From NCBI GenBank assembly GCA_015075425.1, contig JABTUL010000002.1:806001-870000 (forward strand): a stretch of DNA of 64,000 nucleotides, read 5' to 3'. Of the stretch, positions 1-64,000 are shown one piece after another (positions within the stretch are counted from its first letter, which is position 1; each line of letters begins with the position of its first letter). The notes under the pieces were generated by a model, which saw nothing but the letters and a program-made list of their open reading frames with translations, did no database searches and was not told where the DNA came from. The DNA comes from Spirochaetales bacterium (GTDB lineage: Bacteria > Spirochaetota > Leptospiria > Leptospirales > Leptonemataceae). The translations under genes and the position numbers were made by a program.

Positions 1-2
1 TG

Positions 3-1361
3 ACCTCTTCAAGAAGAGCCCTTGAAAAAGTCGGCCTCAAACAAGCACGGTCAGTGATCATCCTCAATGATTCTCCGGTGGAGGCCGCGGAAGAAGACAA
101 ATCGCTTGCCGATGCGCGTGTGCTCAAGACCATTATGGCTGTTCTTTCCTGCACGGGTGAAGATCGCCTCCCACCAATAATCGCCGAAATCCATACCGAC
201 AGCAAAAGAGACCTGGCGCGCACCATTTCAGCTTCCATCCATTGCATTGAAGAACATGCCCTGCTGGCAAAATTGATCGTTCAGACTTCGCGCACAACCG
301 GGCTTGCGAATGTTTATGATTCGCTGGTGGGTTTCGCCGGCTGTGAATTCTATTACTTCAGACCCCCTCAGGGATGGGCCAACAAAAAATTTAGGGATCT
401 CCAACTCCATTTTCCCGGCTGCTGCTTGCTCGGTTATCGCACCCGGACAGGAGCGGTGCTGAATCCGGATCCGGAAACCGTATTCCAGGACAGCTACGAG
501 GCGCTGCTTATTGCTGAAGATGATTCGGCGATCCACTTTGCCCCGGACCCTGTCAGGGCAAGTCCGGGAGATCGGCTTCCCAACCGTAGCCAGAAGAAGA
601 GTGTGGAAAAGCAACTGATTGTAGGCTGGAGCCGCAAGGCCCCGCTCGTTGTCCAGGAATACAGCCAGTATCTTTTGAAAGGTTCTGCCATTGATGTTGT
701 GGGGACGCCGGACGTGGAGATGGCCCGGGATTCACTGAGAGGACTGCAGGGACAGCACAGACAAATTAAGATTCGTTACCTGGACCTTGACATTCATGAT
801 CTGAAATCATTACATTCGCTAAAGCCTGAAAAATATGACAATGTCATCATTTTAAAAGGGGATGGCGGCGATCCGGAGTTGCGCGATTCCCAGACCATTG
901 CCACCCTGCTGGAATTCAGACACTACTTTAGATCTCTGGGCGGGTCTGTAAAAACCCAGTTGATCAGCGAAGTCGCCGATTCTGAAAACATTGAAATCAT
1001 CCAGGAGGCCGGGGTTCAGGATTTTCTCATTTCCAACAAATTTGTGTCCAAAATCTACGCACAGGCCTCCGAAGAGCCGGAAATCCTCAAGGCATTCGAG
1101 GAACTCTTCAGCGAAGAAGGCAGCGAAATTTATATCAAACCCACAACCCTCTATTTCCCGGTTTTACCACTCACCGTCACTTTTGCCGACATTACGGCCG
1201 TAGCCTCAAAGCGCAAAGAAACATGCTTTGGTGTGCGCATCGCAGCTGAAGAACGGCAGTCCACAACCAACCACGGCTTCTACATCAACCCGCACAAGAC
1301 ACGGCCCTTCCAGCTCACTGCGGCCGATTTTTTGATTGTCCTGGCTGAAGATGAAACCTGA
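3..1361 (+). CDS. CASTOR/POLLUX-type ion channel, C-terminal part (5' truncated by window)
   Basis: The reading frame is open from the window edge, so the start lies upstream; only about 450 C-terminal residues are visible. The order of conserved pieces matches the cytoplasmic RCK-like region of CASTOR/POLLUX (SYM8) channels: a VIILND strand followed by an acidic loop and a DARVLKTIM helix, a GLANVYDSLVGFAGCEFY block, a LLIAEDD block, and a second nucleotide-binding-like half with VIILKGDGGDPELRDSQTIATLL and the ISEVADSENIEI strand. The pore segments would be upstream. Family members are potassium- or calcium-permeable channels gated through their RCK domains; the ion used here cannot be read from this part. 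It sits 99 bp upstream of a ferredoxin gene with no visible functional link. Confidence 0.85.
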   Translation, partial: TSSRRALEKVGLKQARSVIILNDSPVEAAEEDKSLADARVLKTIMAVLSCTGEDRLPPIIAEIHTDSKRDLARTISASIHCIEEHALLAKLIVQTSRTTGLANVYDSLVGFAGCEFYYFRPPQGWANKKFRDLQLHFPGCCLLGYRTRTGAVLNPDPETVFQDSYEALLIAEDDSAIHFAPDPVRASPGDRLPNRSQKKSVEKQLIVGWSRKAPLVVQEYSQYLLKGSAIDVVGTPDVEMARDSLRGLQGQHRQIKIRYLDLDIHDLKSLHSLKPEKYDNVIILKGDGGDPELRDSQTIATLLEFRHYFRSLGGSVKTQLISEVADSENIEIIQEAGVQDFLISNKFVSKIYAQASEEPEILKAFEELFSEEGSEIYIKPTTLYFPVLPLTVTFADITAVASKRKETCFGVRIAAEERQSTTNHGFYINPHKTRPFQLTAADFLIVLAEDET

Positions 1362-1403
1362 AACTCCGGCTGCTCAAAAAAAGAGATTTCGGATTTTCTT
1401 AAC

Positions 1404-1448
1404 CTGAAGAAACTGGATCAGGGTCGCCCTTGCGGCCCCAAACTTCAG
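1404..1448 (+). promoter_or_regulatory. Two-stem structured leader upstream of the ferredoxin/sulfite reductase operon
   Basis: The intergenic region can fold into an outer stem CTGAAG (1404-1409) with CTTCAG (1443-1448) enclosing a 7-bp hairpin GGGTCGC (1421-1427) with GCGGCCC (1432-1438), closed by a CCTT loop and including one G-T pair. The likely ribosome binding site GGAG (1450-1453) follows the outer stem directly and the ferredoxin ATG is at 1461. The arrangement fits a cis-acting control element or a stabilising leader. I do not recognise a known riboswitch class, so function is an inference. Confidence 0.35.
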
Positions 1449-1460
1449 CGGAGAAACGTC

Positions 1461-1754
1461 ATGCCGTATATTATTACAGAACCCTGCGTGGGAGTCTGCG
1501 ACACAGCCTGTGTGGATGTCTGCCCGGTCGACTGCATCCACCCCAAAAAAGAAGAATGGTCGGGTAAGGGTTACCAGGAAGGCGCCCTCGAGAATAAAAT
1601 GCTATTTATCGATCCAGAAGAATGCATCGACTGCGGCGCCTGCGAGCCTGTCTGCCCAACGGAAGCAATTTTTGCCGAGGACGAAGTTCCCGAAAAATGG
1701 AAAGACTACATTGGAAAAAATTACGAATACTACGGCAGGAAGTTCAATCCCTGA
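1461..1754 (+). CDS. fdxA: Two-cluster bacterial ferredoxin (7Fe/8Fe type)
   Basis: This 97-residue protein is a small electron carrier of the FdxA type. The N-terminal half has Cys at 9, 13, 17, 21 and 25, including the VCPVDC motif. The C-terminal half has a classical CxxCxxCxxxCP cluster at Cys55, 58, 61 and 65, so it can carry two Fe-S centres. A GGAG ribosome site lies about 8 nt before the ATG. It is 12 bp upstream of a siroheme sulfite/nitrite reductase, so it is probably the electron donor of that ferredoxin-dependent enzyme. That pairing is inferred from position. Confidence 0.92.
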   Translation: MPYIITEPCVGVCDTACVDVCPVDCIHPKKEEWSGKGYQEGALENKMLFIDPEECIDCGACEPVCPTEAIFAEDEVPEKWKDYIGKNYEYYGRKFNP

Positions 1755-1766
1755 TCGGAGAGTTGT

Positions 1767-4043
1767 ATGAAAGCCAGCAACAACCAATGGAAAGACCGGC
1801 TGAGTATTTCTGACCAGGAGCTGTCACGCGAAGTTGATATCTTTGAAGCGGAAATAGCCCTGCGCAAACAGGGCAAACTTGATGAAAAACTTTTTGCGGA
1901 AACCCGGTTGCGGCGTGGCGCTTACGGTCAGCGCTATGACAACGGCCATCGTTTTGATGGCCTGACAACCAGGACCCTTTCCTTTCCGCAACCATTGACC
2001 AAGGGGCCGGATACGCACTGGGATGCGCCGGGAATGATGCGGATCAAGATCCCTTACGGTGGCATTGATGCGCCGCAAATGGAAGTACTGGCCGATCTCG
2101 CGGAAGAATACTCAGACGGTATATCGCACATTACCACGCGACAGGACGTACAGCTGCACTTTATTCATATAGAAGACACTCCTTCAATTATGCGCCGATT
2201 GGCTGCCGTGGGCATTACTACCCGCGAAGCTTGCGGAAATTCCGTGCGTAACGTGACCGGTTGCCCCATCGCCGGTATCTGTAAGGACGAAGCATTCGAT
2301 ATTTCCCCTTATGCGCGGGCCATCATGCGCTTCCTGCTTGGCCATCCCGATACGCAGGATTTTGGCCGCAAATTCAAGATCGCTTTTTCTGGTTGTTACG
2401 AACACGGTTGCGGCCTGACCGGAATGCATGATCTGGGATTGCAGGCTAAGATCCAGGACGGAAAGCGCGGTTTCAAAGTCTATGTTGGTGGGGGACTGGG
2501 CGCAGTACCCCAGCAAGCCCGACTGATGTATGATTTTCTGCCCCAGGAAGAGCTTCTGCCTCTTTCGCAGGCAATTTCTCGCGTCTTTGGCCGGCTGGGT
2601 GAAAAGAAAAACCGCGCACGGGCACGCATCAAGTTCCTGGTTCAGAAATTGGGCGTGGAAGAATTTCGGCGTCTCGTTGAAGAGGAGCGTCGGCTTCTGG
2701 AACCTGATGCTCGCTGGACGGCTTATCTAAGTGACCTAAACATTTTAGATGAATCACCTTTGCATGAATCAAAGGGCAGCGCTGACCCACTGGCCGGGGC
2801 ACACCTGTCAGGATATGCCGACTGGCTGGCCACCAATGTTGCAGAACAAAAGCAAAAAGGGTACTATTCCGTAACCGTAAAACTGCCGCTGGGCGATATA
2901 ACTTCAGATCAGATGCGCGATCTGGCGGACATCGTGCGCACATATACCAGAGAAACACTGCGGACAACCGTGGAGCAAAACTTTCTGTTGCGCTGGATTG
3001 CCGCACAGGATCTGCCGGCATTGTATGAGGCGTTGCAGAAATGTGATCTGGCAGAAGCGGGCGCGGAAGGAATCGCCGATCTGGTGGCCTGTCCTGGAAC
3101 AGATACCTGTAAACTGGGCATTTCGGCTTCGCGGGGACTTCTGGGGGAACTCCTCAAGCGTTACCGCAAGCGGAGCTTCAGCCCGGAAGTACGCAAACTG
3201 CGTGTCAAAGCCAGCGGTTGTTTTAATTCCTGCTCCCAGCATCATGCCGCAGACCTGGGATTCTACGGTGTTAGCCGCAAGGTAGGAGATTACACGGTTC
3301 CGCACTTTCAGGTGGTTCTGGGCGGCCAGTGGACCCATAACGCAGGCTCTTTTGGTCTGCCCATCGGGGCGGTGCCATCTAAGAATATACCGGAAGTGAT
3401 CGACCTCTTTACCTCAAAGTATGAAAAGGAACGCCAGCCTGACGAGTCCTTTCAGGACTTCATCAAACGTCTGGGTAAAGCGGAGGCAAAAAAACTCATT
3501 GATCCGCTGTCCGCAGTCCCTGATTTTGCAACCCATCCGGAGTTTTACCGCGACTGGGGCGATGTACGTACCTTCACAATAGAAGATATTGGAATCGGCG
3601 AATGTGCCGGAGAGATCGTTTCGCGCATGGATTTTGAACTCGGTGCCGCAGAAAGGCAGATCTTTGAAGCCCAAGTGGCTCAGGACCGCAGTGACTACGC
3701 CATGGCCGCGCAATCGGCCTATGAGGCCATGCTCAAGGCAGCGCGCGCCTTGCTCTGGATCAAACTGGATCAGGCCCCTGCCAATCCAGATCAAATTGTA
3801 TCGAAATTTCGGGAACTGTTTTATGATACGCAGATCTTTTTTGATAAATATGCCGGCGGGAAATTTGCTCAGTATTTGTTTCTGACTCATGAAAATCAAA
3901 GCTGGCGGACGGCGCGGGAAGAAGCGTCGCGGCAGCTCATTGAGGAGAGCCACCTATTTCTGGAAGCAGCACTGGGTGTTTACAGCCGGGTTAAAGTCAA
4001 GCCGGAAGAATCTGCAGCAGAGCCAGCATACAAAATATTTTAA
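1767..4043 (+). CDS. Ferredoxin-dependent siroheme sulfite/nitrite reductase with C-terminal HEPN-like extension
   Basis: This 758-residue protein reduces sulfite to sulfide or nitrite to ammonia using siroheme coupled to a 4Fe-4S cluster. The cluster ligands are visible as CPGTDTC (Cys442, Cys448) and CFNSC (Cys485, Cys489). The two half-domains are internal repeats, as usual: the first covers about residues 50-310 with a GNSVRNVTGCP segment, and the second about 350-570. Family members usually end near residue 560-600. Here a tail (about 620-745) rich in helices, with YEAMLKAARALLW and later FLEAALGVY, resembles HEPN-type helical domains. Sulfite versus nitrite preference cannot be settled from sequence. 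It is cotranscribed with the ferredoxin and two downstream genes. Confidence 0.92.
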   Translation: MKASNNQWKDRLSISDQELSREVDIFEAEIALRKQGKLDEKLFAETRLRRGAYGQRYDNGHRFDGLTTRTLSFPQPLTKGPDTHWDAPGMMRIKIPYGGIDAPQMEVLADLAEEYSDGISHITTRQDVQLHFIHIEDTPSIMRRLAAVGITTREACGNSVRNVTGCPIAGICKDEAFDISPYARAIMRFLLGHPDTQDFGRKFKIAFSGCYEHGCGLTGMHDLGLQAKIQDGKRGFKVYVGGGLGAVPQQARLMYDFLPQEELLPLSQAISRVFGRLGEKKNRARARIKFLVQKLGVEEFRRLVEEERRLLEPDARWTAYLSDLNILDESPLHESKGSADPLAGAHLSGYADWLATNVAEQKQKGYYSVTVKLPLGDITSDQMRDLADIVRTYTRETLRTTVEQNFLLRWIAAQDLPALYEALQKCDLAEAGAEGIADLVACPGTDTCKLGISASRGLLGELLKRYRKRSFSPEVRKLRVKASGCFNSCSQHHAADLGFYGVSRKVGDYTVPHFQVVLGGQWTHNAGSFGLPIGAVPSKNIPEVIDLFTSKYEKERQPDESFQDFIKRLGKAEAKKLIDPLSAVPDFATHPEFYRDWGDVRTFTIEDIGIGECAGEIVSRMDFELGAAERQIFEAQVAQDRSDYAMAAQSAYEAMLKAARALLWIKLDQAPANPDQIVSKFRELFYDTQIFFDKYAGGKFAQYLFLTHENQSWRTAREEASRQLIEESHLFLEAALGVYSRVKVKPEESAAEPAYKIF

Positions 4044-4057
4044 AGGACTTTGCGCGG

Positions 4058-4618
4058 GTGCAGTTTCAACATTTTCAGCTAAAGATTTTTTTCAAAGACC
4101 AGGCTCCGGCTATGGAGACGTTCGTGCCGTTTTTCCATAAGTGGATCCAGGAAAGTTATACTCCAGAACTTCTGCTTGATGTCGCCGACTATTCGCATAT
4201 TGAAAAAGGACCGGGGGTGCTGCTGATCGGGCATGACCATTTCTATTCTGTGGACACGGGACTGGGCAGACGAAGTGGTTTTCTCACCCAGCGCCGGACA
4301 GAAGTTCAGGCAGGCCCGGAAGCGGCTCTGCGTTCCATTCTAAAGGCGGCACTGCAAGCGGCACTTCTGGTAGAACAGCATCTGCAACTTTCCTTTGATG
4401 CTTCGGAATTCCTCCTGGTGGTGAACGATCGTCTGCTGGGTCCGAACACCCCGGCGGGATTTACCTCTCTACAAAATCTCTGCGCTGCGGCATTGAAAGA
4501 TTTTCCTGGCGGCCTGGAGTGCAGACAAGTTGCTGCGGACAGTCGCCAGAGGCTCAGTGCTCAGCTCAGTGCTTCTGCGCCGCAAACGATTGCCTTGATG
4601 CTTGCGGCTCTGGATTGA
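4058..4618 (+). CDS. Unknown protein of the sulfite/nitrite reductase operon
   Basis: This is a 186-residue soluble protein with no signal peptide or clear membrane segment. I do not recognise the family. It starts 14 bp after the reductase stop and its own stop TGA overlaps the TTG start of the GapB-like gene, so it looks translationally coupled inside the same operon. Notable stretches are GPGVLLIGHDHFYSVDTGLG near residues 50-70 and a helical middle rich in Ala and Leu. Position suggests an accessory role in sulfite or nitrite reduction, which is inference only. Confidence 0.7.
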   Translation: MQFQHFQLKIFFKDQAPAMETFVPFFHKWIQESYTPELLLDVADYSHIEKGPGVLLIGHDHFYSVDTGLGRRSGFLTQRRTEVQAGPEAALRSILKAALQAALLVEQHLQLSFDASEFLLVVNDRLLGPNTPAGFTSLQNLCAAALKDFPGGLECRQVAADSRQRLSAQLSASAPQTIALMLAALD

Positions 4619-5979
4619 CCTGGGAAGCAACAGAACTCACGGCCAGCCGCCTGGCTCTGCTCATCGCCGAACTCTTTTACGCAAAGAACCTGGAATCTAC
4701 ATCCGGCGGAGCCAGCCTGATAGGACAGGGTCCGGTAGCACTTTACAAGTCCTTGCGGCGGCAGGCCAGCCTGCGGCGATCGAGCTTCACACTTTTCGAT
4801 GTGGAAACGATAGCCAGGGCTCTGCAAAATAACTCACTGCACCCGGGTCGAATCGACCTTGGCCGACTGACCGCTGAATGGATAGCCCTGGGCCGGCCGG
4901 CTCATCTGGAAAATTTTCTATTGCAAACCCTCGGGCGGCGCTTTCTGACCCGGCAACCACGGCCCGTCGTCCCGCTACCCATCGCTATCGATGGATTTGG
5001 TCGCATAGCCCGCGCCCTTGTGCGGATTCTTGCGCGCTACGGACCGGGTGGGGAACTGCGGCTGGCGATGGTCCGCTCAAGAAATCCCGAATCCCTGCCC
5101 TTGCGACAGCAACTGCTACAAAATGATACGGTCTACGGATCCTTCTTCGGTGATCTGGAGCCTGTCACGTCGGGTCTGCGAATCAATGGTCTGGATGTGA
5201 TCTTTGCGGACACCGATGCGGAACTTCCTGCCGGCTGCGTACTTCTGGATACCACAGCCAGGCAAAACGCAGAAGTTGCCCGGGAGAGTATAGAGCGCTT
5301 TCAGCTGAGGGCCTGTATCTTGAGCTCTTTTCATGCGCAATTGCCTCTTATCATCCACGGGCTCAATGAATACGAAGTACATGAACTGGAATCGCCCGCC
5401 CTCGGTGCTGGCAGCGATGCGGCCAATGCTGTCCTCCCTGTCCTGAAGCTCATCGATCAGGAGTACAGGATCGAAAGCGGTCATGTGGAACTCATTCGCC
5501 CTTTTACGAATGACCAGAATCTACTGGACAATCTCCATCAAACTCCGCGACTCGGGCGGGCAGCCACAGCCAATCTGGTGCTTTCGGAGGAAAACATCGG
5601 TCTTGAGCTACAAAGGGCTGCGCTTCCGACATCGATTACCAGCAGCATCCTGCGCGTTCCCATACTGAATGGCTCACTGGCAATTCTCGTCCTGCAACTG
5701 GGTGTCGAGGTCACTCGAGATGATCTGATTCGATTTCTGATCGATCAATCCTTGAATGGGAACCTTCGCGATCAGCTTGATTTTATGCTCGCGCCGGATT
5801 TTGTTTCATCAGATGCAACGGGAAATCCGGCAAGCGCTATCATTGATGGCATTCGCATCGAAACGCAGGGCCGCCAGGTTCGCCTGTATTTGTGGTACGA
5901 CAATGAAATGGGCTATGCCATGCAACTTATTCGACTTCTTAAATGTCTGGCCAGCCTTTCCTTTCTACAATATAGTTGA
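4615..5979 (+). CDS. GapB/Gap3-like GAPDH homologue lacking catalytic Cys and His (probable pseudoenzyme)
   Basis: The protein (454 aa from the TTG at 4615) aligns end to end with the long GAPDH type known from Pseudomonas (about 480 aa with an N-terminal helical extension). It has the extension (residues 1-115), a Rossmann start IAIDGFGRIARAL at about 123, FTNDQNLLDNLH, RLGRAA, and the C-terminal LYLWYDNEMGYAMQL. The catalytic motif SCTTN is replaced by SDAAN, putting Asp268 at the cysteine position, and the HSYTNDQ histidine is replaced by Arg295. Both residues needed for thioester chemistry are missing, so normal dehydrogenase activity is unlikely. The ORF opens further upstream, but that part overlaps the previous gene; the TTG inside a TTGA overlap is the likely start. 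Confidence 0.85.
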   Translation: MTWEATELTASRLALLIAELFYAKNLESTSGGASLIGQGPVALYKSLRRQASLRRSSFTLFDVETIARALQNNSLHPGRIDLGRLTAEWIALGRPAHLENFLLQTLGRRFLTRQPRPVVPLPIAIDGFGRIARALVRILARYGPGGELRLAMVRSRNPESLPLRQQLLQNDTVYGSFFGDLEPVTSGLRINGLDVIFADTDAELPAGCVLLDTTARQNAEVARESIERFQLRACILSSFHAQLPLIIHGLNEYEVHELESPALGAGSDAANAVLPVLKLIDQEYRIESGHVELIRPFTNDQNLLDNLHQTPRLGRAATANLVLSEENIGLELQRAALPTSITSSILRVPILNGSLAILVLQLGVEVTRDDLIRFLIDQSLNGNLRDQLDFMLAPDFVSSDATGNPASAIIDGIRIETQGRQVRLYLWYDNEMGYAMQLIRLLKCLASLSFLQYS

Positions 5980-6004
5980 CAGGGGTCCTTTGATGAAGAG
6001 CTTA
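5976..6004 (+). promoter_or_regulatory. Weak candidate promoter for the serine tRNA pair
   Basis: A perfect TTGACA (5976-5981) overlaps the end of the GapB-like gene. A poor -10 match (AGCTTA) lies 17 nt downstream, just before the first tRNA at 6011. Spacing and position fit a tRNA promoter, but the -10 is weak. Confidence 0.3.
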
Positions 6005-6010
6005 GCCAGC

Positions 6011-6093
6011 GGAGGGGTGTCCGAGTGGTCTATGGTGGCGGTCTTGAAAACCGCTGTGCGCGAGCACCGTGGGTTCGAATCCCACTCCCTCCG
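6011..6093 (+). tRNA. tRNA-Ser (anticodon UGA)
   Basis: The acceptor strand GGAGGGG pairs with TCCCTCC before a G discriminator. The anticodon stem GCGGT/ACCGC encloses loop CTTGAAA with anticodon TGA at 6045-6047. A long variable arm (GTGC-GCGA-GCAC), diagnostic of class II tRNAs, is present, and the T arm reads GTGGG-TTCGAAT-CCCAC. CCA is not encoded. It decodes UCA and probably other UCN codons. Confidence 0.95.
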
Positions 6094-6095
6094 AT

Positions 6096-6182
6096 GGAGT
6101 GGTGCCTGAGAGGCCGAAAGGGGCAGTTTGCTAAACTGTTGAACGTTAACGCGTTCCGTGGGTTCGAATCCCACCCACTCCG
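6096..6182 (+). tRNA. tRNA-Ser (anticodon GCU)
   Basis: The acceptor GGAGTGG pairs with CCACTCC, with a G discriminator. The anticodon loop TTGCTAA carries anticodon GCT at 6130-6132, and there is a long variable arm between the anticodon and T arms. The T loop TTCGAAT is canonical and CCA is not encoded. It lies only 2 nt after the UGA-type tRNA-Ser, so both are probably cut from one transcript. It decodes AGC/AGU. Confidence 0.95.
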
Positions 6183-6191
6183 GTATAAGGT

Positions 6192-6602
6192 ATGAGCGAT
6201 CGTATAAGAAACATTCAAGAACGCCTGCGACATTCGCAGGAGGGCGAGCCGCTTTATGCGGCACTGGCCTACGTACCTTTACTGGGCTGGATTTATCCTT
6301 TGCATTTCAAAAAGGATGATGAAAACTGTCAATTTCATGGTCGCCAGGGTGCGCGACTCAGTGCGCTGATCGCCGGACTTTTCCTTGTAGTCTGGTTTTT
6401 GCAGAATTTTCCGCTCACCCGCTGGCTCTTTGGTTCTGGAAATCTGCTGGCACCGATTCTCGATGGGCTCTGGTTGATAGCTCTGCTCGTCTATCTGGGT
6501 GTTTGCGTTGTTGCCGCCTTCAAAGCTCTGGCCTCGGAGCGCTGGGAAATTCCTTATTTGAACCAAATCATTGAACAGCTGGAAAAGCTGGTCAAGAAAT
6601 GA
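6192..6602 (+). CDS. Small membrane protein, Tic20/DUF4870-like
   Basis: This 136-residue protein has an amphipathic N-terminus and three to four hydrophobic segments (about 22-38, 55-75, 85-110). The pattern of AALAYVPLLGWIYPL followed by a short polar loop and FHGRQGARL resembles the Tic20/DUF4870 group, in which the motif H-x-x-Q-(G/A) precedes the second helix. Function in bacteria is not established. It begins 9 bp after the second tRNA and overlaps the next gene by ATGA, so the two membrane proteins are translated as a pair. Confidence 0.7.
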   Translation: MSDRIRNIQERLRHSQEGEPLYAALAYVPLLGWIYPLHFKKDDENCQFHGRQGARLSALIAGLFLVVWFLQNFPLTRWLFGSGNLLAPILDGLWLIALLVYLGVCVVAAFKALASERWEIPYLNQIIEQLEKLVKK

Positions 6603-6955
6603 CTGCAGCTCTCGAGCGCATCCCGCCTCTCCTCCGTCGCATCCTGTATGCCCTTCCTCTGCTTTTTTTGTGGATTGTTGGACTGACCTGGGATAAAGAC
6701 GAACGCTCCCGGAAAGCTGCCGGGCAGAGCCTGGTTGCAAATTTACTGTATTTTATATGGCTTTTTTTTCTGATATTTCTCGACAGCCTGCTCGCTATGA
6801 TCGGGATCGGAGAAACCTACCAGGGTTGGTCGCTGTACTATTTGCAGATTTTCGGCGCCCTGCTTTACTTGATTGCCCTGTTGCTCATTCTCCTGGAGAA
6901 AGGAACTTTGTGGATAGAACTTCTACGCTTGCGATTGATCGGTCTTTTTGATTAG
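6599..6955 (+). CDS. Small membrane protein paired with the Tic20-like protein
   Basis: This 118-residue protein has about three transmembrane helices (residues 12-28, 45-70, 80-105). It shares with its upstream neighbour a charged loop followed by KAAGQSL, the place where the neighbour has GRQGARL, so the two may be diverged paralogues forming a complex. Its start overlaps the preceding stop (ATGA). Its last 33 bp overlap the 3' end of the convergent gltS-like gene. Confidence 0.6.
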   Translation: MTAALERIPPLLRRILYALPLLFLWIVGLTWDKDERSRKAAGQSLVANLLYFIWLFFLIFLDSLLAMIGIGETYQGWSLYYLQIFGALLYLIALLLILLEKGTLWIELLRLRLIGLFD

Positions 6956-8215
6956 GAGCGATGTTGCAGCAAGCAGGGCCGTCGCCAGTCCAGCGCAAAG
7001 ACCGATGATCCCGACGTTCGCCGCGTTTGTGAAGTGGGGCAAAGCCAGAGAAATAACACCGCCACCAATGAACGGAGCAGAGAGAGGAGCAGCCAGACCG
7101 TAAACCTGGATGGGACGCAGCGGCAGGCGCGCGGAAAAGGACTGCAAAAGCATCAGCCCCACAGCCGTGATTCCAGTAGACATGCCGTAATTGAGCAGGG
7201 CCAGTTCCCAGCGCATTTCTTGCGGAAGCATTCGCGGGGCCAGGAAGAAAAAACAAAACCAACACCAGGTAGCAGCCACAAGCATCAGCAAAAGAAAGAT
7301 CTGCCAGGAATCAAGGAAGGCCTGCAAGGTTACACTGGCCAGAGCCGCCGCTATCAGAGCATCCAGCACCAGAGAAAGCCATCCAGTCATCTCCAGCCTT
7401 AACGATACAGCATAGCGGTCCAGAAGACGGCGCACGGGAAGGGCCAGAAGAATCGTGATAAAGAAGACCGGTATTCGGTTCAGGGAGTCCGCCCAGTCCA
7501 GAGCGATCCGTGTAAGTCCGTCGCGCACCAGATAGGAACAAAGGACCAGAGCAATGAGCAGGAGGATCGAGAGGCTCATCCCCCCCGGTGTTTCTGCCTC
7601 GCGGTCCGCGACCCCCGACCCACCCCCGGCAGATTGAGCAGCGGCAGTAGGGAGCGCTACAACGCGGCGCCGCAACCAGCCCACCAGCAGAAGCCCACTC
7701 ATGCTGCCCCAGATGAGGCCGGTGGTCGCCGAAAAAAGGGCAATGTCTCCGGCCGCCGATTCCGGAAAAAGCGCCTTGAAAGAGCCGGCAGCGCCGTGGC
7801 CACCAACCCATCCCAGTTCAATCACATGACCAAAGAGCGGATCGACGGGCCATACCGGTAAAATCAAATACACGCTCAAACAACCAAGGGCCAGCTGCCC
7901 CAAAGCGATTACCCAGACGTACAACCCCTGCCGCCACACTGCCCTGTCAGCAAGTGTACGCAATGAAACAGAATCCGCACCGAGCATAAGCGCCGCAAAA
8001 AGAAAACTGATCAGAATGCCTGGCCAGGTTTTCCAGAGTCCATAGTAATCCGTGGCAAGCCAGTTGCTGCCTCCAGGGCCCAGAAGGAAGAGACCGAGTC
8101 CGGCCAGAAGAGCCGGCTGGATGAGATACTTCTGAAAAATGCCCACCCGAAAATACAGATACTTTCCCAGAAGCAAAGCGACAGCCAGAATACCCGCTGC
8201 ATAAAAGGCACTCAT
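6923..8215 (-). CDS. gltS: Sodium/glutamate symporter, GltS (ESS) family
   Basis: This 430-residue protein has about 10-12 hydrophobic helices in two inverted halves and belongs to the ESS family of Na+-driven glutamate carriers of the inner membrane. The conserved first-half reentrant motif [18 protein letters not shown] is clear, and a second gly-rich turn ([15 protein letters not shown]) marks the matching position in the second half. The length is close to the E. coli protein (about 400 aa). Its ATG overlaps the stop of the upstream Pro-Glu-rich gene by ATGA, so they share an operon. Confidence 0.85.
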
Positions 8216-10332
8216 CCAGCCCTGCTGATCAGGAACTTTTCCAGGTATTCCGTGATATCCTGAATGTTTCGATTGATCATCCGCCGGAATTCCGGGGGAA
8301 TCTTCTGCGCCTTGATCACGCGGTAGTAGTTTAATGCATTTTTCAGCATTTTCCGGCGGGCAAATTCCTGGGCCTTGACGAGCATCGGCTTGTATTTGTA
8401 GTAGGCATATTCCATCGTGTGGTAGTCACGGCTCAATTTGAAGGAGTCGGGAATCAACGTGAAATCATAGGTCAAAGTCAGGAAGGGAGCATCGTCTTCA
8501 TCCGGCGGTTTTAGCTCCAGTACTCCATGAATTTCCTGGATGGACCGCTGGGGTTCTTGCTCAGTTTCCGGAATTTCTGGTAGTTCATCGACTTCCTCCA
8601 CCCCCTCAGAAAGCGCCCGGGAACTCTCCGGTGACGCGCTTTCCCCGCCTTCCTCGGGAGTTCCGGTAAATTCATCAAGGGCCGGAGGCGCCGCTTCCTC
8701 AGGCGGCAAGAATGCGTCCGCACGCGGAGAAGGCATGCCAATGTAATCCAGCTCTGGCGCCACAACTTCGATCTTTTGTAGTTCGGGCTCGGGCTCGGGT
8801 TCAGTCTCGGGTTCAGTCTCGGGTTCAGGCTCGGGTTCGAGTGCGGGCTCAGGTTCAGGCTCGGGTTCCGGCTCGGGTTCGAGTGCGGGCTCAGGTTCAG
8901 GCTCGGGTTCCGGTTCAGGCTTTCGCGCCTGCGGGATCTGAGCCGGCCGAGCCTCCATCTCCGGAAATCGCAGGTCAGAAATGGTAATTTGCGCCTGATC
9001 GATTTTGATCACCGCTTCCGGGGAAATCCGCTCTGCTGGCGATGCTTCCGGTGCCTCCACGGCACGGGTCGGAGCTGCGGGCGCAGCCGGAGCGGACGGT
9101 GGTTCCGGTTTGGCCTTCGCGCGTTCCTGCGCTTCCTTTTGTGCATTGTGGCGCCTCAGTTTTTCCAGGAACTCTTCGCGCTCTTTGAAGAGATCCTTTT
9201 TACGGCGATCTTCGCCGGATCGTCGGTCTTTCCGTTTCTCTTTGCCCCGACGCCGGTCCGCATTGACCCGCCTTTCCCTGCCCGAGCGCCGATCTTTCAA
9301 AGGCAGGTGTTTATACTTTTCCCATTCGCGTTCAAAATCTTTGTCCGTCCAGCCATCCGTAACCACTTCTCCGGAAGGGCTCAGCGGAAGGCCGGTTTCC
9401 CCGCTGGGGGCAGCAACCGTGCCGGCTGGAGCAGCTGGGAGGCCATAGGGAGCGCCGGGAGCATAGGCCACTGCAGGCCCGACTGCTGAGGGGGCAGCCC
9501 CGCCGACGGGCGTACTTCCTGACGCACTGGCAGCCGGCGAAGCCGATGCGGCGGGTGCGGCCAGGCCAAAGGACGGAACAATTGCGGGCAGAACAAAAGG
9601 GACTTCTTTCTCCGCTGGCAGAACGGGAATGGTTTGCCCGGTGCCGGGAGCCGGTGGCGGAAGCAGCTGCAATTGGATCAACTGGTGGGTGCTGCCTTCC
9701 GCGCTCCGGGATTTTACTTCCGACATCTGAGCCACAAGACTCTCGGAAATAGCTCGTAAACTTTCGCTCAGGCTCTCCAGCGCAAAGACAGCAGAAGCTG
9801 GCGGCAGTACAATTTCCGGTTGTTGCAGTTGTTCCGGGGTCGGCTCTTCAATTCCCGCAAGCCACTTTTTAATGTCATTGATGTTATCATCAATTTTCTT
9901 AATGATTTCCGGGTCGTCCACCCGATTGCGTACCTTCTCCAGTAATGCCAGCGCCTCTTCCGCCTGGCCACGCAGAGCCAGAGCCTCGGCATTGGAAAGG
10001 GTTCGTCGCAGATGGGCAAAGCGTGAGGATCGCCCGATGATCGTGTCTGCAGGATGGGTCAGCTTCAGAGGCCGCCCCGCGGGGCGCGACGGCCGTTCCG
10101 TTCGGGAGATTCGGGACAAAGTGGCCGCACCGGCTGTTACAGCCGGCGGCCCGGCCTGGAGCGCACCAATCGGTACGACCGAGGAAGCGGAACGGGGTCG
10201 GGCAGCCTGAGTTTCTTCTTCCTTTATTGTTTCCGGGAGAGTGCCCGGGGGCGTTTCTTTACTGCCACCGGAAGCCCACAGTCCGAGTCCAGTGGCCAGA
10301 CCGCCCAGAGCCAGTAGAAGAATCCATTCCAT
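8212..10332 (-). CDS. Membrane-anchored protein with Pro-Glu repeats
   Basis: This 706-residue protein of unknown function starts with a single hydrophobic anchor (residues 4-22), so it is probably tethered to the inner membrane. A helical section (about 75-190) is followed by Ala/Pro-rich linkers and a strongly basic block with DRRSGRERR-type repeats around residues 345-390. A long Pro-Glu repeat (about 470-520) and an acidic region come next. A folded, Tyr/Lys-rich C-terminal domain (about 605-706) looks helical and TPR-like. The Pro-Glu tract could act as a rigid spacer across the periplasm or as a scaffold. It precedes gltS in an operon with a stop/start overlap. Confidence 0.75.
8782..8920. 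repeat. Hexanucleotide-derived tandem repeat encoding the Pro-Glu tract
   Basis: On the plus strand the DNA is built from variants of GGCTCGGGTTC. A longer unit that encodes a [14 protein letters not shown] block occurs twice in direct order. Such low-complexity tandem DNA is prone to length change by slippage, which would lengthen or shorten the protein spacer in frame. Confidence 0.85.
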
Positions 10333-10340
10333 GAAACCTT

Positions 10341-10369
10341 ACTATAGAATCGAACCGCAGTGTATTCAA
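10341..10369 (-). promoter_or_regulatory. Candidate sigma-70-type promoter for the Pro-Glu-repeat gene
   Basis: Read on the minus strand, TTGAAT (10369-10364) and TATAGT (10346-10341) are separated by exactly 17 nt. Transcription would begin within a few bases of the ATG at 10332, implying a very short or absent leader. Confidence 0.4.
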
Positions 10370-10448
10370 TCTAAAATCCGGGCTGCAAATCTATTCGGCC
10401 TATTGAGCGTGCCCCGTGGCCCTCCCAGTAACGGGAATCAATCATAGA

Positions 10449-11735
10449 ATGGAAGGAATTCTCCGTTTCAAGGGGCGGGATTACGGTGTTCCCTTTACCC
10501 TGCCAGGGGATCTGGTCCAGTTTCAGGCCCGGGGACGCCATTTCCGGGTGGTAAAGATCGAACCACAGGCAGACCGGCGCTTTGCCGCCCAACCCTTTTG
10601 CGCTCATTTTGGCGACTGTGGAGGTTGCCGGGGCCAGCATTTCCCCTACGAAGAGCAGCTGACGCTCAAAACAAAGCCCATTCTGGAAGCCATGGAGAGG
10701 GAGTTTGATCTGTCCGTGGAAATGCTCCCGACGCCCCTGACCCGCTCGTACCGCAACCGTATGGATTTTGTTGTGGATCGGGGTCAACTGGGCCTCCGTC
10801 CCGCTGGAGACTACAGTCGTATCGTTTCGATTGAGCATTGCGCCATCCAGTCCGACGAAGCGAACCTGCACCTGGCAGCCGTGCAGGCGGCACTGCGCAG
10901 CGTCCCCCAGGCAGCTTTTTCCCGCAAAAATCCCCGCGAAGGAATTGTGAAATATGTCACTTTACGTAGCGGCGATCCGGCGACAGTCATTCTCACCATT
11001 GAAGCGGGTCGGAACGCGGACGTTTTTTACCGGGATTTCATCGAGCTGATTTTGCAGGCGCTGCCCGGGGTTTCCCTCATCGAAACACAGAGCGAACATC
11101 CCCGCGAAGTATCCTGCGTTCCGGGTGGCCGGGCCCTCTGCGGCGGACTTACGTTTCAAAGCAGCATCCCGTTGATTCAGCTCAAGGATTCGCTGGATTT
11201 TACCGTCCCCTACGATGCCTTCTTTCAACCGAATTCCGCGGCTTTTGGCGTGCTCCTTGAGGCTATGGAGCCTTTTTTACGGGTCCGACTGGGACATTTG
11301 CGCGAGGCTCATGTGCTGGATCTATTTTGCGGAGTGGGCACCCTCTCCCTTTATCTGGCCCGACGGCTGGGCCAATCCTGCCGGCGTTTCACGGGCTATG
11401 ACTTCACAGGATCAGCCATTTCGTTGGCGAAGAGAAACCTTGGTTTGCACGGCCAGGAATGTGAATTTCTGGAAAAAGACCTGAATCGACCAACGGACCT
11501 GCCTGGCGATTGTGATTTTATTGTAATCGATCCACCCAGGGCCGGTGCAGGACCGGCCCTGCTGAAGTATTTACAGAGCATGAATTGTCCTCTGCTCTAC
11601 ATCTCCTGCAACCCCGAATCGCAACTATCAGACCTGCGTGTATTAAAATCTCACCGGCCCGTCAGGGCCTGGATGGTGGATAGTTTTCCGCAGACACCGC
11701 ATCTGGAGCAGGCCGTTTATCTTGAAAAGGTTTAA
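10449..11735 (+). CDS. TrmA/RlmD-family RNA (uracil-5-)-methyltransferase
   Basis: This is a 428-residue SAM-dependent enzyme that methylates C5 of a uridine in rRNA or tRNA. Visible features in order are an N-terminal TRAM-like RNA-binding part, an Fe-S cysteine cluster in FGDCGGCRGQHF, and the FFQPNSAAF motif. These are followed by the SAM-binding LDLFCGVGTLSL, the IDPPRAGAG motif and the catalytic cysteine in YISCNPESQLSDL. The exact target (tRNA U54, 23S U747 or U1939) cannot be assigned. An in-frame GTG at 10416 would add 11 residues; the ATG at 10449 fits the usual TRAM start better. The divergent neighbour starts 116 bp away. Confidence 0.88.
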   Translation: MEGILRFKGRDYGVPFTLPGDLVQFQARGRHFRVVKIEPQADRRFAAQPFCAHFGDCGGCRGQHFPYEEQLTLKTKPILEAMEREFDLSVEMLPTPLTRSYRNRMDFVVDRGQLGLRPAGDYSRIVSIEHCAIQSDEANLHLAAVQAALRSVPQAAFSRKNPREGIVKYVTLRSGDPATVILTIEAGRNADVFYRDFIELILQALPGVSLIETQSEHPREVSCVPGGRALCGGLTFQSSIPLIQLKDSLDFTVPYDAFFQPNSAAFGVLLEAMEPFLRVRLGHLREAHVLDLFCGVGTLSLYLARRLGQSCRRFTGYDFTGSAISLAKRNLGLHGQECEFLEKDLNRPTDLPGDCDFIVIDPPRAGAGPALLKYLQSMNCPLLYISCNPESQLSDLRVLKSHRPVRAWMVDSFPQTPHLEQAVYLEKV

Positions 11736-12219
11736 TTCTACTCTGCTCCTGGCCCTGTTGCTCTTTCATTGCCAGAAGCCCGTGCGCTTTTCCCACCTGA
11801 AAGAACCAGATGCGAATTACGCAGTGCTATACCTGATCCGACCCCACCTGAGTCCGCCAGTTCTACGCAAATATCGAGTATCTTTACTGAGATACGAAGG
11901 CCATTTTCGCCAGGGGAATCCTATTCTTTTGCAATCTTTAATAATGATGAACGGTCAATTTATCGATTTTTCCTTACCGCCAGGGTTTTACGGTCTGCAG
12001 CTCGAGGAGGATCCACCGCGAATCTTGCGGGTTGCATCCGGAAAACAATTCTTCTACGGCGTGGATATTTACGACAGTCGGCTGCTACGTAAAAAGGCCC
12101 GACTCATCAGCCTGAGCCGGGAAGAAGCACTGCAGGAACTTCTGATCCATGACAGGTTGACCCTGCATCCAGATGGATCTCCAGTCAAAAACAGTGCAGG
12201 CCGGACGGGCCTGCACTGA
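11722..12219 (+). CDS. Putative lipoprotein of unknown function
   Basis: This 165-residue protein has a short basic N-terminus, a Leu-rich core and a lipobox-like LLFHC (Cys17), so it is likely lipidated and envelope-anchored. The mature part looks beta-rich and contains a FSLPPGFYGLQLEEDPPR segment, resembling small beta-sandwich lipoproteins with a glycine-proline turn. The family was not recognised. The TTG start lies inside the end of the upstream methyltransferase gene (14-bp overlap). The stop codon falls within a terminator-like hairpin. Confidence 0.65.
   Translation: MKRFNSTLLLALLLFHCQKPVRFSHLKEPDANYAVLYLIRPHLSPPVLRKYRVSLLRYEGHFRQGNPILLQSLIMMNGQFIDFSLPPGFYGLQLEEDPPRILRVASGKQFFYGVDIYDSRLLRKKARLISLSREEALQELLIHDRLTLHPDGSPVKNSAGRTGLH
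12192..12218. terminator. Hairpin between convergent genes (possible bidirectional terminator)
   Basis: An 11-bp perfect stem, CAGTGCAGGCC (12192-12202) with GGCCTGCACTG (12208-12218), has a 5-nt loop. It lies across the stop codon of the plus-strand lipoprotein gene and 14 bp beyond the end of the minus-strand DUF3015 gene. There is no long T-run on either side, so efficiency is uncertain. Confidence 0.55.
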
Positions 12220-12231
12220 AACTTTATCGGA

Positions 12232-12747
12232 TTATACTTTGAGTTTGCAGCTACTGCTCAATTCACGATCTTCGCCAATCAGAGCTTTGACATTTTTCAG
12301 AAAATCATCCGGAGTTGTGTCCGCCACCGGAAAAAGCCGGGTATAGCGGTCTTTCAGGCTGGCGCTGAACAGGGGCAATCGCTCCGCATCGCAGCCCATC
12401 AAACGGCCCAGACCCGCCACATGCTCACCGTTTCCACGAACGATTTCTTCCTCCAGAACGGAAAAGTTGACGTGAACAAAAAGTTCCTGCTTTTTCTCCA
12501 GATCAGAAATGGTCCGGAACACCTCATCGCCACCGCAATTGGAAGTTCCAGTCGTCATGGACGGTCCCTGTGCCAGGCCAAAGAAATTCAAAATATAGAC
12601 GACGATCTGACCGCCCAGAGCACTGGGAACGAAAGCGTCAGACATAGGTCCGCAGCCCGCCTTCCCATAACGAGGTAGCCTTTGAGCAGAAAGACTCGTC
12701 AGAGAAAGGAACAGAGCCCCCAGTAAAATTACAGAAAGTTTGCGCAT
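12232..12747 (-). CDS. Secreted DUF3015-family protein
   Basis: This 171-residue protein has a clear signal peptide (residues 1-21, ending SLSAQ). The mature part starts with a GKAGCGPMSDAF segment and has a central TTGTSNCGGDEVF, the cysteine-and-glycine pattern typical of DUF3015 proteins found in the envelope of several Gram-negative bacteria. Four mature cysteines could form disulfides. The molecular function is unknown. A strong ribosome site GGAGG lies about 11 nt before the ATG. Confidence 0.8.
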   Translation of the reverse strand: MRKLSVILLGALFLSLTSLSAQRLPRYGKAGCGPMSDAFVPSALGGQIVVYILNFFGLAQGPSMTTGTSNCGGDEVFRTISDLEKKQELFVHVNFSVLEEEIVRGNGEHVAGLGRLMGCDAERLPLFSASLKDRYTRLFPVADTTPDDFLKNVKALIGEDRELSSSCKLKV

Positions 12748-12813
12748 TGATTTATGCCCTCCGGGCGCAATACTCCGGGGTAAAGTTTTGGGCGTAAAGA
12801 AAAAAAGCGAAAA

Positions 12814-14481
12814 TCAGCGTTTTCCCACGGCAGCGTAAGGCAGCGGCATGGAATACTGGGTGAGTTTTCCGCGTTCCTTGCCCTGAAGCTCCATTGTCTG
12901 CATGAGCGCTGCCGGTGCGATAGTGGAAACCGGAATCATACCGGATTCCGCGCCACAATAGCTGTTATCTACATCAATCTGGCCCCCCATGGCCATGATA
13001 TTCTCCAGCGAGCTGAGCGGCGTACCGACAAAATCCACGCCATAGATATCCTCTTCCTGCCCATCAGGAAAAACCCGCGAGGCCCGCAAGATCTCTCCCT
13101 TAAAGGCCTGAAAATCGTAGGAACTTGTCTCTGTCTCTCCGCCCAGACATTCTTTGACATAAATTCCGTATGGTTTATTCTGCCGACGGATCTCCTCGAG
13201 GAAAAGTTCCCGTAACTGGACGTCACTCAACGGGTTGCGATTCTGAATGAAAAGATTGCCCATGCGCGAGATGGGTCTTTCATGCTCTTCCGCACGTGCG
13301 TGGCCGTTGATATTCTTCTGTCCGGGAATCGGACTGGCGGAGGTAAGGAAGCTGCGAAGCACACCCTTTTCGACCAGCACAACGCGACGGGCAGGATTGC
13401 CTTCATCATCATACGTGAAATGTCCGGTCAGGGTATGCTTGCCGTACGCGCGCGCAGTGGGATCATCAATGATGTCAATGAAGGAGGGAGCAATCTGACG
13501 ACCCCGTAGATCACGAAACGTACTGCCGTCATCAGGAGAAAGCAATCGGGATCCTTCCAGCCGATGCCCGATAACCTCATGGAAAAAAAGTCCAGCAGCC
13601 TGTGGAGAAAGCAACACCGGTCCGGAGTAGGAATTCAACGGTTTCTTTTGCATCAGACGTTTGAGCAAAGCCATTCGGTCTTCCAGAAGCCGGATCAATT
13701 CCTTCTCTTCCGGCAAAGCATCAGGGTGTCCTTCCATAAAGTTCAGCTCCTGGGAAATGCCTGTCCCGTTCGGTGTAAGCACCCACACCTGTGCATTCCA
13801 TTCGAAGAGCGCCTTTTGCTCAATGACCGCGCGACCTTCTGCACTGCAAAAAATCTTTTGCTGATGGTTGGCGCGGAATCGGATTACCGAATTCTTAATC
13901 TCGGCATGGCCGCGTACTTTGCTGGAAAGGCGACGCATGCGGCGCTTGATTTCTTCGGGATCCACCTCGGGGAGAGGACTTGTTCTGGCATTCTGAAAGG
14001 CGGACTGACGCATTCGCGATTTGAGTGCGCGGTTCTCGTCTATGTAGTGCACGGCTCTTGATTTCTTCTGGTAAAACTGCTCGAGAGCCTCACGATATCG
14101 TGCATCGGTCAACTTCCACAGAGCAAAGCGGAACGCATCCGCTTCCAGCTCCGAGGGCATCACCAGGTAATCGTTTGATTCTGCTTTCTCCGAATTGTCA
14201 AAAAGTCCACCGGACGTTACGTTATCATAGGTATAACTGCCCACACGCACATCGCAAAAAACCGTGCGCCGGGCCGTCGTATGGTGTTTGGATATAGCGC
14301 CGAGAACTGCGGAAATAGACTCCGTGCGCTGGTTGCGGTACAGGTAGCTCAAGTAGTAAAGCGATGGTTTCTTTTTAATGGTCTTTACTGTGCGGGCAAG
14401 CTCCGCCTTTAGAAAACCAACGATTTTGCGTAATTCACCCGGCCGGTAAAGGCCGTTGTAAATGTCATAAAGGCCTGACAT
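12814..14481 (-). CDS. tldD: TldD/PmbA-family metallopeptidase
   Basis: This 555-residue protein (from the ATG at 14481) is related to TldD, the zinc-dependent subunit of the TldD/TldE peptidase that processes small modified peptides and unfolded fragments in the cytoplasm. The zinc motif HEVIGH is at residues 301-306. Other family hallmarks follow: the FIDIIDDPT block, GGETETSS near the C-terminus, and a Gly-rich C-terminal segment. An in-frame extension to 14703 has low-complexity character and is unlikely to be coding. It is longer than E. coli TldD (481 aa), mainly in its N-terminal part. No TldE partner is adjacent. Confidence 0.85.
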   Translation of the reverse strand: MSGLYDIYNGLYRPGELRKIVGFLKAELARTVKTIKKKPSLYYLSYLYRNQRTESISAVLGAISKHHTTARRTVFCDVRVGSYTYDNVTSGGLFDNSEKAESNDYLVMPSELEADAFRFALWKLTDARYREALEQFYQKKSRAVHYIDENRALKSRMRQSAFQNARTSPLPEVDPEEIKRRMRRLSSKVRGHAEIKNSVIRFRANHQQKIFCSAEGRAVIEQKALFEWNAQVWVLTPNGTGISQELNFMEGHPDALPEEKELIRLLEDRMALLKRLMQKKPLNSYSGPVLLSPQAAGLFFHEVIGHRLEGSRLLSPDDGSTFRDLRGRQIAPSFIDIIDDPTARAYGKHTLTGHFTYDDEGNPARRVVLVEKGVLRSFLTSASPIPGQKNINGHARAEEHERPISRMGNLFIQNRNPLSDVQLRELFLEEIRRQNKPYGIYVKECLGGETETSSYDFQAFKGEILRASRVFPDGQEEDIYGVDFVGTPLSSLENIMAMGGQIDVDNSYCGAESGMIPVSTIAPAALMQTMELQGKERGKLTQYSMPLPYAAVGKR

Positions 14482-14632
14482 ACCTGCCAGGATTTTCCAG
14501 CGGCCTCTTGCAGAAAGGCAATTTAGCGCACTCGCGGGCAAGAGTGGAAAAGAGAGCATTCTGCACAAATGAAGGCATAAGGTAAGTCTGGAGCAAAACA
14601 GGTGGTGCCTGCTTCCCGAGAAGAGGTTGGGG

Positions 14633-14679
14633 GGCGCGGTGTTCCGCTGAGGCCCGCAAGGCAAAGGGCGCACCGAGCC
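14633..14679. other. GC-rich structured intergenic segment of unknown role
   Basis: Between tldD and the helicase gene, GGCGCGGTG (from 14633) can pair with CACCGAGCC (ending 14679) around one mismatch. An inner stem GCCC/GGGC encloses a purine-rich loop. The surrounding 14570-14710 stretch is much more GC-rich than the helicase gene next to it. It could be a small structured RNA, a dispersed repeat or a terminator for the helicase transcript. No conserved SRP or tmRNA core is present. Confidence 0.25.
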
Positions 14680-14721
14680 GCTCCAAGCACTCCCCACAAT
14701 CAAAAGGGGCCGCTTGGAACA

Positions 14722-16704
14722 TCACAAAAGTTGAACGGCTCCTGGATTCTCTCTATATATTTGTAGAAGAATTTGCCTCAAATCTCCGTGCTTTTGCGGT
14801 AATTGAATAAACATTCGCTTCTTGGCGCGAGTGAAAGGAATCAGAAACCATGTTGGCAAACTGATAAGAGTACGGAAATCCAAGTTCGGATTTCTCTGCT
14901 GTTCCTTCCAAAGGGCAAAATCAGTCCACAAGTCAAGATCGAATAACAATGTCGACCAGCCCTCAAGACCCCGACAACTCTCAAGGGAGACCACCCGTAT
15001 CTTCTTGAGCTCGGGAAGTTCAGCACGACCTGCGTCAGAGACGGCATCCCATGAATCGAATCCGAGCTTGCCAAAAGTCTGAATGAGCGCCTGAAGGTCG
15101 ATATTCGCACGGCGTTTGCTGATTAGTGCAAGGAAATCGATGGGGTAATATTCCCGCAAATTGGTCAATATCTCCGCGAGGAAGAGCCCAGCAATTTTCT
15201 CCGTGAAGTTCTCAAAGAGAAAGACCTCTCCGCCATACAAATCGGCGTTCGGCTTGATGGTCCAGTCTAATCCAATCTTGGCCGCCAGGTCGTTGCAGAA
15301 AATGGATAGATTCGTCGTTTGGCGCAGCGCTGTATTGCTGGGGACAACCTTAAGTTGGCGGTCTCTTGAAGTCACATCACCACGCCAATTTGCGAGCATA
15401 GGGGCTCGCAGACACTGATCCGTGCCTGCCGCAATGAGGACTTGCTCCGGTTGGAAAATGCTGAGAATGATGTCGCGCTCGTGTTCAAGCCAGTCCTGTG
15501 CTTCGTCTATAGCGACCATCGAATATCCGCGGTAGTAATTGCGCACACTCTGTACCTTCTCAGATTCGCATAACGCATCCCGGAGAAGTGACCGAACGGC
15601 ATCGTAAACGGTAAAATCCTTGGAATCAGCGGTCGCCAAGAATTCGTCAACTTCACTTTGCGAAAGTATGCCGACCTTGTACGCGATACGGAACAGGAAT
15701 TGGTCGATCGTCAGGACGGTTATGGCGGTCCCGCTGGAAATTTTCTGCAATTGCATTAACCTCTGAAGATCACGCGCCAACGCCCGATTGAAAGTCAGAA
15801 AAAGGACATTTTCTAAACTATTGTCAGCCAACTCCTTTGCCGTGCGAATGAGCTTCAACGTCTTCCCCGTTCCGGCGCGTCCAGTGAAGGCCAGGAGAGA
15901 TTTGCCGATATGAGTAGCCCATTCTTGATCTTTAATGAAGCGTTTGCTAAGGAGCTCGAGTTTTTCCTGTTCCAGCGTTGAGGGGATCAATTGGGCAAAA
16001 TATTCGCGAATCCGAGTGCGCAGCTGCCAGTCATCGTTGTAAAGGCTGAATTTTCTGGAGCCGAAAGCGGCGAACTCTTGTGTTGAAAGACCGGAGCATC
16101 CTTGTTGCCCAATTGCCTTCTTCAACAGATCCGAGTAGCTGGAATTCGCGAATAGAAGAACCCGTTCAAGGTCGGGATTCACAATTAGGGATTCACGCGG
16201 GACGTTGGGCAGAAAAATGAAATGTGCCGTGTGCTGGCGTATACCAAACTGTTCGCCCATAAATTCACGCGCTGTGCGCGCTTGCTCAATCAGTTTATCC
16301 GTTTGAACGTAAAATTCCCCCTCATACTTAACAGAAAGGTCGTTGCCCTGGACGCGGATACCTTTTGCATCATGGCTCTTTACTTCGATAGTTGCAATTA
16401 AATTGTTGAGAAAGATCGGCTGCCCTTTTTTGAGGGTAACGGCAGTCTTATTATCGAGACAGTACTTGGACACTCCAAGATCGTCGTTCTTGATAAATTC
16501 ACGCGATCCATCTGGCCAGCTTACTTGGAGAATCAGGTCGAGCTCCCGTCGATTTGAACGATACGGATTTAGGCCAATGATGGCCATTGCAAAAATTTGA
16601 TCTGCCGTCCGTCGTGCGAAGAAGCGCTCCATCAGTTGCTTTACATGGGGAACCTCTCTCTTATCTTCGGCCCCCAAGATCTCATAAGCTTTTTGCTGTT
16701 GCAT
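14722..16704 (-). CDS. NERD nuclease-domain / UvrD-like SF1 helicase fusion
   Basis: This is a 660-residue protein. The N-terminal part (about 1-210) has the pattern of a NERD-type PD-(D/E)xK nuclease: ELDLILQV followed by IATIEVKSHD. The rest is a superfamily 1 helicase: Walker A GRAGTGKT (about residues 276-283), a motif Ia-like FLTFNRALARDL, Walker B AIDEAQDW (about 395-402), a motif V-like ESCRGLEGW and a motif VI-like PFTRAKKRM. It should unwind or translocate on DNA with coupled cleavage. Codon use is more AT-rich than its neighbours. The ATG at 16704 is 1 nt after the stop of a small ORF with a perfect ribosome site, which supports this start over a TTG at 16761. Similar fusions occur in defence islands; a defence role is inference. 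Confidence 0.8.
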   Translation of the reverse strand: MQQQKAYEILGAEDKREVPHVKQLMERFFARRTADQIFAMAIIGLNPYRSNRRELDLILQVSWPDGSREFIKNDDLGVSKYCLDNKTAVTLKKGQPIFLNNLIATIEVKSHDAKGIRVQGNDLSVKYEGEFYVQTDKLIEQARTAREFMGEQFGIRQHTAHFIFLPNVPRESLIVNPDLERVLLFANSSYSDLLKKAIGQQGCSGLSTQEFAAFGSRKFSLYNDDWQLRTRIREYFAQLIPSTLEQEKLELLSKRFIKDQEWATHIGKSLLAFTGRAGTGKTLKLIRTAKELADNSLENVLFLTFNRALARDLQRLMQLQKISSGTAITVLTIDQFLFRIAYKVGILSQSEVDEFLATADSKDFTVYDAVRSLLRDALCESEKVQSVRNYYRGYSMVAIDEAQDWLEHERDIILSIFQPEQVLIAAGTDQCLRAPMLANWRGDVTSRDRQLKVVPSNTALRQTTNLSIFCNDLAAKIGLDWTIKPNADLYGGEVFLFENFTEKIAGLFLAEILTNLREYYPIDFLALISKRRANIDLQALIQTFGKLGFDSWDAVSDAGRAELPELKKIRVVSLESCRGLEGWSTLLFDLDLWTDFALWKEQQRNPNLDFRTLISLPTWFLIPFTRAKKRMFIQLPQKHGDLRQILLQIYRENPGAVQLL

Positions 16705-16705
16705 T

Positions 16706-16942
16706 TCAATCAGCCAAGGAGAATAGAACCGGCATCGCTCCTTGCTTTGACCCCGTTCCAAATCTGGACGGCTCGGCCATTGTCAATCCCGGCCGAGAAC
16801 CTCCTGCCATGTTGCCTGCATCGAGTCTTTGCGAATAATCAGGCCACCATTCGAAGAGAGAGTCAACAAGACAAAAGAAAAACAAAGGGAAGAAGATGTA
16901 ACATGTTTTACAGCCTTTTCGCGTTCTGACTATGCCAACCAT
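16706..16942 (-). CDS. Small ORF translationally coupled to the NERD-helicase
   Basis: This 78-residue ORF is preceded by a perfect AGGAGG (16952-16957 on the complement) with a 9-nt spacer to its ATG. Its stop is followed after one base by the helicase ATG. The protein has a hydrophobic segment (about residues 14-28, CYIFFPLFFFCLVD) and otherwise no recognised feature. It may be a real partner protein or a leader peptide that sets helicase translation. The strong ribosome site and tight spacing are the only evidence that it is translated. Confidence 0.5.
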   Translation of the reverse strand: MVGIVRTRKGCKTCYIFFPLFFFCLVDSLFEWWPDYSQRLDAGNMAGGSRPGLTMAEPSRFGTGSKQGAMPVLFSLAD

Positions 16943-16995
16943 AATATAGAGCCTCCTGACAAAGTTTAGTTAGGTGCCGCGTTTTGGGGGTAACT

Positions 16996-17182
16996 TTAGG
17001 GCCCGTAAATCATTTAATTGGCCGGATCGTGTAGTTCCAGTCTCCGTGGAACCGCGACTGTCGCATGTTCACCGCGGCCAGCTCGCAGATCCCTGTGAGG
17101 TCCGGCCATCCTTGCCCACTACGGCAACCCGCCTGAGAAGCACAAGCATTTCTCCCCAGGATAATTGATTTAAGGGCCCTTA
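16996..17182. mobile_element. MITE-like relic of an ISAzo13-type element
   Basis: Two 15-bp imperfect inverted repeats, 14 of 15 matching, bound a 183-bp segment: AGGGCCCGTAAATCA at 16998-17012 and TGATTTAAGGGCCCT at 17166-17180. If the ends are drawn at GGGCCC, the trinucleotide TTA flanks both sides and could be a target duplication. Inside is the C-terminal end of a transposase. The element therefore looks like an internally deleted insertion sequence that could only move with help from a full copy. Confidence 0.6.
17010..17160 (-). pseudogene. C-terminal remnant of an ISAzo13-family transposase
   Basis: The last 26 codons before a TGA at 17010-17012 read as a transposase tail with ELAAVNMRQSRFHGDWNYTI, close to the FH-(G/P)-(E/D)-WNYTI ending of ISAzo13 (Rhodopirellula-type DDE) transposases. 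Upstream of about 17090 the similarity is broken and would need other frames. The stop lies inside the inverted repeat, as in a compact IS. No catalytic domain remains. Confidence 0.6.
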
Positions 17183-17509
17183 GAGTTTCTAGTTTAGGTT
17201 TCACACCCTTTGAATTACCTGCCTTTCATTCTATGTTCAGTTGTCTTTAGTTTCAAGCACATTTCTTCCCGCTCTCATTGGATGTATCCAACCTTTGTAA
17301 CTTTGCAACACTCAGGCAGCATGGTATAATTGAGCGGATTTGATGAAAATTGAGTGTCTATCTATCGTTTTGAATCCGGTCGTTTGTCCCAGTATTCTGG
17401 TCCGCTTTCGTAATAATTATTTCTATAAGTCGTTTTGTACATCCCCATCCTCCTTGTTTCAGATGCTCATTACCAGCCTTCAACCCGCTCGGGCGTGTGG
17501 CTGCGCTTT
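17181..17509. other. AT-rich non-coding stretch with one candidate promoter
   Basis: No convincing gene is seen in this stretch. It is AT-rich compared with the rest of the window and contains a good promoter-like sequence at 17303-17330, listed separately. The 67-codon ORF beginning near 17340 has no family signal and runs antisense into the end of the SpoIIE gene. Confidence 0.5.
17303..17330 (+). promoter_or_regulatory. Orphan sigma-70-type promoter candidate
   Basis: TTGCAA (17303-17308) and a perfect TATAAT (17325-17330) are separated by 16 nt, giving a predicted start near 17337. No recognised plus-strand gene follows. The transcript would run into the hairpin at 17510-17539 and antisense to the 3' end of the SpoIIE-phosphatase gene, so a small RNA or short peptide is possible. 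Confidence 0.4.
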
Positions 17510-17539
17510 CCAGCTCCTTGATTTCAGGCAAGGAGCTGG
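17510..17539. terminator. Inverted repeat at the 3' end of the SpoIIE gene
   Basis: An 11-bp perfect stem CCAGCTCCTTG (17510-17520) / CAAGGAGCTGG (17529-17539) has an 8-nt loop. It covers the last codons and stop of the minus-strand gene and lacks a T-run on either strand. It may protect the 3' end or terminate transcription from the opposite promoter. Confidence 0.45.
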
Positions 17540-20199
17540 GTGAGACGTTCCACTACGTCGGACTCCGGATTGACCTCCCTGGCCCGTTCAAGGTAGGACC
17601 GGGCCTCCGTAAGGTTGCCCAGAAGTCGCAGATTATCCGCCAGATTCAAAAGATTGGCCAGCCGACGCGGTTGCAGCTCCGCCACTTTCCGGGCCGCCTG
17701 GGTTGCTTCCTCAATTTTGCGTGAGTGCTTGAGACATACGGATAGAGCAAACCAGCCGTCGCCATCTTCAGGGTACAATTGAACCATTTCCCGGTAAACG
17801 CGAGCCGCTTCCTCAAAAGCAGCATTCTCTACAAGTGCTCGACCACGAGCCCGATACTGATCGGGAGGGAGCCGCTCAGGAGGCCGGGTTTCCTCCGCTT
17901 CTTCCAGATTGTACTCATCCAGATTGATGGTAGCCCCGGAAAGCTCCTGCGCACTCACTCTGGCTCCTTCTTCCTGAAAACCGATGCGCAACAGGGAAAG
18001 GTCGTCGGTAACCTCACCGGTACCGTGGATCAGCTCCACCATTCTTTTCAGATCGCCATCGGCTTCCTGGACCGTATCCAGAAAGAGATTTTCATCTTCA
18101 TTGATGATCCGAACCCCGGCACCCTGTTCCATGTTCAGGTCATCACGCCCGTCGGAGCCACAGATAAGCACATCACCCGGGTTGAGCTGAAACTCCCGCA
18201 CCTTGAAAGTAAACTCGGAAATGGAGCCCAGTTTCCGCAGGGTAAGTTCGTCCTCAATGAATGTGGCCTTCTTCTGCCGATACAAAACGGTCCAGGGGTG
18301 CTCGGCATTGAAATAAACCATCTTGCCGGTTCTTTCATTTAGTACACCAACCACTGCTGAGGCCATCATCACTCCGTCGAAAGTTTTGAAAATATCATGC
18401 AATTCATAATATGTTTCTTCTAACCATTCAGCGGGCGTTTCAGAAAGGATGCGATTGCCGCGAGCGGATCGTGAGATAATGTTATTCATCGCAGTCCCGA
18501 GAACGATAGCCCCACCGGCACCCTGCATGGATTTGCCCATGGCGTCCCCATTTAGAAAAACGATGTAGCGGTCGGCCCCATCACCAAAGCGCAAGTTACC
18601 CACAATGCAGATATCGCCACCAAGCTCGGACTGCCTTTCTCTGAAGGTGAATTTCTTTTTTTGCTCCAGATAAAAAGCGCTGCGCGTCAGCTGAGATTTA
18701 TTCAAATCAATAGCCAGCGGGTGACCGATCAATGCCGTTAAATAATAATCCCCATCCTGCTGAACTTTCAGCGCCTGGATTTCCTCCATTTTTTCGGTGA
18801 CTTCGCGAGTTCGTTCCTTGACTTTATCTTCAAGAGTCTCCGCATACTCTTGCAGCCGATTTTTTGCGTCCAGGATACTGCGCACCATACTGTTAAAGGA
18901 CTCCGAAAGATAACCGATTTCATCCTGCACCATAACCGGAATCTTTACCTGAAGGTTTCCTGTATTGACTTCACTCACACCACCCAGAAGGGAATTGAGC
19001 GGACGCACGAGTGTACGGGAAAAGAATATGGGATAGAGTACGAGAATGAGAACCACCAGCCCGAGGAGCATGTAGGCCACATGTCTTGCGTGCTGATCCA
19101 GGTAGCGCCGGTAGTCCAGGTAGGGAACGCCCACTTCATACACAGCGTTCTGGTTTGGATCGGCCACCCGGTAGCCAAAGAATATCTCCATGGAATGCGG
19201 CCGGCCTTTGCGGTAGATCCTTTGCCCTTCCGGGCGTTCCCGGGCAAGGTCCGTCTTGATCTCTTCCAGATCCAGTTCGCTTTCTCCGGGATTGCTCAGT
19301 AGAACGGCATTGCGGTCGGCGTTGCTGTAGCGAATGACATAACCAAAATTTTCTCTGCGCGATCCCGGCACAAGTACGGACCTGGCCGTCAAGTCCCCGA
19401 TGCGGTCAAAACTCTTCTCAATGTCTGAGTTCACCACAGCAAAGATTCCCTGAACGGCAAGCAGGATCGTCATCACAGATATACCTACAATTTTCGTCAT
19501 GAAACTGGTCCGCTCCACTGTATTGTTAATAAATACAATTGCTATAGTAAAATAGCCCACCAGAGTCAGGATGACAAAAATCTGTTGATAGGTTCCGTGA
19601 GGTATGCGGCCGTTATTCAAAAAAATATTGGCAATTCCTGGTCCAAGCGAGGGCACCAGCATGGCAAAAAGCAACTGATACGCAGAACGGCGTTGTTCGC
19701 CCGACAGGCGGCGAGCTTTCCTTACCATAACTACCGTGAACCATACGACCATTAAGAGAATTGCCCGGGCCACATTCTGTCCCATTTCATGGGAGTAATT
19801 GAAAATGTTCCCGTTGAAGGTAAATTCTGGATTGGTGTTCAGCGCTTTGTAGTAAAAATCAGCAACCAGCAGAAGGGAGAGCAATCCCAGCACGACCATC
19901 GCAATGCGACTTTCTTTACGATTGAAATTTTCTATGTATTCGTAGGCGAATTTTATCATCATGATAAGCGGCAAGAAAACAACACCCACGGTAATGAATC
20001 GATGGTAGCCGCTGGTTATATCCGGAAAAATCGCTGACCACAGATAGCCAAAATCCAGCAAGAAACCTCCAATAAAAAAGAGGACCAGATAGCGGGTGGG
20101 CTTTTGCTTGCTTTTCAGACTGGCAAGGTAGAGCGCGATCAATAATGTAAAGATGCAACAAACAAGTGTGGCTATGCCCCAGTCATTGAAAAGGATCAT
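17524..20199 (-). CDS. 7TM-HAMP-SpoIIE/PP2C phosphatase with C-terminal TPRs
   Basis: This 891-residue membrane signalling protein begins with about seven hydrophobic helices (residues 1-260), followed by an extracytoplasmic loop and another helix near 375-400. A HAMP domain (VNTGNLQVKIPVMVQDEIGY) and a coiled coil (about 450-490) come next. The RsbU/SpoIIE-type phosphatase domain (about 530-720) has GGDICIVGNL, the NGDAMGKSMQG metal-binding region and CGSDGRDDL; two TPR units close the protein. Such proteins dephosphorylate Ser/Thr of anti-sigma-factor antagonists in partner-switching. The ATG at 20199 is preferred to one at 20235 because the extension reads through a ribosome-site-like GGAGG. 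Confidence 0.85.
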   Translation of the reverse strand: MILFNDWGIATLVCCIFTLLIALYLASLKSKQKPTRYLVLFFIGGFLLDFGYLWSAIFPDITSGYHRFITVGVVFLPLIMMIKFAYEYIENFNRKESRIAMVVLGLLSLLLVADFYYKALNTNPEFTFNGNIFNYSHEMGQNVARAILLMVVWFTVVMVRKARRLSGEQRRSAYQLLFAMLVPSLGPGIANIFLNNGRIPHGTYQQIFVILTLVGYFTIAIVFINNTVERTSFMTKIVGISVMTILLAVQGIFAVVNSDIEKSFDRIGDLTARSVLVPGSRRENFGYVIRYSNADRNAVLLSNPGESELDLEEIKTDLARERPEGQRIYRKGRPHSMEIFFGYRVADPNQNAVYEVGVPYLDYRRYLDQHARHVAYMLLGLVVLILVLYPIFFSRTLVRPLNSLLGGVSEVNTGNLQVKIPVMVQDEIGYLSESFNSMVRSILDAKNRLQEYAETLEDKVKERTREVTEKMEEIQALKVQQDGDYYLTALIGHPLAIDLNKSQLTRSAFYLEQKKKFTFRERQSELGGDICIVGNLRFGDGADRYIVFLNGDAMGKSMQGAGGAIVLGTAMNNIISRSARGNRILSETPAEWLEETYYELHDIFKTFDGVMMASAVVGVLNERTGKMVYFNAEHPWTVLYRQKKATFIEDELTLRKLGSISEFTFKVREFQLNPGDVLICGSDGRDDLNMEQGAGVRIINEDENLFLDTVQEADGDLKRMVELIHGTGEVTDDLSLLRIGFQEEGARVSAQELSGATINLDEYNLEEAEETRPPERLPPDQYRARGRALVENAAFEEAARVYREMVQLYPEDGDGWFALSVCLKHSRKIEEATQAARKVAELQPRRLANLLNLADNLRLLGNLTEARSYLERAREVNPESDVVERLTQLLA

Positions 20200-20247
20200 G
20201 AGCAGGAAGTCTGCGCCCTCCGGGCACGCTGGCAATCATTTTTGTTG

Positions 20248-21111
20248 TTAGAATCGCACCGCCGGAAAAACAAAGTTGATCCCGAAAATGTTGCCGTGCT
20301 GGAATACTTCCGCTGGCGGTTTGCCAAAGTTCTGGTTGCGAAGGGTATTCAAGCAGGCCTCATCCACTTCGTGCTGACCCAGGCTGGAAATTTTGCGAAC
20401 ATCCCGCACCGTGCCGCTTTCATCCAGGAGGAACTGGACTTTGACCACCTGGGGCTTGATCGGCTGATTGATCACATATCCGGCATGGTCCCGATATGCA
20501 TAGTTCATGCCCGGAGGTGCAAAGCTGTCCTGGATTTGTCGCAGCATGCTTTGAAAGTAAGAAAACCCGGCCAGCTCCTGCCGGGCTATGGATAGCATTC
20601 CGGAGGAGTCGTAGCGCAGGGCAAAATCCTGCTGGAATCGGTAGTTTGCCGGTATCTTCCAGGCTGCTCCGCCGGTGTTCTTTCCGGCTTTTTCTTTTTT
20701 CGGTGTCGGTCGGCTATCCGTTCGCTTCTGACCGAACTCAGCCGGGCTATCCACCGACGGGACTGCTGCGGTCGCGGATCTCCGGCCGGGGTCGAGTACA
20801 TCGTAGGGGGTCAGGGTATGAAAGCCTTCCTTTTCTGTTATTCCGCCTTTGCCTTCAGCGCTTGTGCGGGAAAGAGCCCGAATCTGGTCCGTTTCTTTGG
20901 GTGGGGAGTCTTTCTGGTCCACAAGAACCGGATAGATACGCTCTTCCAGAGCTCGTTTCTCCATCTGGCGGCGTGCCAGTTGCAGCTGGCCTGACTCTCC
21001 GAGGAGCGGATTCCCGTCCGGAAGAATTAAATGCAGAAAGAAAAGGGCAAGCGGTACGGAAACCACAAGGCTGGCCAGGGACAATCGTTCTTCTTCCTCC
21101 GGGGCCGGCAC
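20248..21111 (-). CDS. TonB-like energy-transducing protein
   Basis: This 287-residue protein has a single N-terminal membrane anchor (about residues 12-31), a polar, charged periplasmic linker and a C-terminal domain (about 200-287). That domain follows the TonB_C pattern: KVQFLLDESGTVRDVRKISSLG, then DEACLNTLRNQNFGKPPAE. TonB proteins transmit proton-motive energy from ExbB/ExbD to outer-membrane receptors. No exbBD or receptor is next to it. The Pro-Lys/Pro-Glu linker usual in TonB is weak here. Confidence 0.7.
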   Translation of the reverse strand: MPAPEEEERLSLASLVVSVPLALFFLHLILPDGNPLLGESGQLQLARRQMEKRALEERIYPVLVDQKDSPPKETDQIRALSRTSAEGKGGITEKEGFHTLTPYDVLDPGRRSATAAVPSVDSPAEFGQKRTDSRPTPKKEKAGKNTGGAAWKIPANYRFQQDFALRYDSSGMLSIARQELAGFSYFQSMLRQIQDSFAPPGMNYAYRDHAGYVINQPIKPQVVKVQFLLDESGTVRDVRKISSLGQHEVDEACLNTLRNQNFGKPPAEVFQHGNIFGINFVFPAVRF

Positions 21112-21198
21112 ACGGACAGAATAATGGATTCCGGCCCGATTGCCAAGCCCTTACGGGAACATGCTTGCCGAATTTTTCGCATTGCGCCAACCTGGCGT

Positions 21199-21684
21199 AT
21201 GCATCCAAACGCCGCTTTGCTTGAAAAATTTTACTCCTCTTTTCAAAAGAAAGATTTTGCCTCCATGAACGATTGCTACAGTGAAATGGTCGTATTCAGG
21301 GATCCGGTCTTTGAAACTTTAGAAGGATGGAAAGCCCGGGCCATGTGGCAGATGCTCGTGGAACGCGGCGGCACTGACCTGGCCATCAGTTTTGCCAACA
21401 TAGATGCCGGCCCGGATACGGGCAGCGCGCAGTGGGAAGCGGTTTACCGCTTTGGTAAGACCGGCAATACCGTTCACAATAAGATCCGGGCCCGTTTTGA
21501 ATTTGCTGACGGCAAAATTGTAAAACATACTGACGACTTTAGCCTCTGGACCTGGGCCGGGATGGCCCTGGGACTGCGGGGCACTCTTCTGGGCTGGACA
21601 CCATTCGTCCAGAATGCGATTCGCAAGGAAGCGCAGGCGGGGCTTGAGCTGTACATCAAGCGCAAACGCCTGGGCCCCAAATGA
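21199..21684 (+). CDS. NTF2/SnoaL-like protein
   Basis: This 161-residue cytoplasmic protein has the NTF2-like fold signature: an N-terminal helix NAALLEKFYSSFQKKDFASM, then CYSEMVVFRDPVF, and late strands IRARFEFADGKIVKHTDDF before a Trp-rich helix. Members bind small ligands or act as isomerases; the ligand is unknown. An in-frame extension overlaps the divergent tonB-like gene, so the ATG at 21199 is chosen. Its stop overlaps the ABC ATPase start by ATGA, putting it in that transporter operon. Confidence 0.75.
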   Translation: MHPNAALLEKFYSSFQKKDFASMNDCYSEMVVFRDPVFETLEGWKARAMWQMLVERGGTDLAISFANIDAGPDTGSAQWEAVYRFGKTGNTVHNKIRARFEFADGKIVKHTDDFSLWTWAGMALGLRGTLLGWTPFVQNAIRKEAQAGLELYIKRKRLGPK

Positions 21685-22643
21685 GTCTTCGCGTAGCCAA
21701 TCTTCGCAAAGAATTCCGGCCCTTTTTTAGCAGACGCCCGCCCATTACAGCCGTACGCAAAATCGATTTTGAAATCGAACCGGGAAAGATCTATGCCCTG
21801 CTGGGTCCCAACGGAGCGGGAAAATCCACCACCATCAAAATGATCGCGGGCCTCATCCAGCCGACTTCCGGCCAGGTTTATATCAATGGTCGGCCCGTTT
21901 CTCCGGGACATCCGGAGCATTACAAGAATCTTAGCGCCGTTCTCGAAGGAACAAGGAACGTTTACTGGCGGCTCAATCCCATCGAAAACTTGCATTACTT
22001 TGCCAATCTGCGCGGCGTGTCCTCGCAAAAGATTGAGAAGCGTTCCGAGGAATTGCTAACTCTTCTGGAACTGGATGCTCGCAAAAAAAATCAGAGTCAG
22101 CACCTGTCACGCGGTATGCTGCAGAAACTGGCCCTGGCCGTCGCTCTCATCACCGACCCCCGCATTTTGCTTCTGGATGAACCGACTCTGGGCCTTGACA
22201 TCAGCAGCGCACGCCGCATTCGGGAAGTGATTCTACACCTGGCCCACAAGGAAGGACGGATTATCCTTTTGACCACCCATCAAATGGAACTCGTGGAGTC
22301 TGTCGCAGACCACGTGGGAATCATTCGCGAAGGGGAGCTGGCAATCGAAGGCAGCATAGCCAACTTGCGGAAAATCTTTGCCAGCTTCATTTACAGACTC
22401 AAGATCAAAGGACGCTTCGTCATGCCCGCTGCCTGGAAAAAGTACAATGCCATTGTCAAACAGAGCAACGATGATTTCACCGAGCTGGAACTGGACCTGG
22501 GAAGCAAGGATGGGATGTTCGCTGTTCTGGCAGACCTGCAAAAAAAGGGCAGTGAAATCATTCAGCTGGATCGCAACACTGATGATCTCGAGGAGATATT
22601 CCTCCGGGTGTTGGAACGAAAACCAGAGCAGGCAAACGCTTGA
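21681..22643 (+). CDS. ABC transporter ATP-binding protein
   Basis: This 320-residue ATPase has Walker A GPNGAGKST, the ABC signature HLSRGMLQKLALAVAL, Walker B ILLLDEPTLGLD and the switch histidine in LLTTHQMELVESVADH. The C-terminal 80 residues form the extra domain typical of ABC-2 exporter ATPases (NatA/DrrA type). It energises the membrane protein encoded just downstream, which starts inside its stop codon (TTGA overlap). Substrate is unknown; the class often exports drugs, polysaccharides or lipids. Confidence 0.93.
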   Translation: MSLRVANLRKEFRPFFSRRPPITAVRKIDFEIEPGKIYALLGPNGAGKSTTIKMIAGLIQPTSGQVYINGRPVSPGHPEHYKNLSAVLEGTRNVYWRLNPIENLHYFANLRGVSSQKIEKRSEELLTLLELDARKKNQSQHLSRGMLQKLALAVALITDPRILLLDEPTLGLDISSARRIREVILHLAHKEGRIILLTTHQMELVESVADHVGIIREGELAIEGSIANLRKIFASFIYRLKIKGRFVMPAAWKKYNAIVKQSNDDFTELELDLGSKDGMFAVLADLQKKGSEIIQLDRNTDDLEEIFLRVLERKPEQANA

Positions 22644-23440
22644 AGCGCATCACCACGCACCTGAGAGAAGCGGCTTTAATGCTCAAGGCAGAATTTGTAC
22701 GCGATCTCATCTTCATGCGCCGCTATCCCCTTGAACCTCTGTCCTTCATTTTCTTTATGTATATGATCCTCATCGCCGTACTCTTTGGCTTTGAACAACT
22801 GATGCAGGGACAAACGACCGGTCTGAACCGGGAAAAGATGATCCTCGGCTACTGCTTGATGCAATTTGTTTTATCGGCGCAGATGGGCTGGTCGGGGCAG
22901 ATCCAGAATGAAAGCCAGACGGGCACGCTCGAACAGCTATCCATCTCCGGCCATTCTCTGGGCGATGTTCTTCTGGCCCGCGGAATTTCTCAGTTTCCCC
23001 GCCATGCCCTGAGCTTCCTGGCCCTGTTTGGCGCCTATGCGCTGTCGCTCGCGGACCTCAATTTTCACCTGCACCGAATTCACTGGCTGCTCCTTCTACT
23101 TTTCATCACAGCATTCGGCGTTTTTGGTGTTGCCTACGTCTTTGCCGGAGTTACCCTGATCTTTAAGAGAGTAGGCTTCTTTTTTCAGATCATCAACTTT
23201 GCCTTCCTGGGATTATTCTGGCAGGATCCTGCCCGCCTGGAAGGGCTGACTCTGCATTTTTATCAAATCTTCCCTTTAACGGCTGGAATGGCGGCAATGG
23301 AAAGTCTGCTCATCGTCGACCGGATTCCCTCCATTGGCCCGATGCTGACTTTTTCTTTACTTTTCTGGCTGGCCGGATATATCGTATTCCGATTGCTGGA
23401 AAATCGCGCCAGAAAGCAGGGACTTCTGTCTCAGTACTGA
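22640..23440 (+). CDS. ABC-2 type transporter permease
   Basis: This 266-residue protein has about six transmembrane helices in the ABC-2 arrangement (hydrophobic segments near residues 35-55, 75-95, 125-145, 150-180, 185-215, 235-255). It pairs with the ATPase upstream. The TTG at 22640 overlaps the previous TGA, so it is translationally coupled. A QIQNESQTGTLEQLSISG segment matches the cytoplasmic loop that in this family contacts the ATPase. Substrate unknown. Confidence 0.87.
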   Translation: MKRITTHLREAALMLKAEFVRDLIFMRRYPLEPLSFIFFMYMILIAVLFGFEQLMQGQTTGLNREKMILGYCLMQFVLSAQMGWSGQIQNESQTGTLEQLSISGHSLGDVLLARGISQFPRHALSFLALFGAYALSLADLNFHLHRIHWLLLLLFITAFGVFGVAYVFAGVTLIFKRVGFFFQIINFAFLGLFWQDPARLEGLTLHFYQIFPLTAGMAAMESLLIVDRIPSIGPMLTFSLLFWLAGYIVFRLLENRARKQGLLSQY

Positions 23441-23465
23441 AAGCAAATCCAGCCAGGAGTAAAAC

Positions 23466-24050
23466 ATGGACCCATTCAGCCTGACCAAATACTTCGCAAA
23501 AATGAAGTTTTTCAAAATCTTTGGCAATGAAATCAAGATCTACGACGAGAGTAAAAACAATCTGTTGTTCTTCGTGAAGCAAAAAGCCTTCAAACTGAAG
23601 GAAGACATTACCATCTATTCAGATGCCAATAAAAGCCAGGAATTGTTGAAAATCAATGCCCGCAGCATTCTGGATCTTTCAGCCACTTATGACGTCACTG
23701 ATCCTCGCTCCGGACAGAAATACGGATCCTTACGCCGCGAAGGTCTGAAGTCGGTCATGGTGATCGATTCGTGGCAGATTCTTGATGCAAATGGTCAAGA
23801 GATCGGCAAAATTCAAGAAGACAACTGGATCATGGCCTTGATCCGCCGCTATACCATGGGGAGCTTCATTCCGCAAACATTCCAGATTACGGTAGGCAAT
23901 ACTCCGGTGGGCGTGCTCAAACAAACATGGAATCCATTCGTCCCTCAATTTTCTCTGGATTTCAGTATGGACACCGGGAACAGGCTGGATCGTCGCATGG
24001 GAATCGCAGCCGTCATCCTCATGCAGGTCATTGAAGGCAAGCAGCAGTAG
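23466..24050 (+). CDS. LURP-one-related / scramblase-like beta-barrel protein
   Basis: This 194-residue protein has alternating beta strands resembling the LURP-one/Tubby-C2 fold: LLFFVKQKAFKLKEDITIY, then LLKINARSILDLSATYDV, then YGSLRREGLKSV and the late WQILDANGQEIGKI. Such proteins bind membranes or lipids in eukaryotes; bacterial roles are largely unknown. An AGGAG ribosome site lies about 6 nt upstream of the ATG. It follows the ABC permease by 25 bp and may belong to the same transcript. Confidence 0.75.
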   Translation: MDPFSLTKYFAKMKFFKIFGNEIKIYDESKNNLLFFVKQKAFKLKEDITIYSDANKSQELLKINARSILDLSATYDVTDPRSGQKYGSLRREGLKSVMVIDSWQILDANGQEIGKIQEDNWIMALIRRYTMGSFIPQTFQITVGNTPVGVLKQTWNPFVPQFSLDFSMDTGNRLDRRMGIAAVILMQVIEGKQQ

Positions 24051-24071
24051 TCGGATGGCATCAAGGCAGCG

Positions 24072-24908
24072 ATGGCGCCGGAGGAAGCAGGGCGGATTGA
24101 AGAGAGCCTGAAACAGAAGGTCTCAGAGGTTCGCCTCCTTTCCCATGGCCTCGCGCCCATCTGGAGGGCCACGGCCGGCGGCCGGCCGCTCATTATCAAG
24201 GGTCTGGAAATGCATGACCAGGCCCTGTGTGAAATCGACGGACTCAATGCTCTGGAAGAAGCGGGCTTCCCCGTCCCCAAAAACCGGGCCGTGATTGCAG
24301 GAGACAGGCAGCACTATCTGGTCATGGAATGGATCGAATCCGGACGGGCGACGCCGCGTCAGATCGGAAGCATTCTTGTTGGCGGGTACAAACGCAAAGC
24401 GGACCGCTGGGGCTACAATCGCAGTAACTATATCGGCCTGTTGCCGCAGGATAACCGCTGGGAGGCGGATTTCGCGAGCTTCTACCGGGAGTGTCGTCTG
24501 CAACCACAGTTCCGCCGGGGTGAACAATCGGGCCTCCTTTCAGGGAAAGACCAGGAGTTAGCCGAGTCCGCGCTCAGAAGCGTAGCCCGGGATTTTGAAA
24601 CCCTTTCTCCGGTCCTCATCCACGGTGATCTGTGGTCGGGCAATCTCCTCCTGTCTACGGGCAAAGTATACTTGATTGATCCGGCAGTTTCCTACTGTCA
24701 TCCCGAACAGGATCTGGCCATGATGGCGCTTTTTGGCGGACCCTTATCACTTTCAGACCTGGAAAGCATCGCTCTTGAGACCGGAAGCCCGCCCGGGTTT
24801 CGCAGACGCATACCCTTCTGGCAAATCTATCCGTTACTGGTTCATGTGAATCTTTTTGGCGCATCCTACCTGGGTCAGCTTCGCGCTGCTCTGGCTGCCG
24901 CAAATTGA
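24072..24908 (+). CDS. Fructosamine kinase family protein
   Basis: This 278-residue kinase of the aminoglycoside/fructosamine-kinase fold has a lysine-bearing PLIIKGLE strand, YLVMEWIE in the hinge, the catalytic loop HGDLWSGNLL and the metal-binding LIDPAVSYCHPEQDLAMM. The last two are diagnostic of fructosamine-3-kinases. These phosphorylate Amadori-type glycated amines so the sugar can be removed, a protein-repair step. Length matches the family (about 290 aa). The stop overlaps the TTG start of prmC. Confidence 0.85.
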   Translation: MAPEEAGRIEESLKQKVSEVRLLSHGLAPIWRATAGGRPLIIKGLEMHDQALCEIDGLNALEEAGFPVPKNRAVIAGDRQHYLVMEWIESGRATPRQIGSILVGGYKRKADRWGYNRSNYIGLLPQDNRWEADFASFYRECRLQPQFRRGEQSGLLSGKDQELAESALRSVARDFETLSPVLIHGDLWSGNLLLSTGKVYLIDPAVSYCHPEQDLAMMALFGGPLSLSDLESIALETGSPPGFRRRIPFWQIYPLLVHVNLFGASYLGQLRAALAAAN

Positions 24909-25750
24909 CCCTTAGCGGGGCCCGCAAAGCCGGTGCCCGGTTTTTGCAGGGCGAGTTTGGTGAATCAGCACAGGCAGAGGCCGACTATTTGCTTTGCCAC
25001 ACTCTGGATATAGACAGAATTGCCCTGTTTCGCGACGCCGATCGCGAGCTAACCGAACGCGAGTTACCGGCCTATCAAGAGGTTCTGGGCCTTCGCCGCA
25101 GGCGGGTACCGCTTGCTTATATCACCGGGCAACGCGAATTTTTTGGCCTCACTTTTTCTGTCAGGCCGTGCGTTCTTATCCCCCGGCCGGAATCGGAATC
25201 CCTCGTCGAGTGTGCTCTGGAAAAATTTGGCCAGGAGACTCCCGACGTTCTGGACCTATGCTGTGGCAGCGGATGCCTGGGCATCGCCTTTGCCTCCCAT
25301 TGTGCTGTCCGCAATTTACATTTTTCCGATATCGATGCGGAGGCCCTTCAGGTGGCCCGGGAAAATGCCGCAAAGCTCCTGGGCCCTGGATCCACTGCCT
25401 TTTTGCAGGGCAACACCGTTTTGCCGTTGCAACAACAGTACGATCTCATTCTCTGCAATCCACCTTATGTTTCCCTGGACGAATACGCAAATCTTGAACC
25501 GGAACTGCACTATGAGCCCGTCCATGCTCTGATCAAATCAGATCCAGAAGCCTTTGCTCTACACCTCCTCCTGGATGCATTGCCTTTTCTGAAAGAAGGT
25601 GGCTGGCTGCTCCTGGAAAGCACCGAGTTTCTCGCAAACCACTTGCTAAACAGAATGCGGGATTCCAGAGAAGCCCTTTTCTTCCCGGGAACGGACTCCA
25701 GCGGCCAGATACGCTTCATACAGATGCAAAAAAAGTCGTCTGGCAGGTAA
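24905..25750 (+). CDS. prmC: Release factor glutamine methyltransferase PrmC
   Basis: This 281-residue SAM-dependent enzyme methylates the glutamine of the GGQ motif in release factors 1 and 2, improving termination. The N-terminal helical domain contains RKAGARFL and AEADYLLCHTL. The catalytic domain has IPRPESESLVE, the SAM loop VLDLCCGSGCLGIAFA and the glutamine-binding NPPY in LILCNPPYVS. It starts at a TTG inside a TTGA overlap with the fructosamine kinase gene, so translation is coupled. prfA, its frequent neighbour, is not in view. Confidence 0.92.
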   Translation: MTLSGARKAGARFLQGEFGESAQAEADYLLCHTLDIDRIALFRDADRELTERELPAYQEVLGLRRRRVPLAYITGQREFFGLTFSVRPCVLIPRPESESLVECALEKFGQETPDVLDLCCGSGCLGIAFASHCAVRNLHFSDIDAEALQVARENAAKLLGPGSTAFLQGNTVLPLQQQYDLILCNPPYVSLDEYANLEPELHYEPVHALIKSDPEAFALHLLLDALPFLKEGGWLLLESTEFLANHLLNRMRDSREALFFPGTDSSGQIRFIQMQKKSSGR

Positions 25751-25792
25751 AGTACGCCCCTGCGCGCACCGATTGATGACACAGAGGTAGCC

Positions 25793-25969
25793 ATGCACAT
25801 TTCCCATGACCCAATCGCCCGCTCAGCTCAGGCCATGAATGACCTGAACCAGAAAATCGTCGACGCGCACCAGAAACTTTCCGGCAAGCTTCTAAACATG
25901 GCTGTTACGGAAAAGGTAGGCGCGGAGAAGCAGGCCACGGCCGCCCAGGCTATCGACTACCGAGCCTGA
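25793..25969 (+). CDS. Small 58-residue protein of unknown function
   Basis: An ATG at 25793 preceded by an AGAGGT ribosome site opens a 58-codon ORF ending in TGA at 25967-25969. The peptide is helical, soluble and rich in Ala, Gln and Lys, with AMNDLNQKIVDAHQKLSG. It loosely recalls small YjfB/motility-associated helical proteins, but I do not claim that assignment. Its 3' end overlaps the convergent lipoprotein gene by 13 bp. Confidence 0.55.
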   Translation: MHISHDPIARSAQAMNDLNQKIVDAHQKLSGKLLNMAVTEKVGAEKQATAAQAIDYRA

Positions 25970-26370
25970 AATATCATCCGGTCGATTTCCGCCCGGATGC
26001 GAATGCAGGAAAAGTTCCAGTAAGCGACCAGACCGAACTCGTTGCAGGGTGCCTCAAGGAGTGCAGCATAGCATTCCCGGGAAAGTGCCTCCAGTTCCGG
26101 AGTGAGCCTGGCCAGTTTCAAGTCCAGGTCACTGGTAGCCGCGGCCACGCATGCTTGAGCGGTCACCTCCTTTTGCATGGCCGGACTTAAAGCTCGTGTA
26201 AAGGGCTCGAAGCAGTAGAGGAGATGTTCGCACATGGCCCGCGTCGTTTCAATAACATAATCCCGATACCGTGGCGCTTCGCTGGGGGATGCTTTTCTTT
26301 TACACCCCGCATCGAGTCCCAATAAAAACAAAAGTCCGAATGCCAGAGCTGTTCTACTCAAAAAGATCAC
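25957..26370 (-). CDS. Cysteine-containing lipoprotein
   Basis: This 137-residue protein has a signal sequence ending in the lipobox LDAGC (Cys23). The mature region is helical and has five further cysteines, enough for two disulfides, with MCEHLLYCFEPF followed by later single cysteines. This spacing resembles small Cys-rich envelope lipoproteins of spirochaetes. The family was not recognised. Its start overlaps the end of the glycosyltransferase gene (17 bp). Confidence 0.7.
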   Translation of the reverse strand: MIFLSRTALAFGLLFLLGLDAGCKRKASPSEAPRYRDYVIETTRAMCEHLLYCFEPFTRALSPAMQKEVTAQACVAAATSDLDLKLARLTPELEALSRECYAALLEAPCNEFGLVAYWNFSCIRIRAEIDRMIFQAR

Positions 26371-28054
26371 ATTTCACCTTCCCCTTCCGCGATAGAAAAA
26401 GTTCCGTAATCGACCGGGCAATCCTGGCCTGGGCTGCGCCTGATGTGGCATCAGAAAAATTCTGATCGTCCTTCAGAGTTGGCATAAAATCCTGAATGGC
26501 CTTTTTAACTATGTAGTTATAAAGCAAATGATCCCAGGACTGTTCATAATTTTCTGCATAGTAAAGCTGGTATCGCTTGGCAACTCTGTCCGCAAATAGA
26601 ACATCTTTTTCTTTATATTCAAATATGTCCGATTTTTCAAAGATATCTTCCAGGAGTGGGGAGAAGAAGATGGTGGCCTTTTCGCAGGTATTCTCTTGAA
26701 TCGCAAAAATCAATGCGTCCTGACCCGGGCGCAATCCCGGCCAGTAGCTGTATTGATTCTTCTGCATAATGTTCAAACTGGGAACATAGCGTTTGTCCGG
26801 TAAGTACCAGGAAGCGATGGCCGCATCCTGGTAACGATTGGCTGCGAGTACAGCCTCTGGATTTTTTTTCAGACGTTCGCTTTCGATTTCGAGAATCGCT
26901 TCCTTGTACCCTGCGTACCGTAAGGCCGGAATGTAATAGCTATTGATTCGCCTGCCGGCAAGATTTTCGATAGACTGGGCAAAAAGCATGACAACTGCAA
27001 AGGCGATCGCAAACAGAAAGCCAAATACTAAAAGTATCTTATGGATTCTTAATCCAAGGCCCTCCGGTCTGTACACGGCAAGCAAAAGAATCGCTCCGGG
27101 GTAGGCCGGGAACACCCAGTTGGGCTGGACGGTCCGTGTAAATGACATGATAAAAAAGAATACCACCGGAAGCAGAGCAGTCAGCGCGATGAATTGCAGG
27201 GCCAGAATTCGCCTTCCAGATTCATCCCCGCCTGGATAAAGGTCACGAGAAAGATAGCGCTTCCAGCGCCCGTTCTTTAGTCGCAGGGTGACTGCGGCAA
27301 GAGCCAGAACAAACCCGGGAGAGAACATCAATAGTTGGCCGCCCAGATACTCTCCAACAGCTCCCTCGGCAAAACGCCCGCCTGAGGATCTTAAGTGCGC
27401 GATGGCCTCAATGGAAGCCCAATCATGTTTGATATTCCAGATCAGAACAGGCAAAAGAAAGAGAAGACTGATCGTCAGGCCCGAATAAGTGAGCGGACGC
27501 TTCAAAAAATCAAGCAATGCTCCACGCTGATAGAGGAGGAGCACGGTCCAGGCAAGCGCGAGAAAAACCATCGTGTGTTTGGCACTGAGGCCCACTCCCG
27601 TTGCCAGAAACAGGCCCGTCAAGCCCGCTACCGAACGATTCAATAGAAAGTGCACGCCGGAAAAGATGGCACCGCACCAGGCAAGCAAAAGCAGAGAATC
27701 ATGCATGATCACAACGGAGCCGCCAAAGAAGCCGGGAATCAAGGTCATGAGAAGCAAAACGCCATAGAGGGACCAGCGCTCCCGGCTGATTAACCTGACC
27801 GTAAAAAGCATAAAAAGCGTGGCCAGGGTTGCGGCAAATATAGCTGCTAATTTCAGGGCAAGCTGCGTGTGCCCAAAAAGTTCCGTGAAGATTCTTATAT
27901 AGTAGGCAATGCCCGGGCCCTGATCGTAGTACGACAGATCCAGCTGACGCGACCAGGCCCAGTAGTAGGCTTCGTCGGGTACAACAGGTAAACCCAGCGC
28001 ATAGTGCAATCGCCAGGCTGCAATGAGGAGCAGCGCGAGAATCGGCAGAATCAA
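26354..28054 (-). CDS. ArnT/PMT-like GT39 family glycosyltransferase
   Basis: This 566-residue integral membrane protein has 10-12 helices, and the first periplasmic loop carries the family hallmark PDEAYYWAWSRQLDLSYYD. The acidic residues in this loop are catalytic in ArnT and the protein O-mannosyltransferases. A soluble C-terminal domain (about 395-566) follows. It should move a sugar from a polyprenyl-phosphate donor to a lipid or protein acceptor at the outer face of the inner membrane; donor and acceptor are unknown. Its start overlaps the NAD-GDH stop by ATGA. Confidence 0.82.
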   Translation of the reverse strand: MILPILALLLIAAWRLHYALGLPVVPDEAYYWAWSRQLDLSYYDQGPGIAYYIRIFTELFGHTQLALKLAAIFAATLATLFMLFTVRLISRERWSLYGVLLLMTLIPGFFGGSVVIMHDSLLLLAWCGAIFSGVHFLLNRSVAGLTGLFLATGVGLSAKHTMVFLALAWTVLLLYQRGALLDFLKRPLTYSGLTISLLFLLPVLIWNIKHDWASIEAIAHLRSSGGRFAEGAVGEYLGGQLLMFSPGFVLALAAVTLRLKNGRWKRYLSRDLYPGGDESGRRILALQFIALTALLPVVFFFIMSFTRTVQPNWVFPAYPGAILLLAVYRPEGLGLRIHKILLVFGFLFAIAFAVVMLFAQSIENLAGRRINSYYIPALRYAGYKEAILEIESERLKKNPEAVLAANRYQDAAIASWYLPDKRYVPSLNIMQKNQYSYWPGLRPGQDALIFAIQENTCEKATIFFSPLLEDIFEKSDIFEYKEKDVLFADRVAKRYQLYYAENYEQSWDHLLYNYIVKKAIQDFMPTLKDDQNFSDATSGAAQARIARSITELFLSRKGKVKCDLFE

Positions 28055-31000
28055 GCCGCCACCTGTTGAGAGCGGAGCACGATTTCCAGCATCGCCGGTA
28101 AGGTGAGAGAACCGGTATTCTGGAGCAATGAAATTTCACCCAGGATTGCCCGACCAGGCTGCCGCAGGTCAGGTGACAGTTGCGAGAGCGTAATGAGTAG
28201 CACGAGAAGCTCCTTCTCTAGGCGCCGGGCAAAGCCCTGTTCCCAGGTATTTTGCAGGGCCCGGGTTCGAATGAACTGTCGCAGGGAACCAAGGCTGAAC
28301 TCTTCTGCCTGGGATAGAAAGAGGTCTCTGTCTCCCCCCTGTCCCAGCATCCGAAAATCGAGCAAGGTTTCCAGTTGCAGCGGCATTTGCTCCGGAACGG
28401 CCGCTGCCTGTTTCAACAGATCTTCCAGTTCAGCATCAGGCAGCAGGAGGAGCTCTCCATAGCCTTGCCAGCTCAGGATCTTGAGAGCCGAATAGTAGAT
28501 AAATTCCTCGTAACGATAGCGAGCCTCGATCGCCCGCTCTCCCGGGAGGAATGAAGTCGCGGGAATTTTGCTTAAAAGTTTCATGCAGACTCTGGCGATG
28601 GTTACGTAGTCCCCGCCCGTCGTTTGCTGCAATCGCTGGAAGATAGTAATCCCCAGGGAATTGATGACCCGGTTGATCACCTCCGTGACCACTATTTCGC
28701 GGGCGAGGGGATGTTTTTCAATGGCTCCAGGATAGCGCTCCTGTAAGACAGTTGGAAAGTAGCCAGAGAGCAGTTCGGGGAAATTCAATTCCTCCGTTGC
28801 AGCCAACAACTGCCTGGACAGATGAAGTTTGGTAAATCCCATGAGTGCTGCCAGCAGTGGACGCGCCAGTTTCTTCTGCGTTTTCTCAATTCTGTCCAGA
28901 TCGGATTCGAAAGGAACAGCATCGGCTTCCCGGTTCAACACGCCCAGTTTGCTGAGAACCTTAATCCATTCCCGATAGGCATGGAACTGATTGCTAACGC
29001 GCATTACCTCCAGAGAAAGGGCAAGATTGTTGGATCGGTTGTGCTCGAGGACCAGCCCGACCATCGCCGGGTCCAGCTCGCGTATGAGCCTGTCCCTGGC
29101 CGGTCGATCCAGCAGACCTTCTTCTTCTAACGATGTTAGCAAAATTTTAAGATTTACTTCGTGATCCGACATGTCCACGCCAGCGGAATTGTCGATGGCG
29201 TCAGTGTTCAAACGGACTCCCTGATCCGCTGCTTCGAGGCGCGCTGCCTGCGTGAGCCCCAGATTACCACCTTCCGCCAGAACACGACAGCGTAATTCGT
29301 TTGCATCGATGCGAACACGATCATTAGTCGCATCATTCGCCTGAAAATGGGTTTCCCGACTGGATTTGATGTACGTTCCCACACCACCGTTCCAGAGTAA
29401 ATCCACGGGGCTCTGCAGAATCGCTTTGATCAGCTCTTCGCCAGAAAGGTGCGCGGCATCGGTTCCCAATCGCTTGCGGACGGCCTGGGACAGTTCTATG
29501 CTCCGCGAATCGCGGGGATGTACACCGCCGCCGGGAGAGAAAAGGTTCGTGTCGTAGGCATCCCAGTTGAGGACAGATTCAAACAGTCGCTTGCGTTCCC
29601 GGTAAGAAGATTCTGGATCCGGATCAGGATCCAGAAAGATAAAGCGATGATTGAAAGCAAAAAGCAATTGCACCGAATCAGAAAGCAATAGTCCGTTGCC
29701 AAACACATCGCCGCTCATGTCGCCAATGCCGGCCACGGTGATTTTGTCCTTTTCTGGATCAACTCCGAGCTCCGCAAAATGGCTCTTTACGCTTTCCCAG
29801 GCGCCGCGAGCTGTTATTCCCTGTTTTTTATGATCATAGCCGTTCTGCCCGCCGGAGGCAAAGGCATCATCCAGCCAGAACCCTCGTTCATGGGCGATGC
29901 CATTGGCGATGTCGCTGAAAGTAGCCGTTCCTTTGTCCGCAGCCACAACAAGGTAAGGATCGGCATCATCCAGACAAACAATGCCCGCCGGCCGTACCAC
30001 CGTTCCGGCCCGGTACGAGTCGGTCAGTCCGAGCAGTGCGTGAATGTAGCGTTTGTAAGCCTGGACTCCTGCTTCACGGAAAGCGGCCGGATCAGCGGGT
30101 GGCTTCTTTAGTAGAAAACCTCCCTTGCTGCCCTCGGGAACGATTACCGTATTCTTCACCATTTGTGCTTTCATCAATGCCAGCACTTCGGTGCGATAAT
30201 CCTGCCGATCCGACCAGCGCAGCCCGCCACGGGCGACTTTTCCACCCCGTAAATGGATTCCCTCCAGGTAGTTGGAAAATACAAAGATCTCAAAGTAGGG
30301 CACCGGCTCGGGCATGCGATCAATCAATGAGCTTTTGATTTTAAATGAAAGCTCAGGATTTTTCTGATAAAAATTGGTACGCACGATGGCCAGGACGATT
30401 TGTTGAAAGTGCGTCCCGACCTGTTCATCCATCGCACTTCTCAGGCTGGTAAAAAACCCTGTCAGTGCCTCCATCGCCTCCTTTTCCTGGATGGACGGGG
30501 ACGGACTCAATCGGGCATGAAAGAGATCAATCAGAGCCCGGATCCACGCCGGATATTGCAAGCAGAACTGATAGAGTCCCAAGTAGGGAAGCGACTTTTC
30601 CGTTTGCCAGTAGTAGGCATTCAGGGCTTTGGCTAAAATCAGTTCATCCGGTGTAAGCCTGGAAAGAAGGCTCAGAGCATCCAGGGGAGAACTGTCCGAT
30701 GCTCCGTTGAGAACCAGTTCCAGGCAATCAGCAATCCGGCGCTTTTCTGGTTTTTCTTCAGGCCGACCAGGGACAAAGAAAGCATGGACATGGGCGCGCT
30801 CAAGCCCCCTCTCAAAGAATGCCGTGTTCTCCTCTTCGATAACGAATCCAAAGTTGGTTAGAACGGGAACCAGATCGCTTACCAACCATAACCGGGTGCT
30901 ATAAATTTTAATACAATCTTGTTCGCTCAGATGCCGGCGGTAGTAACGTACCCGGACCGTGTCGTGGGCACCCGTATCCAGCATGCTTTCCAGAAGCTCA

Positions 31001-32367
31001 AGATCCACTAGAGATTCTTCCGGAGACATACCCAGAGTAAAATTTTCAGACATTCCGGAAAAATACAGATTTCTTTTGTAATGAATCTGCTCTTCACCGG
31101 AAAAGCGATTGGCGATCAATCTGCGCAAACGGGCCGACCAGGTTTCTAAAATGGCAGCGCGTCTTTCTTCGAGCAATTCAAAGGCTCTATCGGCCTGCGC
31201 TCCTACCTGAATTGCGTAAAGGAGGAGCTCATTACGCTCCAGGGGAAAACGAATCTGGTAGGGGCTTTCCCAGTTTTCCTGGCGCAGAAGGCTCTGGAAT
31301 TCCTCGCCCGGGACCTCTGCGGAATCGCGCCTGGGCACTGTAGCCAGTAGCCAGAGCATCTCATTATCAGAATCCCGGAGCAGAATGCTTTCACTTTCCT
31401 CCGCGAAGTTGTTCGCAAAAGCAAACCGACTGAGTTCGTAAAAGAAGTCCGCACTGCGGGAGAAGAGCAAGCCCACAGGGATCTCACGCAGAAGTCGGGC
31501 AATGCGCTTGCGCATGAAACTGCTCTCACCGGCCATGTAACGTTCATACAGCGCAGTCAGGAGTCCGGAAAGCGGTGGTATCTCCAGAAGATTCTGGGAG
31601 TGTGCGCGGTGGGCAAAATGCCCCACAAATACTCCGGTCCTGCCCCGATCCTCAAAACGAAAGCACATGACTTTGCGACGGGGATTGGACCGACTTCGCA
31701 GGCTGGTATCCGAGAATGGGCGCGCCCTGTACAGTTCCTCTAAATCGACGGAAACATCAGGATCCCTGAGCAGGCCATGACGAATGTCGCTATCTGCATA
31801 GCCCAGGAGCACAAGGTTTTCACGGAACCAGGTTTGATCTGCCTTTCGCGATTGTAACTGTGTGTCGAGTTTTTCTCTCATCGATTCAAAGTCAGAACTG
31901 ATCAGACTCAATTGTGCGTAATTTTTTCTCAGATTACTCTCTAATAGCTGAGCATCCTTATTACTCAACCGGCCTATCTGCAAATAGATATAACTTTCCG
32001 CTTTATAGCCGTCCTGCACATGAATGGTAAGATCCTCCAGGATGCCGTTAGCATCGCGTTTTGTATAGAGTACAGGATGTATCAAAACCCCGATGCGGTA
32101 CTCGCAATGAGCCAGGTAATCAAGTAATGTTTCTACAAGAAAAGCAGAATCCCGCGAGGCGATCTCCACGATGGTCGAATTGATCAGCCAGTACTGTTCT
32201 ATCGGCGGATTGATAACCTGAATTTTGTTGTCCTCATTGCGTTCCCGCATGAACGTATATCGTTCCAGAAGGAAGAGACGCCTGTCCTCCTCAGTTAAAA
32301 AATCATAGTAAACCGCCGGCAGAAATGGCCTTAAGCCCTCCACAAAGTAATTCGGTGCTTGCAACAT
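28051..32367 (-). CDS. Large NAD-specific glutamate dehydrogenase (GDH2/GdhB type)
   Basis: This 1438-residue enzyme converts glutamate to 2-oxoglutarate and ammonia with NAD+. The catalytic core (about 690-1200) shows RGGLRWSDRQDYRTEVLALM, VPEGSKGGFLLKK, the DGVADPYLVVAADKGTATFSD-type segment (here DDADPYLVVAADKGTA) and ANGIAHERGFWLDDAFASGG. Long N- and C-terminal regions are those of the class of about 180 kDa, which includes regulatory ACT-like parts; at 1438 aa it is shorter than the usual 1600. It sits upstream of the glycosyltransferase with an overlap. Confidence 0.93.
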   Translation of the reverse strand: MLQAPNYFVEGLRPFLPAVYYDFLTEEDRRLFLLERYTFMRERNEDNKIQVINPPIEQYWLINSTIVEIASRDSAFLVETLLDYLAHCEYRIGVLIHPVLYTKRDANGILEDLTIHVQDGYKAESYIYLQIGRLSNKDAQLLESNLRKNYAQLSLISSDFESMREKLDTQLQSRKADQTWFRENLVLLGYADSDIRHGLLRDPDVSVDLEELYRARPFSDTSLRSRSNPRRKVMCFRFEDRGRTGVFVGHFAHRAHSQNLLEIPPLSGLLTALYERYMAGESSFMRKRIARLLREIPVGLLFSRSADFFYELSRFAFANNFAEESESILLRDSDNEMLWLLATVPRRDSAEVPGEEFQSLLRQENWESPYQIRFPLERNELLLYAIQVGAQADRAFELLEERRAAILETWSARLRRLIANRFSGEEQIHYKRNLYFSGMSENFTLGMSPEESLVDLELLESMLDTGAHDTVRVRYYRRHLSEQDCIKIYSTRLWLVSDLVPVLTNFGFVIEEENTAFFERGLERAHVHAFFVPGRPEEKPEKRRIADCLELVLNGASDSSPLDALSLLSRLTPDELILAKALNAYYWQTEKSLPYLGLYQFCLQYPAWIRALIDLFHARLSPSPSIQEKEAMEALTGFFTSLRSAMDEQVGTHFQQIVLAIVRTNFYQKNPELSFKIKSSLIDRMPEPVPYFEIFVFSNYLEGIHLRGGKVARGGLRWSDRQDYRTEVLALMKAQMVKNTVIVPEGSKGGFLLKKPPADPAAFREAGVQAYKRYIHALLGLTDSYRAGTVVRPAGIVCLDDADPYLVVAADKGTATFSDIANGIAHERGFWLDDAFASGGQNGYDHKKQGITARGAWESVKSHFAELGVDPEKDKITVAGIGDMSGDVFGNGLLLSDSVQLLFAFNHRFIFLDPDPDPESSYRERKRLFESVLNWDAYDTNLFSPGGGVHPRDSRSIELSQAVRKRLGTDAAHLSGEELIKAILQSPVDLLWNGGVGTYIKSSRETHFQANDATNDRVRIDANELRCRVLAEGGNLGLTQAARLEAADQGVRLNTDAIDNSAGVDMSDHEVNLKILLTSLEEEGLLDRPARDRLIRELDPAMVGLVLEHNRSNNLALSLEVMRVSNQFHAYREWIKVLSKLGVLNREADAVPFESDLDRIEKTQKKLARPLLAALMGFTKLHLSRQLLAATEELNFPELLSGYFPTVLQERYPGAIEKHPLAREIVVTEVINRVINSLGITIFQRLQQTTGGDYVTIARVCMKLLSKIPATSFLPGERAIEARYRYEEFIYYSALKILSWQGYGELLLLPDAELEDLLKQAAAVPEQMPLQLETLLDFRMLGQGGDRDLFLSQAEEFSLGSLRQFIRTRALQNTWEQGFARRLEKELLVLLITLSQLSPDLRQPGRAILGEISLLQNTGSLTLPAMLEIVLRSQQVAA

Positions 32368-32375
32368 ATCCCCTC

Positions 32376-33362
32376 CTACAGCGAGCAGGCCACGCTGGCC
32401 GTGCGGTACGCTTGGGCCAGAACCAGGCGACCGGATAGATGAATTGCGTCAGTAACACCACTGGCAACCCTCGCGTTGTCCGCATACACGAGCTCCTTTT
32501 GTCCGGAAGAAGGGTCCAGTCGCCAGATGCGCGAAGGAGCGGTAAAGCCACCGGACTGGCGATGTAAAAAGAATTTCATCCGGCTGTTCACTGAAGAGAC
32601 AAGAATGGTGCCGCTGCGTTCGCTATGCAAGCCCTGGAGGGTGCCACCGATGGAAAATTCATTTTGCTTCTGCAGCGTTCCACTGTCCCTTCTAAACATG
32701 GTAAGCTGTCCATTCTTGCGTCCGGCGTACAAGACCTGGAGATCAGGTGATAAAGCGATGCCCGTAAAGTTTCCGGGAGAGCTGGCAATAATCGTCTCCC
32801 CGTTCAGATAGTAAACGATTTCCTGGAATTCGATTCCCGTGATCCATCCAAGCAAGCGCAATCCCGATGAGGAGGCTATCGTATTGGTTACGTAAAACTC
32901 GTTTTCAGAGACGGCGGCAATGTGTTCAGAGCGCAAAAAAAGCGGACTGTGAATCCGACCAAAAAACTCCAGTTCGCGACGCTTGACCAGATACTTCTCT
33001 ACTACGGTCATCTGCTTTATAGCCCGATTGAGCACGAGAAGCACAGGACGGCCACTTTCAATGAGCGCTATTCCTGTTGGGTGAAAAGGAAAGTCGTCGC
33101 GCCCCGTTATTCGCATCGGCAGCGCACGATCAAAACCATTGCCAATAAGCCGGAAGATATCGCCCCTTTCCATAAAATCACCGGAGGGCGTGTGGCTGCG
33201 TCGTTCTTGCGCGGACACCAGGATGCGGTTATGTTCACTGTTGTACTCCAGATGAGCACCTCCGGGCAGATCAGTGGCTTGCTGGCAGCTGTGAGACTCG
33301 CGCAAAGGGACCCCGCTGCATTGGACCAGCACCACAGCGACGGCAAGGAAGGCTCTACACAT
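32376..33362 (-). CDS. Beta-propeller-like lipoprotein (SMP-30/paraoxonase-like)
   Basis: This 328-residue protein starts at the ATG at 33362, giving a signal peptide with a lipobox-like VLVQC (Cys15). The mature part repeats a pattern of four-stranded blades, for example HPTGIALIESGRPVLLVLN and FTGIALSPDLQVLYAGRKNG. The last of these and the TLQGLHSERSGTILVSSVN blade suggest a six-bladed propeller of the SMP-30/paraoxonase type. Catalytic metal ligands cannot be assigned. Start overlaps the end of the unknown gene upstream by 8 bp, so they form an operon. Confidence 0.7.
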   Translation of the reverse strand: MCRAFLAVAVVLVQCSGVPLRESHSCQQATDLPGGAHLEYNSEHNRILVSAQERRSHTPSGDFMERGDIFRLIGNGFDRALPMRITGRDDFPFHPTGIALIESGRPVLLVLNRAIKQMTVVEKYLVKRRELEFFGRIHSPLFLRSEHIAAVSENEFYVTNTIASSSGLRLLGWITGIEFQEIVYYLNGETIIASSPGNFTGIALSPDLQVLYAGRKNGQLTMFRRDSGTLQKQNEFSIGGTLQGLHSERSGTILVSSVNSRMKFFLHRQSGGFTAPSRIWRLDPSSGQKELVYADNARVASGVTDAIHLSGRLVLAQAYRTASVACSL

Positions 33363-34293
33363 ACTTCTGGTCCAGAACCCAGGAAAGGTCTGGATAGAGG
33401 GAGACCTCCCAATGCGGATTGCCCGAACGGGAAAGAGCATTGTGGTGCTGCCAGCGCAGGAGGTATTTCTGCCAGAAATTCTTGAGTTCTTCATTGGGGG
33501 CAGGCATATTTCCACTTTGCAGAAAGGAAAGCAAAAGATCCCGGAAGGGAGGTAGCAACGCCCGGGCCAATTCCGGATCCGGACAAAGAAGATTCAAAGC
33601 GATGGTGAAATAGTCCACCATTATGGGTTTAAAGTGTGCAGCCGAGGGTAGAATTTGCCCATCGAGGAAAGGCTCCAGAAGGCCGGTTTCCAGATGGCTG
33701 AAATCCACATCATCAAAGAGGGCAGAGGCCCAGAAATTCTTTTCCTCCCGGGCAACAGAAACCTTGAACAGTGTCTCGCGTAACCGTAGCGGCTCAAAAT
33801 CCACTATAGCACCCGCTTCTTGCTGAATTTCCTTCACCGGGAATAGACGTGATTGAAAATACAACCGATCCGTGTGGAACGCCGGAGAACGTCCCTGCCG
33901 CGGTCCTGCCAGCATTTCATGCGTTTGTGCACCACCCATATAGGGTCCCAGAATTCGCAGGATCAAGATGAAGCCGGCAAGATCAGGCAAGAGACCGGGC
34001 AGGGGGTAATAGAAAATAATATGCAAATGTGAGGATTCTTTCCTGGGTCTGGGCTGCGGAAGCACCTGGCCGTTTTTCAAAAAAGGACCGATGCACGGAA
34101 TGAGCGTGTCGAGCAATGCACCGGCCTCTGCAAAACGCAACTCGTCCAGAGATACGGCGGGCCAGTGTAATGTTTCCGCAAAGAGAAGGTAGGGATGTCG
34201 AATCGTATCAAGGCAGATGCGAAAAGGCCTGGCAGAAATATCTCCGGGGGCTTTAAGTCGCGCATTAAGCGCCTGTACTTCCTGAAGTTCCAT
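33355..34293 (-). CDS. Unknown cytoplasmic protein
   Basis: This 312-residue protein has no signal peptide. One hydrophobic stretch near residues 90-115 could be buried rather than membranous. I do not recognise the family. The sequence has several aromatic-rich segments, for example SSHLHIIFYYPLPG and WQKYLLRWQHHNAL. It lies between the ccmC-linked gene (1 bp apart) and the propeller lipoprotein (overlap), so it is probably cotranscribed with both. Confidence 0.65.
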   Translation of the reverse strand: MELQEVQALNARLKAPGDISARPFRICLDTIRHPYLLFAETLHWPAVSLDELRFAEAGALLDTLIPCIGPFLKNGQVLPQPRPRKESSHLHIIFYYPLPGLLPDLAGFILILRILGPYMGGAQTHEMLAGPRQGRSPAFHTDRLYFQSRLFPVKEIQQEAGAIVDFEPLRLRETLFKVSVAREEKNFWASALFDDVDFSHLETGLLEPFLDGQILPSAAHFKPIMVDYFTIALNLLCPDPELARALLPPFRDLLLSFLQSGNMPAPNEELKNFWQKYLLRWQHHNALSRSGNPHWEVSLYPDLSWVLDQKYV

Positions 34294-34294
34294 G

Positions 34295-34708
34295 CTAACC
34301 TGAGAAAAGCTTTTCCTTTTGGGGCAAGGCCGCCTCCGGTCGACCGAGCCAGCGTCGCTGCTGGATCACAATATAGGTAAAAAGAGCAATGAAAAGGGCC
34401 TGGATGGCGATGAACACTGCAAGCAGATGACGCAGACGCATATCCGCCAGGCTGGTTGCCTTTACTGTTTCCAGATGTGCAATGACCAGCACCAGGCGAT
34501 CCACCTCGGGAAACTCAGCACGGTACCGTTGCCTCAAATGGGAGAGGATAGAATCCGCATCACTCGCACTCATTTTTTCCAGCCGGGCCTTTTGCTCCTG
34601 TTCAGAAAGTTGCATTAACCTTTCTGCCTCACGGCCGTAGTCCATTTGCGCCAGCAGTGGTGCGCCGGTGAGCAGAAATAGAGGGAAAATACTGAATATA
34701 AGTTTCAT
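34295..34708 (-). CDS. Single-pass envelope protein next to ccmC (CcmD-like role possible)
   Basis: This 137-residue protein has a signal peptide (to about residue 20), a charged helical region and one C-terminal transmembrane helix (about 96-116) followed by QQRRWLGRP. In other bacteria ccmC is followed by the tiny membrane protein CcmD, and the C-terminal part here has the same plan of one helix then a basic tail. The signal-bearing N-terminal domain is extra. Its ATG overlaps the ccmC stop. The CcmD comparison rests on position and topology only. Confidence 0.55.
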   Translation of the reverse strand: MKLIFSIFPLFLLTGAPLLAQMDYGREAERLMQLSEQEQKARLEKMSASDADSILSHLRQRYRAEFPEVDRLVLVIAHLETVKATSLADMRLRHLLAVFIAIQALFIALFTYIVIQQRRWLGRPEAALPQKEKLFSG

Positions 34709-35370
34709 AAATCCGATCTTAATTTCCTTGTAATGATTTCATGCAGATACAAACGGTAAAGCAGAGCAAAAAAGAACAGATGGTAGGCAAGAACGCCCAT
34801 CCAGAAAGTAAACCGGATATCGGGGGCCATGCTGCCCAGCACCGATTGCGGATGGGTGTCCGGCTCTACCAGCCTGATGGCAAACCAGGTAAGAACGCTG
34901 GCCAGAGCCGAAAATATGGCAATCAAAGCGCCCACCGTGGCCCGGCGTTCCTCTGCATCGATCATGCCGCGGAGTAGAAAATAGCCCACGAGGATAAGAA
35001 AAAGGACCAGAAAAGAATTCAGTCTGGAGTCCAGCGGATTCCAGTAAGTTCCCCATTCCACGCGAGCCCATAGCGCTCCGCTGATCACCACCGTAATGCT
35101 AAAAACCAAACTGATGCGGGTGGCGCTCAACGAGATAATGTCAAATACAGCCCGGCGCCTGACCAGATAAAGAATTCCAGAAAGGGCGGCCAGCAGAGGG
35201 GCATAAAGGGCTACCCAGGCAAGAGGGACATGCAGGTAAAAAATCCGATGAGCCACACCCTGCTGCGTGATGACATCCGGGTAGTAAAGCCCCAGGAAAT
35301 TGGCACCAACAACTCCAAGTAGCGCAAGAAGCGAAAGTGCATCCAGAAAAACCGATCGCTTTGCTGCCAT
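34705..35370 (-). CDS. ccmC: Heme exporter/handling protein, CcmC family
   Basis: This 221-residue protein has six hydrophobic helices. It holds heme at the outer face of the membrane and passes it toward CcmE in cytochrome c maturation system I. Conserved points are the first histidine region AHRIFYLHVPLAWVAL, the Trp-rich loop ARVEWGTYWNPLDSRL, and a late histidine in LEPDTHPQSV-like VEPDTHPQSV. The loop departs from the usual WGxWWxWDxRLT. The ATG at 35370 directly follows the ccmB stop; an in-frame start at 35424 would overlap ccmB. Confidence 0.82.
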   Translation of the reverse strand: MAAKRSVFLDALSLLALLGVVGANFLGLYYPDVITQQGVAHRIFYLHVPLAWVALYAPLLAALSGILYLVRRRAVFDIISLSATRISLVFSITVVISGALWARVEWGTYWNPLDSRLNSFLVLFLILVGYFLLRGMIDAEERRATVGALIAIFSALASVLTWFAIRLVEPDTHPQSVLGSMAPDIRFTFWMGVLAYHLFFFALLYRLYLHEIITRKLRSDL

Positions 35371-35371
35371 G

Positions 35372-36049
35372 TCAGTCCTGCACTTCCAGAAGGGCGTAAC
35401 CGTAGAAAAGCGTGCCTGCAGCAAGATAGGTGAGCGCCGGTATCCCGGCCAGGACCCGGTCGGACCAGACTGGTGACGGTAAACTCAGGAAATGCAGGGC
35501 AACGATCATCACCGGCACCATCAAAGGCAGTTGCAGCAGCGGCAAAAGAATATTTTTCATTTTATTCTCTCCGGCAATGGAAATCAGGATCGTTGCGGCA
35601 GCGGCCATAGCCAGAGCTGCCAGGCCCAGAGGAAGAAGAGCAAGGAGGAACCCCGGTGGTCTGCCCAGCAAAAGCAAAAAGTAAACCGGTAGCATAATCA
35701 CAAGCACAATAAGTAAAGCAATCCACAGCCCCAGAACTCGAGCCATATAAAGAGCGGTTAAATCGACCTTACTACAGAGGACAACGCGCAACGCTCCTTT
35801 CTCTTTTTCCATCTGCTGCTGCCAGAGCGGGATGATAGCGGAAATAAAAATCAGGGAAGCCAGCAGCAAACCATAAACAGTATCCTCTTTCAATGCCAGT
35901 GCAGCGGGAAAGGAACGCTGGTAGATCAGGGCGAGGATCACAGCAAAGACAACGGCAGCAATGAGTCGCCCCGGTGAAGCCAGAAGCAGGCGCACCTCCT
36001 TTGTAATAGCCAGAAAAAAACCCTGAGTGAAAGACATCCCGAAACTCAT
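35372..36049 (-). CDS. ccmB: Heme exporter protein CcmB
   Basis: This 225-residue protein has six hydrophobic helices, an N-terminal KEVRLLLASPGRL segment and the EKEKGALRVVLCSKVD loop typical of CcmB. CcmB and the ATPase CcmA form an ABC-type complex that helps release holo-CcmE during cytochrome c maturation. ccmA is not adjacent in this window. Its start overlaps the gpmI stop by ATGA, an unusual linkage between glycolysis and cytochrome assembly genes. Confidence 0.87.
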   Translation of the reverse strand: MSFGMSFTQGFFLAITKEVRLLLASPGRLIAAVVFAVILALIYQRSFPAALALKEDTVYGLLLASLIFISAIIPLWQQQMEKEKGALRVVLCSKVDLTALYMARVLGLWIALLIVLVIMLPVYFLLLLGRPPGFLLALLPLGLAALAMAAAATILISIAGENKMKNILLPLLQLPLMVPVMIVALHFLSLPSPVWSDRVLAGIPALTYLAAGTLFYGYALLEVQD

Positions 36050-37713
36050 CGACGTTCAACGATTGCCGGGGCATACTTTGCGGGCTTCTCAAAGCCCAGA
36101 AGGAGCAGAATTGTTGCCGCCAGATTGGCCAGCCCGCATTCCCGGGCAACCGGCCGGTACAGCTCCGATCCCTTGCCGGTCAAAATGAATGGCACCGGAT
36201 TTAAGGTGTGACTGGTTTTTGCGATCGGTTGACCCTGGCTGTCGCGCAGCACCTCTCCCCTTTTATCAATCATCAGCATCTCATCGCAATTGCCGTGATC
36301 GGCTGTGATGATCGTGAGCGCCCCGGCCTCATCGCAGGCCTGGAGCAAAGTGGACAGAGCTTGATCCACCGCCTCTACTGCACGAATACTGGCCGGCAAA
36401 TTGCCGGTGTGTCCAACCATATCACCATTTGCGTAGTTCAAGCGCAGGAAGGAATACTCTCCGGTTTGCAGTGCAGCGATAACGGCCCGGGTAATTTCTT
36501 GAGCCTTCATTTCAGGCTTTTGATCAAAGCTGATCCGGTCCGATGGTATCTCCACCCAGACTTCTAATTCTTCGCTAAACTTACGCGAGTTATTCCCGTT
36601 CCAGAAATAGGTAACATGTCCAAACTTCTGCGTTTCCGAGCAGGCAAACTGCTTGAGTCCGGCCTGCACCAGGTATTCGGAGACCGTCTCTTCTATAGAA
36701 GGTGGCTCTACCAGATACACCTCGGGCAGCTTTAGATCGCCATCATATTGCATCATTCCGGCATAGTGCACCTTAACATCGGGATCGCGTACAAAGGCAC
36801 TGAATGGTTCTTCCGTGAAAGCTCGGGAAATCTCTATTGCCCGATCTCCGCGAAAATTAAAAAAAATCACACAATCACCCTCTGCAATGGGCCCCACTGG
36901 CTTTCCGCCTTCCCCGATGATAAACGCTGGCAAATCCTGGTCTATGGCTCCAGGAAATTCTTCGCGGAAGGTGCGTAGAGCCGCACGCGCATCGGGAAAG
37001 AAACGACCTTCACCCTTTACATGCGTCTTCCAGCCCAGCTCAACCAGCGACCAGTCGGCCTCATAGCGGTCCATAGTAACCTTTTGCCGCCCTCCGCCCG
37101 AGGCAATGCTCCACGTGGCTCCATCGGGCCGGTTTGCCGCTATGGCCAATTCCAACCGGTCAATGTATCGTTCCGCGCTGGTTTTCTCCACATCACGACC
37201 ATCAAGCAGCACGTGCACAAACAGCCGCTCTACCCCAGACCTCCCGCATTCTTCCAGCATGGCAATCAGGTGATCGATGTGACTGTGCACATTTCCATCT
37301 GAGAGTAAACCAATAAAATGCAGGGCACTGCCCGTTAAAGCAAATCCTGGATTATCTTTATTTCCTATCAGAGATTGCCAGGCCTCTCCGGAGAAGAGTT
37401 TCCGCGATGAAAGGGCCTCGCTGACCAGACTGGCGCCCTGGCTGAATACGCGCCCGGCTCCCATTGCATTATGGCCCACTTCTGAATTGCCCATATCGGC
37501 ATCAGATGGCATCCCAACCGCCGTGCCATGTGCTTTGAGCCGACTTTGCACAGGAGCATTCTGTAAAAGGCCTTTAATGGTGGGAGCATCCGCGAGATCC
37601 AGGGCATTGCCCGGATAGCCATCGGCCTGTCCGCGATACAGAGCCACGCCATCCAGAATCACAAAAACCAGAGGCGAATGTCCTTCGCCTGACAATCGTT
37701 TCAATGGTTCCAC
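36046..37713 (-). CDS. gpmI: 2,3-bisphosphoglycerate-independent phosphoglycerate mutase
   Basis: This 555-residue enzyme interconverts 3- and 2-phosphoglycerate in the cytoplasm using two Mn2+ ions. Metal and nucleophile motifs are VILDGVAL at the start, MPSDADMGNSEVGHNAMGAG, the LLSDGNVHSHIDHL segment, HVLLDGRDV and the late ADHGNCDEM and KTSHTLNPVP. The GTG at 37713, preceded by AAGGAAGG, is the likely start; the longer frame overlaps dinB. The first metal site and the serine nucleophile appear intact. Confidence 0.92.
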   Translation of the reverse strand: MEPLKRLSGEGHSPLVFVILDGVALYRGQADGYPGNALDLADAPTIKGLLQNAPVQSRLKAHGTAVGMPSDADMGNSEVGHNAMGAGRVFSQGASLVSEALSSRKLFSGEAWQSLIGNKDNPGFALTGSALHFIGLLSDGNVHSHIDHLIAMLEECGRSGVERLFVHVLLDGRDVEKTSAERYIDRLELAIAANRPDGATWSIASGGGRQKVTMDRYEADWSLVELGWKTHVKGEGRFFPDARAALRTFREEFPGAIDQDLPAFIIGEGGKPVGPIAEGDCVIFFNFRGDRAIEISRAFTEEPFSAFVRDPDVKVHYAGMMQYDGDLKLPEVYLVEPPSIEETVSEYLVQAGLKQFACSETQKFGHVTYFWNGNNSRKFSEELEVWVEIPSDRISFDQKPEMKAQEITRAVIAALQTGEYSFLRLNYANGDMVGHTGNLPASIRAVEAVDQALSTLLQACDEAGALTIITADHGNCDEMLMIDKRGEVLRDSQGQPIAKTSHTLNPVPFILTGKGSELYRPVARECGLANLAATILLLLGFEKPAKYAPAIVERR

Positions 37714-37730
37714 TCTGACCTTCCTTTGAT

Positions 37731-38807
37731 TCAAGTAAAAAGAACAAGCTGCCGGCCTTTGGCCGGGATAAAATCGGCTACAGAAATTCCTATCAACCGA
37801 ACCTTTGCCAGCAGTTGACTTTCGCGCAGGCAATGCTTATGCAAAAGTTGCAGAGCCACTTCGTAAATGTTCTGTGCATCGTCCGTCGCTTCAGACAATT
37901 TCCGGGATCGATTTGTCGTAGTGAAATCCTGAAAGCGAACCTTCAATGCTACCTGCTCGCAGGAGAGTTTACGGTTTTTCAGTGTCGCCTCAAGCTGCAC
38001 GGCCATCCGGGCCAGCATCGCCTGGATCAAAGCCAGATCGCCTGTATCGCGAACCAGAGTGCGCTCCACGCCCAGCGATTTGCGTTTTCTCGAGCCGTTT
38101 ACCTGGGACTGATCCAGGCCCTGAGCCAGATGCCAGAGTCGTTCACCGCCTGCATTCCCGAGCCATTCCCTGATTTGCCAGCGGGGTAAAGCTGCCAGCT
38201 CCCCGACTGTGCGGATGCCCTCCCGGGCCAGGCGACCGCAGGTCTTCTTACCCGCTCCCCAGAGTTTTTCCACGGATAGTGGGGCAAGGAACTCTCGCTC
38301 CCGACCGGCGGGACAGACCACCAACCCATTGGGTTTCTCCAGATCAGAAGCTACTTTAGCAACGGCCTTGCTTGTAGCCACGCCGGCGCTGGCCGTAAGT
38401 CCCGTATCTTCTTTGATGCGCCCCTTGATTTCCGCTACAAGTTTACGGGCACTCTCGGGATCGGCTGCGACAGAGCTCAGATCAAGGAACGCCTCATCCA
38501 GGGATAGAGGTTCAACGGCCGTTGCAGCGCCGCGAAAGATTTCCATTACGGTCCGCGACACACTGACATAGCGACTGAAACGAGGACGCAAGAAAATGCC
38601 CGTAGGACAGAGCCTGAGTGCCTGTCCTACGGGCATGGCTGAACGAACTCCATAGGCACGCGCCTCGTAAGAGGCGGCGCAAACCACGCCCCGTCTGCTT
38701 TCCCGATCCCCGCCCACAATGACCGGACTCCCCTTCAGCTGCGGATTGTCCTCCTGTTCCACCGCTGCAAAGAAGGCGTCCAGATCTATATGGGCAATAA
38801 CAGCCAT
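37731..38807 (-). CDS. dinB: DNA polymerase IV (Y family)
   Basis: This 358-residue translesion polymerase has the catalytic aspartates in IAHIDLDAFFAAVEQ at the start and LSLDEAFLDLS, plus SYEARAYGVRSAMP and the helix-hairpin-helix region GAGKKTCGRLAREGI. The little-finger domain ends near residue 350. It can copy past damaged bases at the cost of fidelity. It lies 1 bp from the PIMT gene and 17 bp upstream of gpmI. No LexA-like box is visible to me. Confidence 0.93.
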   Translation of the reverse strand: MAVIAHIDLDAFFAAVEQEDNPQLKGSPVIVGGDRESRRGVVCAASYEARAYGVRSAMPVGQALRLCPTGIFLRPRFSRYVSVSRTVMEIFRGAATAVEPLSLDEAFLDLSSVAADPESARKLVAEIKGRIKEDTGLTASAGVATSKAVAKVASDLEKPNGLVVCPAGREREFLAPLSVEKLWGAGKKTCGRLAREGIRTVGELAALPRWQIREWLGNAGGERLWHLAQGLDQSQVNGSRKRKSLGVERTLVRDTGDLALIQAMLARMAVQLEATLKNRKLSCEQVALKVRFQDFTTTNRSRKLSEATDDAQNIYEVALQLLHKHCLRESQLLAKVRLIGISVADFIPAKGRQLVLFT

Positions 38808-38808
38808 C

Positions 38809-39534
38809 TTACTTCTCTGCGCGACCGGTCATGGGCACAAAACGCACGGGGATATTGCGTTCTACAGATATTCTTGATTTACTGTCTTTTCTGAATACCA
38901 TAAGCTGTTGCACTGCAGTTCCCACAGGGGATACCATTTTTCCCCCCGCTTTGAGTTGTGCGAGGAGGGGCTCCGGCACGCTGGCCGGAGCCGCCGTGAG
39001 CATGATCCGGTCAAAGGGAGCGTCCTCTGGCCACCCGGCGTAACCATCACCGCAACGCAGCATGACATTCCTGTATTTGAGCTCTTCGAGCAGGATTTTA
39101 CGGGACCTCTCGCAAAGCTCGGGAACGATTTCTATGGAAAAAACGGCTGTTTGTAACTCCGCAAGCACTGCCGTCTGATACCCTGAACCGGTGCCAATTT
39201 CAAGAACCCGCATCCCCGGTGCAGTATCTAAGAGTTCCGTCATAAGGGCTACAATGTAGGGTTGAGAAATCGTTTGCTCCTTGCCGATGGGCAGGGGCCC
39301 GTCATAGTAGGCTTCTTTCCGATAGGCATCGGGAACAAAGCGGTGGCGCTCGATGCGGAACATGGCGGACAGGACCGGCTCGTTTTTGATGCCGCGTCCC
39401 CGTAATTGCTCCTGCACCATTCTTTCCCGTGCGCTGAGAAAATGATCCTGAGCTTCCATGCCGCCACGGCAGCCTGCCGCAAGGACAGCGAGCAACAGAC
39501 ACAATTTCCGGTCCATAAAAATCGGGAATCTCAC
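38809..39534 (-). CDS. pcm: Protein-L-isoaspartate O-methyltransferase with lipoprotein-type signal
   Basis: This 241-residue protein methylates isoaspartyl residues in damaged proteins so that they can be repaired. Family motifs are FVPDAYRKEAYYDGPLPIG, QTISQPYIVALM, the SAM-binding VLEIGTGSGYQTAVLA and IMLTAAPASVPEPLL. Unusually, residues 8-22 form a basic-hydrophobic signal ending in LAAGC (Cys22), a good lipobox, so it may be exported and lipid-anchored. A start at Met7 would keep the signal. The ATG overlaps the parB stop (ATGA). Confidence 0.87.
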   Translation of the reverse strand: MRFPIFMDRKLCLLLAVLAAGCRGGMEAQDHFLSARERMVQEQLRGRGIKNEPVLSAMFRIERHRFVPDAYRKEAYYDGPLPIGKEQTISQPYIVALMTELLDTAPGMRVLEIGTGSGYQTAVLAELQTAVFSIEIVPELCERSRKILLEELKYRNVMLRCGDGYAGWPEDAPFDRIMLTAAPASVPEPLLAQLKAGGKMVSPVGTAVQQLMVFRKDSKSRISVERNIPVRFVPMTGRAEK

Positions 39535-40391
39535 TTTACACCCATCAGCTGCAGCATGCGATCCAGGTCTTCCAGAGTTGCATACCGAAGGCTGACCTTG
39601 CCACCGCCATTGCGGCGATGAGCAATTTCCACACGGGTGGAAAAGCGATTCTGGAGTTTTTTTTCCACGCTGAGCAGGTTAGGATCTTTGCGACCGGCCA
39701 CCTTTTTCGTAGCCGGACCGCTCTGCAATCGGGCCACCTCATCTTCCACGCGGCGCGCTGACCAGCCTTCGCTGACAATGCGAGTTGCCAGACGCAAAAG
39801 AAGGCGGCGGTCCGCGATGGCGAGTAGCGGCCGGGCCTGTCCGGCCGTAAGTTTCTTCTGATCAATCAGGTTCTGGATTTCTTCAGGGAGTTTAAGCAAA
39901 CGCAGCAGGTTGGTTACAGTGGAACGATCCTTGCCCACTTTCTCCGCAATATCCTGGGGCTTCAGATCATGGCCAAGAAGCTTCTCGTAGGCCCGCGCTT
40001 CTTCCATGGGCGTGAGTTCTTCGCGCTGAATGTTTTCAATGATCCCCATTTCCAGGGCCTGCAGATCGTTTACTTTCTTTACTATGGCCGGGATACTTTT
40101 GAAGCCCGCTTTCTTGCAGGCTATCCAGCGCCGCTCACCGGAAATGAGCTGAAATTTATCTCCCAGGGGCCGGACAATAATCGGTTCAATCAATCCTACT
40201 GAAAATAATGTTTTTACCAATTCATCGATCTCTGCGGCGGAGAATCTTTTGCGCGGCTGATCCGGATTCGGAACTATGACGGCCGGCGAAAGTTCCTGGT
40301 ACTCCGGATGCTTTTTGATTTCAATAGCTGCCCGGCCCTCGCTGCCTGGCAGAAGATTAGAGAGTCCTTTGCCCAGTCCCTTACGCGCCAC
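39531..40391 (-). CDS. parB: Chromosome partition protein ParB
   Basis: This 286-residue protein starts at a GTG (40391) with a strong GGAGGTG ribosome site. The N-terminus ARKGLGKGLSNLLPG is typical. The CTP-binding/ParB-N core contains PNPDQPRKRF, LISGERRWIACK, and the helix-turn-helix follows with LKPQDIAEKVGKDRSTVTNLLRLL. ParB loads at parS, spreads along DNA and works with ParA to segregate origins. A near-perfect parS lies 4 kb away in mnmG. Confidence 0.95.
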   Translation of the reverse strand: MARKGLGKGLSNLLPGSEGRAAIEIKKHPEYQELSPAVIVPNPDQPRKRFSAAEIDELVKTLFSVGLIEPIIVRPLGDKFQLISGERRWIACKKAGFKSIPAIVKKVNDLQALEMGIIENIQREELTPMEEARAYEKLLGHDLKPQDIAEKVGKDRSTVTNLLRLLKLPEEIQNLIDQKKLTAGQARPLLAIADRRLLLRLATRIVSEGWSARRVEDEVARLQSGPATKKVAGRKDPNLLSVEKKLQNRFSTRVEIAHRRNGGGKVSLRYATLEDLDRMLQLMGVK

Positions 40392-41142
40392 GAAGCACCT
40401 CCATAGCCAGTCGGGCATAGGCCTGGGCTCCGCTTGATTCGGGAGCATAGTCGCCTATGAATTTTCCGAACGATGGAGCCTCAGACAGACGGACGTTGCG
40501 CGGAATCACGGATTCGTAAACAAGCTCCTGGAAGTGATTGCGCACATCTTGCGTCACCTGATTGGCCAGAGCCGTCCGCGAATCGTACATGGTGAGAACC
40601 ACACCTTCAAGCCGGAGAGCGGGATTGAGATTTTGCTGTACCAGTTGAATGACTTTCATGAGCTGGGTCAAACCCTCCAGGGCATAGTATTCTGTTTGCA
40701 GGGTGATGAGCACTCCCTGCGCGGCACTGAGTGCGTTCAGGGTAAGGATTCCCAGGTTGGGCGGGCAGTCGATATAAACAAAATCATAGCGCGCGGCCAC
40801 CTGCGCCAGATGACCTTTCAACAAAAATTCACGTTCTTCCATCCCGAGCATGTCCACTTCAATTCCTGAAAGGTGAACGTTTGCTGGCAGAATGTCCAGG
40901 CCGGCTATGTTTGTGCTGACAATGGCCTCCGCGGCAGAGATGTCCCCGAGGAGCATGTGGTAGATGGTACGCTCCAGGTCCTCAGTGGCCAGTCCCAGTC
41001 CAGAGGAAGCGTTCCCCTGCGGATCAATGTCCACAAGCAGAACTTTCTTACCCTGACGTGCCAGATACCCGCAAAGGTTTACGCAAGTTGTGGTCTTACC
41101 AACCCCTCCCTTCTGATTTGCAACGGCGATGATTCGGTTCAT
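40381..41142 (-). CDS. parA: Chromosome partition ATPase ParA (Soj)
   Basis: This 253-residue MinD/ParA-type ATPase has the deviant Walker A KGGVGKTTT at residues 10-18, switch I VDIDPQGNASSGLG, Walker B-like FVYIDCPPNLG and the LTMYDSRT segment. It drives origin segregation together with ParB. The ATG at 41142 overlaps the rsmG stop by ATGA; the longer open frame upstream is read-through of rsmG sequence. Its stop overlaps the parB start by 11 bp. Confidence 0.95.
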   Translation of the reverse strand: MNRIIAVANQKGGVGKTTTCVNLCGYLARQGKKVLLVDIDPQGNASSGLGLATEDLERTIYHMLLGDISAAEAIVSTNIAGLDILPANVHLSGIEVDMLGMEEREFLLKGHLAQVAARYDFVYIDCPPNLGILTLNALSAAQGVLITLQTEYYALEGLTQLMKVIQLVQQNLNPALRLEGVVLTMYDSRTALANQVTQDVRNHFQELVYESVIPRNVRLSEAPSFGKFIGDYAPESSGAQAYARLAMEVLRGA

Positions 41143-41819
41143 GGGCTCTCCAGACGCTGGACTTCCAGATCTTTTTTCAATTCTTTCCAGGCGCGCGGGT
41201 AGCCTTTCCTGGGTTGTGCGACTTTCTGGCAAAGCAGAATCTTGCGCTCTCCGTCCTGCCAGGCGGGAGGCACCCATTCCTCCTGGCTGAGCCCGAGATG
41301 CGAGACGGAAACCACCTTTGTGGCTCCCACCGGCAGGGCAAGCCACCCATGGCTTAAGAGTGCTGGCAAAACCAGTTCGAGCACATACGGGTAGGGCAGA
41401 AGCGCGCGGGCTGTAATGAGATTTGCGCAGGCTTTCTGTTCATCTATGCGGGCATAGCGAATGTCCACACCTGGCAAATCCAGTTCCCGGGATTCGAGGG
41501 CGCGGGCCAGGTGGCCCAGTTTTCGCCGGCTGGAATCAAGAAGAATGGTGGTGGGTGGACGATGAAGGCAGGCAAAGAACATCCCGGGCAGTCCCGGGCC
41601 TGTGCCCGCATCGAGGACTGTGCCCTGAATAACGCCTTTTTCGTGCAGTGCCCTCAGGAATTCCAGTGATTCCCGAACATGGCGCTGGAAAATTCGCGAC
41701 TGGTCGTGGAGTGAAAAGAAAAGCGAGCCGTTTTCCAGCAGAAAACGGTAACAGGACTGGACCCGCTGCAGGTCAAAGAGATCCGCAAAGGACTCGAGGT
41801 CATCGGCTACGTCCTGCAT
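41139..41819 (-). CDS. rsmG: 16S rRNA m7G527 methyltransferase RsmG (GidB)
   Basis: This 226-residue protein modifies N7 of G527 in 16S rRNA. It has the RFLLENGSLFF and HVRESLEFL helices, the SAM loop VLDAGTGPGLPGMFFA and LDSSRRKLGHLARAL. It heads the rsmG-parA-parB block, the usual origin-proximal order in many bacteria. mnmG, often adjacent, is separated here by two other genes. Divergent from the YD-like secreted protein gene, with 89 bp between their starts. Confidence 0.9.
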   Translation of the reverse strand: MQDVADDLESFADLFDLQRVQSCYRFLLENGSLFFSLHDQSRIFQRHVRESLEFLRALHEKGVIQGTVLDAGTGPGLPGMFFACLHRPPTTILLDSSRRKLGHLARALESRELDLPGVDIRYARIDEQKACANLITARALLPYPYVLELVLPALLSHGWLALPVGATKVVSVSHLGLSQEEWVPPAWQDGERKILLCQKVAQPRKGYPRAWKELKKDLEVQRLESP

Positions 41820-41908
41820 GGGCGGGATTATGTCCTTTTCCGGGGCACTGTCAATCTTTATCCAATGCCAGGAGTAAATGTTTTTCCTGCTTTGCCGATG
41901 GTTGCATT

Positions 41909-42616
41909 ATGAAACTTGCTTTTGTCTCCTTAATCACGCTGTCCCTCGGGTCCGGCGGACTGATTGCCTACACGCCCGGAAAGTGGAGCCCCCTTGATCC
42001 TTACATTTCCGGGCAGGTGACCCGGACTCCGCGCGAACTCACCGTGCACGATGCCAGCGGCAAGGTGCTGCAAGTAGCCCGGCTGGAATTCGCCGCCGGA
42101 AAACTGCAGAAGGAACACTATGTCGATGCCCAGGGTAAGCCGGCCGGACAGACCCGCTACACCTACCAGAATGGACTCCCTGTGAAAGAGGAACAATTGA
42201 ACGCAGCCGGGCAAATACTCGGGGAAAAAACGATCGCCTACACAGAAGCCCGGCCCAGTCTCCTGCGTGTTTTTGAAAATGGGCAACTGATCCAGGAAAT
42301 TTCCTTTAAGTATGCGAAAGGCCTGCTGGTAGAAGCCCGGGAGAAATCAGGGGACACGGAAGATATCCACAGCTATATCTACAAAAACGACCGGCTATCT
42401 GCGATCCACACCCGTGATGAAGCGGGCAAAGAATTTCATCGCATTGAATATGTGTATGATGACCGGGGACGCCTGGCAGAAAGAAAGCGGTTCAGCGGGG
42501 ATCTCAAGCAGACCTGTCGCGTGCAATACGATAACGGGGACCTGATATCCTATGCTTACTACGATCTGCAAAAGAACGAGTGGAAGCTGCAAAAAAAACT
42601 CAGCTTTCAGTTTTAG
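41909..42616 (+). CDS. Secreted protein with YD/RHS-like short repeats
   Basis: This 235-residue protein begins with a signal peptide (about 1-20). The mature part is a run of beta-hairpin repeats with recurring x-Y-x-Y-x-N/D-G-x-L/P elements, for example TRYTYQNGLPVKEEQ, SYIYKNDRLSAI, IEYVYDDRGRLAE and VQYDNGDLISY. This is the pattern of antitoxin-component or YD-repeat proteins. It could be a periplasmic or surface repeat protein; the ligand is unknown. Its 3' end overlaps the convergent MFS gene by 17 bp. Confidence 0.7.
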   Translation: MKLAFVSLITLSLGSGGLIAYTPGKWSPLDPYISGQVTRTPRELTVHDASGKVLQVARLEFAAGKLQKEHYVDAQGKPAGQTRYTYQNGLPVKEEQLNAAGQILGEKTIAYTEARPSLLRVFENGQLIQEISFKYAKGLLVEAREKSGDTEDIHSYIYKNDRLSAIHTRDEAGKEFHRIEYVYDDRGRLAERKRFSGDLKQTCRVQYDNGDLISYAYYDLQKNEWKLQKKLSFQF

Positions 42617-43787
42617 CCGCGCGGGGGATGGCCAGAACGAGCAATGCCTGCGCGAGCAGAAAGGGCAGAGAAAAAAGTACAAGCCATTGCCAGCCCATGC
42701 GGTGAAGAAGCCAGCCAGCCGCAAGGCTGGCCAGGGTCTGGCTGCCAAACACGACAAGATCGTTGAGTCCTTGCGCGGCAAATCGCTCCGGTCCACCAAA
42801 GGAGCGGGAGATGACAGTTGAGCCCGCCAGGAATAAAAAATTCCAGCCGATTCCCAGAAGCACCAGAGACCACCAGTAATGCAAGTAGCTCGCATGAATA
42901 TAGCCCGGAATTAAACAGCCCAGAAAAAATAGCAGACCAAGCCCGATGAGCCGGCGCGCACCAAGCCAGGCAAGGAGAGTGCCGCTAAAGAGTCCGGGCA
43001 AGAACATAGCCACGATGTGACTTTGAATGACAGATGTTGTATCGCTATGCGAGTAATGCTCCACTCCCGTCATTTGCAGCGGAGTAGCCGCCATGAGCAG
43101 GGTCATCACCGCAAAAGAGACGGCACCGGAACTGGCCCCGAGCCAGAATTCGGGACGCCGCAAAACAAGCTTTGCCAGCCCTGAAGGAGGATCCTGGCTT
43201 TCTGCCAGAACCGGTAGAGCCGGAAGAAAAAGAAAGGCGAAGAACACCAGCCCGAGGATTACCAGGAAAAGAAAAAAGGATCCGGTAAAACTGCCCAGGG
43301 TAAGCAGGTCCTTTCCCAGGGTCGCCATGGCCGGACCAATGATGGCAGCGAAAAGCCCGCAAAGCAAAACCCACGAATGCACCAGAGCCTTCTCTGACGG
43401 CGGAGCCGCCTCGGCGGCCGTGAATCGGATCTGATTCTGGAAAGCGGTACCCAGACCGCAAATCGCTGTACCCACAGAATAGACAAAGAAGCTTCTCTGA
43501 GAAAGTGCGAACAGGCAATTCGCGGAGCCGACAGCGGCGATCAGTATACCCAGGCGATGACCGTTATTGCGACCGAGCCTGGCCATCAGGAAGGGAGCCA
43601 GCGGACTGCCCAGAGCAACACCGATGATAAAAGTGGACATGGGCAGTGTCGCCAGATCGGCCCTGGGTGCCAGATCCATCCCCACAAAACCGGTGACCAG
43701 GAAAGCCAGCGCCGACCCCGAACCGGCGAGGGCCTGAGCCAGCAGGAGAATCATCAATCTTTGGTTGAAGGTTGGAAATGCGATCAC
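42600..43787 (-). CDS. Major facilitator superfamily transporter
   Basis: This 395-residue protein has about 12 hydrophobic helices in two halves. The loop between helices 2 and 3 reads LARLGRNNGHRLG-like MARLGRNNGHRLG, the weak form of MFS motif A. A central loop of about 20 residues splits the halves near residue 200. Substrate is unknown; the closest style is drug/sugar exporters of the YfcJ/NreB type, but this is a guess. It is followed by mnmG on the same strand after 65 bp. Confidence 0.78.
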   Translation of the reverse strand: MIAFPTFNQRLMILLLAQALAGSGSALAFLVTGFVGMDLAPRADLATLPMSTFIIGVALGSPLAPFLMARLGRNNGHRLGILIAAVGSANCLFALSQRSFFVYSVGTAICGLGTAFQNQIRFTAAEAAPPSEKALVHSWVLLCGLFAAIIGPAMATLGKDLLTLGSFTGSFFLFLVILGLVFFAFLFLPALPVLAESQDPPSGLAKLVLRRPEFWLGASSGAVSFAVMTLLMAATPLQMTGVEHYSHSDTTSVIQSHIVAMFLPGLFSGTLLAWLGARRLIGLGLLFFLGCLIPGYIHASYLHYWWSLVLLGIGWNFLFLAGSTVISRSFGGPERFAAQGLNDLVVFGSQTLASLAAGWLLHRMGWQWLVLFSLPFLLAQALLVLAIPRAAKTES

Positions 43788-43852
43788 CGGTCAAACTTTT
43801 AAGAGGCTCTCTCTCAACAATCCGGAACCAGGGCACCCGTTGCGGTCAGTAG

Positions 43853-45733
43853 TTATCCCGGTCGGGACTGTCGCGTCAGAGCGTAGTAGAGCAGATCCAT
43901 ATCCGGCGGATCAATTCCAGAAATCCCCATGGCCTGCTCAAGGTTCAAGGGTCGGAACCGTTTCAACTTCTCCCGGGCTTCTGTCTTGATACCGGGAACG
44001 GCATCAAAATCAAAATCAGAAGGAATCTGCGTATCTTTGTAGCGGAGTCGTAACTGAATCTTTTCCTGTTCCCTTTCAATATAACCGGAATATTTGATTT
44101 CCATCTCCAGCACCGCACGCTGGTCCGCATGGACCTGCTCGAGTTCCGGAACAAGAGGCAGAAGGTCATCGATGGTGATCTCCGGGCGTCGCAAGAATCG
44201 TTCAAGGCTAATGCCAGCGCCGGCATTTCCCCGGGTGATCCCTTTACTTTCGATCAGGGCATCCAGCTCTGCTGAGGGCTTAAGTCCCATCTGAAAGACT
44301 TTCCTGAGCCGCAAAACAGCCGCATACTTTTCTTCCATAGCTTCCAGCGTTTCACGTGAAACAAGGCCCAGTGCATGCCCGTAGCGCATCAGCCGCTGAT
44401 CGGCATTGTCCTGACGGAGCAGCAGCCGATGCTCTGCCCTGCTGGTGAACATCCGGTAGGGATCTTCCACCCCACGTGTTACCAGATCATTGATGAGGAC
44501 GCCAGCATACGCTTCTCCCCTTCCCAGAACAAAAGCCGGCTCTTTGCGTGTGGCCTGCAGCGCATTGATTCCCGCCAGCAGTCCCTGGGCCGCTGCCTCT
44601 TCGTATCCCGTAGTTCCGTTGATCTGTCCGGCAAAGTAAAGGCCGCGAATTTTGCGCGTTTGCAAATCAAAAGACAGTTCCCGCGGATCCACGTAGTCGT
44701 ATTCCACAGCATAGCCGGGTCGCATGAGCACGGCTTCTTCCAGTCCGGGGATGCTACGAATGTATTCCCACTGCACTTCTTCAGGCAGGCTGGTGGAGAC
44801 TCCGTTCAGATAAACTTCACCGGTATGGATACCTTCCGGCTCGATGAATATCTGATGCCTTTCGCGGCCGGCAAAACGAACGACTTTGTCTTCGATCGAC
44901 GGGCAGTAGCGCGGCCCGCTCCCCTGGATCTGTCCCGAGTACATGGCCGATTTTCCCAGATTTTCCCGAATGATCGCATGAGTCTTTTCATTGGTGTAAG
45001 TGAGGTGGCAACTGATTTGTGGTCCGGTGATTGCCGTTGTGGAATAAGAAAATGGATCCGGTTCACTGTCCGGCTTCTGCTCTTCGCAACGGGAAAAGTC
45101 GATACTGTGTTTCTGGACGCGCGGAGGTGTTCCCGTTTTGAGTCGGGCCAGCGTAAAGCCAAACTTTTCCAGACATTCAGAAAGGCCCAGGGCCGGGCTT
45201 TCTGCAATCCGACCGGCCGCCTGCTTTTGATCGCCAATGTGGATGAGACCGCGCAAAAAAGTTCCTGTGGTCAGGATGATTCGGTCAGCTAAGAATTCAA
45301 AACGACGACCGGTCACAACACCTTTCACGGCGTTGTCCTCTATCAGGAGACCTTCGCAGGTATCCTGCCGCAGACTGAGATTGGGCAGGGCTTCCAGGGC
45401 CCATTTCACCTGGTTCTGGTAGGCTTTCTTTTCCGCCTGCGCTCGCGGTGCCCAGACGGCCGGTCCGCGTGATCGGTTCAACATTTTAAAATGAATTCCG
45501 GTTTCATCAATGACCCGGCCCATTAGCCCGCCCAGGGCATCGATTTCGCGGACCATGTGACCTTTGGCGATACCACCGATGGCCGGATTGCAGGACATTT
45601 GTCCGATTGTATCCAGGTTCATGGTGATAAGCAGTGTCCGCCCACCGCCCCGCGCAGCTATAGCTGCCGCTTCAGCGCCGGCGTGGCCACCACCTACAAC
45701 AATAATGTCAAAACGATTCGGATAGGAACTCAT
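43853..45733 (-). CDS. mnmG: tRNA uridine-5-carboxymethylaminomethyl modification enzyme MnmG (GidA)
   Basis: This 626-residue FAD protein works with MnmE to add carboxymethylaminomethyl groups to wobble U34 of several tRNAs. The N-terminal dinucleotide fold [12 protein letters not shown] is followed by the GidA signatures [22 protein letters not shown] and [32 protein letters not shown] and the tRNA-binding C-terminal domain close the protein. Length matches the family (about 630). A parS-like site lies inside the gene at 44348-44363. Confidence 0.96.
44348..44363. promoter_or_regulatory. parS: parS centromere-like site
   Basis: The sequence CGTTTCACGTGAAACA matches the near-universal bacterial parS (TGTTTCACGTGAAACA) at 15 of 16 positions, with only the first base different. 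It is a palindrome inside the mnmG coding region, about 4 kb from parAB and 13-14 kb from the candidate oriC. It is the expected nucleation site for the ParB encoded here. Confidence 0.88.
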
Positions 45734-45874
45734 GGACTTTGCGAGAATTTAACAGGCAGGGAATCCTGCGACTTTATTCTTCCGGTTACGACTCGACCGG
45801 GCGGCGCGCAAACAAAGTCTTATGTCCCCTAAACTCTCTTGCACGGGGCAATTTCTGCCGATCCTTTTCACAGT

Positions 45875-48148
45875 ATGCAGCGCAGTATCATCATCATTGG
45901 CGGTGGCCTTTTACAAACTCGTCTCATCGAAGCAGCAAAGACCTACGATCTTCATACGATTGTGTTCGATCGCAATTCCGGAGCTCCGGGCCTTGTCCAT
46001 GCGGATGAAGTGGTCCTTGTGGACACACTGGACGCTGAAGCAGCCCGGACCGCTGCTCTGAACCTGGCCGGGCGCTTCAACATCTGCGGTGTTCTTACGG
46101 CCGGTACGGATGCCAGTCAAACCGTAGCCGCCATTGCTGCCGAACTCAAGCTGCCGGGAGTTTCACGGGAAACAGCACGCGCCGCGAGCAATAAAATCAT
46201 CATGCGTGAAACTCTGCGCCGCGCCGGTCTGCCGGTTCCGGATTTTCGCCCGGTCTATTCCTTAAACGATGCCCGCTCAGCTTTGCGCGAAATGTCCCTG
46301 CCACTCGTACTCAAGCCCGCAGAAAACATGGGCGCGCGCGGTGTGATTCTCATCCGTGACCGCTCTGAGCTGGAGGCCGCATTCCGACATACGCGCAACC
46401 ACTTGCGATCGCCCGAGCTGATCATCGAAGAGTTCATGCCGGGCCCGGAACTTTCCGTCGACGCACTGGCCTGGCGTGGAGGCCTGAGAAAAAAGATCAC
46501 CGGCATTGCGGACCGGCACATCACTGGAGAGCCCTTCTTTATAGAAACCGGCCACACCATGCCTTCGACACTGGACGTTAAGATACTGGAGGAAGCGGAG
46601 CAGGTAATGTTTGCAGCGATGGATGTGCTCGGAATTCGAGAGGGAGCGGGGAAGGGCGATCTAAAATTTTCCGGGGGCCGGATAATGATAGGAGAGATTG
46701 CGGCTCGTCTTTCCGGCGGCTTCATGTCCTCACATACTTACCCGTATTCCAGCGGAGTGAACCTCTATCGCGCGGCCATCCAGATTGCACTGGGTGAAGA
46801 GCCGGATGCCCTGGAGCCCACACAAAGTTTATACGCGCTGGAAAGAGCCATCATCGCTCCGGCCGGAAAAGTCCAGCACATTGATGGACGCCCGCTGCAA
46901 AATCCCGAAGAATTCCCCGGTCTTAAAGATGTCATTTTAGTCCGATCCAGCGGCGATATCGTGCCGCAGCTCACAAGCAACGTTGATAAAATGGGAAACA
47001 TCATCGTCACGGCAGAAAATTTATCCGTGGCAGAAGAGCGGGCCCGTTCCGTCCTGGGCGCGATAACCGTGCAAGTCGATTCCAGTTACGCCTGGACACG
47101 CGAAACCCTTGAGGCCAGAGCGCGGGAACGCTTTTCTCCCGATGTCTGCCACGTGTGCAAGAGCTGCGATGGGCAGAACTGCGCGAGCGGGATTCCCGGC
47201 ATGGGTGGACCAGGACAGATGCAGGGCTTTCGCGACAATTCCAGTGCACTTTTACAGTACACCATCGTCCCCCGTTACCTTCAGTCTGCAGAAAAAGCAG
47301 ATGCCAGCTTTGAATTTCTGGGTCGTAAACTCAGCATGCCCATTATGGCTGCGCCGATGACCGGCGCCACAACCAATTTCCAGAATGCAATCAGCGAATT
47401 CGACCTTGGCCTGGCGCTCGCCCGCGCTTCGCGCGCTGAAGATACCATAGCCTGGATCGGCGACGGGTCTTCTCCGGAGAAATGGAAGACCATCGAATCA
47501 ATCCTGGAAGCGATGGAAGGTTTTGCCATCTTGATCCTCAAACCCCGCGCCGACCTCTCTGAGATCAAACGCCGCATCCGTATTGCGGAACGCCTGAAAG
47601 TCCCTGCCGTGGGCATGGACGTGGATGCCCGCCTGCTCCGCACCATGCAAAAGGAGAGTCTGCCTCTGGACCGGGACACCTTACTTGAGATTCGCCGGAG
47701 TACCGACCTTCCCTTTATTACTAAAGGAATTTTATCATCAGCGGACGCCGTCCATGCTCGCGCAGCCGGTTCCGATGTCCTGGTGGTGAGCAATCACGGG
47801 GGCCGCATTCTGGACTCTATGCCAGGGGCCGCCCGGGTCCTCCCCCGCATCGCCGACGAATTTGCCGGTGAACTGATGATACTGGCTGACGGAGGAGTTC
47901 GCTCCGGTGCCGATGCTTTCAAATACATTGCACTCGGGGCAAGGGCAGTTCTGACCGGCCGGCCGCTGGCCATAGCAGCTGTAGGGGGGCAGGAGAGCGG
48001 GGTACGGTTTGTTCTGCGTGCCTATCGCAGCGAACTCATTCATACCATGCAGGTCTGCGGTACGCCAGAGCTTTCCTCTATAAATAGAGATTACCTGGAA
48101 TATCTTCCACAGTCAGAACAAACTGCGGTAGGCCAGAAAGAGGGCTGA
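45875..48148 (+). CDS. ATP-grasp ligase / FMN-dependent alpha-hydroxyacid dehydrogenase fusion
   Basis: This is a 757-residue two-part protein. Residues 1-415 are an ATP-grasp enzyme: N-terminal nucleotide-like fold IIIIGGGLLQTRLIEAA, the lid region LVLKPAENMGARGV, EEFMPGPELSVDAL and the metal-site GDLKFSGGRIMIGEIAARLSGG-like segment. A linker holds four cysteines (CHVCKSCDGQNC, Cys425, 428, 431, 436). Residues 440-757 resemble FMN-binding alpha-hydroxyacid oxidases, with AAPMTG, a VGMDVDA strand, FITKGIL, the catalytic pair His641/Arg644 in VVSNHGGR and ILADGGVRSGADAFKYIALGA. Standalone FMN enzymes with such a Cys linker exist, but joining to ATP-grasp is unusual. The product may be a ligated, then oxidised, small molecule; the pathway is unknown. 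Confidence 0.85.
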   Translation: MQRSIIIIGGGLLQTRLIEAAKTYDLHTIVFDRNSGAPGLVHADEVVLVDTLDAEAARTAALNLAGRFNICGVLTAGTDASQTVAAIAAELKLPGVSRETARAASNKIIMRETLRRAGLPVPDFRPVYSLNDARSALREMSLPLVLKPAENMGARGVILIRDRSELEAAFRHTRNHLRSPELIIEEFMPGPELSVDALAWRGGLRKKITGIADRHITGEPFFIETGHTMPSTLDVKILEEAEQVMFAAMDVLGIREGAGKGDLKFSGGRIMIGEIAARLSGGFMSSHTYPYSSGVNLYRAAIQIALGEEPDALEPTQSLYALERAIIAPAGKVQHIDGRPLQNPEEFPGLKDVILVRSSGDIVPQLTSNVDKMGNIIVTAENLSVAEERARSVLGAITVQVDSSYAWTRETLEARARERFSPDVCHVCKSCDGQNCASGIPGMGGPGQMQGFRDNSSALLQYTIVPRYLQSAEKADASFEFLGRKLSMPIMAAPMTGATTNFQNAISEFDLGLALARASRAEDTIAWIGDGSSPEKWKTIESILEAMEGFAILILKPRADLSEIKRRIRIAERLKVPAVGMDVDARLLRTMQKESLPLDRDTLLEIRRSTDLPFITKGILSSADAVHARAAGSDVLVVSNHGGRILDSMPGAARVLPRIADEFAGELMILADGGVRSGADAFKYIALGARAVLTGRPLAIAAVGGQESGVRFVLRAYRSELIHTMQVCGTPELSSINRDYLEYLPQSEQTAVGQKEG
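46159..46174. promoter_or_regulatory. Degenerate parS-like site
   Basis: AGTTTCACGGGAAACA differs from the parS consensus at two positions (first base, and one base of the central CACGTG). It lies 1.8 kb from the better site in mnmG, inside the ATP-grasp/FMN gene. It could be a weak ParB site or chance within coding sequence. Confidence 0.3.
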
Positions 48149-49330
48149 ATAAGCCGCGTACAGGCGGATGCGTTCGCGGTCCAGGGGAATGGAGTACAGC
48201 AATGTCTCACTGCGTTCCGGTCCCACGTAGGCTAAATGCACGGTACCCACAGGCTTCTCTGCTGTGCCGCCATCAGGCCCGGCAATGCCTGTAATGCTCA
48301 GGGCATGATCCACGTGCAAAGCTGCACGGGCGCCTCGGGCCATGGCAAGAGCACACTCGGCACTGACAGCTCCCTGTTCTGAAAGGATTGCGGGATCCAC
48401 CTGGAGTACCCGCTCTTTAACACTATTTGCGTAAGCGACGATCCCCCCCTTGAAGTACGCCGAGGCCCCGGGCGCATCAGTCAAAATGCGACCGACCAGG
48501 CCGCCTGTGCAGGACTCGGCAAGACCGAGAGTCTCGCTTCGCTTGAGTAGCTCCGCAGCTAAAAGCTCTTCCACGGGAGCGACGAGCACCTGTTCCCGGA
48601 ACGCATTCCCCAGCCACTCCTTCAGCGTGACCAGCTCTGGCAAAGAAGCCTGATAAACGCTGAACTTGATCGACCCGTATCCGGCCGTCACCCCCCAGTC
48701 CAGGCTCAGACCCAACCCGGAAAATTCCCGCTGAAAGCGCGACTCTCCGACTCCATAAATGTAGTAATGCTGACTGGCAGAGCGATCCGTGGGATAATGC
48801 TTCTGAAGATCCGGAAGAACACCGCCCTGAAACATGGCCCGCATTTCCTGCGGTACTCCGGGGAGAGCGTAAATGGATTTGCTGTGCACTCTTACGCAGA
48901 GTCCGGGAGCAAGTCCCGCTTCATTTTTGATCACTTGAGCGAGGCGCAAAGTTCGCACCTGGCGGCGTGCCTCCTCTATGCGCAGCTGACTTTTCATTCG
49001 CCGGGCCGATGCCTGGAGTTTTTGAAATGCAGCCGGATCTTCAACAATCTCATCATTCGTCAAGAGGGCCAGAACATCAATGGTCAGATCGTCAGCAGTG
49101 GGCCCGAGTCCACCACTCATGATCAGAGCAGGAGCTGGACCTTTTAAGAATTGTTCAAGGGTTTCCAGTAAAAGCTCCGTATTATCCGGGAGAATATGCT
49201 GCGCTGCGATTTCGTAGCCGGCCGCGACCAGTTCACGGGCCATGTAAGGGCCATTGCCATCGATGGAACGTCCGGAGCTCAGTTCCGTACCGGTGGAAAG
49301 CAAGACGATCCGTGTTTTCAAGACCGACAT
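48113..49330 (-). CDS. cinA: CinA-like protein (MoCF domain plus nicotinamide mononucleotide deamidase domain)
   Basis: This 405-residue protein has an N-terminal molybdopterin-binding-like domain (STGTELSSGRSIDGNG, MSGGLGPTADDLT) linked to ADP-ribose pyrophosphatase activity in relatives. The C-terminal PncC-type deamidase domain (about 245-405) has GLAESCTGGLVGRILTD, GGIVAYANSVKERVL and SITGIAGPDGGTAEKPVGTV. It should recycle nicotinamide mononucleotide in NAD metabolism. The gene converges with the fusion gene with a 36-bp overlap and its ATG lies within the end of the TPR gene upstream. Confidence 0.92.
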   Translation of the reverse strand: MSVLKTRIVLLSTGTELSSGRSIDGNGPYMARELVAAGYEIAAQHILPDNTELLLETLEQFLKGPAPALIMSGGLGPTADDLTIDVLALLTNDEIVEDPAAFQKLQASARRMKSQLRIEEARRQVRTLRLAQVIKNEAGLAPGLCVRVHSKSIYALPGVPQEMRAMFQGGVLPDLQKHYPTDRSASQHYYIYGVGESRFQREFSGLGLSLDWGVTAGYGSIKFSVYQASLPELVTLKEWLGNAFREQVLVAPVEELLAAELLKRSETLGLAESCTGGLVGRILTDAPGASAYFKGGIVAYANSVKERVLQVDPAILSEQGAVSAECALAMARGARAALHVDHALSITGIAGPDGGTAEKPVGTVHLAYVGPERSETLLYSIPLDRERIRLYAAYSALFLAYRSLF

Positions 49331-50745
49331 CCATCCCGTGCAAGGTTGTAGATGGCAACGCGCTCGTAAGCTATGGCCGGATTGATGGCAAAGGTTTTAC
49401 TGACTCCCGCATCCAGCCAGCTCATCGCTCCGCAAAAGTCGCCGCTCAGAATTTTATAGTATCCTACATTGAAAAGCGTATCAGCATAGCCGCGAGAGCT
49501 GCTATCTCCCAGCTTTTTTCTGAGCTCCATGGACTGCGCGTAACGATCCTGCGCCTGGCGAAATTGTTTAAGATTCATATACACGACACCCAGATTGGTC
49601 AGGGTATCTGCATAAGCCACGGTATTCTGTAATTCCATAGCATCCTTGATCGTCAGTTCATTTAAATAGAAAGCCAGCGCATTGTTGAACTTACCCTGGG
49701 CAAAAAGAGTAGTAGCAATGTTGTTCAGGACCCGCGCATAGTTGTAGGTAACGGAAAGCTTCAGCTCATCTTTGATCACTTTCGCCCGGTAGAATTCCGG
49801 CAGGGCAGCCTCGAGCTGTCCCTGGGTGAGCAGGATTTCGCCCGTGCTGTTGGCCACCTCGGCTGCCTGATCGCTGGTAACAAGTCCTAACTTTTGTAAA
49901 AGATCGCGTGCCTTGTGTAGACCGGCCAGTGCGCGGTCGTAATCCTGAATGGATTGATAGACCGCCGATTGCCGGGCGTACATTTGCGCTTCAAAGCGAT
50001 CTTTCCTCGGGTCGCTGGCCAATCGCGTGAGCACCTCTCCATACTGCTGCAGGGCTTCCCGCATCTGATTGCGGCTCAAAAAGCTACGGGCAAGCCAGAT
50101 GCGGGCCAGATGAAACTCCTTCTCCATGGAAACAGCTTCGGCCCAGCGGTTGTGTGCATCCGGCGACCGATCGCTTTGCCAATCGTCCAGACCTTCTCCC
50201 AATAATCGCAATGCTTTCTGACGCTTGTAGGGTCGCCGGGCAAAAAGCTCTGCATTTTTTTCGAGCAGGGGCAGGCGCTCCTGGGTTGCCAGGCGCAGCA
50301 GGATTTTTTCGGCAATTTGCAGCATCAGCTCTTCAGGCCCATGAACATGCCCCTGAAGCACATACGAATCCAGAGCTACCGGGCGAAACCCGCGCATGAG
50401 CTGGACCTGCAGTTTCAGAGCCCCGCTGGAATCTTGATGCAGATGGCCGTTTAAGATATAATCCAGATTGAGGATGATGGCTATGGCCCGCGACCGCTCC
50501 AGTTCACTTTTACCGGCCAGCTCTGTTCGCAATTGCAAAACTTTAGCATAGTCTTCATACGTGGGCACTTCCAGTTCTGCGATCCGACTCAGGTTGTGAT
50601 TGATTGTAACATGGAGTGCAGAAATGAGCCAGCGGCTCTGGTCCGGCCCGGTGTAGTCAAAACGGTTCGCCAGGAGGCGTACCGGACGAGCATCCAGAGA
50701 AACAGTCAGGCAAAAAGCCATTAGACCTATGCAGCGCGTGTTCAC
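49318..50745 (-). CDS. Secreted TPR-repeat protein
   Basis: This 475-residue protein starts at a GTG overlapping the holA stop (GTGA). It has a signal peptide (about 1-19), a mixed alpha/beta N-terminal domain (about 30-165) and at least five tetratricopeptide units (about 200-460). One unit, for example, contains YADTLTNLGVVYMNLKQF. The N-terminal domain resembles the TolB-N-like or GNA1162-like module seen in periplasmic TPR proteins. TPR arrays bind other proteins; the partner is unknown. Confidence 0.78.
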   Translation of the reverse strand: MNTRCIGLMAFCLTVSLDARPVRLLANRFDYTGPDQSRWLISALHVTINHNLSRIAELEVPTYEDYAKVLQLRTELAGKSELERSRAIAIILNLDYILNGHLHQDSSGALKLQVQLMRGFRPVALDSYVLQGHVHGPEELMLQIAEKILLRLATQERLPLLEKNAELFARRPYKRQKALRLLGEGLDDWQSDRSPDAHNRWAEAVSMEKEFHLARIWLARSFLSRNQMREALQQYGEVLTRLASDPRKDRFEAQMYARQSAVYQSIQDYDRALAGLHKARDLLQKLGLVTSDQAAEVANSTGEILLTQGQLEAALPEFYRAKVIKDELKLSVTYNYARVLNNIATTLFAQGKFNNALAFYLNELTIKDAMELQNTVAYADTLTNLGVVYMNLKQFRQAQDRYAQSMELRKKLGDSSSRGYADTLFNVGYYKILSGDFCGAMSWLDAGVSKTFAINPAIAYERVAIYNLARDGCRS

Positions 50746-51791
50746 ACAAACTCCAGAAGAATCTTGCGATCAAAAAGAAGGCTCTGGTGTCGTTGCGCGG
50801 CCTGAGTCCGAAAAGAAACTTGCAGATCAATCAACGATTGGTAGAGTCGCTCAAGCCTTGCCGGATCCAGCCGGACCCCGGCTGTGACCAGTTCGCCCAG
50901 AAGTCGCTTCTTAAAATAGGGACTTCCCTTGAGGCCTACAAGTGTGGCCAGTTCTTCACTGCTCATTTTCTGGGACTGCCCGATCTTCAAACGCCGGATC
51001 TGATTCAAACGGTTGAGGACGAGTTTCAAGATAGCAAAAAAATCGTCCGTTGCCGGATTGTAATTGAGGAGTTCCACTGATACCTTGTGCAAATCGTGCT
51101 CGAACACGGACTCTACCAGACGGAATACGTTCAAAGTGGAACCCGGATAGAGAATATCTTGCAAATCGGCCAATTCGATGCGCTCTTTTTCTGGAAAGCG
51201 TTCCTTGAATTTCAGAATCGTCCGGTGGACTGCTCCGGTCTGTAACGGCAGCCTCTCGCGGAGCTCTTGCAAAGCATCGTCCTGAATGGAAAGCTGATGG
51301 GCTTTCACGGTGTTCAATATTTCATGAAGGATTTGATTGGAGTACAGCGGCTTCACTTTGTAGGTCAGAAGCCTTTCACCAAAGATTTTTCCAAACTCAG
51401 CGGGCAGATCCCCGTTGAAAAGGAATACGACATAAGTGTGGTCCGGCATTCGCTTCCAGCTGCTTTCCCAGAAACTCTGATTGCTCTTGTTGTAAACATT
51501 CTTGAATAACTCAGCCTTTTTATGCACGAAAAGCCGCGTGGCGGCGAATAGCGGCGGATGGAACACGTTCGTATGGAAAACTTCCTCTTCTCCAGGTTCC
51601 CCTGTATAGTAGGCAACCTCCACGTTCCCCGCAGCAGTGATTCGTTCAAGGAGCTGACTTAAAATGACAATCGCTTCATCCGGATCACTGCCATGAATGC
51701 AAATAACAGGAGGTCGAGCCGGGTCTTTTCCCAGGGCCTCCATGAGTTCCTGTACACTGCCCGCTTCCTTTTCTGCCATTTTAGTTGTCAT
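50742..51791 (-). CDS. holA: DNA polymerase III delta subunit (HolA)
   Basis: This 349-residue clamp-loader subunit opens the beta clamp. Family signs are RLFVHKKAELF near the Walker-like region and the helix pair of domain II with LPLQTGAVHRTILKFKERF. A C-terminal collar domain follows with VFRLVESVFEHDLHKVSVEL, LVLNRLNQIRRLKIG and SPYFKKRLL. The ATG at 51791 is preferred because the longer frame overlaps the divergent ilvB start; 51 bp separate the two genes. Confidence 0.82.
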   Translation of the reverse strand: MTTKMAEKEAGSVQELMEALGKDPARPPVICIHGSDPDEAIVILSQLLERITAAGNVEVAYYTGEPGEEEVFHTNVFHPPLFAATRLFVHKKAELFKNVYNKSNQSFWESSWKRMPDHTYVVFLFNGDLPAEFGKIFGERLLTYKVKPLYSNQILHEILNTVKAHQLSIQDDALQELRERLPLQTGAVHRTILKFKERFPEKERIELADLQDILYPGSTLNVFRLVESVFEHDLHKVSVELLNYNPATDDFFAILKLVLNRLNQIRRLKIGQSQKMSSEELATLVGLKGSPYFKKRLLGELVTAGVRLDPARLERLYQSLIDLQVSFRTQAAQRHQSLLFDRKILLEFV

Positions 51792-51842
51792 CCGCTGCTC
51801 TTGTATTAAGCTGTAAATGCAGTCCACAGACGGAAGAGAAAA

Positions 51843-53546
51843 ATGCAAAAAACCGGCGCACAGTTACTCGTTGAATTGCTCAAATCCCATGGGGTCGATC
51901 TCTGTTTTGGCTACCCCGGAGGGGCCATTCTGCCCTTTTACGATGAACTTTATAAAAGCGACATACGCCACATTCTGGTGCGGCACGAACAGGGCGCCGT
52001 GCACATGGCCGAGGGCTATGCGCGGATCACCGGAAAGCCAGCTGTCGTGATCGTGACAAGCGGCCCCGGTGCCACCAATACCATTACCGGACTCTGCGAT
52101 GCCAAGATGGATTCCATTCCCATGCTCGTCATTACAGGTCAGGTGGCCACACCGGCCATCGGCACGGACGCTTTCCAGGAAGCGGATATCTTTGGCATAT
52201 CCATTCCGGTGACCAAATACAATGCTCTGGTCAAACATGCCGATGAGCTGGCCGGCATCTTTGAAGAGGCCTGGGCCATGGCTACGACCGGAAGGCCCGG
52301 TCCGGTACTTATTGATTTTCCCAAAGATGTTCAGACCCAGAAAACTTCCGTTCTTCGCGGACAGCCAGGCATATCCAGCCGGTTTTTGCAGAAACCCACC
52401 GTACGCGGCAACATCGAAGAATTTGCTGCAGCTTTCAACAAAGCGGAACGACCACTCCTCTACATTGGCGGCGGAGCTGTCATCGCGGGCGCTGCCGAAG
52501 AAATTCGTCGCCTTGCAGAGAAAGCCGGTGCACCGGTTGTAAGTACTCTCATGGGTCTCGGGGCCTTTCCCGGAACGCATTACCTTTCCCTGGGCATGCT
52601 GGGCATGCACGGTACAGCTGCCGCCAATAAGGCTATACTGGAATGCGACTTTCTTCTGGCTCTGGGAGCGCGCTTTGACGACCGGGTGGCCGGACAGGCC
52701 CAGGTCTTCGCCCGCAACGCCGTGCGCGCTCAAATTGATGTAGATTCATCGGAATTCAACAAAAGGGTCACCGTCGATCATCAAATTCATGGGGATTTGA
52801 AAGAAGTCTTAGCAATTCTTTTACCTTACATTGAAAATAAAGACCGGCAGAGCTGGGTTCAGTTCACCGATCAGCTCAAAGAAAACCATCCCCTGCAGTA
52901 CAGTACGGATCCCCAGGTCATCAAGCCGCAAACAGTTTTGCAGCGCATGTATGAATTGACCGGTGGGGAAGCGATTGTATCAACAGATGTAGGTCAGCAT
53001 CAAATGTGGGCTGCGCAGTACTATTTAATGAATCGGCCCAATCGCTGGCTCACCAGTGGAGGCCTGGGAACCATGGGTTATGGCCTGCCGGCGGCAATCG
53101 GCGCAAAATTTGCCCGACCGTCCGATACGGTTATCTGTGTCACCGGTGACGGCTCTTACCAGATGTGCATTCAGGAACTGGCCACCATTCGCCAGTACCA
53201 CCTGGGGGTTAAAATACTGCTCCTGAATAACAATTTCCTGGGAATGGTACGTCAGTGGCAGGAACTCTTTTACGAGGAGCGCTTTTCGGAATCGGAATGG
53301 CAGTACAATCCTGATTTTGTGAAACTGGCTGAAGCCTACAGCATTCCCGGTATGCGCATCACAGAGCCCGGTGAAATTGACGCCGGTCTGGAGTTCCTCT
53401 TCAGGGATCAGGAACCAGGACTTCTGGAAGTGGTGATCCCCGCCGAGGAAAAGGTTTTCCCGATGATTGCCGCCGGTAAGGATCAAAAGGACATTGTGGA
53501 ATACCGCGATTATTTGAAAGCCATCGCCGCCTCTACGATGCGTTAA
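51843..53546 (+). CDS. ilvB: Acetolactate synthase large subunit
   Basis: This 567-residue thiamine-diphosphate and FAD enzyme makes acetolactate or acetohydroxybutyrate for valine, leucine and isoleucine. It has the catalytic glutamate region [29 protein letters not shown], a substrate loop [12 protein letters not shown], and the ThDP motif [15 protein letters not shown] with the [12 protein letters not shown] tail. A GGAAGAG ribosome site precedes the ATG. The small subunit gene ilvN is not directly downstream, where only a pseudogene remnant is seen. Confidence 0.95.
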
Positions 53547-53578
53547 ACGACTTTGTGAAAATCGAGCGCCCGGTCCGG

Positions 53579-53650
53579 ATGATTATCCGCAAGGAAACAG
53601 AAAGCGATTTCCGGAAGGTGGAGGAGGTGGTAAAGCTCTCAAGAGGTCTA
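53579..53650 (+). pseudogene. N-terminal remnant of a GNAT acetyltransferase
   Basis: Codons from the ATG at 53579 read MIIRKETESDFRKVEEVVK, the standard first strand and helix of GNAT N-acetyltransferases. The similarity then stops abruptly and the rest of the frame is filler running into the convergent gene. It is a decayed or truncated gene. Confidence 0.55.
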
Positions 53651-53672
53651 TTCCATTCTGGCTCGCTCTTTT

Positions 53673-54368
53673 TTAGAACCCGAGGACCTCAAAATGGCGT
53701 AGATCAAACCAATCGGGCAGATCCAGATCGGTATTGATAATGATTCCACCCACAAGGGCCACCTTGCGGCCGCGAAAATCGTCGCGGGTCCTTTCCAGAA
53801 GTTCCCGGATGCGTCTGTCGATCGCACTGAACATAACTTCCGTTGCTTGCACAAGCGGAATCGAACCTTTCAAAATGCGATCTCTCTCTTCATGGACTTC
53901 CGTTTCAATCTTCCATTGCTGGTAGTCATAGTCTGCATCCGCTTCCGGCTCTGTACCCAGTTCAAGACTCTTGAGTGATGCCTGCAGTGCTCCGCAGCAA
54001 CTGCTTTCCAGCATCTGCCCCCGACGCTGCATCACACCCACTTCTCCATTGCGGGAGATGCCAATGTGCGAACCATAAAGAATTAAGATAAATCCGTGGT
54101 CCGGTACGTGACTGGCAAAAGCCTTGAAACCGGTTTGACCTACAAAAGGATAACCGGCCAGGCCACCCAGAGCAAACGGGTTCTGATGCCCCAGATACTC
54201 GCGAAAGTTGGTAGTAGACCGAACGATTTCATCACTGCAGACCGACGTAGCCATAATCGTGTGGTCCAGATCAAAACCGTGGACTGTGGAAAGTTCCTGA
54301 ATGCACTTCCGGGTGACTTGCTTTCCTTCTTGGGCTGAAGGATAGTTATTGCGGATAAAATTTTCCAT
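53673..54368 (-). CDS. Theta-class carbonic anhydrase-like protein (LCIB family)
   Basis: This 231-residue protein matches the LCIB/LCIC (limiting-CO2-inducible) family: STVHGFDLDHTIMATSVCSD, then FALGGLAGYPFVGQTGFKAF, SHVPDHGFILILYGSHIG and SSCCGAL. In this family a zinc ion is held by Cys-His-Cys; the likely ligands are Cys44, His87 and Cys124 or Cys125, with Asp46 and Arg50 forming the conserved dyad. Active members interconvert CO2 and bicarbonate. All candidate residues are present, so it may be active. No carbon-fixation genes are near. Confidence 0.82.
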   Translation of the reverse strand: MENFIRNNYPSAQEGKQVTRKCIQELSTVHGFDLDHTIMATSVCSDEIVRSTTNFREYLGHQNPFALGGLAGYPFVGQTGFKAFASHVPDHGFILILYGSHIGISRNGEVGVMQRRGQMLESSCCGALQASLKSLELGTEPEADADYDYQQWKIETEVHEERDRILKGSIPLVQATEVMFSAIDRRIRELLERTRDDFRGRKVALVGGIIINTDLDLPDWFDLRHFEVLGF

Positions 54369-54450
54369 CGGGCCAGCGGTCGCGGTTCGCGCGGGCTGTC
54401 GATCTTTATCTTTTAAGGAACTACGCGGGGGAAGGGAAATCTGCTTGCCC

Positions 54451-54480
54451 TGAGTAGCTACCAGTAGCTATCGTAGATTA
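54451..54480 (+). promoter_or_regulatory. Probable operator of the VapBC module
   Basis: Two palindromic GTAGCTA blocks (54454-54460 and 54464-54470), exactly 10 bp apart, are followed by a half copy GTAG just before the antitoxin ATG at 54481. One-turn spacing suits two dimers of an antitoxin-type repressor, as in Phd/VapB autoregulation. Confidence 0.5.
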
Positions 54481-54771
54481 ATGAGATCCGTCGGCATAAA
54501 GACCCTTAAGAATAAACTATCCGAGTACATTAAAATCGCTGCCGAAGGGGAGACTGTACTCGTTTGCGATCATGACCGAGTCGTGGCCGAGATCCATGCC
54601 CCGGCTGCGAGCCGTGCCCCAGCAGTCTCCGATGCTGTCCTGCTTGACCTGCTCAGGTCCGGGATTCTCAGCCCGGCCATCGGTGCCACGACACCACTGC
54701 CGGAAAGGCAGCCTACTACTACCCTCCCGGACTTGCTCAAAGACCTCGAGATTTTTCGGAAAGATCAATGA
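54481..54771 (+). CDS. Antitoxin, Phd/YefM-VapB type
   Basis: This 96-residue protein has the prevent-host-death start RSVGIKTLKNKLSEYIKIAAEGETVLV and a CDHDRVVAEI strand, then a disordered acidic/proline C-terminal tail that would wrap the toxin. It should neutralise the PIN toxin next door and repress the operon. Its stop overlaps the toxin ATG (ATGA). Confidence 0.88.
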   Translation: MRSVGIKTLKNKLSEYIKIAAEGETVLVCDHDRVVAEIHAPAASRAPAVSDAVLLDLLRSGILSPAIGATTPLPERQPTTTLPDLLKDLEIFRKDQ

Positions 54772-55163
54772 TCTACGTGGACACCAGTGTGATTTTGGCC
54801 GAGATCCTTGCCGAGGATCTAAAACCTCTGTCTGGCTTCTGGGATCGTCCCGGCATCATTTCGAGCCGCCTTGCGCAGTACGAAAGCTGGGTGGTGATTC
54901 AGCAACGGGGCAGGGACTACCACGTGCGAGCTTTGGAACAACTCCTCATGCGCTTTCAATTCATTGAACTCAATCCCCGCGTACTGGCCCGGGCCCTGGA
55001 GCCTTTTCCGATCTTCGTGCGAACCCTTGATGCCATGCACCTGAGCTCCGCGCTCTTCTTACAACAACAAAATGTGCCAGTCACTCTGGCCGCTTTTGAT
55101 CAACGACTGGTCAAAGCTGCGGCAGAGCTCGGGATCCCGGTACTTGCCGACCTTGGTGGATAA
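54768..55163 (+). CDS. vapC: PIN-domain toxin, VapC family
   Basis: This 131-residue PIN nuclease has the N-terminal YVDTSVILAEIL (first catalytic Asp), YESWVVIQQRG (Glu), the third acidic patch FVRTLDAMHLSSALFLQQ (Asp) and the late AAFDQRLVKAAAELG (Asp). All expected acidic residues are present. VapC toxins cut specific RNAs, often tRNAs. The pair lies between a carbonic-anhydrase gene and a small secreted protein and may be a mobile addition. Confidence 0.9.
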   Translation: MIYVDTSVILAEILAEDLKPLSGFWDRPGIISSRLAQYESWVVIQQRGRDYHVRALEQLLMRFQFIELNPRVLARALEPFPIFVRTLDAMHLSSALFLQQQNVPVTLAAFDQRLVKAAAELGIPVLADLGG

Positions 55164-55239
55164 AATTTACTGCCTTCCAAACTTTTACAGATAGTTGATT
55201 CATCGCGGAGTTCGACGGAAATTCAGTTTTTTCTGGGCC

Positions 55240-55623
55240 TCAAAAAGGGCGGACCGGCCAGGGGGTGCCGTCTATTTCCTTATCACCGGCACCGATTTCC
55301 TTAAAACCCACAGCAGCCAGGGCCCGAGCAATTTTGTTGCTATCGTGCACGTCCTGCGATCGAACCAGAACGCGACTCTGCGCACCGCGGGCGAAAAAAA
55401 GAATTTCACTTCTGGTGTTTCGCGGACGGGCCGTTATAATAAAACCTTCCTTGCCCTCAACTTTTCCGTTGTACACCCTGGAAACCTGGAACGGTAGCTC
55501 CCGGCTGATGCTGTCGATAACGCTCTCCATCACTGACTTGAGCGGTTTTTCAATTTCAAAGAGGCGCGGCCCGGCCCATAGAGGACTGACAGAAAGGAGC
55601 AGGACCAGAATGGGTTTTCTCAT
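55240..55623 (-). CDS. Small secreted protein of unknown function
   Basis: This 127-residue protein has a signal peptide (1-17, ending PLWAG). The mature part has an amphipathic helix (EKPLKSVMESVIDSISREL) and a short beta-rich region with IITARPRNTRSEILFFARG. No family was recognised. It may be periplasmic or surface-exposed. It lies 41 bp downstream of the RNase D-like gene on the same strand. Confidence 0.6.
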   Translation of the reverse strand: MRKPILVLLLSVSPLWAGPRLFEIEKPLKSVMESVIDSISRELPFQVSRVYNGKVEGKEGFIITARPRNTRSEILFFARGAQSRVLVRSQDVHDSNKIARALAAVGFKEIGAGDKEIDGTPWPVRPF

Positions 55624-55664
55624 AGTAGAGCTATCGGTGTATCTGCTTCATACTTTACCGCATT

Positions 55665-56291
55665 TCAGTGCGCAAAAACATCCTGGTAGCCCAGTACATC
55701 GGCTTGAATGAGGGTGGGCAAGAAAGCCATGAAGGCATGGGCCAGCTCAAGCCGGTCTTCTCTTTCTAACATGGATTCCAGAGTTCGCTTGATCCGAAAC
55801 AAAAACTTCACATCCTGGGCTGCATAGCGCAATTGCTCTGCGGTCAGAGTGTCACGGCCCCAATCAGACGATTGGGAGGTCTTATCCATGTTCTCACCGG
55901 CAATTTCACGCACCAGTTCTTTCAGACCGTGCTTGTCTGTGTAGGTGCGCGCGAAACGGGAGGCAATCTTTGTACAATAAATATTTTTTACGTGTATGTT
56001 GAGTCGGGTTTGCAAAAACTGCATATCCATCCGGGCAAAGTGGAAAATTTTTACAACAGCCGGATTCTCCATAAGGGCGCGCATATTGGGAGCGCCCTTA
56101 CTCTCCTCCACCTGTACCAGATAGCAGCCGCCTTTCTCTGCAGAAATTTGGACCAGACACAATCTATCGCGCACTGGATTGAGTCCCATCATTTCACAAT
56201 CAACGGATACTTCACTCGCACGACTGAGCTCTTCCAGAGCCTCAGCACTCAGGTCTCCCTTCAAAACGATTGGTCGGGGCATGGCCTGCAT
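55665..56291 (-). CDS. RNase D-like 3'-5' exonuclease
   Basis: This 208-residue DEDDy exonuclease domain has SVDCEMMGLNPVRDRLCLVQIS (first Asp and Glu), FHFARMDMQFLQ (second Asp) and the Exo III motif YAAQDVKFLF (Tyr and last Asp). It lacks the HRDC domains of full-length RNase D. Such short forms trim RNA 3' ends, perhaps tRNA or rRNA. An alternative TTG start at 56315 abuts the stop of the transglycosylase gene upstream. Confidence 0.85.
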   Translation of the reverse strand: MQAMPRPIVLKGDLSAEALEELSRASEVSVDCEMMGLNPVRDRLCLVQISAEKGGCYLVQVEESKGAPNMRALMENPAVVKIFHFARMDMQFLQTRLNIHVKNIYCTKIASRFARTYTDKHGLKELVREIAGENMDKTSQSSDWGRDTLTAEQLRYAAQDVKFLFRIKRTLESMLEREDRLELAHAFMAFLPTLIQADVLGYQDVFAH

Positions 56292-56315
56292 TACACCCGC
56301 GCCCGGCAAAGTCAA

Positions 56316-56900
56316 TCAGAGATTCAAAGCGTAGAGAACGGGATCCATCCCTTTCAGGTCCTGAACGCAGTCCTCAATGCGCGTCCAGTAGCTCTCGACA
56401 AAAATTCCATTGCGCATAGCTCCCGGACCGGCATTGTAAGCCAGTGCTACCTCTCTGGCTGTGAGGAACTGCCCGGCAAGGTAGTTCAGGTAGTCAACCC
56501 CGGCACGGACATTGTTCTCTGTCAGAAAAAGCGAATGTCCTCTTTCCTGGCTCTGCCCGGTGTCATTCATCCAGTTAGCAGTGTCCGGTTTGACCTGCAT
56601 GTAACCCCGGGCATCAGCGCGAGAGACTGCATAGCGATGAAAGCGGGACTCTGTATCCACAAACCCGGCCAGTAGCAAAAGACGATCCTGTGGCTCAATC
56701 CCGGGAAGCACTAACCGTTTGGATTCCCGGTGCAGGGCTTTCAGCAAATCCCGTCTTTCCGGGTCTTTAAGCTCTGGATTACGGGTCGCTATCAGGCCCT
56801 CCACGCGCTGCACCAGAGCACGATCCGCAACAGGGGCGGCCCCGGACAGGAAGAGCAGTGCTGTCAAAATCAGCAAAAATCGAGCATAAATTCTTTGCAT
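56316..56900 (-). CDS. Lytic transglycosylase, SLT family
   Basis: This 194-residue protein has a signal peptide (to about residue 20). The SLT fold shows the catalytic glutamate in FVDTESRFHRYAVSR, then ADARGYMQVKPDTANW, NNVRAGVDYLNYLAG and EVALAYNAGPGA. It cleaves peptidoglycan between MurNAc and GlcNAc without water, forming anhydro ends, in the periplasm. It is divergent from dnaA, 86 bp away. Confidence 0.85.
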   Translation of the reverse strand: MQRIYARFLLILTALLFLSGAAPVADRALVQRVEGLIATRNPELKDPERRDLLKALHRESKRLVLPGIEPQDRLLLLAGFVDTESRFHRYAVSRADARGYMQVKPDTANWMNDTGQSQERGHSLFLTENNVRAGVDYLNYLAGQFLTAREVALAYNAGPGAMRNGIFVESYWTRIEDCVQDLKGMDPVLYALNL

Positions 56901-56986
56901 CGCACCAGTTTTTTATGCGCCGCACCATTGTCGATTCTCTTTTTCCTTTCTGCTTGCCGGTCAGCAGGGTATCTTTTTGCCAAACT

Positions 56987-58060
56987 ATGCACGAATGGGC
57001 GGAACTTCTGCAGGCATTGAAGGAGGATATGCCCTTCGATTTCCTGGAGCCGGTTTTCCACAGTTTAAAGCCCCGGCTATTGGGCCCGGGACGGCTCCAG
57101 CTGGAGCTGGCCGATGTCGGGCTCATGCCGGTGGCCAGTCGCCTGGAACGAACTCTGCAAAAAAAATGGCGATCTATGCAGGGTCCTGAGGCAACCCTTG
57201 AGCTTGTTGCCGCCGAATGGAGGCCGGAACTGCTGCGCGGAGCTGGCAATGCAGCCGCCATGGACCTGGCAGAGAAATTTAGCCGGGGAACCATTCGGTC
57301 ACTGTATATCCAGGGTGGCCCGGGCCGGGGAAAGACGGCACTTCTACGGTCCCTGAAAGGTCACTACATCCCCGCCCGGGAGCTCCCCAGAAAAAAGCAG
57401 AATGTCAGCGGCCCTCTACTCCTTGATGATTTTGACCTTTTGCGCAACTATGATGCGCTGGCAGAGTGGATTTCGAAACTACTGGACCAGGGCCAGCCCG
57501 TTTGCCTTGCCGGCCGACATTTTCCTGATGGGCGGGCCCTGAGTGAACGCCTGCAGAGTCGAATTGAGTCCATGCCCAGGGCCCGCCTGGGTCGGCCCGA
57601 CGAGCCCACATGCTTTAGCTATTATGAACGACTCCGTGGCTCGGCACCGGATTTGGCCACCCGGGCTCTGCTGAGTCAGGCCAGGAATTTCCGCGATATA
57701 GAAAGGATTGCCTACCAGTACCATTTTCCTTTCCCCGAGAGTCCTGCCCCGGAACACGTCGCCGTAGAATCGATACAGGAGGCAGTCGCTGATCAGTATC
57801 GGATTACTACTACTGATTTACTTTCGAGCAGTCGTCGCAGCGAATTCATCCCCCCCCGACAGGTGGCCATGTATCTGGCCGCGAACTACTCCGGGTTGTC
57901 CAAGTCAGCGGTCGCTCGTGCCTTTCGCCGCAGCGATCACAGTACTGTAATCCACGCCTGTCAGCGCGTCCAGGCTGCTTACACTTTCTATGAGCCCGTT
58001 TTAACGGCCATTGCGAATAAACTGCGGATAACCCTTCACATTCGGGCCACTACAACGTGA
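56987..58060 (+). CDS. dnaA: Divergent, contracted chromosomal replication initiator DnaA
   Basis: This 357-residue protein is clearly a DnaA by layout and by the downstream dnaN-recF. It has a domain I-like helix (HEWAELLQALKEDMPFDFLEP), Walker A GGPGRGKT (residues 110-117), Walker B LLLDDFDLL (Asp147/148), an arginine-finger-like LSERLQSRIE and a domain IV with RRSDHSTVIHACQRV, where DnaA normally has GRDHTTV. It is roughly 90-110 residues shorter than usual: only about 31 residues separate the Walker A lysine from Walker B (about 57 in E. coli). The start at 56987 lacks a strong ribosome site, but longer frames overlap the divergent gene. Confidence 0.88.
   Translation: MHEWAELLQALKEDMPFDFLEPVFHSLKPRLLGPGRLQLELADVGLMPVASRLERTLQKKWRSMQGPEATLELVAAEWRPELLRGAGNAAAMDLAEKFSRGTIRSLYIQGGPGRGKTALLRSLKGHYIPARELPRKKQNVSGPLLLDDFDLLRNYDALAEWISKLLDQGQPVCLAGRHFPDGRALSERLQSRIESMPRARLGRPDEPTCFSYYERLRGSAPDLATRALLSQARNFRDIERIAYQYHFPFPESPAPEHVAVESIQEAVADQYRITTTDLLSSSRRSEFIPPRQVAMYLAANYSGLSKSAVARAFRRSDHSTVIHACQRVQAAYTFYEPVLTAIANKLRITLHIRATTT
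57054..57062 (+). promoter_or_regulatory. DnaA-box-like sequence inside dnaA
   Basis: TTTTCCACA differs from the E. coli-type DnaA box TTATCCACA at one position. It lies 67 bp into dnaA and could serve autoregulation. Single occurrence in coding sequence, so chance is possible. Confidence 0.25.
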
Positions 58061-58324
58061 GTAACGGAAGGATTTCCGTCCGGGAATTTAACAAGGAATG
58101 GCGATTGTGCCGCCTCTGGCTGCCGGACGGCCAACCACTCACAGAGTATTCACAGCGCTAAGGGAGCCTGGATGCCGGCCTTTCGCCGTTTTTCGCCTGA
58201 ACACTGGATCCATTCACAGAACTTTCGCGCAAAGAACCTGAAAGGAAACAGGGTACAGTACAGGTACCTTTTTTAAGTTGTCATCTAAAGCGTGCTCACA
58301 TGAATTGCTGCCTGAGGCTCCAAA
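58061..58324. other. oriC: Candidate replication origin (oriC) between dnaA and dnaN
   Basis: This non-coding region holds three in-line variants of the DnaA box ending in TTCACA or CTCACA: CCACTCACA (58135-58143), GTATTCACA (58146-58154, one mismatch to TTATTCACA) and CCATTCACA (58210-58218). The first two are 11 bp apart, one helical turn. A T-rich segment follows near 58269-58285. Position between dnaA and dnaN, gene orientations and the nearby parS and parAB agree with an origin. Confidence 0.6.
58252..58274 (+). terminator. Intrinsic terminator after dnaA
   Basis: GGTAC (58252-58256) pairs with GTACC (58264-58268) across a 7-nt loop and is followed directly by six T residues (58269-58274). 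The shape is that of a short rho-independent terminator separating dnaA from dnaN. Confidence 0.55.
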
Positions 58325-59461
58325 GTGTCAACCCTTCTCAAATTTATAGTGGATCGCGCTGCGTTTCAAAAAGCCCTGCAACAGATCGATAATATCATAC
58401 CGGCAAGAGAAATTCGCTCCGTAGTCAGCAATTTCTTACTGGAAGCCAGAGATAATCAACTCACCCTATCCGCTACAGATCTTGAAATAAGCATTCAAAC
58501 AACCATAGAGGCCAGAGTGGAAATCGCCGGCAGCATCGCTCTGCCTGCGCGCAAATTGAGTGAAACTGTGCGTGTGTTTCAATCCAGAGAATTGCCTTTT
58601 ACTGTGGATGAAAATCATGCAGCGATCCTTGTCGACGAGATCAATGATTCTCGCACAACTATATCGTTAAACGGGCAGAGCAGTGAGGAGTTTCCGGAAA
58701 TTCCCTGGCCGGCAAGCAAAGATTATATTTCTGTCTCTGGCGCCCATTTGATTGCGATGATGAGAAAAACGGCCTACGCCATAGCCGAGGAAGATGCACG
58801 CTACATGTTCAACGGCCTCTTCATGCATGCAGACGGAAAAAAACTGACGTTTGTGGCCACAGATGGACGCCGCCTGTCCAAAGTGGACAGGACCATGGAA
58901 AAGAATCTGCAACTCGGGAAAGGTATCATTGTTCCCGGAAAGGCTGTTCGTGAACTGATGAAAGTCATTGAACCGGACCGGGATTGTGACCTGTATTACA
59001 GTGCAGCAGACCAGCGGCTTTTTTTCCGTACCGGCAACATCCAGCTTCAGACCCGGCTGATCGAAGGAAATTTTCCGGATTACAAACAGGTGATTCCGGC
59101 CCAGATTGGATCTACAGCCACAATCAACAGGCAGCAACTGGAAAACTCCATCAGAAAGGTTGCTGTGGTGGCCATCGACGCCAGCCGACAGATACAGCTG
59201 GACATAAAAAAGGATCAGTTGCACTTGAAATCCGCCACACCGGATCTGGGAAGGGGTGACAATTCTTTGCCCTGCCAGTATGGTGGAGAAGCAATGAGCG
59301 TAGCCTTTAATTCGATTTATATTCAGGATATACTAAAAATTATAGAAGCCGATGATATCCGCATAGGCTTTACTTCCTCCAGTTCGCCGGCCATCGTAAT
59401 GGATCCGGGCGACCCTGATTTTCTGGCCGTCGTCATGCCCATGAAATTAGATGCTGCTTGA
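58325..59461 (+). CDS. dnaN: DNA polymerase III beta subunit (sliding clamp)
   Basis: This 378-residue clamp has three similar subdomains. It contains RAAFQKALQQIDNIIPAR, LSATDLEISIQTT, the middle-domain AYAIAEEDARYMFNGLF, FVATDGRRLSKVD and the final VMPMKL. It tethers polymerase III to DNA. The start is a GTG with TGAGG about 10 nt upstream. Its stop overlaps the recF TTG (TTGA). Confidence 0.96.
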   Translation: MSTLLKFIVDRAAFQKALQQIDNIIPAREIRSVVSNFLLEARDNQLTLSATDLEISIQTTIEARVEIAGSIALPARKLSETVRVFQSRELPFTVDENHAAILVDEINDSRTTISLNGQSSEEFPEIPWPASKDYISVSGAHLIAMMRKTAYAIAEEDARYMFNGLFMHADGKKLTFVATDGRRLSKVDRTMEKNLQLGKGIIVPGKAVRELMKVIEPDRDCDLYYSAADQRLFFRTGNIQLQTRLIEGNFPDYKQVIPAQIGSTATINRQQLENSIRKVAVVAIDASRQIQLDIKKDQLHLKSATPDLGRGDNSLPCQYGGEAMSVAFNSIYIQDILKIIEADDIRIGFTSSSSPAIVMDPGDPDFLAVVMPMKLDAA

Positions 59462-60567
59462 AAATTACCGGTCTATGCTTAAAAAATTTTCGTAATTACC
59501 GGGATCTTGACCTTGATCTGGATCGCCGTCTGGTTTTTTTTACCGGTAACAATGGCAGTGGAAAAACCAATATTCTGGAAGCACTGGCCCTTGTCTCCCA
59601 GGGACGTTCGTTTCGTGACGCAGGGGATCCGGATTTAATTCGGCATGGTGAAAGTTCTTTTTATGTCGAAGTTCGCTTTGAAAATGTCAGCTCTCAGAAG
59701 ATTGATTACGGTTTTCAGCAGCGCGGCGATCTGAAGCAACGTCGCATCAAGCATAACGGCAAGATTCTGCGCTCCCGTGCGGAGCTTCTGGGACTCCTGC
59801 CTGCTGTTGCGTTTTTGCCAGCAGATTTACAGATCATAGAAGGCGGAACACAGAGTCGTAGAAGATTCTTTGATTCTATCCTGGGCTTCGCCGACCCGGT
59901 GTATTTGCAGCATTTGCTGGCGTACAACCGGGCACTCAAACAGAGAAACCTTCTATTAAAGCAGATTCGCCGTGATAGACTCTCGACGTCACTTCTGGAT
60001 CCCTGGGATGCACAACTGCATCTGCATGGACAGGCGATCATTGAGGCGCGGGAGGCATTCTTGCCGGACTTTCAGCAGCTTTTCTCCCGCGCCCTTGCGG
60101 AAATTTCTCAAGGAGAGGACCAGGTTACCATTCACTACGGGCACGAAGACGGGAATCTTTCCGCGAGGCTGGCCAGCGGTCGCTTCCCGGATATTCAGGC
60201 CGGACTGACCCGTTGCGGACCACACCGCCACAGCTATCAATTCCAGTATCGCGACCGTGATATTGTGCTGACCGGCAGTCAGGGCCAGCGGCGATCGGTG
60301 GTTCTCTCCCTCCGTTTTGCTCAATTCCGCCTGCTCTGTCAGCGCTTGAACTCCCCGCCCGTGCTTTTCATAGACGATGTTCTCAATGAGCTGGACCAGG
60401 GCCGCAGGTCATCCTTTATAGAACTCATCCGGACGAGCGATCAGGCCTTTTTGACCAATCCCGATGCGGAAAGTTTTTCGCGTTTGATCACGGAATTTGC
60501 TGGCAGTTGTCGTATCTTTCACGTTCATGCAGGGGAAGTGCTGGAGAATTCCCGTAATGGCCTATGA
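59458..60567 (+). CDS. recF: DNA replication and repair protein RecF
   Basis: This 369-residue SMC-like ATPase loads RecA at gapped DNA. It has the N-terminal CLKNFRNYRDLDLDL, Walker A FTGNNGSGKTNILEALAL, the signature SQGQRRSVVLSLRFAQF and Walker B PVLFIDDVLNELD. It starts at a TTG that overlaps the dnaN stop, so the two are translated together. Confidence 0.95.
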   Translation: MKITGLCLKNFRNYRDLDLDLDRRLVFFTGNNGSGKTNILEALALVSQGRSFRDAGDPDLIRHGESSFYVEVRFENVSSQKIDYGFQQRGDLKQRRIKHNGKILRSRAELLGLLPAVAFLPADLQIIEGGTQSRRRFFDSILGFADPVYLQHLLAYNRALKQRNLLLKQIRRDRLSTSLLDPWDAQLHLHGQAIIEAREAFLPDFQQLFSRALAEISQGEDQVTIHYGHEDGNLSARLASGRFPDIQAGLTRCGPHRHSYQFQYRDRDIVLTGSQGQRRSVVLSLRFAQFRLLCQRLNSPPVLFIDDVLNELDQGRRSSFIELIRTSDQAFLTNPDAESFSRLITEFAGSCRIFHVHAGEVLENSRNGL

Positions 60568-60895
60568 TGCGGAGGACCGCTGGACTTCTTTTTCCCTGGA
60601 GCGACTGGAAAAAGAGAAAGAATCCCTGAAAGTCGAGCTGCTCGGCCGATTGGGTGTGAGCCGGGAGCAGGTTCTCTTATCCGGGCTGCGAAGCCGCTGG
60701 AAAGACCTGGCCGGACCACTGGCCGCACACACAAGCCCTGAACGGCTGGAAAAGGGGACCCTCTACGTTGCTGTAGGTCATCCGGCTTTTGCCAATGAGC
60801 TACAGCTCTACCAGAGATCCATCATTGAGGCTCTGGGGAGGGAAAATATTGCTGTAGTAAGGCTCAAGCACATCCTAAAGGGAGATAGAGGCTGA
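60557..60895 (+). CDS. dciA: DciA-like (DUF721) protein, likely helicase loader
   Basis: This 112-residue protein of the DUF721 family has RSRWKDLAGPLAAHTSPERLEKGTLYV, then VGHPAFANELQLYQRSIIEAL. DciA proteins load the replicative helicase DnaB in bacteria that lack DnaC-type loaders. The location directly after recF, overlapping it by 11 bp, matches many bacterial origins. The ATG at 60557 is chosen over an upstream in-frame start that is wholly inside recF. Confidence 0.8.
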   Translation: MAYDAEDRWTSFSLERLEKEKESLKVELLGRLGVSREQVLLSGLRSRWKDLAGPLAAHTSPERLEKGTLYVAVGHPAFANELQLYQRSIIEALGRENIAVVRLKHILKGDRG

Positions 60896-60913
60896 GGCCG
60901 ATTTACAAGAGGC

Positions 60914-61270
60914 ATGCTTACTTTTGTCACCCTGGTCGGCCTTGGCCTGGCTATCATCGTTTTCTTGAACTTTTTACAGACCGGGTCTGCTCCGGCCAGA
61001 GTGGGACCGGAAAAACCACCGCGCGTGGATCCCCGGCGCATCAAGGAAACTCGCAAAAAGTGGGATGAAAACCCTGCCCTGCCCCGTCCGCGGATCTGCC
61101 CTTTATGCGGGACAATGCTTGAGCAACATGAATATCTACTGGCGGCCATTGAGCCGGAAGTGATGAGCAATCGCAAACGCCAGGCCCAGATTTATGGCTG
61201 CCCTTATTGTATAACCAATGATGGCGTAAACAAGAGCCTCCGCAGACAGCTTACTGAACTTGATGTTTAA
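60914..61270 (+). CDS. Membrane-anchored zinc-ribbon protein
   Basis: This 118-residue protein has one N-terminal hydrophobic helix (about 5-22). A basic/proline-rich linker follows, then a likely zinc ribbon with CPLCGTML (Cys62, Cys65) and a second pair in YGCPYC (about Cys96, Cys99). The family was not recognised. The cytoplasmic or periplasmic side of the ribbon is unclear. It follows dciA by 18 bp and overlaps the next gene slightly. Confidence 0.65.
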   Translation: MLTFVTLVGLGLAIIVFLNFLQTGSAPARVGPEKPPRVDPRRIKETRKKWDENPALPRPRICPLCGTMLEQHEYLLAAIEPEVMSNRKRQAQIYGCPYCITNDGVNKSLRRQLTELDV

Positions 61271-61721
61271 GGTGCGAGCATGGTTTTTGGCCGCGATTTT
61301 CTTGCTTGCCTTCTGCCAGAGCACAGTACATAAAGGTGCAGGCTGTCCGGAAAATTTGTTACATAGTATGGAATTACAAATGAATCAATTCCGGCGTCAG
61401 CATGGCCTTGCGGCCACAAGGGAAGTTAAAGCTCTCTCGGAACTGGCACGGGTTCGCAGTGAAACTCTATCGCGAACGGGCCAGTTGATCCATACCGATT
61501 CTCCATCCGCTTTGCTCCAGAAATTGCAGCGCAGAGGCCTGGCTCGAAGCCAGGCTGCAGAGAATTTACTGCGCCAGAGCCCCGGTCGCTCTGCCATCAG
61601 CGAGTGGGGCGGGCGCAGCGTGGAACGATCCAATCTGGTGAATCCTGATTTTCAGTGGCATGGCCTGGGAAAGAATGCCGGGAAGACAGGCTGTTATGTC
61701 GTCTTATTGTTAACGGACTGA
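61263..61721 (+). CDS. CAP-superfamily (SCP/YkwD-like) lipoprotein
   Basis: This 152-residue protein has a signal sequence with the lipobox LLAFC. The mature part matches bacterial CAP domains: MNQFRRQHGLAAT, a middle helix ELARVRSETLSRTGQLIHTD, AENLLRQSPGR, then NLVNPDFQWHGLGKN and YVVLLLTD. CAP proteins are secreted, and their bacterial functions are largely unknown. A TTG at 61260 precedes the ATG; the ATG is chosen. Confidence 0.78.
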   Translation: MFKVRAWFLAAIFLLAFCQSTVHKGAGCPENLLHSMELQMNQFRRQHGLAATREVKALSELARVRSETLSRTGQLIHTDSPSALLQKLQRRGLARSQAAENLLRQSPGRSAISEWGGRSVERSNLVNPDFQWHGLGKNAGKTGCYVVLLLTD

Positions 61722-61728
61722 AGAAAGT

Positions 61729-62616
61729 ATGTCGATAGATCAATTCCAACCGGAAGAAGTCGCCCGGATTCGCAAGATTCTACAGGGACTCATTGCCACC
61801 CTGCGCAGCAGAAAGCCGGCCAGTGGCTCCGGGACACTCATCCCGGATGAAGAGTACATTCTCGAATCTCTTACCCACCCGGAGAGGGGTGATGTCATGG
61901 TCCTAATGGTACGCCAGCCCAAGTCCATGGAGCTTTTTCTTTCCAATCGGCGTGATGCGTCAAACCCATTTGTTGTCATGGATAAAGATAGTGCCCGGCG
62001 CAATCCCGGTCGCCGGCCTCTGAATCACGATCCATCCGGACTCAAGGAAGGAGAATGGGGCCTGTTTATCAATAGCATTCAGGACCGCGAACTTCTGCGC
62101 GTGGAAGTACCCGTTGAAGCCTATTCCAGCCATTTTGGCCTGGGCGATTCCATTCGGCCGGCACAGACTCTGGCACCCGATCTTGAATCCCGTCCCGTGC
62201 ATGCCCTGGCAGAAAGTGAACGCTGGCTGCTTTTTAAGAGAGGACTGGAACCAACAGATGCCGGAAACAAGATCGAGCGTGAATTATTTGGATTTCAAGT
62301 CCACTACGCCAAATACAAAGCTGCGGTTCGCGAGGAAACTGTAGTTCTCAATCCGCGCAAACTCAAGCAGAATGTGGGTCAAATGATTCGCGATATCTAT
62401 CCATACAATGTGCGTGTGATTTTACGCCGGGATTTTCCGCTCGAGCACGCCCAGAAAATCAAAGATATGGAAACTGCGCTAAAATCCCTGATCTCAGAAG
62501 TTCGCAACCGTATCAACAACGTTACCGATGAGGAGTATCGCTCAGCTTTACAGGAAGCCGTTGCTTTCATGGATAAGATTCTGGAATCGGATCCGGAATT
62601 TGCCTCTTTTCTTTAG
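61729..62616 (+). CDS. Unknown cytoplasmic protein
   Basis: This 295-residue soluble protein has no signal peptide. A beta-rich N-terminal half (about 40-150) is followed by a Lys/Arg-rich, helical C-terminal half ending in an amphipathic coiled helix (MIRDIYPYNVRVILRRDFPL to the end). I do not recognise it. It overlaps the GH18 lipoprotein gene by 89 bp in another frame. Confidence 0.65.
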   Translation: MSIDQFQPEEVARIRKILQGLIATLRSRKPASGSGTLIPDEEYILESLTHPERGDVMVLMVRQPKSMELFLSNRRDASNPFVVMDKDSARRNPGRRPLNHDPSGLKEGEWGLFINSIQDRELLRVEVPVEAYSSHFGLGDSIRPAQTLAPDLESRPVHALAESERWLLFKRGLEPTDAGNKIERELFGFQVHYAKYKAAVREETVVLNPRKLKQNVGQMIRDIYPYNVRVILRRDFPLEHAQKIKDMETALKSLISEVRNRINNVTDEEYRSALQEAVAFMDKILESDPEFASFL

Positions 62617-63520
62617 CATTTTCTCTTTGGTTCTTCTAACGACGGGCTGCCAGGCGCAAAGCGGTGCATTTCAAAAAATGATCTATGTTGTTCCGGATAG
62701 TTTGCGGGTTGCGAATTTCAAAGGGCGATTGAGTGAATATTCCGTTGTTCTGCCCGGTATTTATCGCTTGAATGCACGGGGCGATTTTGCCCTTCGGATG
62801 CCCTATTCACGGGAAACTTTGACGCTCCTGGGCAGCGGACGGGCGGTGCATCCGCTTATTTCTCTGACCGGAGCTCGCGATGGTGCTCTCATGCTTTCGC
62901 GCCAAGAAAGCCGGCAAAGGGCTATCGAGAACATAGTTAAGGATTGGAATCGGAATTCTTTTGATGGCGTACACATCGACTTTGAGTTTCTTCCAGGCAA
63001 ATCCGGCTCCGATTTTCGTTTATTTCTTTCTGAACTGCGCGAGAGGAAAGAACTCTCCGGTAAGTCGATCAGTGTGGCTGCTTTTCCGCCACTATGGGGC
63101 ACGGCAGATGAAGCCGCTTTCTTTGAACCGCGGACCCTGCATCCATTGGTAGATTTCGTAGTTTATATGATGTATGATTACCACTTACATACTCCGGGGC
63201 CGGTTACGGATATACAGTGGGTTCAAAAGAATCTGGTTTTGATCCGTGAAGAGGTGCCCGCAGGAAAAATTGTCCTTGGAATGCCTGCCTACGGCTATCA
63301 ATGGGAACGGGGAAAACGTCGCACGCTAACAGAAAAACAGGGTCAGGATTTGTGTCAGCGCTATAGGTGTAAGAGGGATGCTTCGGGGATGTTAAAACTG
63401 ATTCGCAGCCAGAGCATCGCGTACATTGCGGACGCCCGTTTGCGCGGGGAGTTGTCCCGCCTGGCAAAAGAGCATAACCTGGCCGGGACAGCCATCTGGC
63501 GGCTGGGCTTTGAAAATTAA
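62528..63520 (+). CDS. GH18-like glycoside hydrolase lipoprotein
   Basis: This 330-residue protein has a signal sequence ending in LLTTGC, a lipobox. A GH18-type TIM barrel follows with the catalytic strand FDGVHIDFEF (the glutamate is the general acid), a VYMMYDYHLHTPGP strand and KIVLGMPAYGYQW. This subfamily (YdhD/SpoVS-like glycosidases) acts on peptidoglycan or chitin-type glycans. Upstream in-frame starts at 62561 (TTG) or 62600 (TTG) would shorten the leader; the lipobox is kept by the first two. Confidence 0.8.
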   Translation: MRSIAQLYRKPLLSWIRFWNRIRNLPLFFSIFSLVLLTTGCQAQSGAFQKMIYVVPDSLRVANFKGRLSEYSVVLPGIYRLNARGDFALRMPYSRETLTLLGSGRAVHPLISLTGARDGALMLSRQESRQRAIENIVKDWNRNSFDGVHIDFEFLPGKSGSDFRLFLSELRERKELSGKSISVAAFPPLWGTADEAAFFEPRTLHPLVDFVVYMMYDYHLHTPGPVTDIQWVQKNLVLIREEVPAGKIVLGMPAYGYQWERGKRRTLTEKQGQDLCQRYRCKRDASGMLKLIRSQSIAYIADARLRGELSRLAKEHNLAGTAIWRLGFEN

Positions 63521-63999
63521 CCGGCGCGGAAAAGCTGTCTTGGATCCAGCCGGGCCCGTAACTGGTAAAAGGGACTTCCCTTTGCACTGGCAAGAAAGGG
63601 TGGCACCGCCAGTCCTGCTTTTTCAATGAACTTGCGGGCTTCTTCTACGCCGCCCAGATAATCGACCCAGGCAGATGCCGGAAGCCAGCTGAATCCAAAA
63701 CCCATGGCGCCATCCACACCATTCTGATCTGTGACTTCCGGTATCAACGAAAGGGAATAGCTGATGTAGCGCGCAATGAAATAACGCAACAGGTCCGCTT
63801 CAAAGCCGGTCGCTGTTTTGAGGATGTCCATTGCCTGAGCATAGCGAGAATCGCGGATGGCATTTTGCATATCCTTTTTAAAGGGAATGCTCACGGCCGG
63901 CAGGGGTCCGTAGTCGCCGCGACCTATATCAAAGACCAGTTTTTCGCGGCTGCCGTCCGGGTTTTTTTTGCGCTGGTACAGACCTTTGCCTGATTTATT
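63517..63999 (-). CDS. 3-hydroxyacyl-CoA dehydrogenase, C-terminal part (5' beyond window)
   Basis: The minus-strand frame is open to the window edge, so only about 160 C-terminal residues are seen. A GKGLYQRKKNPDGSREKL segment and FDIGRGDYGPL match the linker between the two 3HCDH_C-type domains. RYISYSLSLIPEV followed by VDGAMGFGFSWLPASAWVDYLGG then matches the second C-terminal domain of fatty-acid oxidation 3-hydroxyacyl-CoA dehydrogenases. The NAD-binding half would lie to the right. It likely acts in beta-oxidation. Convergent with the GH18 gene, overlapping by 4 bp. Confidence 0.8.
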   Translation of the reverse strand, partial: NKSGKGLYQRKKNPDGSREKLVFDIGRGDYGPLPAVSIPFKKDMQNAIRDSRYAQAMDILKTATGFEADLLRYFIARYISYSLSLIPEVTDQNGVDGAMGFGFSWLPASAWVDYLGGVEEARKFIEKAGLAVPPFLASAKGSPFYQLRARLDPRQLFRAG

Positions 64000-64000
64000 G

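Follow-up and report, generated by a model that had tools for sequence, protein, structure and literature searches.

The window, by which we mean the whole 64,000-nucleotide stretch of DNA analysed here, contains a gene in which an ATP-grasp ligase is fused to a Cys-motif FMN enzyme. On balance we favour the view that this gene helps to build the glycan decorating spirochaete flagellins, by way of an acylation step. Membership of the ATP-grasp family in the flagellin-glycan set is fairly probable; a place for the FMN step in the same pathway is tentative, and rather less than probable. The domains, the conserved catalytic residues, an operon link, a co-loss with glycosylation genes and a co-loss with the acceptor sites were all computed here. 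To our knowledge, no gene has yet been assigned to the making of the unusual acyl group in the spirochaete flagellin glycan.

The gene, its parts and its two neighbours are located in the window as follows:
43853 to 45733, minus strand: mnmG/gidA, the divergent neighbour (Pfam GIDA).
45875 to 48148, plus strand: the whole gene, a fusion of ATP-grasp ligase, four-Cys linker and FMN_dh, 757 aa (open reading frame, homologues and AlphaFold2 model).
45875 to 47080, plus strand: ATP-grasp ligase half, residues 1-402, comprising pre-ATP-grasp, ATP-grasp_4 and LAL_C2 (Pfam, 3vot, alignment).
47147 to 47182, plus strand: four-Cys motif C425-x2-C428-x2-C431-x4-C436, then GIPGMGG; possible site for an Fe-S cluster or a metal (alignment).
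47213 to 48100, plus strand: FMN_dh TIM barrel, residues 447-742 (Pfam FMN_dh; HAO1 6w45).
47723 to 47725, plus strand: Lys617 (TKGIL), counterpart of the flavin-contacting Lys (invariant; aligned with HAO1).
47792 to 47806, plus strand: N640-H641-G-G-R644, the catalytic His/Arg signature of FMN_dh (invariant; aligned with HAO1 SNHGAR).
48113 to 49330, minus strand: cinA, the convergent neighbour (Pfam CinA and MoCF_biosynth).

The open reading frame is single and uninterrupted, running on the plus strand from an ATG at 45875 (an in-frame TTG at 45839 could also serve as the start) to its end at 48148. More than 100 independent genomes carry the same fusion over its full length. These homologues, 34-53% identical across Spirochaetota, extend to a few MAGs outside the phylum, in Nitrospinota and Hydrogenedentota. 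The earlier note had thus been right to describe one polypeptide, and the frameshift or assembly error joining two genes that it had raised as an objection is excluded by the presence of full-length homologues in many genomes. The AlphaFold2 model (35 homologues, pLDDT 90) consists of two complete folds, with pLDDT below 50 only at residues 441-446 and 749-757; the arrangement of the two domains is uncertain (pTM 0.68). For the linker between them, whose structure the note had proposed to predict, the model gives these complete folds on either side but low confidence, 54-71, around the Cys loop itself.

The immediate surroundings say little. The mnmG/gidA gene adjoins the fusion homologue in six further neighbourhoods examined, and cinA overlaps the 3' end of the fusion gene by 36 bases; neither is thought to be a pathway member, and as context they are uninformative. 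The window is plausibly close to the replication origin. By eye, ParB/ParA-like ORFs at 39534-41346 and a dnaA-dnaN-recF-like run at 56858-60564 (likely dnaA at 56.9 kb; dnaN-like and recF-like ORFs, judged by their start sequences, at 58.3-60.6 kb) place it near oriC; the coarse GC skew has no sharp switch. A position near the origin, from which the note had taken a hint of a pathway, is therefore plausible but uninformative for function, and the informative context is instead the spiro-SPASM/FlaA operon of other spirochaetes, described below.

The N-terminal half is predicted, from sequence and model, to be a carboxylate-amine ligase of the L-amino-acid-ligase type that forms an amide. Pfam places ATP-grasp_4 (PF13535) at residues 141-284 (51.8 bits against a cut-off of 27) and LAL_C2 at residues 325-401 (40.1 bits against 29.4), and the L-amino acid ligase of PDB 3vot is matched both by sequence and by Foldseek (TM 0.86 of target). 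Across the alignment of 35 full-length homologues K107, K147, D262, E274 and R278 are invariant. The ATP-grasp ligand set, comprising the two lysines together with D262 and E274 at the metal-ligand positions, is accordingly intact, which upholds the carboxylate ligase domain of the earlier note and removes its second worry, that the metal ligands might be missing. The first acidic ligand, usually Glu, is Asp throughout this family. The nearest solved structures, the L-amino acid ligases BL00235 (3vot), RizA (4wd3) and BacD (3vmm), have the fold and the domain order, LAL_C2 included, in common with the window protein. Aligned by fold, the window protein and 3vot are 23-24% identical, and these Bacillus dipeptide ligases stand alone, whereas the window protein is fused.

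The C-terminal half has the TIM barrel and the Lys/His/Arg set in common with the FMN-dependent alpha-hydroxy acid oxidases and dehydrogenases (HAO1, lactate oxidase, MftD). Pfam FMN_dh (PF01070) matches residues 598-742 above its cut-off, with 207 bits, and a second stretch further upstream, and the half fits HAO1 (PDB 6w45) with a Foldseek TM of 0.85 of target; K617, N640-H641-G-G-R644 and D672-G-G-x-R676 are invariant in the 35-sequence alignment. It differs from HAO1, however, in several respects: Tyr132 and Gln130 align with Leu553 and Ala551, the Arg167 segment has no alignable counterpart, the barrel is shorter, and the Cys motif occupies the place of the Tyr26 lid. In HAO1, Tyr26, Tyr132 and Arg167 bind the substrate. 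On its sequence, this half reads as homologous but with a changed active site, not as a classical hydroxyacid oxidase; since the site is altered relative to HAO1, a substrate other than a simple hydroxy acid is conceivable. The FMN hydroxyacid dehydrogenase of the earlier note is thus borne out in its catalytic Lys, His and Arg, but it is not an ordinary member of its class. A weak TIGR02151 match to IPP isomerase type 2 was rejected as generic barrel similarity.

The four cysteines are invariant in all 35 full-length homologues. The note had placed them in a linker between the domains; the motif is indeed strictly conserved, but it belongs to the FMN enzyme and not to the fusion: free-standing FMN homologues from anaerobes carry it too. 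The FMN enzyme alone, Cys motif included, is widespread in anaerobes. These unfused enzymes (annotated 'alpha-hydroxy-acid oxidizing protein'; Clostridia, Thermodesulfovibrio, Desulfovibrionales) are 37-44% identical to the window protein over residues ~410-741. A flagellar context was looked for around their genes and none was seen. At seven loci, in several Firmicutes and one member of Sumerlaeota (L207, L215, L217, L224, L225, L231 and L236, of which L225 is the Sumerlaeota locus), the free enzyme adjoins a Cof-type HAD phosphatase, and the same pair occurs in the spirochaete G090 (L119); it is possible that the two form an unrecognised two-gene module.

Homologues of the ATP-grasp half were found in 214 of 247 spirochaete genomes, and the full-length fusion in many spirochaete families. 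What is conserved above all is the ATP-grasp half; the FMN half has, in several lineages, decayed to a vestige. Treponema-type families have ORFs of ~520-600 aa, in which the FMN part is a C-terminal vestige ending in an RGGxQG-like stretch. In Brachyspira the FMN part is long, with the Cys motif and the His/Arg signature gone; at L089-L090 and L191-L198 it is an inactive-looking barrel, a dead domain kept in place. Some genomes with a vestigial or inactive-looking FMN part have a separate Cys-motif FMN enzyme, and in several others no free copy was found at E<1e-12, which indicates that the FMN step is not universal. The fused FMN domains group weakly in trees (81/64), and the free Treponema enzymes form a separate deep clade (100/100). 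A free FMN enzyme of Clostridia type, which looks laterally acquired, is present in G092 and in the Treponema-type genomes G198 and G221.

The fusion is also present beyond Spirochaetota, in four MAGs of Nitrospinota, one of Hydrogenedentota and one unassigned groundwater bacterium. At L172 (JAGOBX010000032.1), filed under Candidatus Dependentiae, is a fusion that groups with the spirochaetes in the tree; this genome of 3.8 Mb has 12 flagellin matches and may be misbinned or misassigned. At L175:3264-6299 and L180:5102-8247 (Nitrospinota and the groundwater bacterium) the fusion lies beside an HpcH/HpaI aldolase-family gene. That aldolase was considered as a source of a 2-keto-3-deoxy acid and rejected, a homologue being present in only 75 of the 247 spirochaetes and the surroundings not being conserved; it remains a lead only.

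The clearest context comes from nine Treponema-type families, where the ATP-grasp gene lies in a conserved operon-like run with the genes for FlaA and for spiro-SPASM (radical SAM family TIGR04321). The order is xseA (divergent), then spiro-SPASM, GT-like protein, SpsF/SpsG/methyltransferase, ATP-grasp, amidase, GerMN and FlaA, not all members being present in each genome. In G090, of 1.14 Mb, genes for a HAD phosphatase and the free FMN enzyme come next after the spiro-SPASM run, and the ATP-grasp gene is elsewhere. Taken with the Treponema-type operon, this arrangement ties both halves, in different genomes, to one gene run. In all, this T. pallidum-sized genome retains the ATP-grasp gene, spiro-SPASM, SpsF/SpsG/methyltransferase and the free Cys-motif FMN enzyme (L098:9059-10849 and L119:2735-9718), and the keeping of the set in so strongly reduced a genome suggests an important function.

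In the window genome, spiro-SPASM, SpsF and an SpsG-like gene (a weak SpsG/PseG match, E 0.065) are found at G000:C1:876 kb, and the fusion gene is unlinked to this run. The same is mostly true of the lineages with an intact fusion, the exceptions being G097 (~8 kb apart) and G093 (six genes apart); in Leptospiria, the neighbours include LipB/LplA-like genes. Spiro-SPASM was not found over the cut-off in the genomes outside Spirochaetota that carry the fusion. In the Hydrogenedentota MAG an MptE-like gene starts 19 bases 3' of the fusion, and Maf-like genes as well as flagellin were found in all seven genomes that carry the fusion and are not among the named spirochaetes.

The distribution of these genes points the same way. 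Over the same 247 genomes, spiro-SPASM was found in 216 and Maf/MptE-like genes in 224 (with five Maf-like copies in the window genome), and the 23 genomes without Maf, in families f38, f45 and f49, are also without ATP-grasp and spiro-SPASM. No flagellin was found in f45 and f49. In f38 flagellin is present, and we infer from the 0.9-1.8 Mb genomes and the single main flagellin that this family is Borrelia-like. The two-by-two table for ATP-grasp and spiro-SPASM (207/7/9/24) gives a Fisher p of 6e-20, a value that counts genomes; phylogenetically the co-loss amounts to about three events, not 247. The remaining mismatches among ATP-grasp, spiro-SPASM and Maf are mostly in incomplete genomes.

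The flagellins themselves were also compared. T. denticola FlaB is glycosylated within the motifs VEVSQL and DRIAS, which Leptospira FlaB1-3 retain and in which Borrelia has substitutions (PMC7431986). Both motifs are present in the flagellins of the window genome, and in nearly all glycosylation-positive families sampled the motif Ser is kept in at least one flagellin, in most of them both Ser; variants include A for V/S in f10 and f37 and N for the second Ser in f40. All seven Borrelia-like genomes, by contrast, read IEIEQL or IEVEQL and IAD or VAD, so that both acceptor serines are lost. The co-loss of the genes offers an explanation for Borrelia flagellins without the modification motif.

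Three other roles have to be weighed against these observations. The protein could be a general amino-acid or dipeptide ligase, making a peptide, an amide or a cofactor (for example a metallophore or a redox-buffer thiol), with the FMN half oxidising an alpha-hydroxy acid and the flagellar link incidental. We consider this unlikely: it would suit the closest solved relatives, the position of the gene alone beside housekeeping genes in many spirochaetes, and the fusion genomes outside the phylum without spiro-SPASM, but it leaves unexplained the joint absence with Maf and spiro-SPASM, the FlaA operon and the acceptor-serine loss in Borrelia-like genomes.

A part in modifying the cell wall or another envelope polymer of spirochaetes appears improbable. 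Families f45 and f49, without flagellin, are without the gene though all have envelopes, and in the Borrelia-like genomes the gene has disappeared along with Maf and the flagellin serines. Such a part would account for the N-acetylmuramoyl-L-alanine amidase and GerMN genes adjoining in the Treponema-type operon; sugars of spore coats or LPS are also products of SpsF/SpsG-type enzymes, and work on surface sugars has described several nonulosonic acids produced by L. interrogans (PMC3438082).

A route to lipoate or lipoyl metabolism, or to another sulfur-related cofactor, is very improbable: LplA-B_cat proteins adjoin the gene in families f3 and f4 and at L188, MnmA is directly upstream in f2, and LipB/LplA, an MBL-fold hydrolase and MnmA lie near it in some Leptospiria, but such neighbours vary by family and are absent elsewhere, there is no lipoyl context around Cys-motif FMN enzymes elsewhere, and G090 (1.1 Mb, T. 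pallidum-like in size) keeps both halves, T. pallidum not being known to have pyruvate dehydrogenase.

Under the preferred reading, acylation of the flagellin glycan, the ATP-grasp half would activate a small carboxylic acid with ATP as the acyl phosphate and couple it to an amine of a nonulosonic-acid-like amino sugar, giving an N-acyl (amide) substituent. The FMN half may set the redox state at C2 of the acid, between alpha-hydroxy and alpha-keto, and the four cysteines, as a metal or Fe-S centre, would probably wire it to an electron carrier. The SpsF-like cytidylyltransferase, the SpsG/PseG-like protein, the methyltransferase and the spiro-SPASM radical SAM protein would supply and finish the sugar, which Maf-type transferases would attach to Ser/Thr of FlaB. 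In Treponema the product would be the acyl part of the 450-Da glycan. We put only a low probability on this exact chemistry.

For T. denticola, the acyl part is reportedly 2-methoxy-4,5,6-trihydroxyhexanoyl, a methylated 3-deoxyhexonic acid. With a 3-deoxyhexonic acid, the C2 hydroxyl would be the kind of position on which FMN_dh enzymes act, and an amide on the second amine would require a carboxylate-activating ligase. With this acyl structure, the mass sum is 274.116 + 176.068 = 450.185, against the reported 450.2 Da (PMC9481697), which fits a nonulosonic acid bearing one N-acetyl group and, on the second amine, the acyl part. As the actual donor, an acid of the methylated 3-deoxyhexonic type is a doubtful candidate. 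Equally speculative is the widest form of the proposal, a phylum-wide acylation branch in which one polypeptide would make a 3-deoxyhexonic-type alpha-hydroxy acid (Fe-S/FMN half) and join it through an amide bond to a nonulosonic acid (ATP-grasp half), a branch lost with spiro-SPASM, Maf and the acceptor serines in the Borrelia lineage. The analysis nonetheless provides a phylum-wide candidate gene set (ATP-grasp/FMN, spiro-SPASM, SpsF/SpsG/methyltransferase and Maf) and places the spiro-SPASM family in a functional context for the first time. In T. denticola, filament assembly and motility both require the FlaB glycan (PMC9481697), and in Leptospira the glycans of FlaB1 seem to attach the sheath to the core (PMC13144727).

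The fusion is already known as an annotation. LA2659 of L. interrogans, probably the orthologue of the window gene, is listed in an expression table as 'Isopentenyl-diphosphate delta-isomerase, FMN-dependent; ATP-grasp fold', without function (PMC2964297). This line was all that our literature search on the fusion and spiro-SPASM returned; no functional account of the fusion was found in the papers searched, in keeping with the undescribed pathway that the earlier note had suspected.

Two precedents link ATP-grasp proteins to flagellin modification. SfmE (SO_3265), of 412 aa, is an ATP-grasp_4 protein encoded in the flagellin-modification operon sfmABCDE of Shewanella oneidensis, where the glycan comprises a 274-Da mono-N-acetyl nonulosonic acid and a 236-264-Da O-methylated part, apparently without nitrogen; deletion of sfmE causes partial loss of flagellin mass, the shift being slightly smaller than in the other deletions (PMC3765264). 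We liken it to the window protein by domain and role, SfmE being without the FMN domain or Cys motif, and its operon encoding a TPP-enzyme, a reductase and a methyltransferase, whereas the spirochaete operon has spiro-SPASM/SpsF/SpsG. In C. difficile type B, the mutant of CDR20291_0245 (ATP-grasp, PF13535) has a flagellin glycan that lacks nothing but its terminal peptidylamido-sugar (PMC5207246). This protein is in the same Pfam family as the ATP-grasp half studied here, but its glycan differs, being a GlcNAc-rhamnose chain, and it has no FMN fusion.
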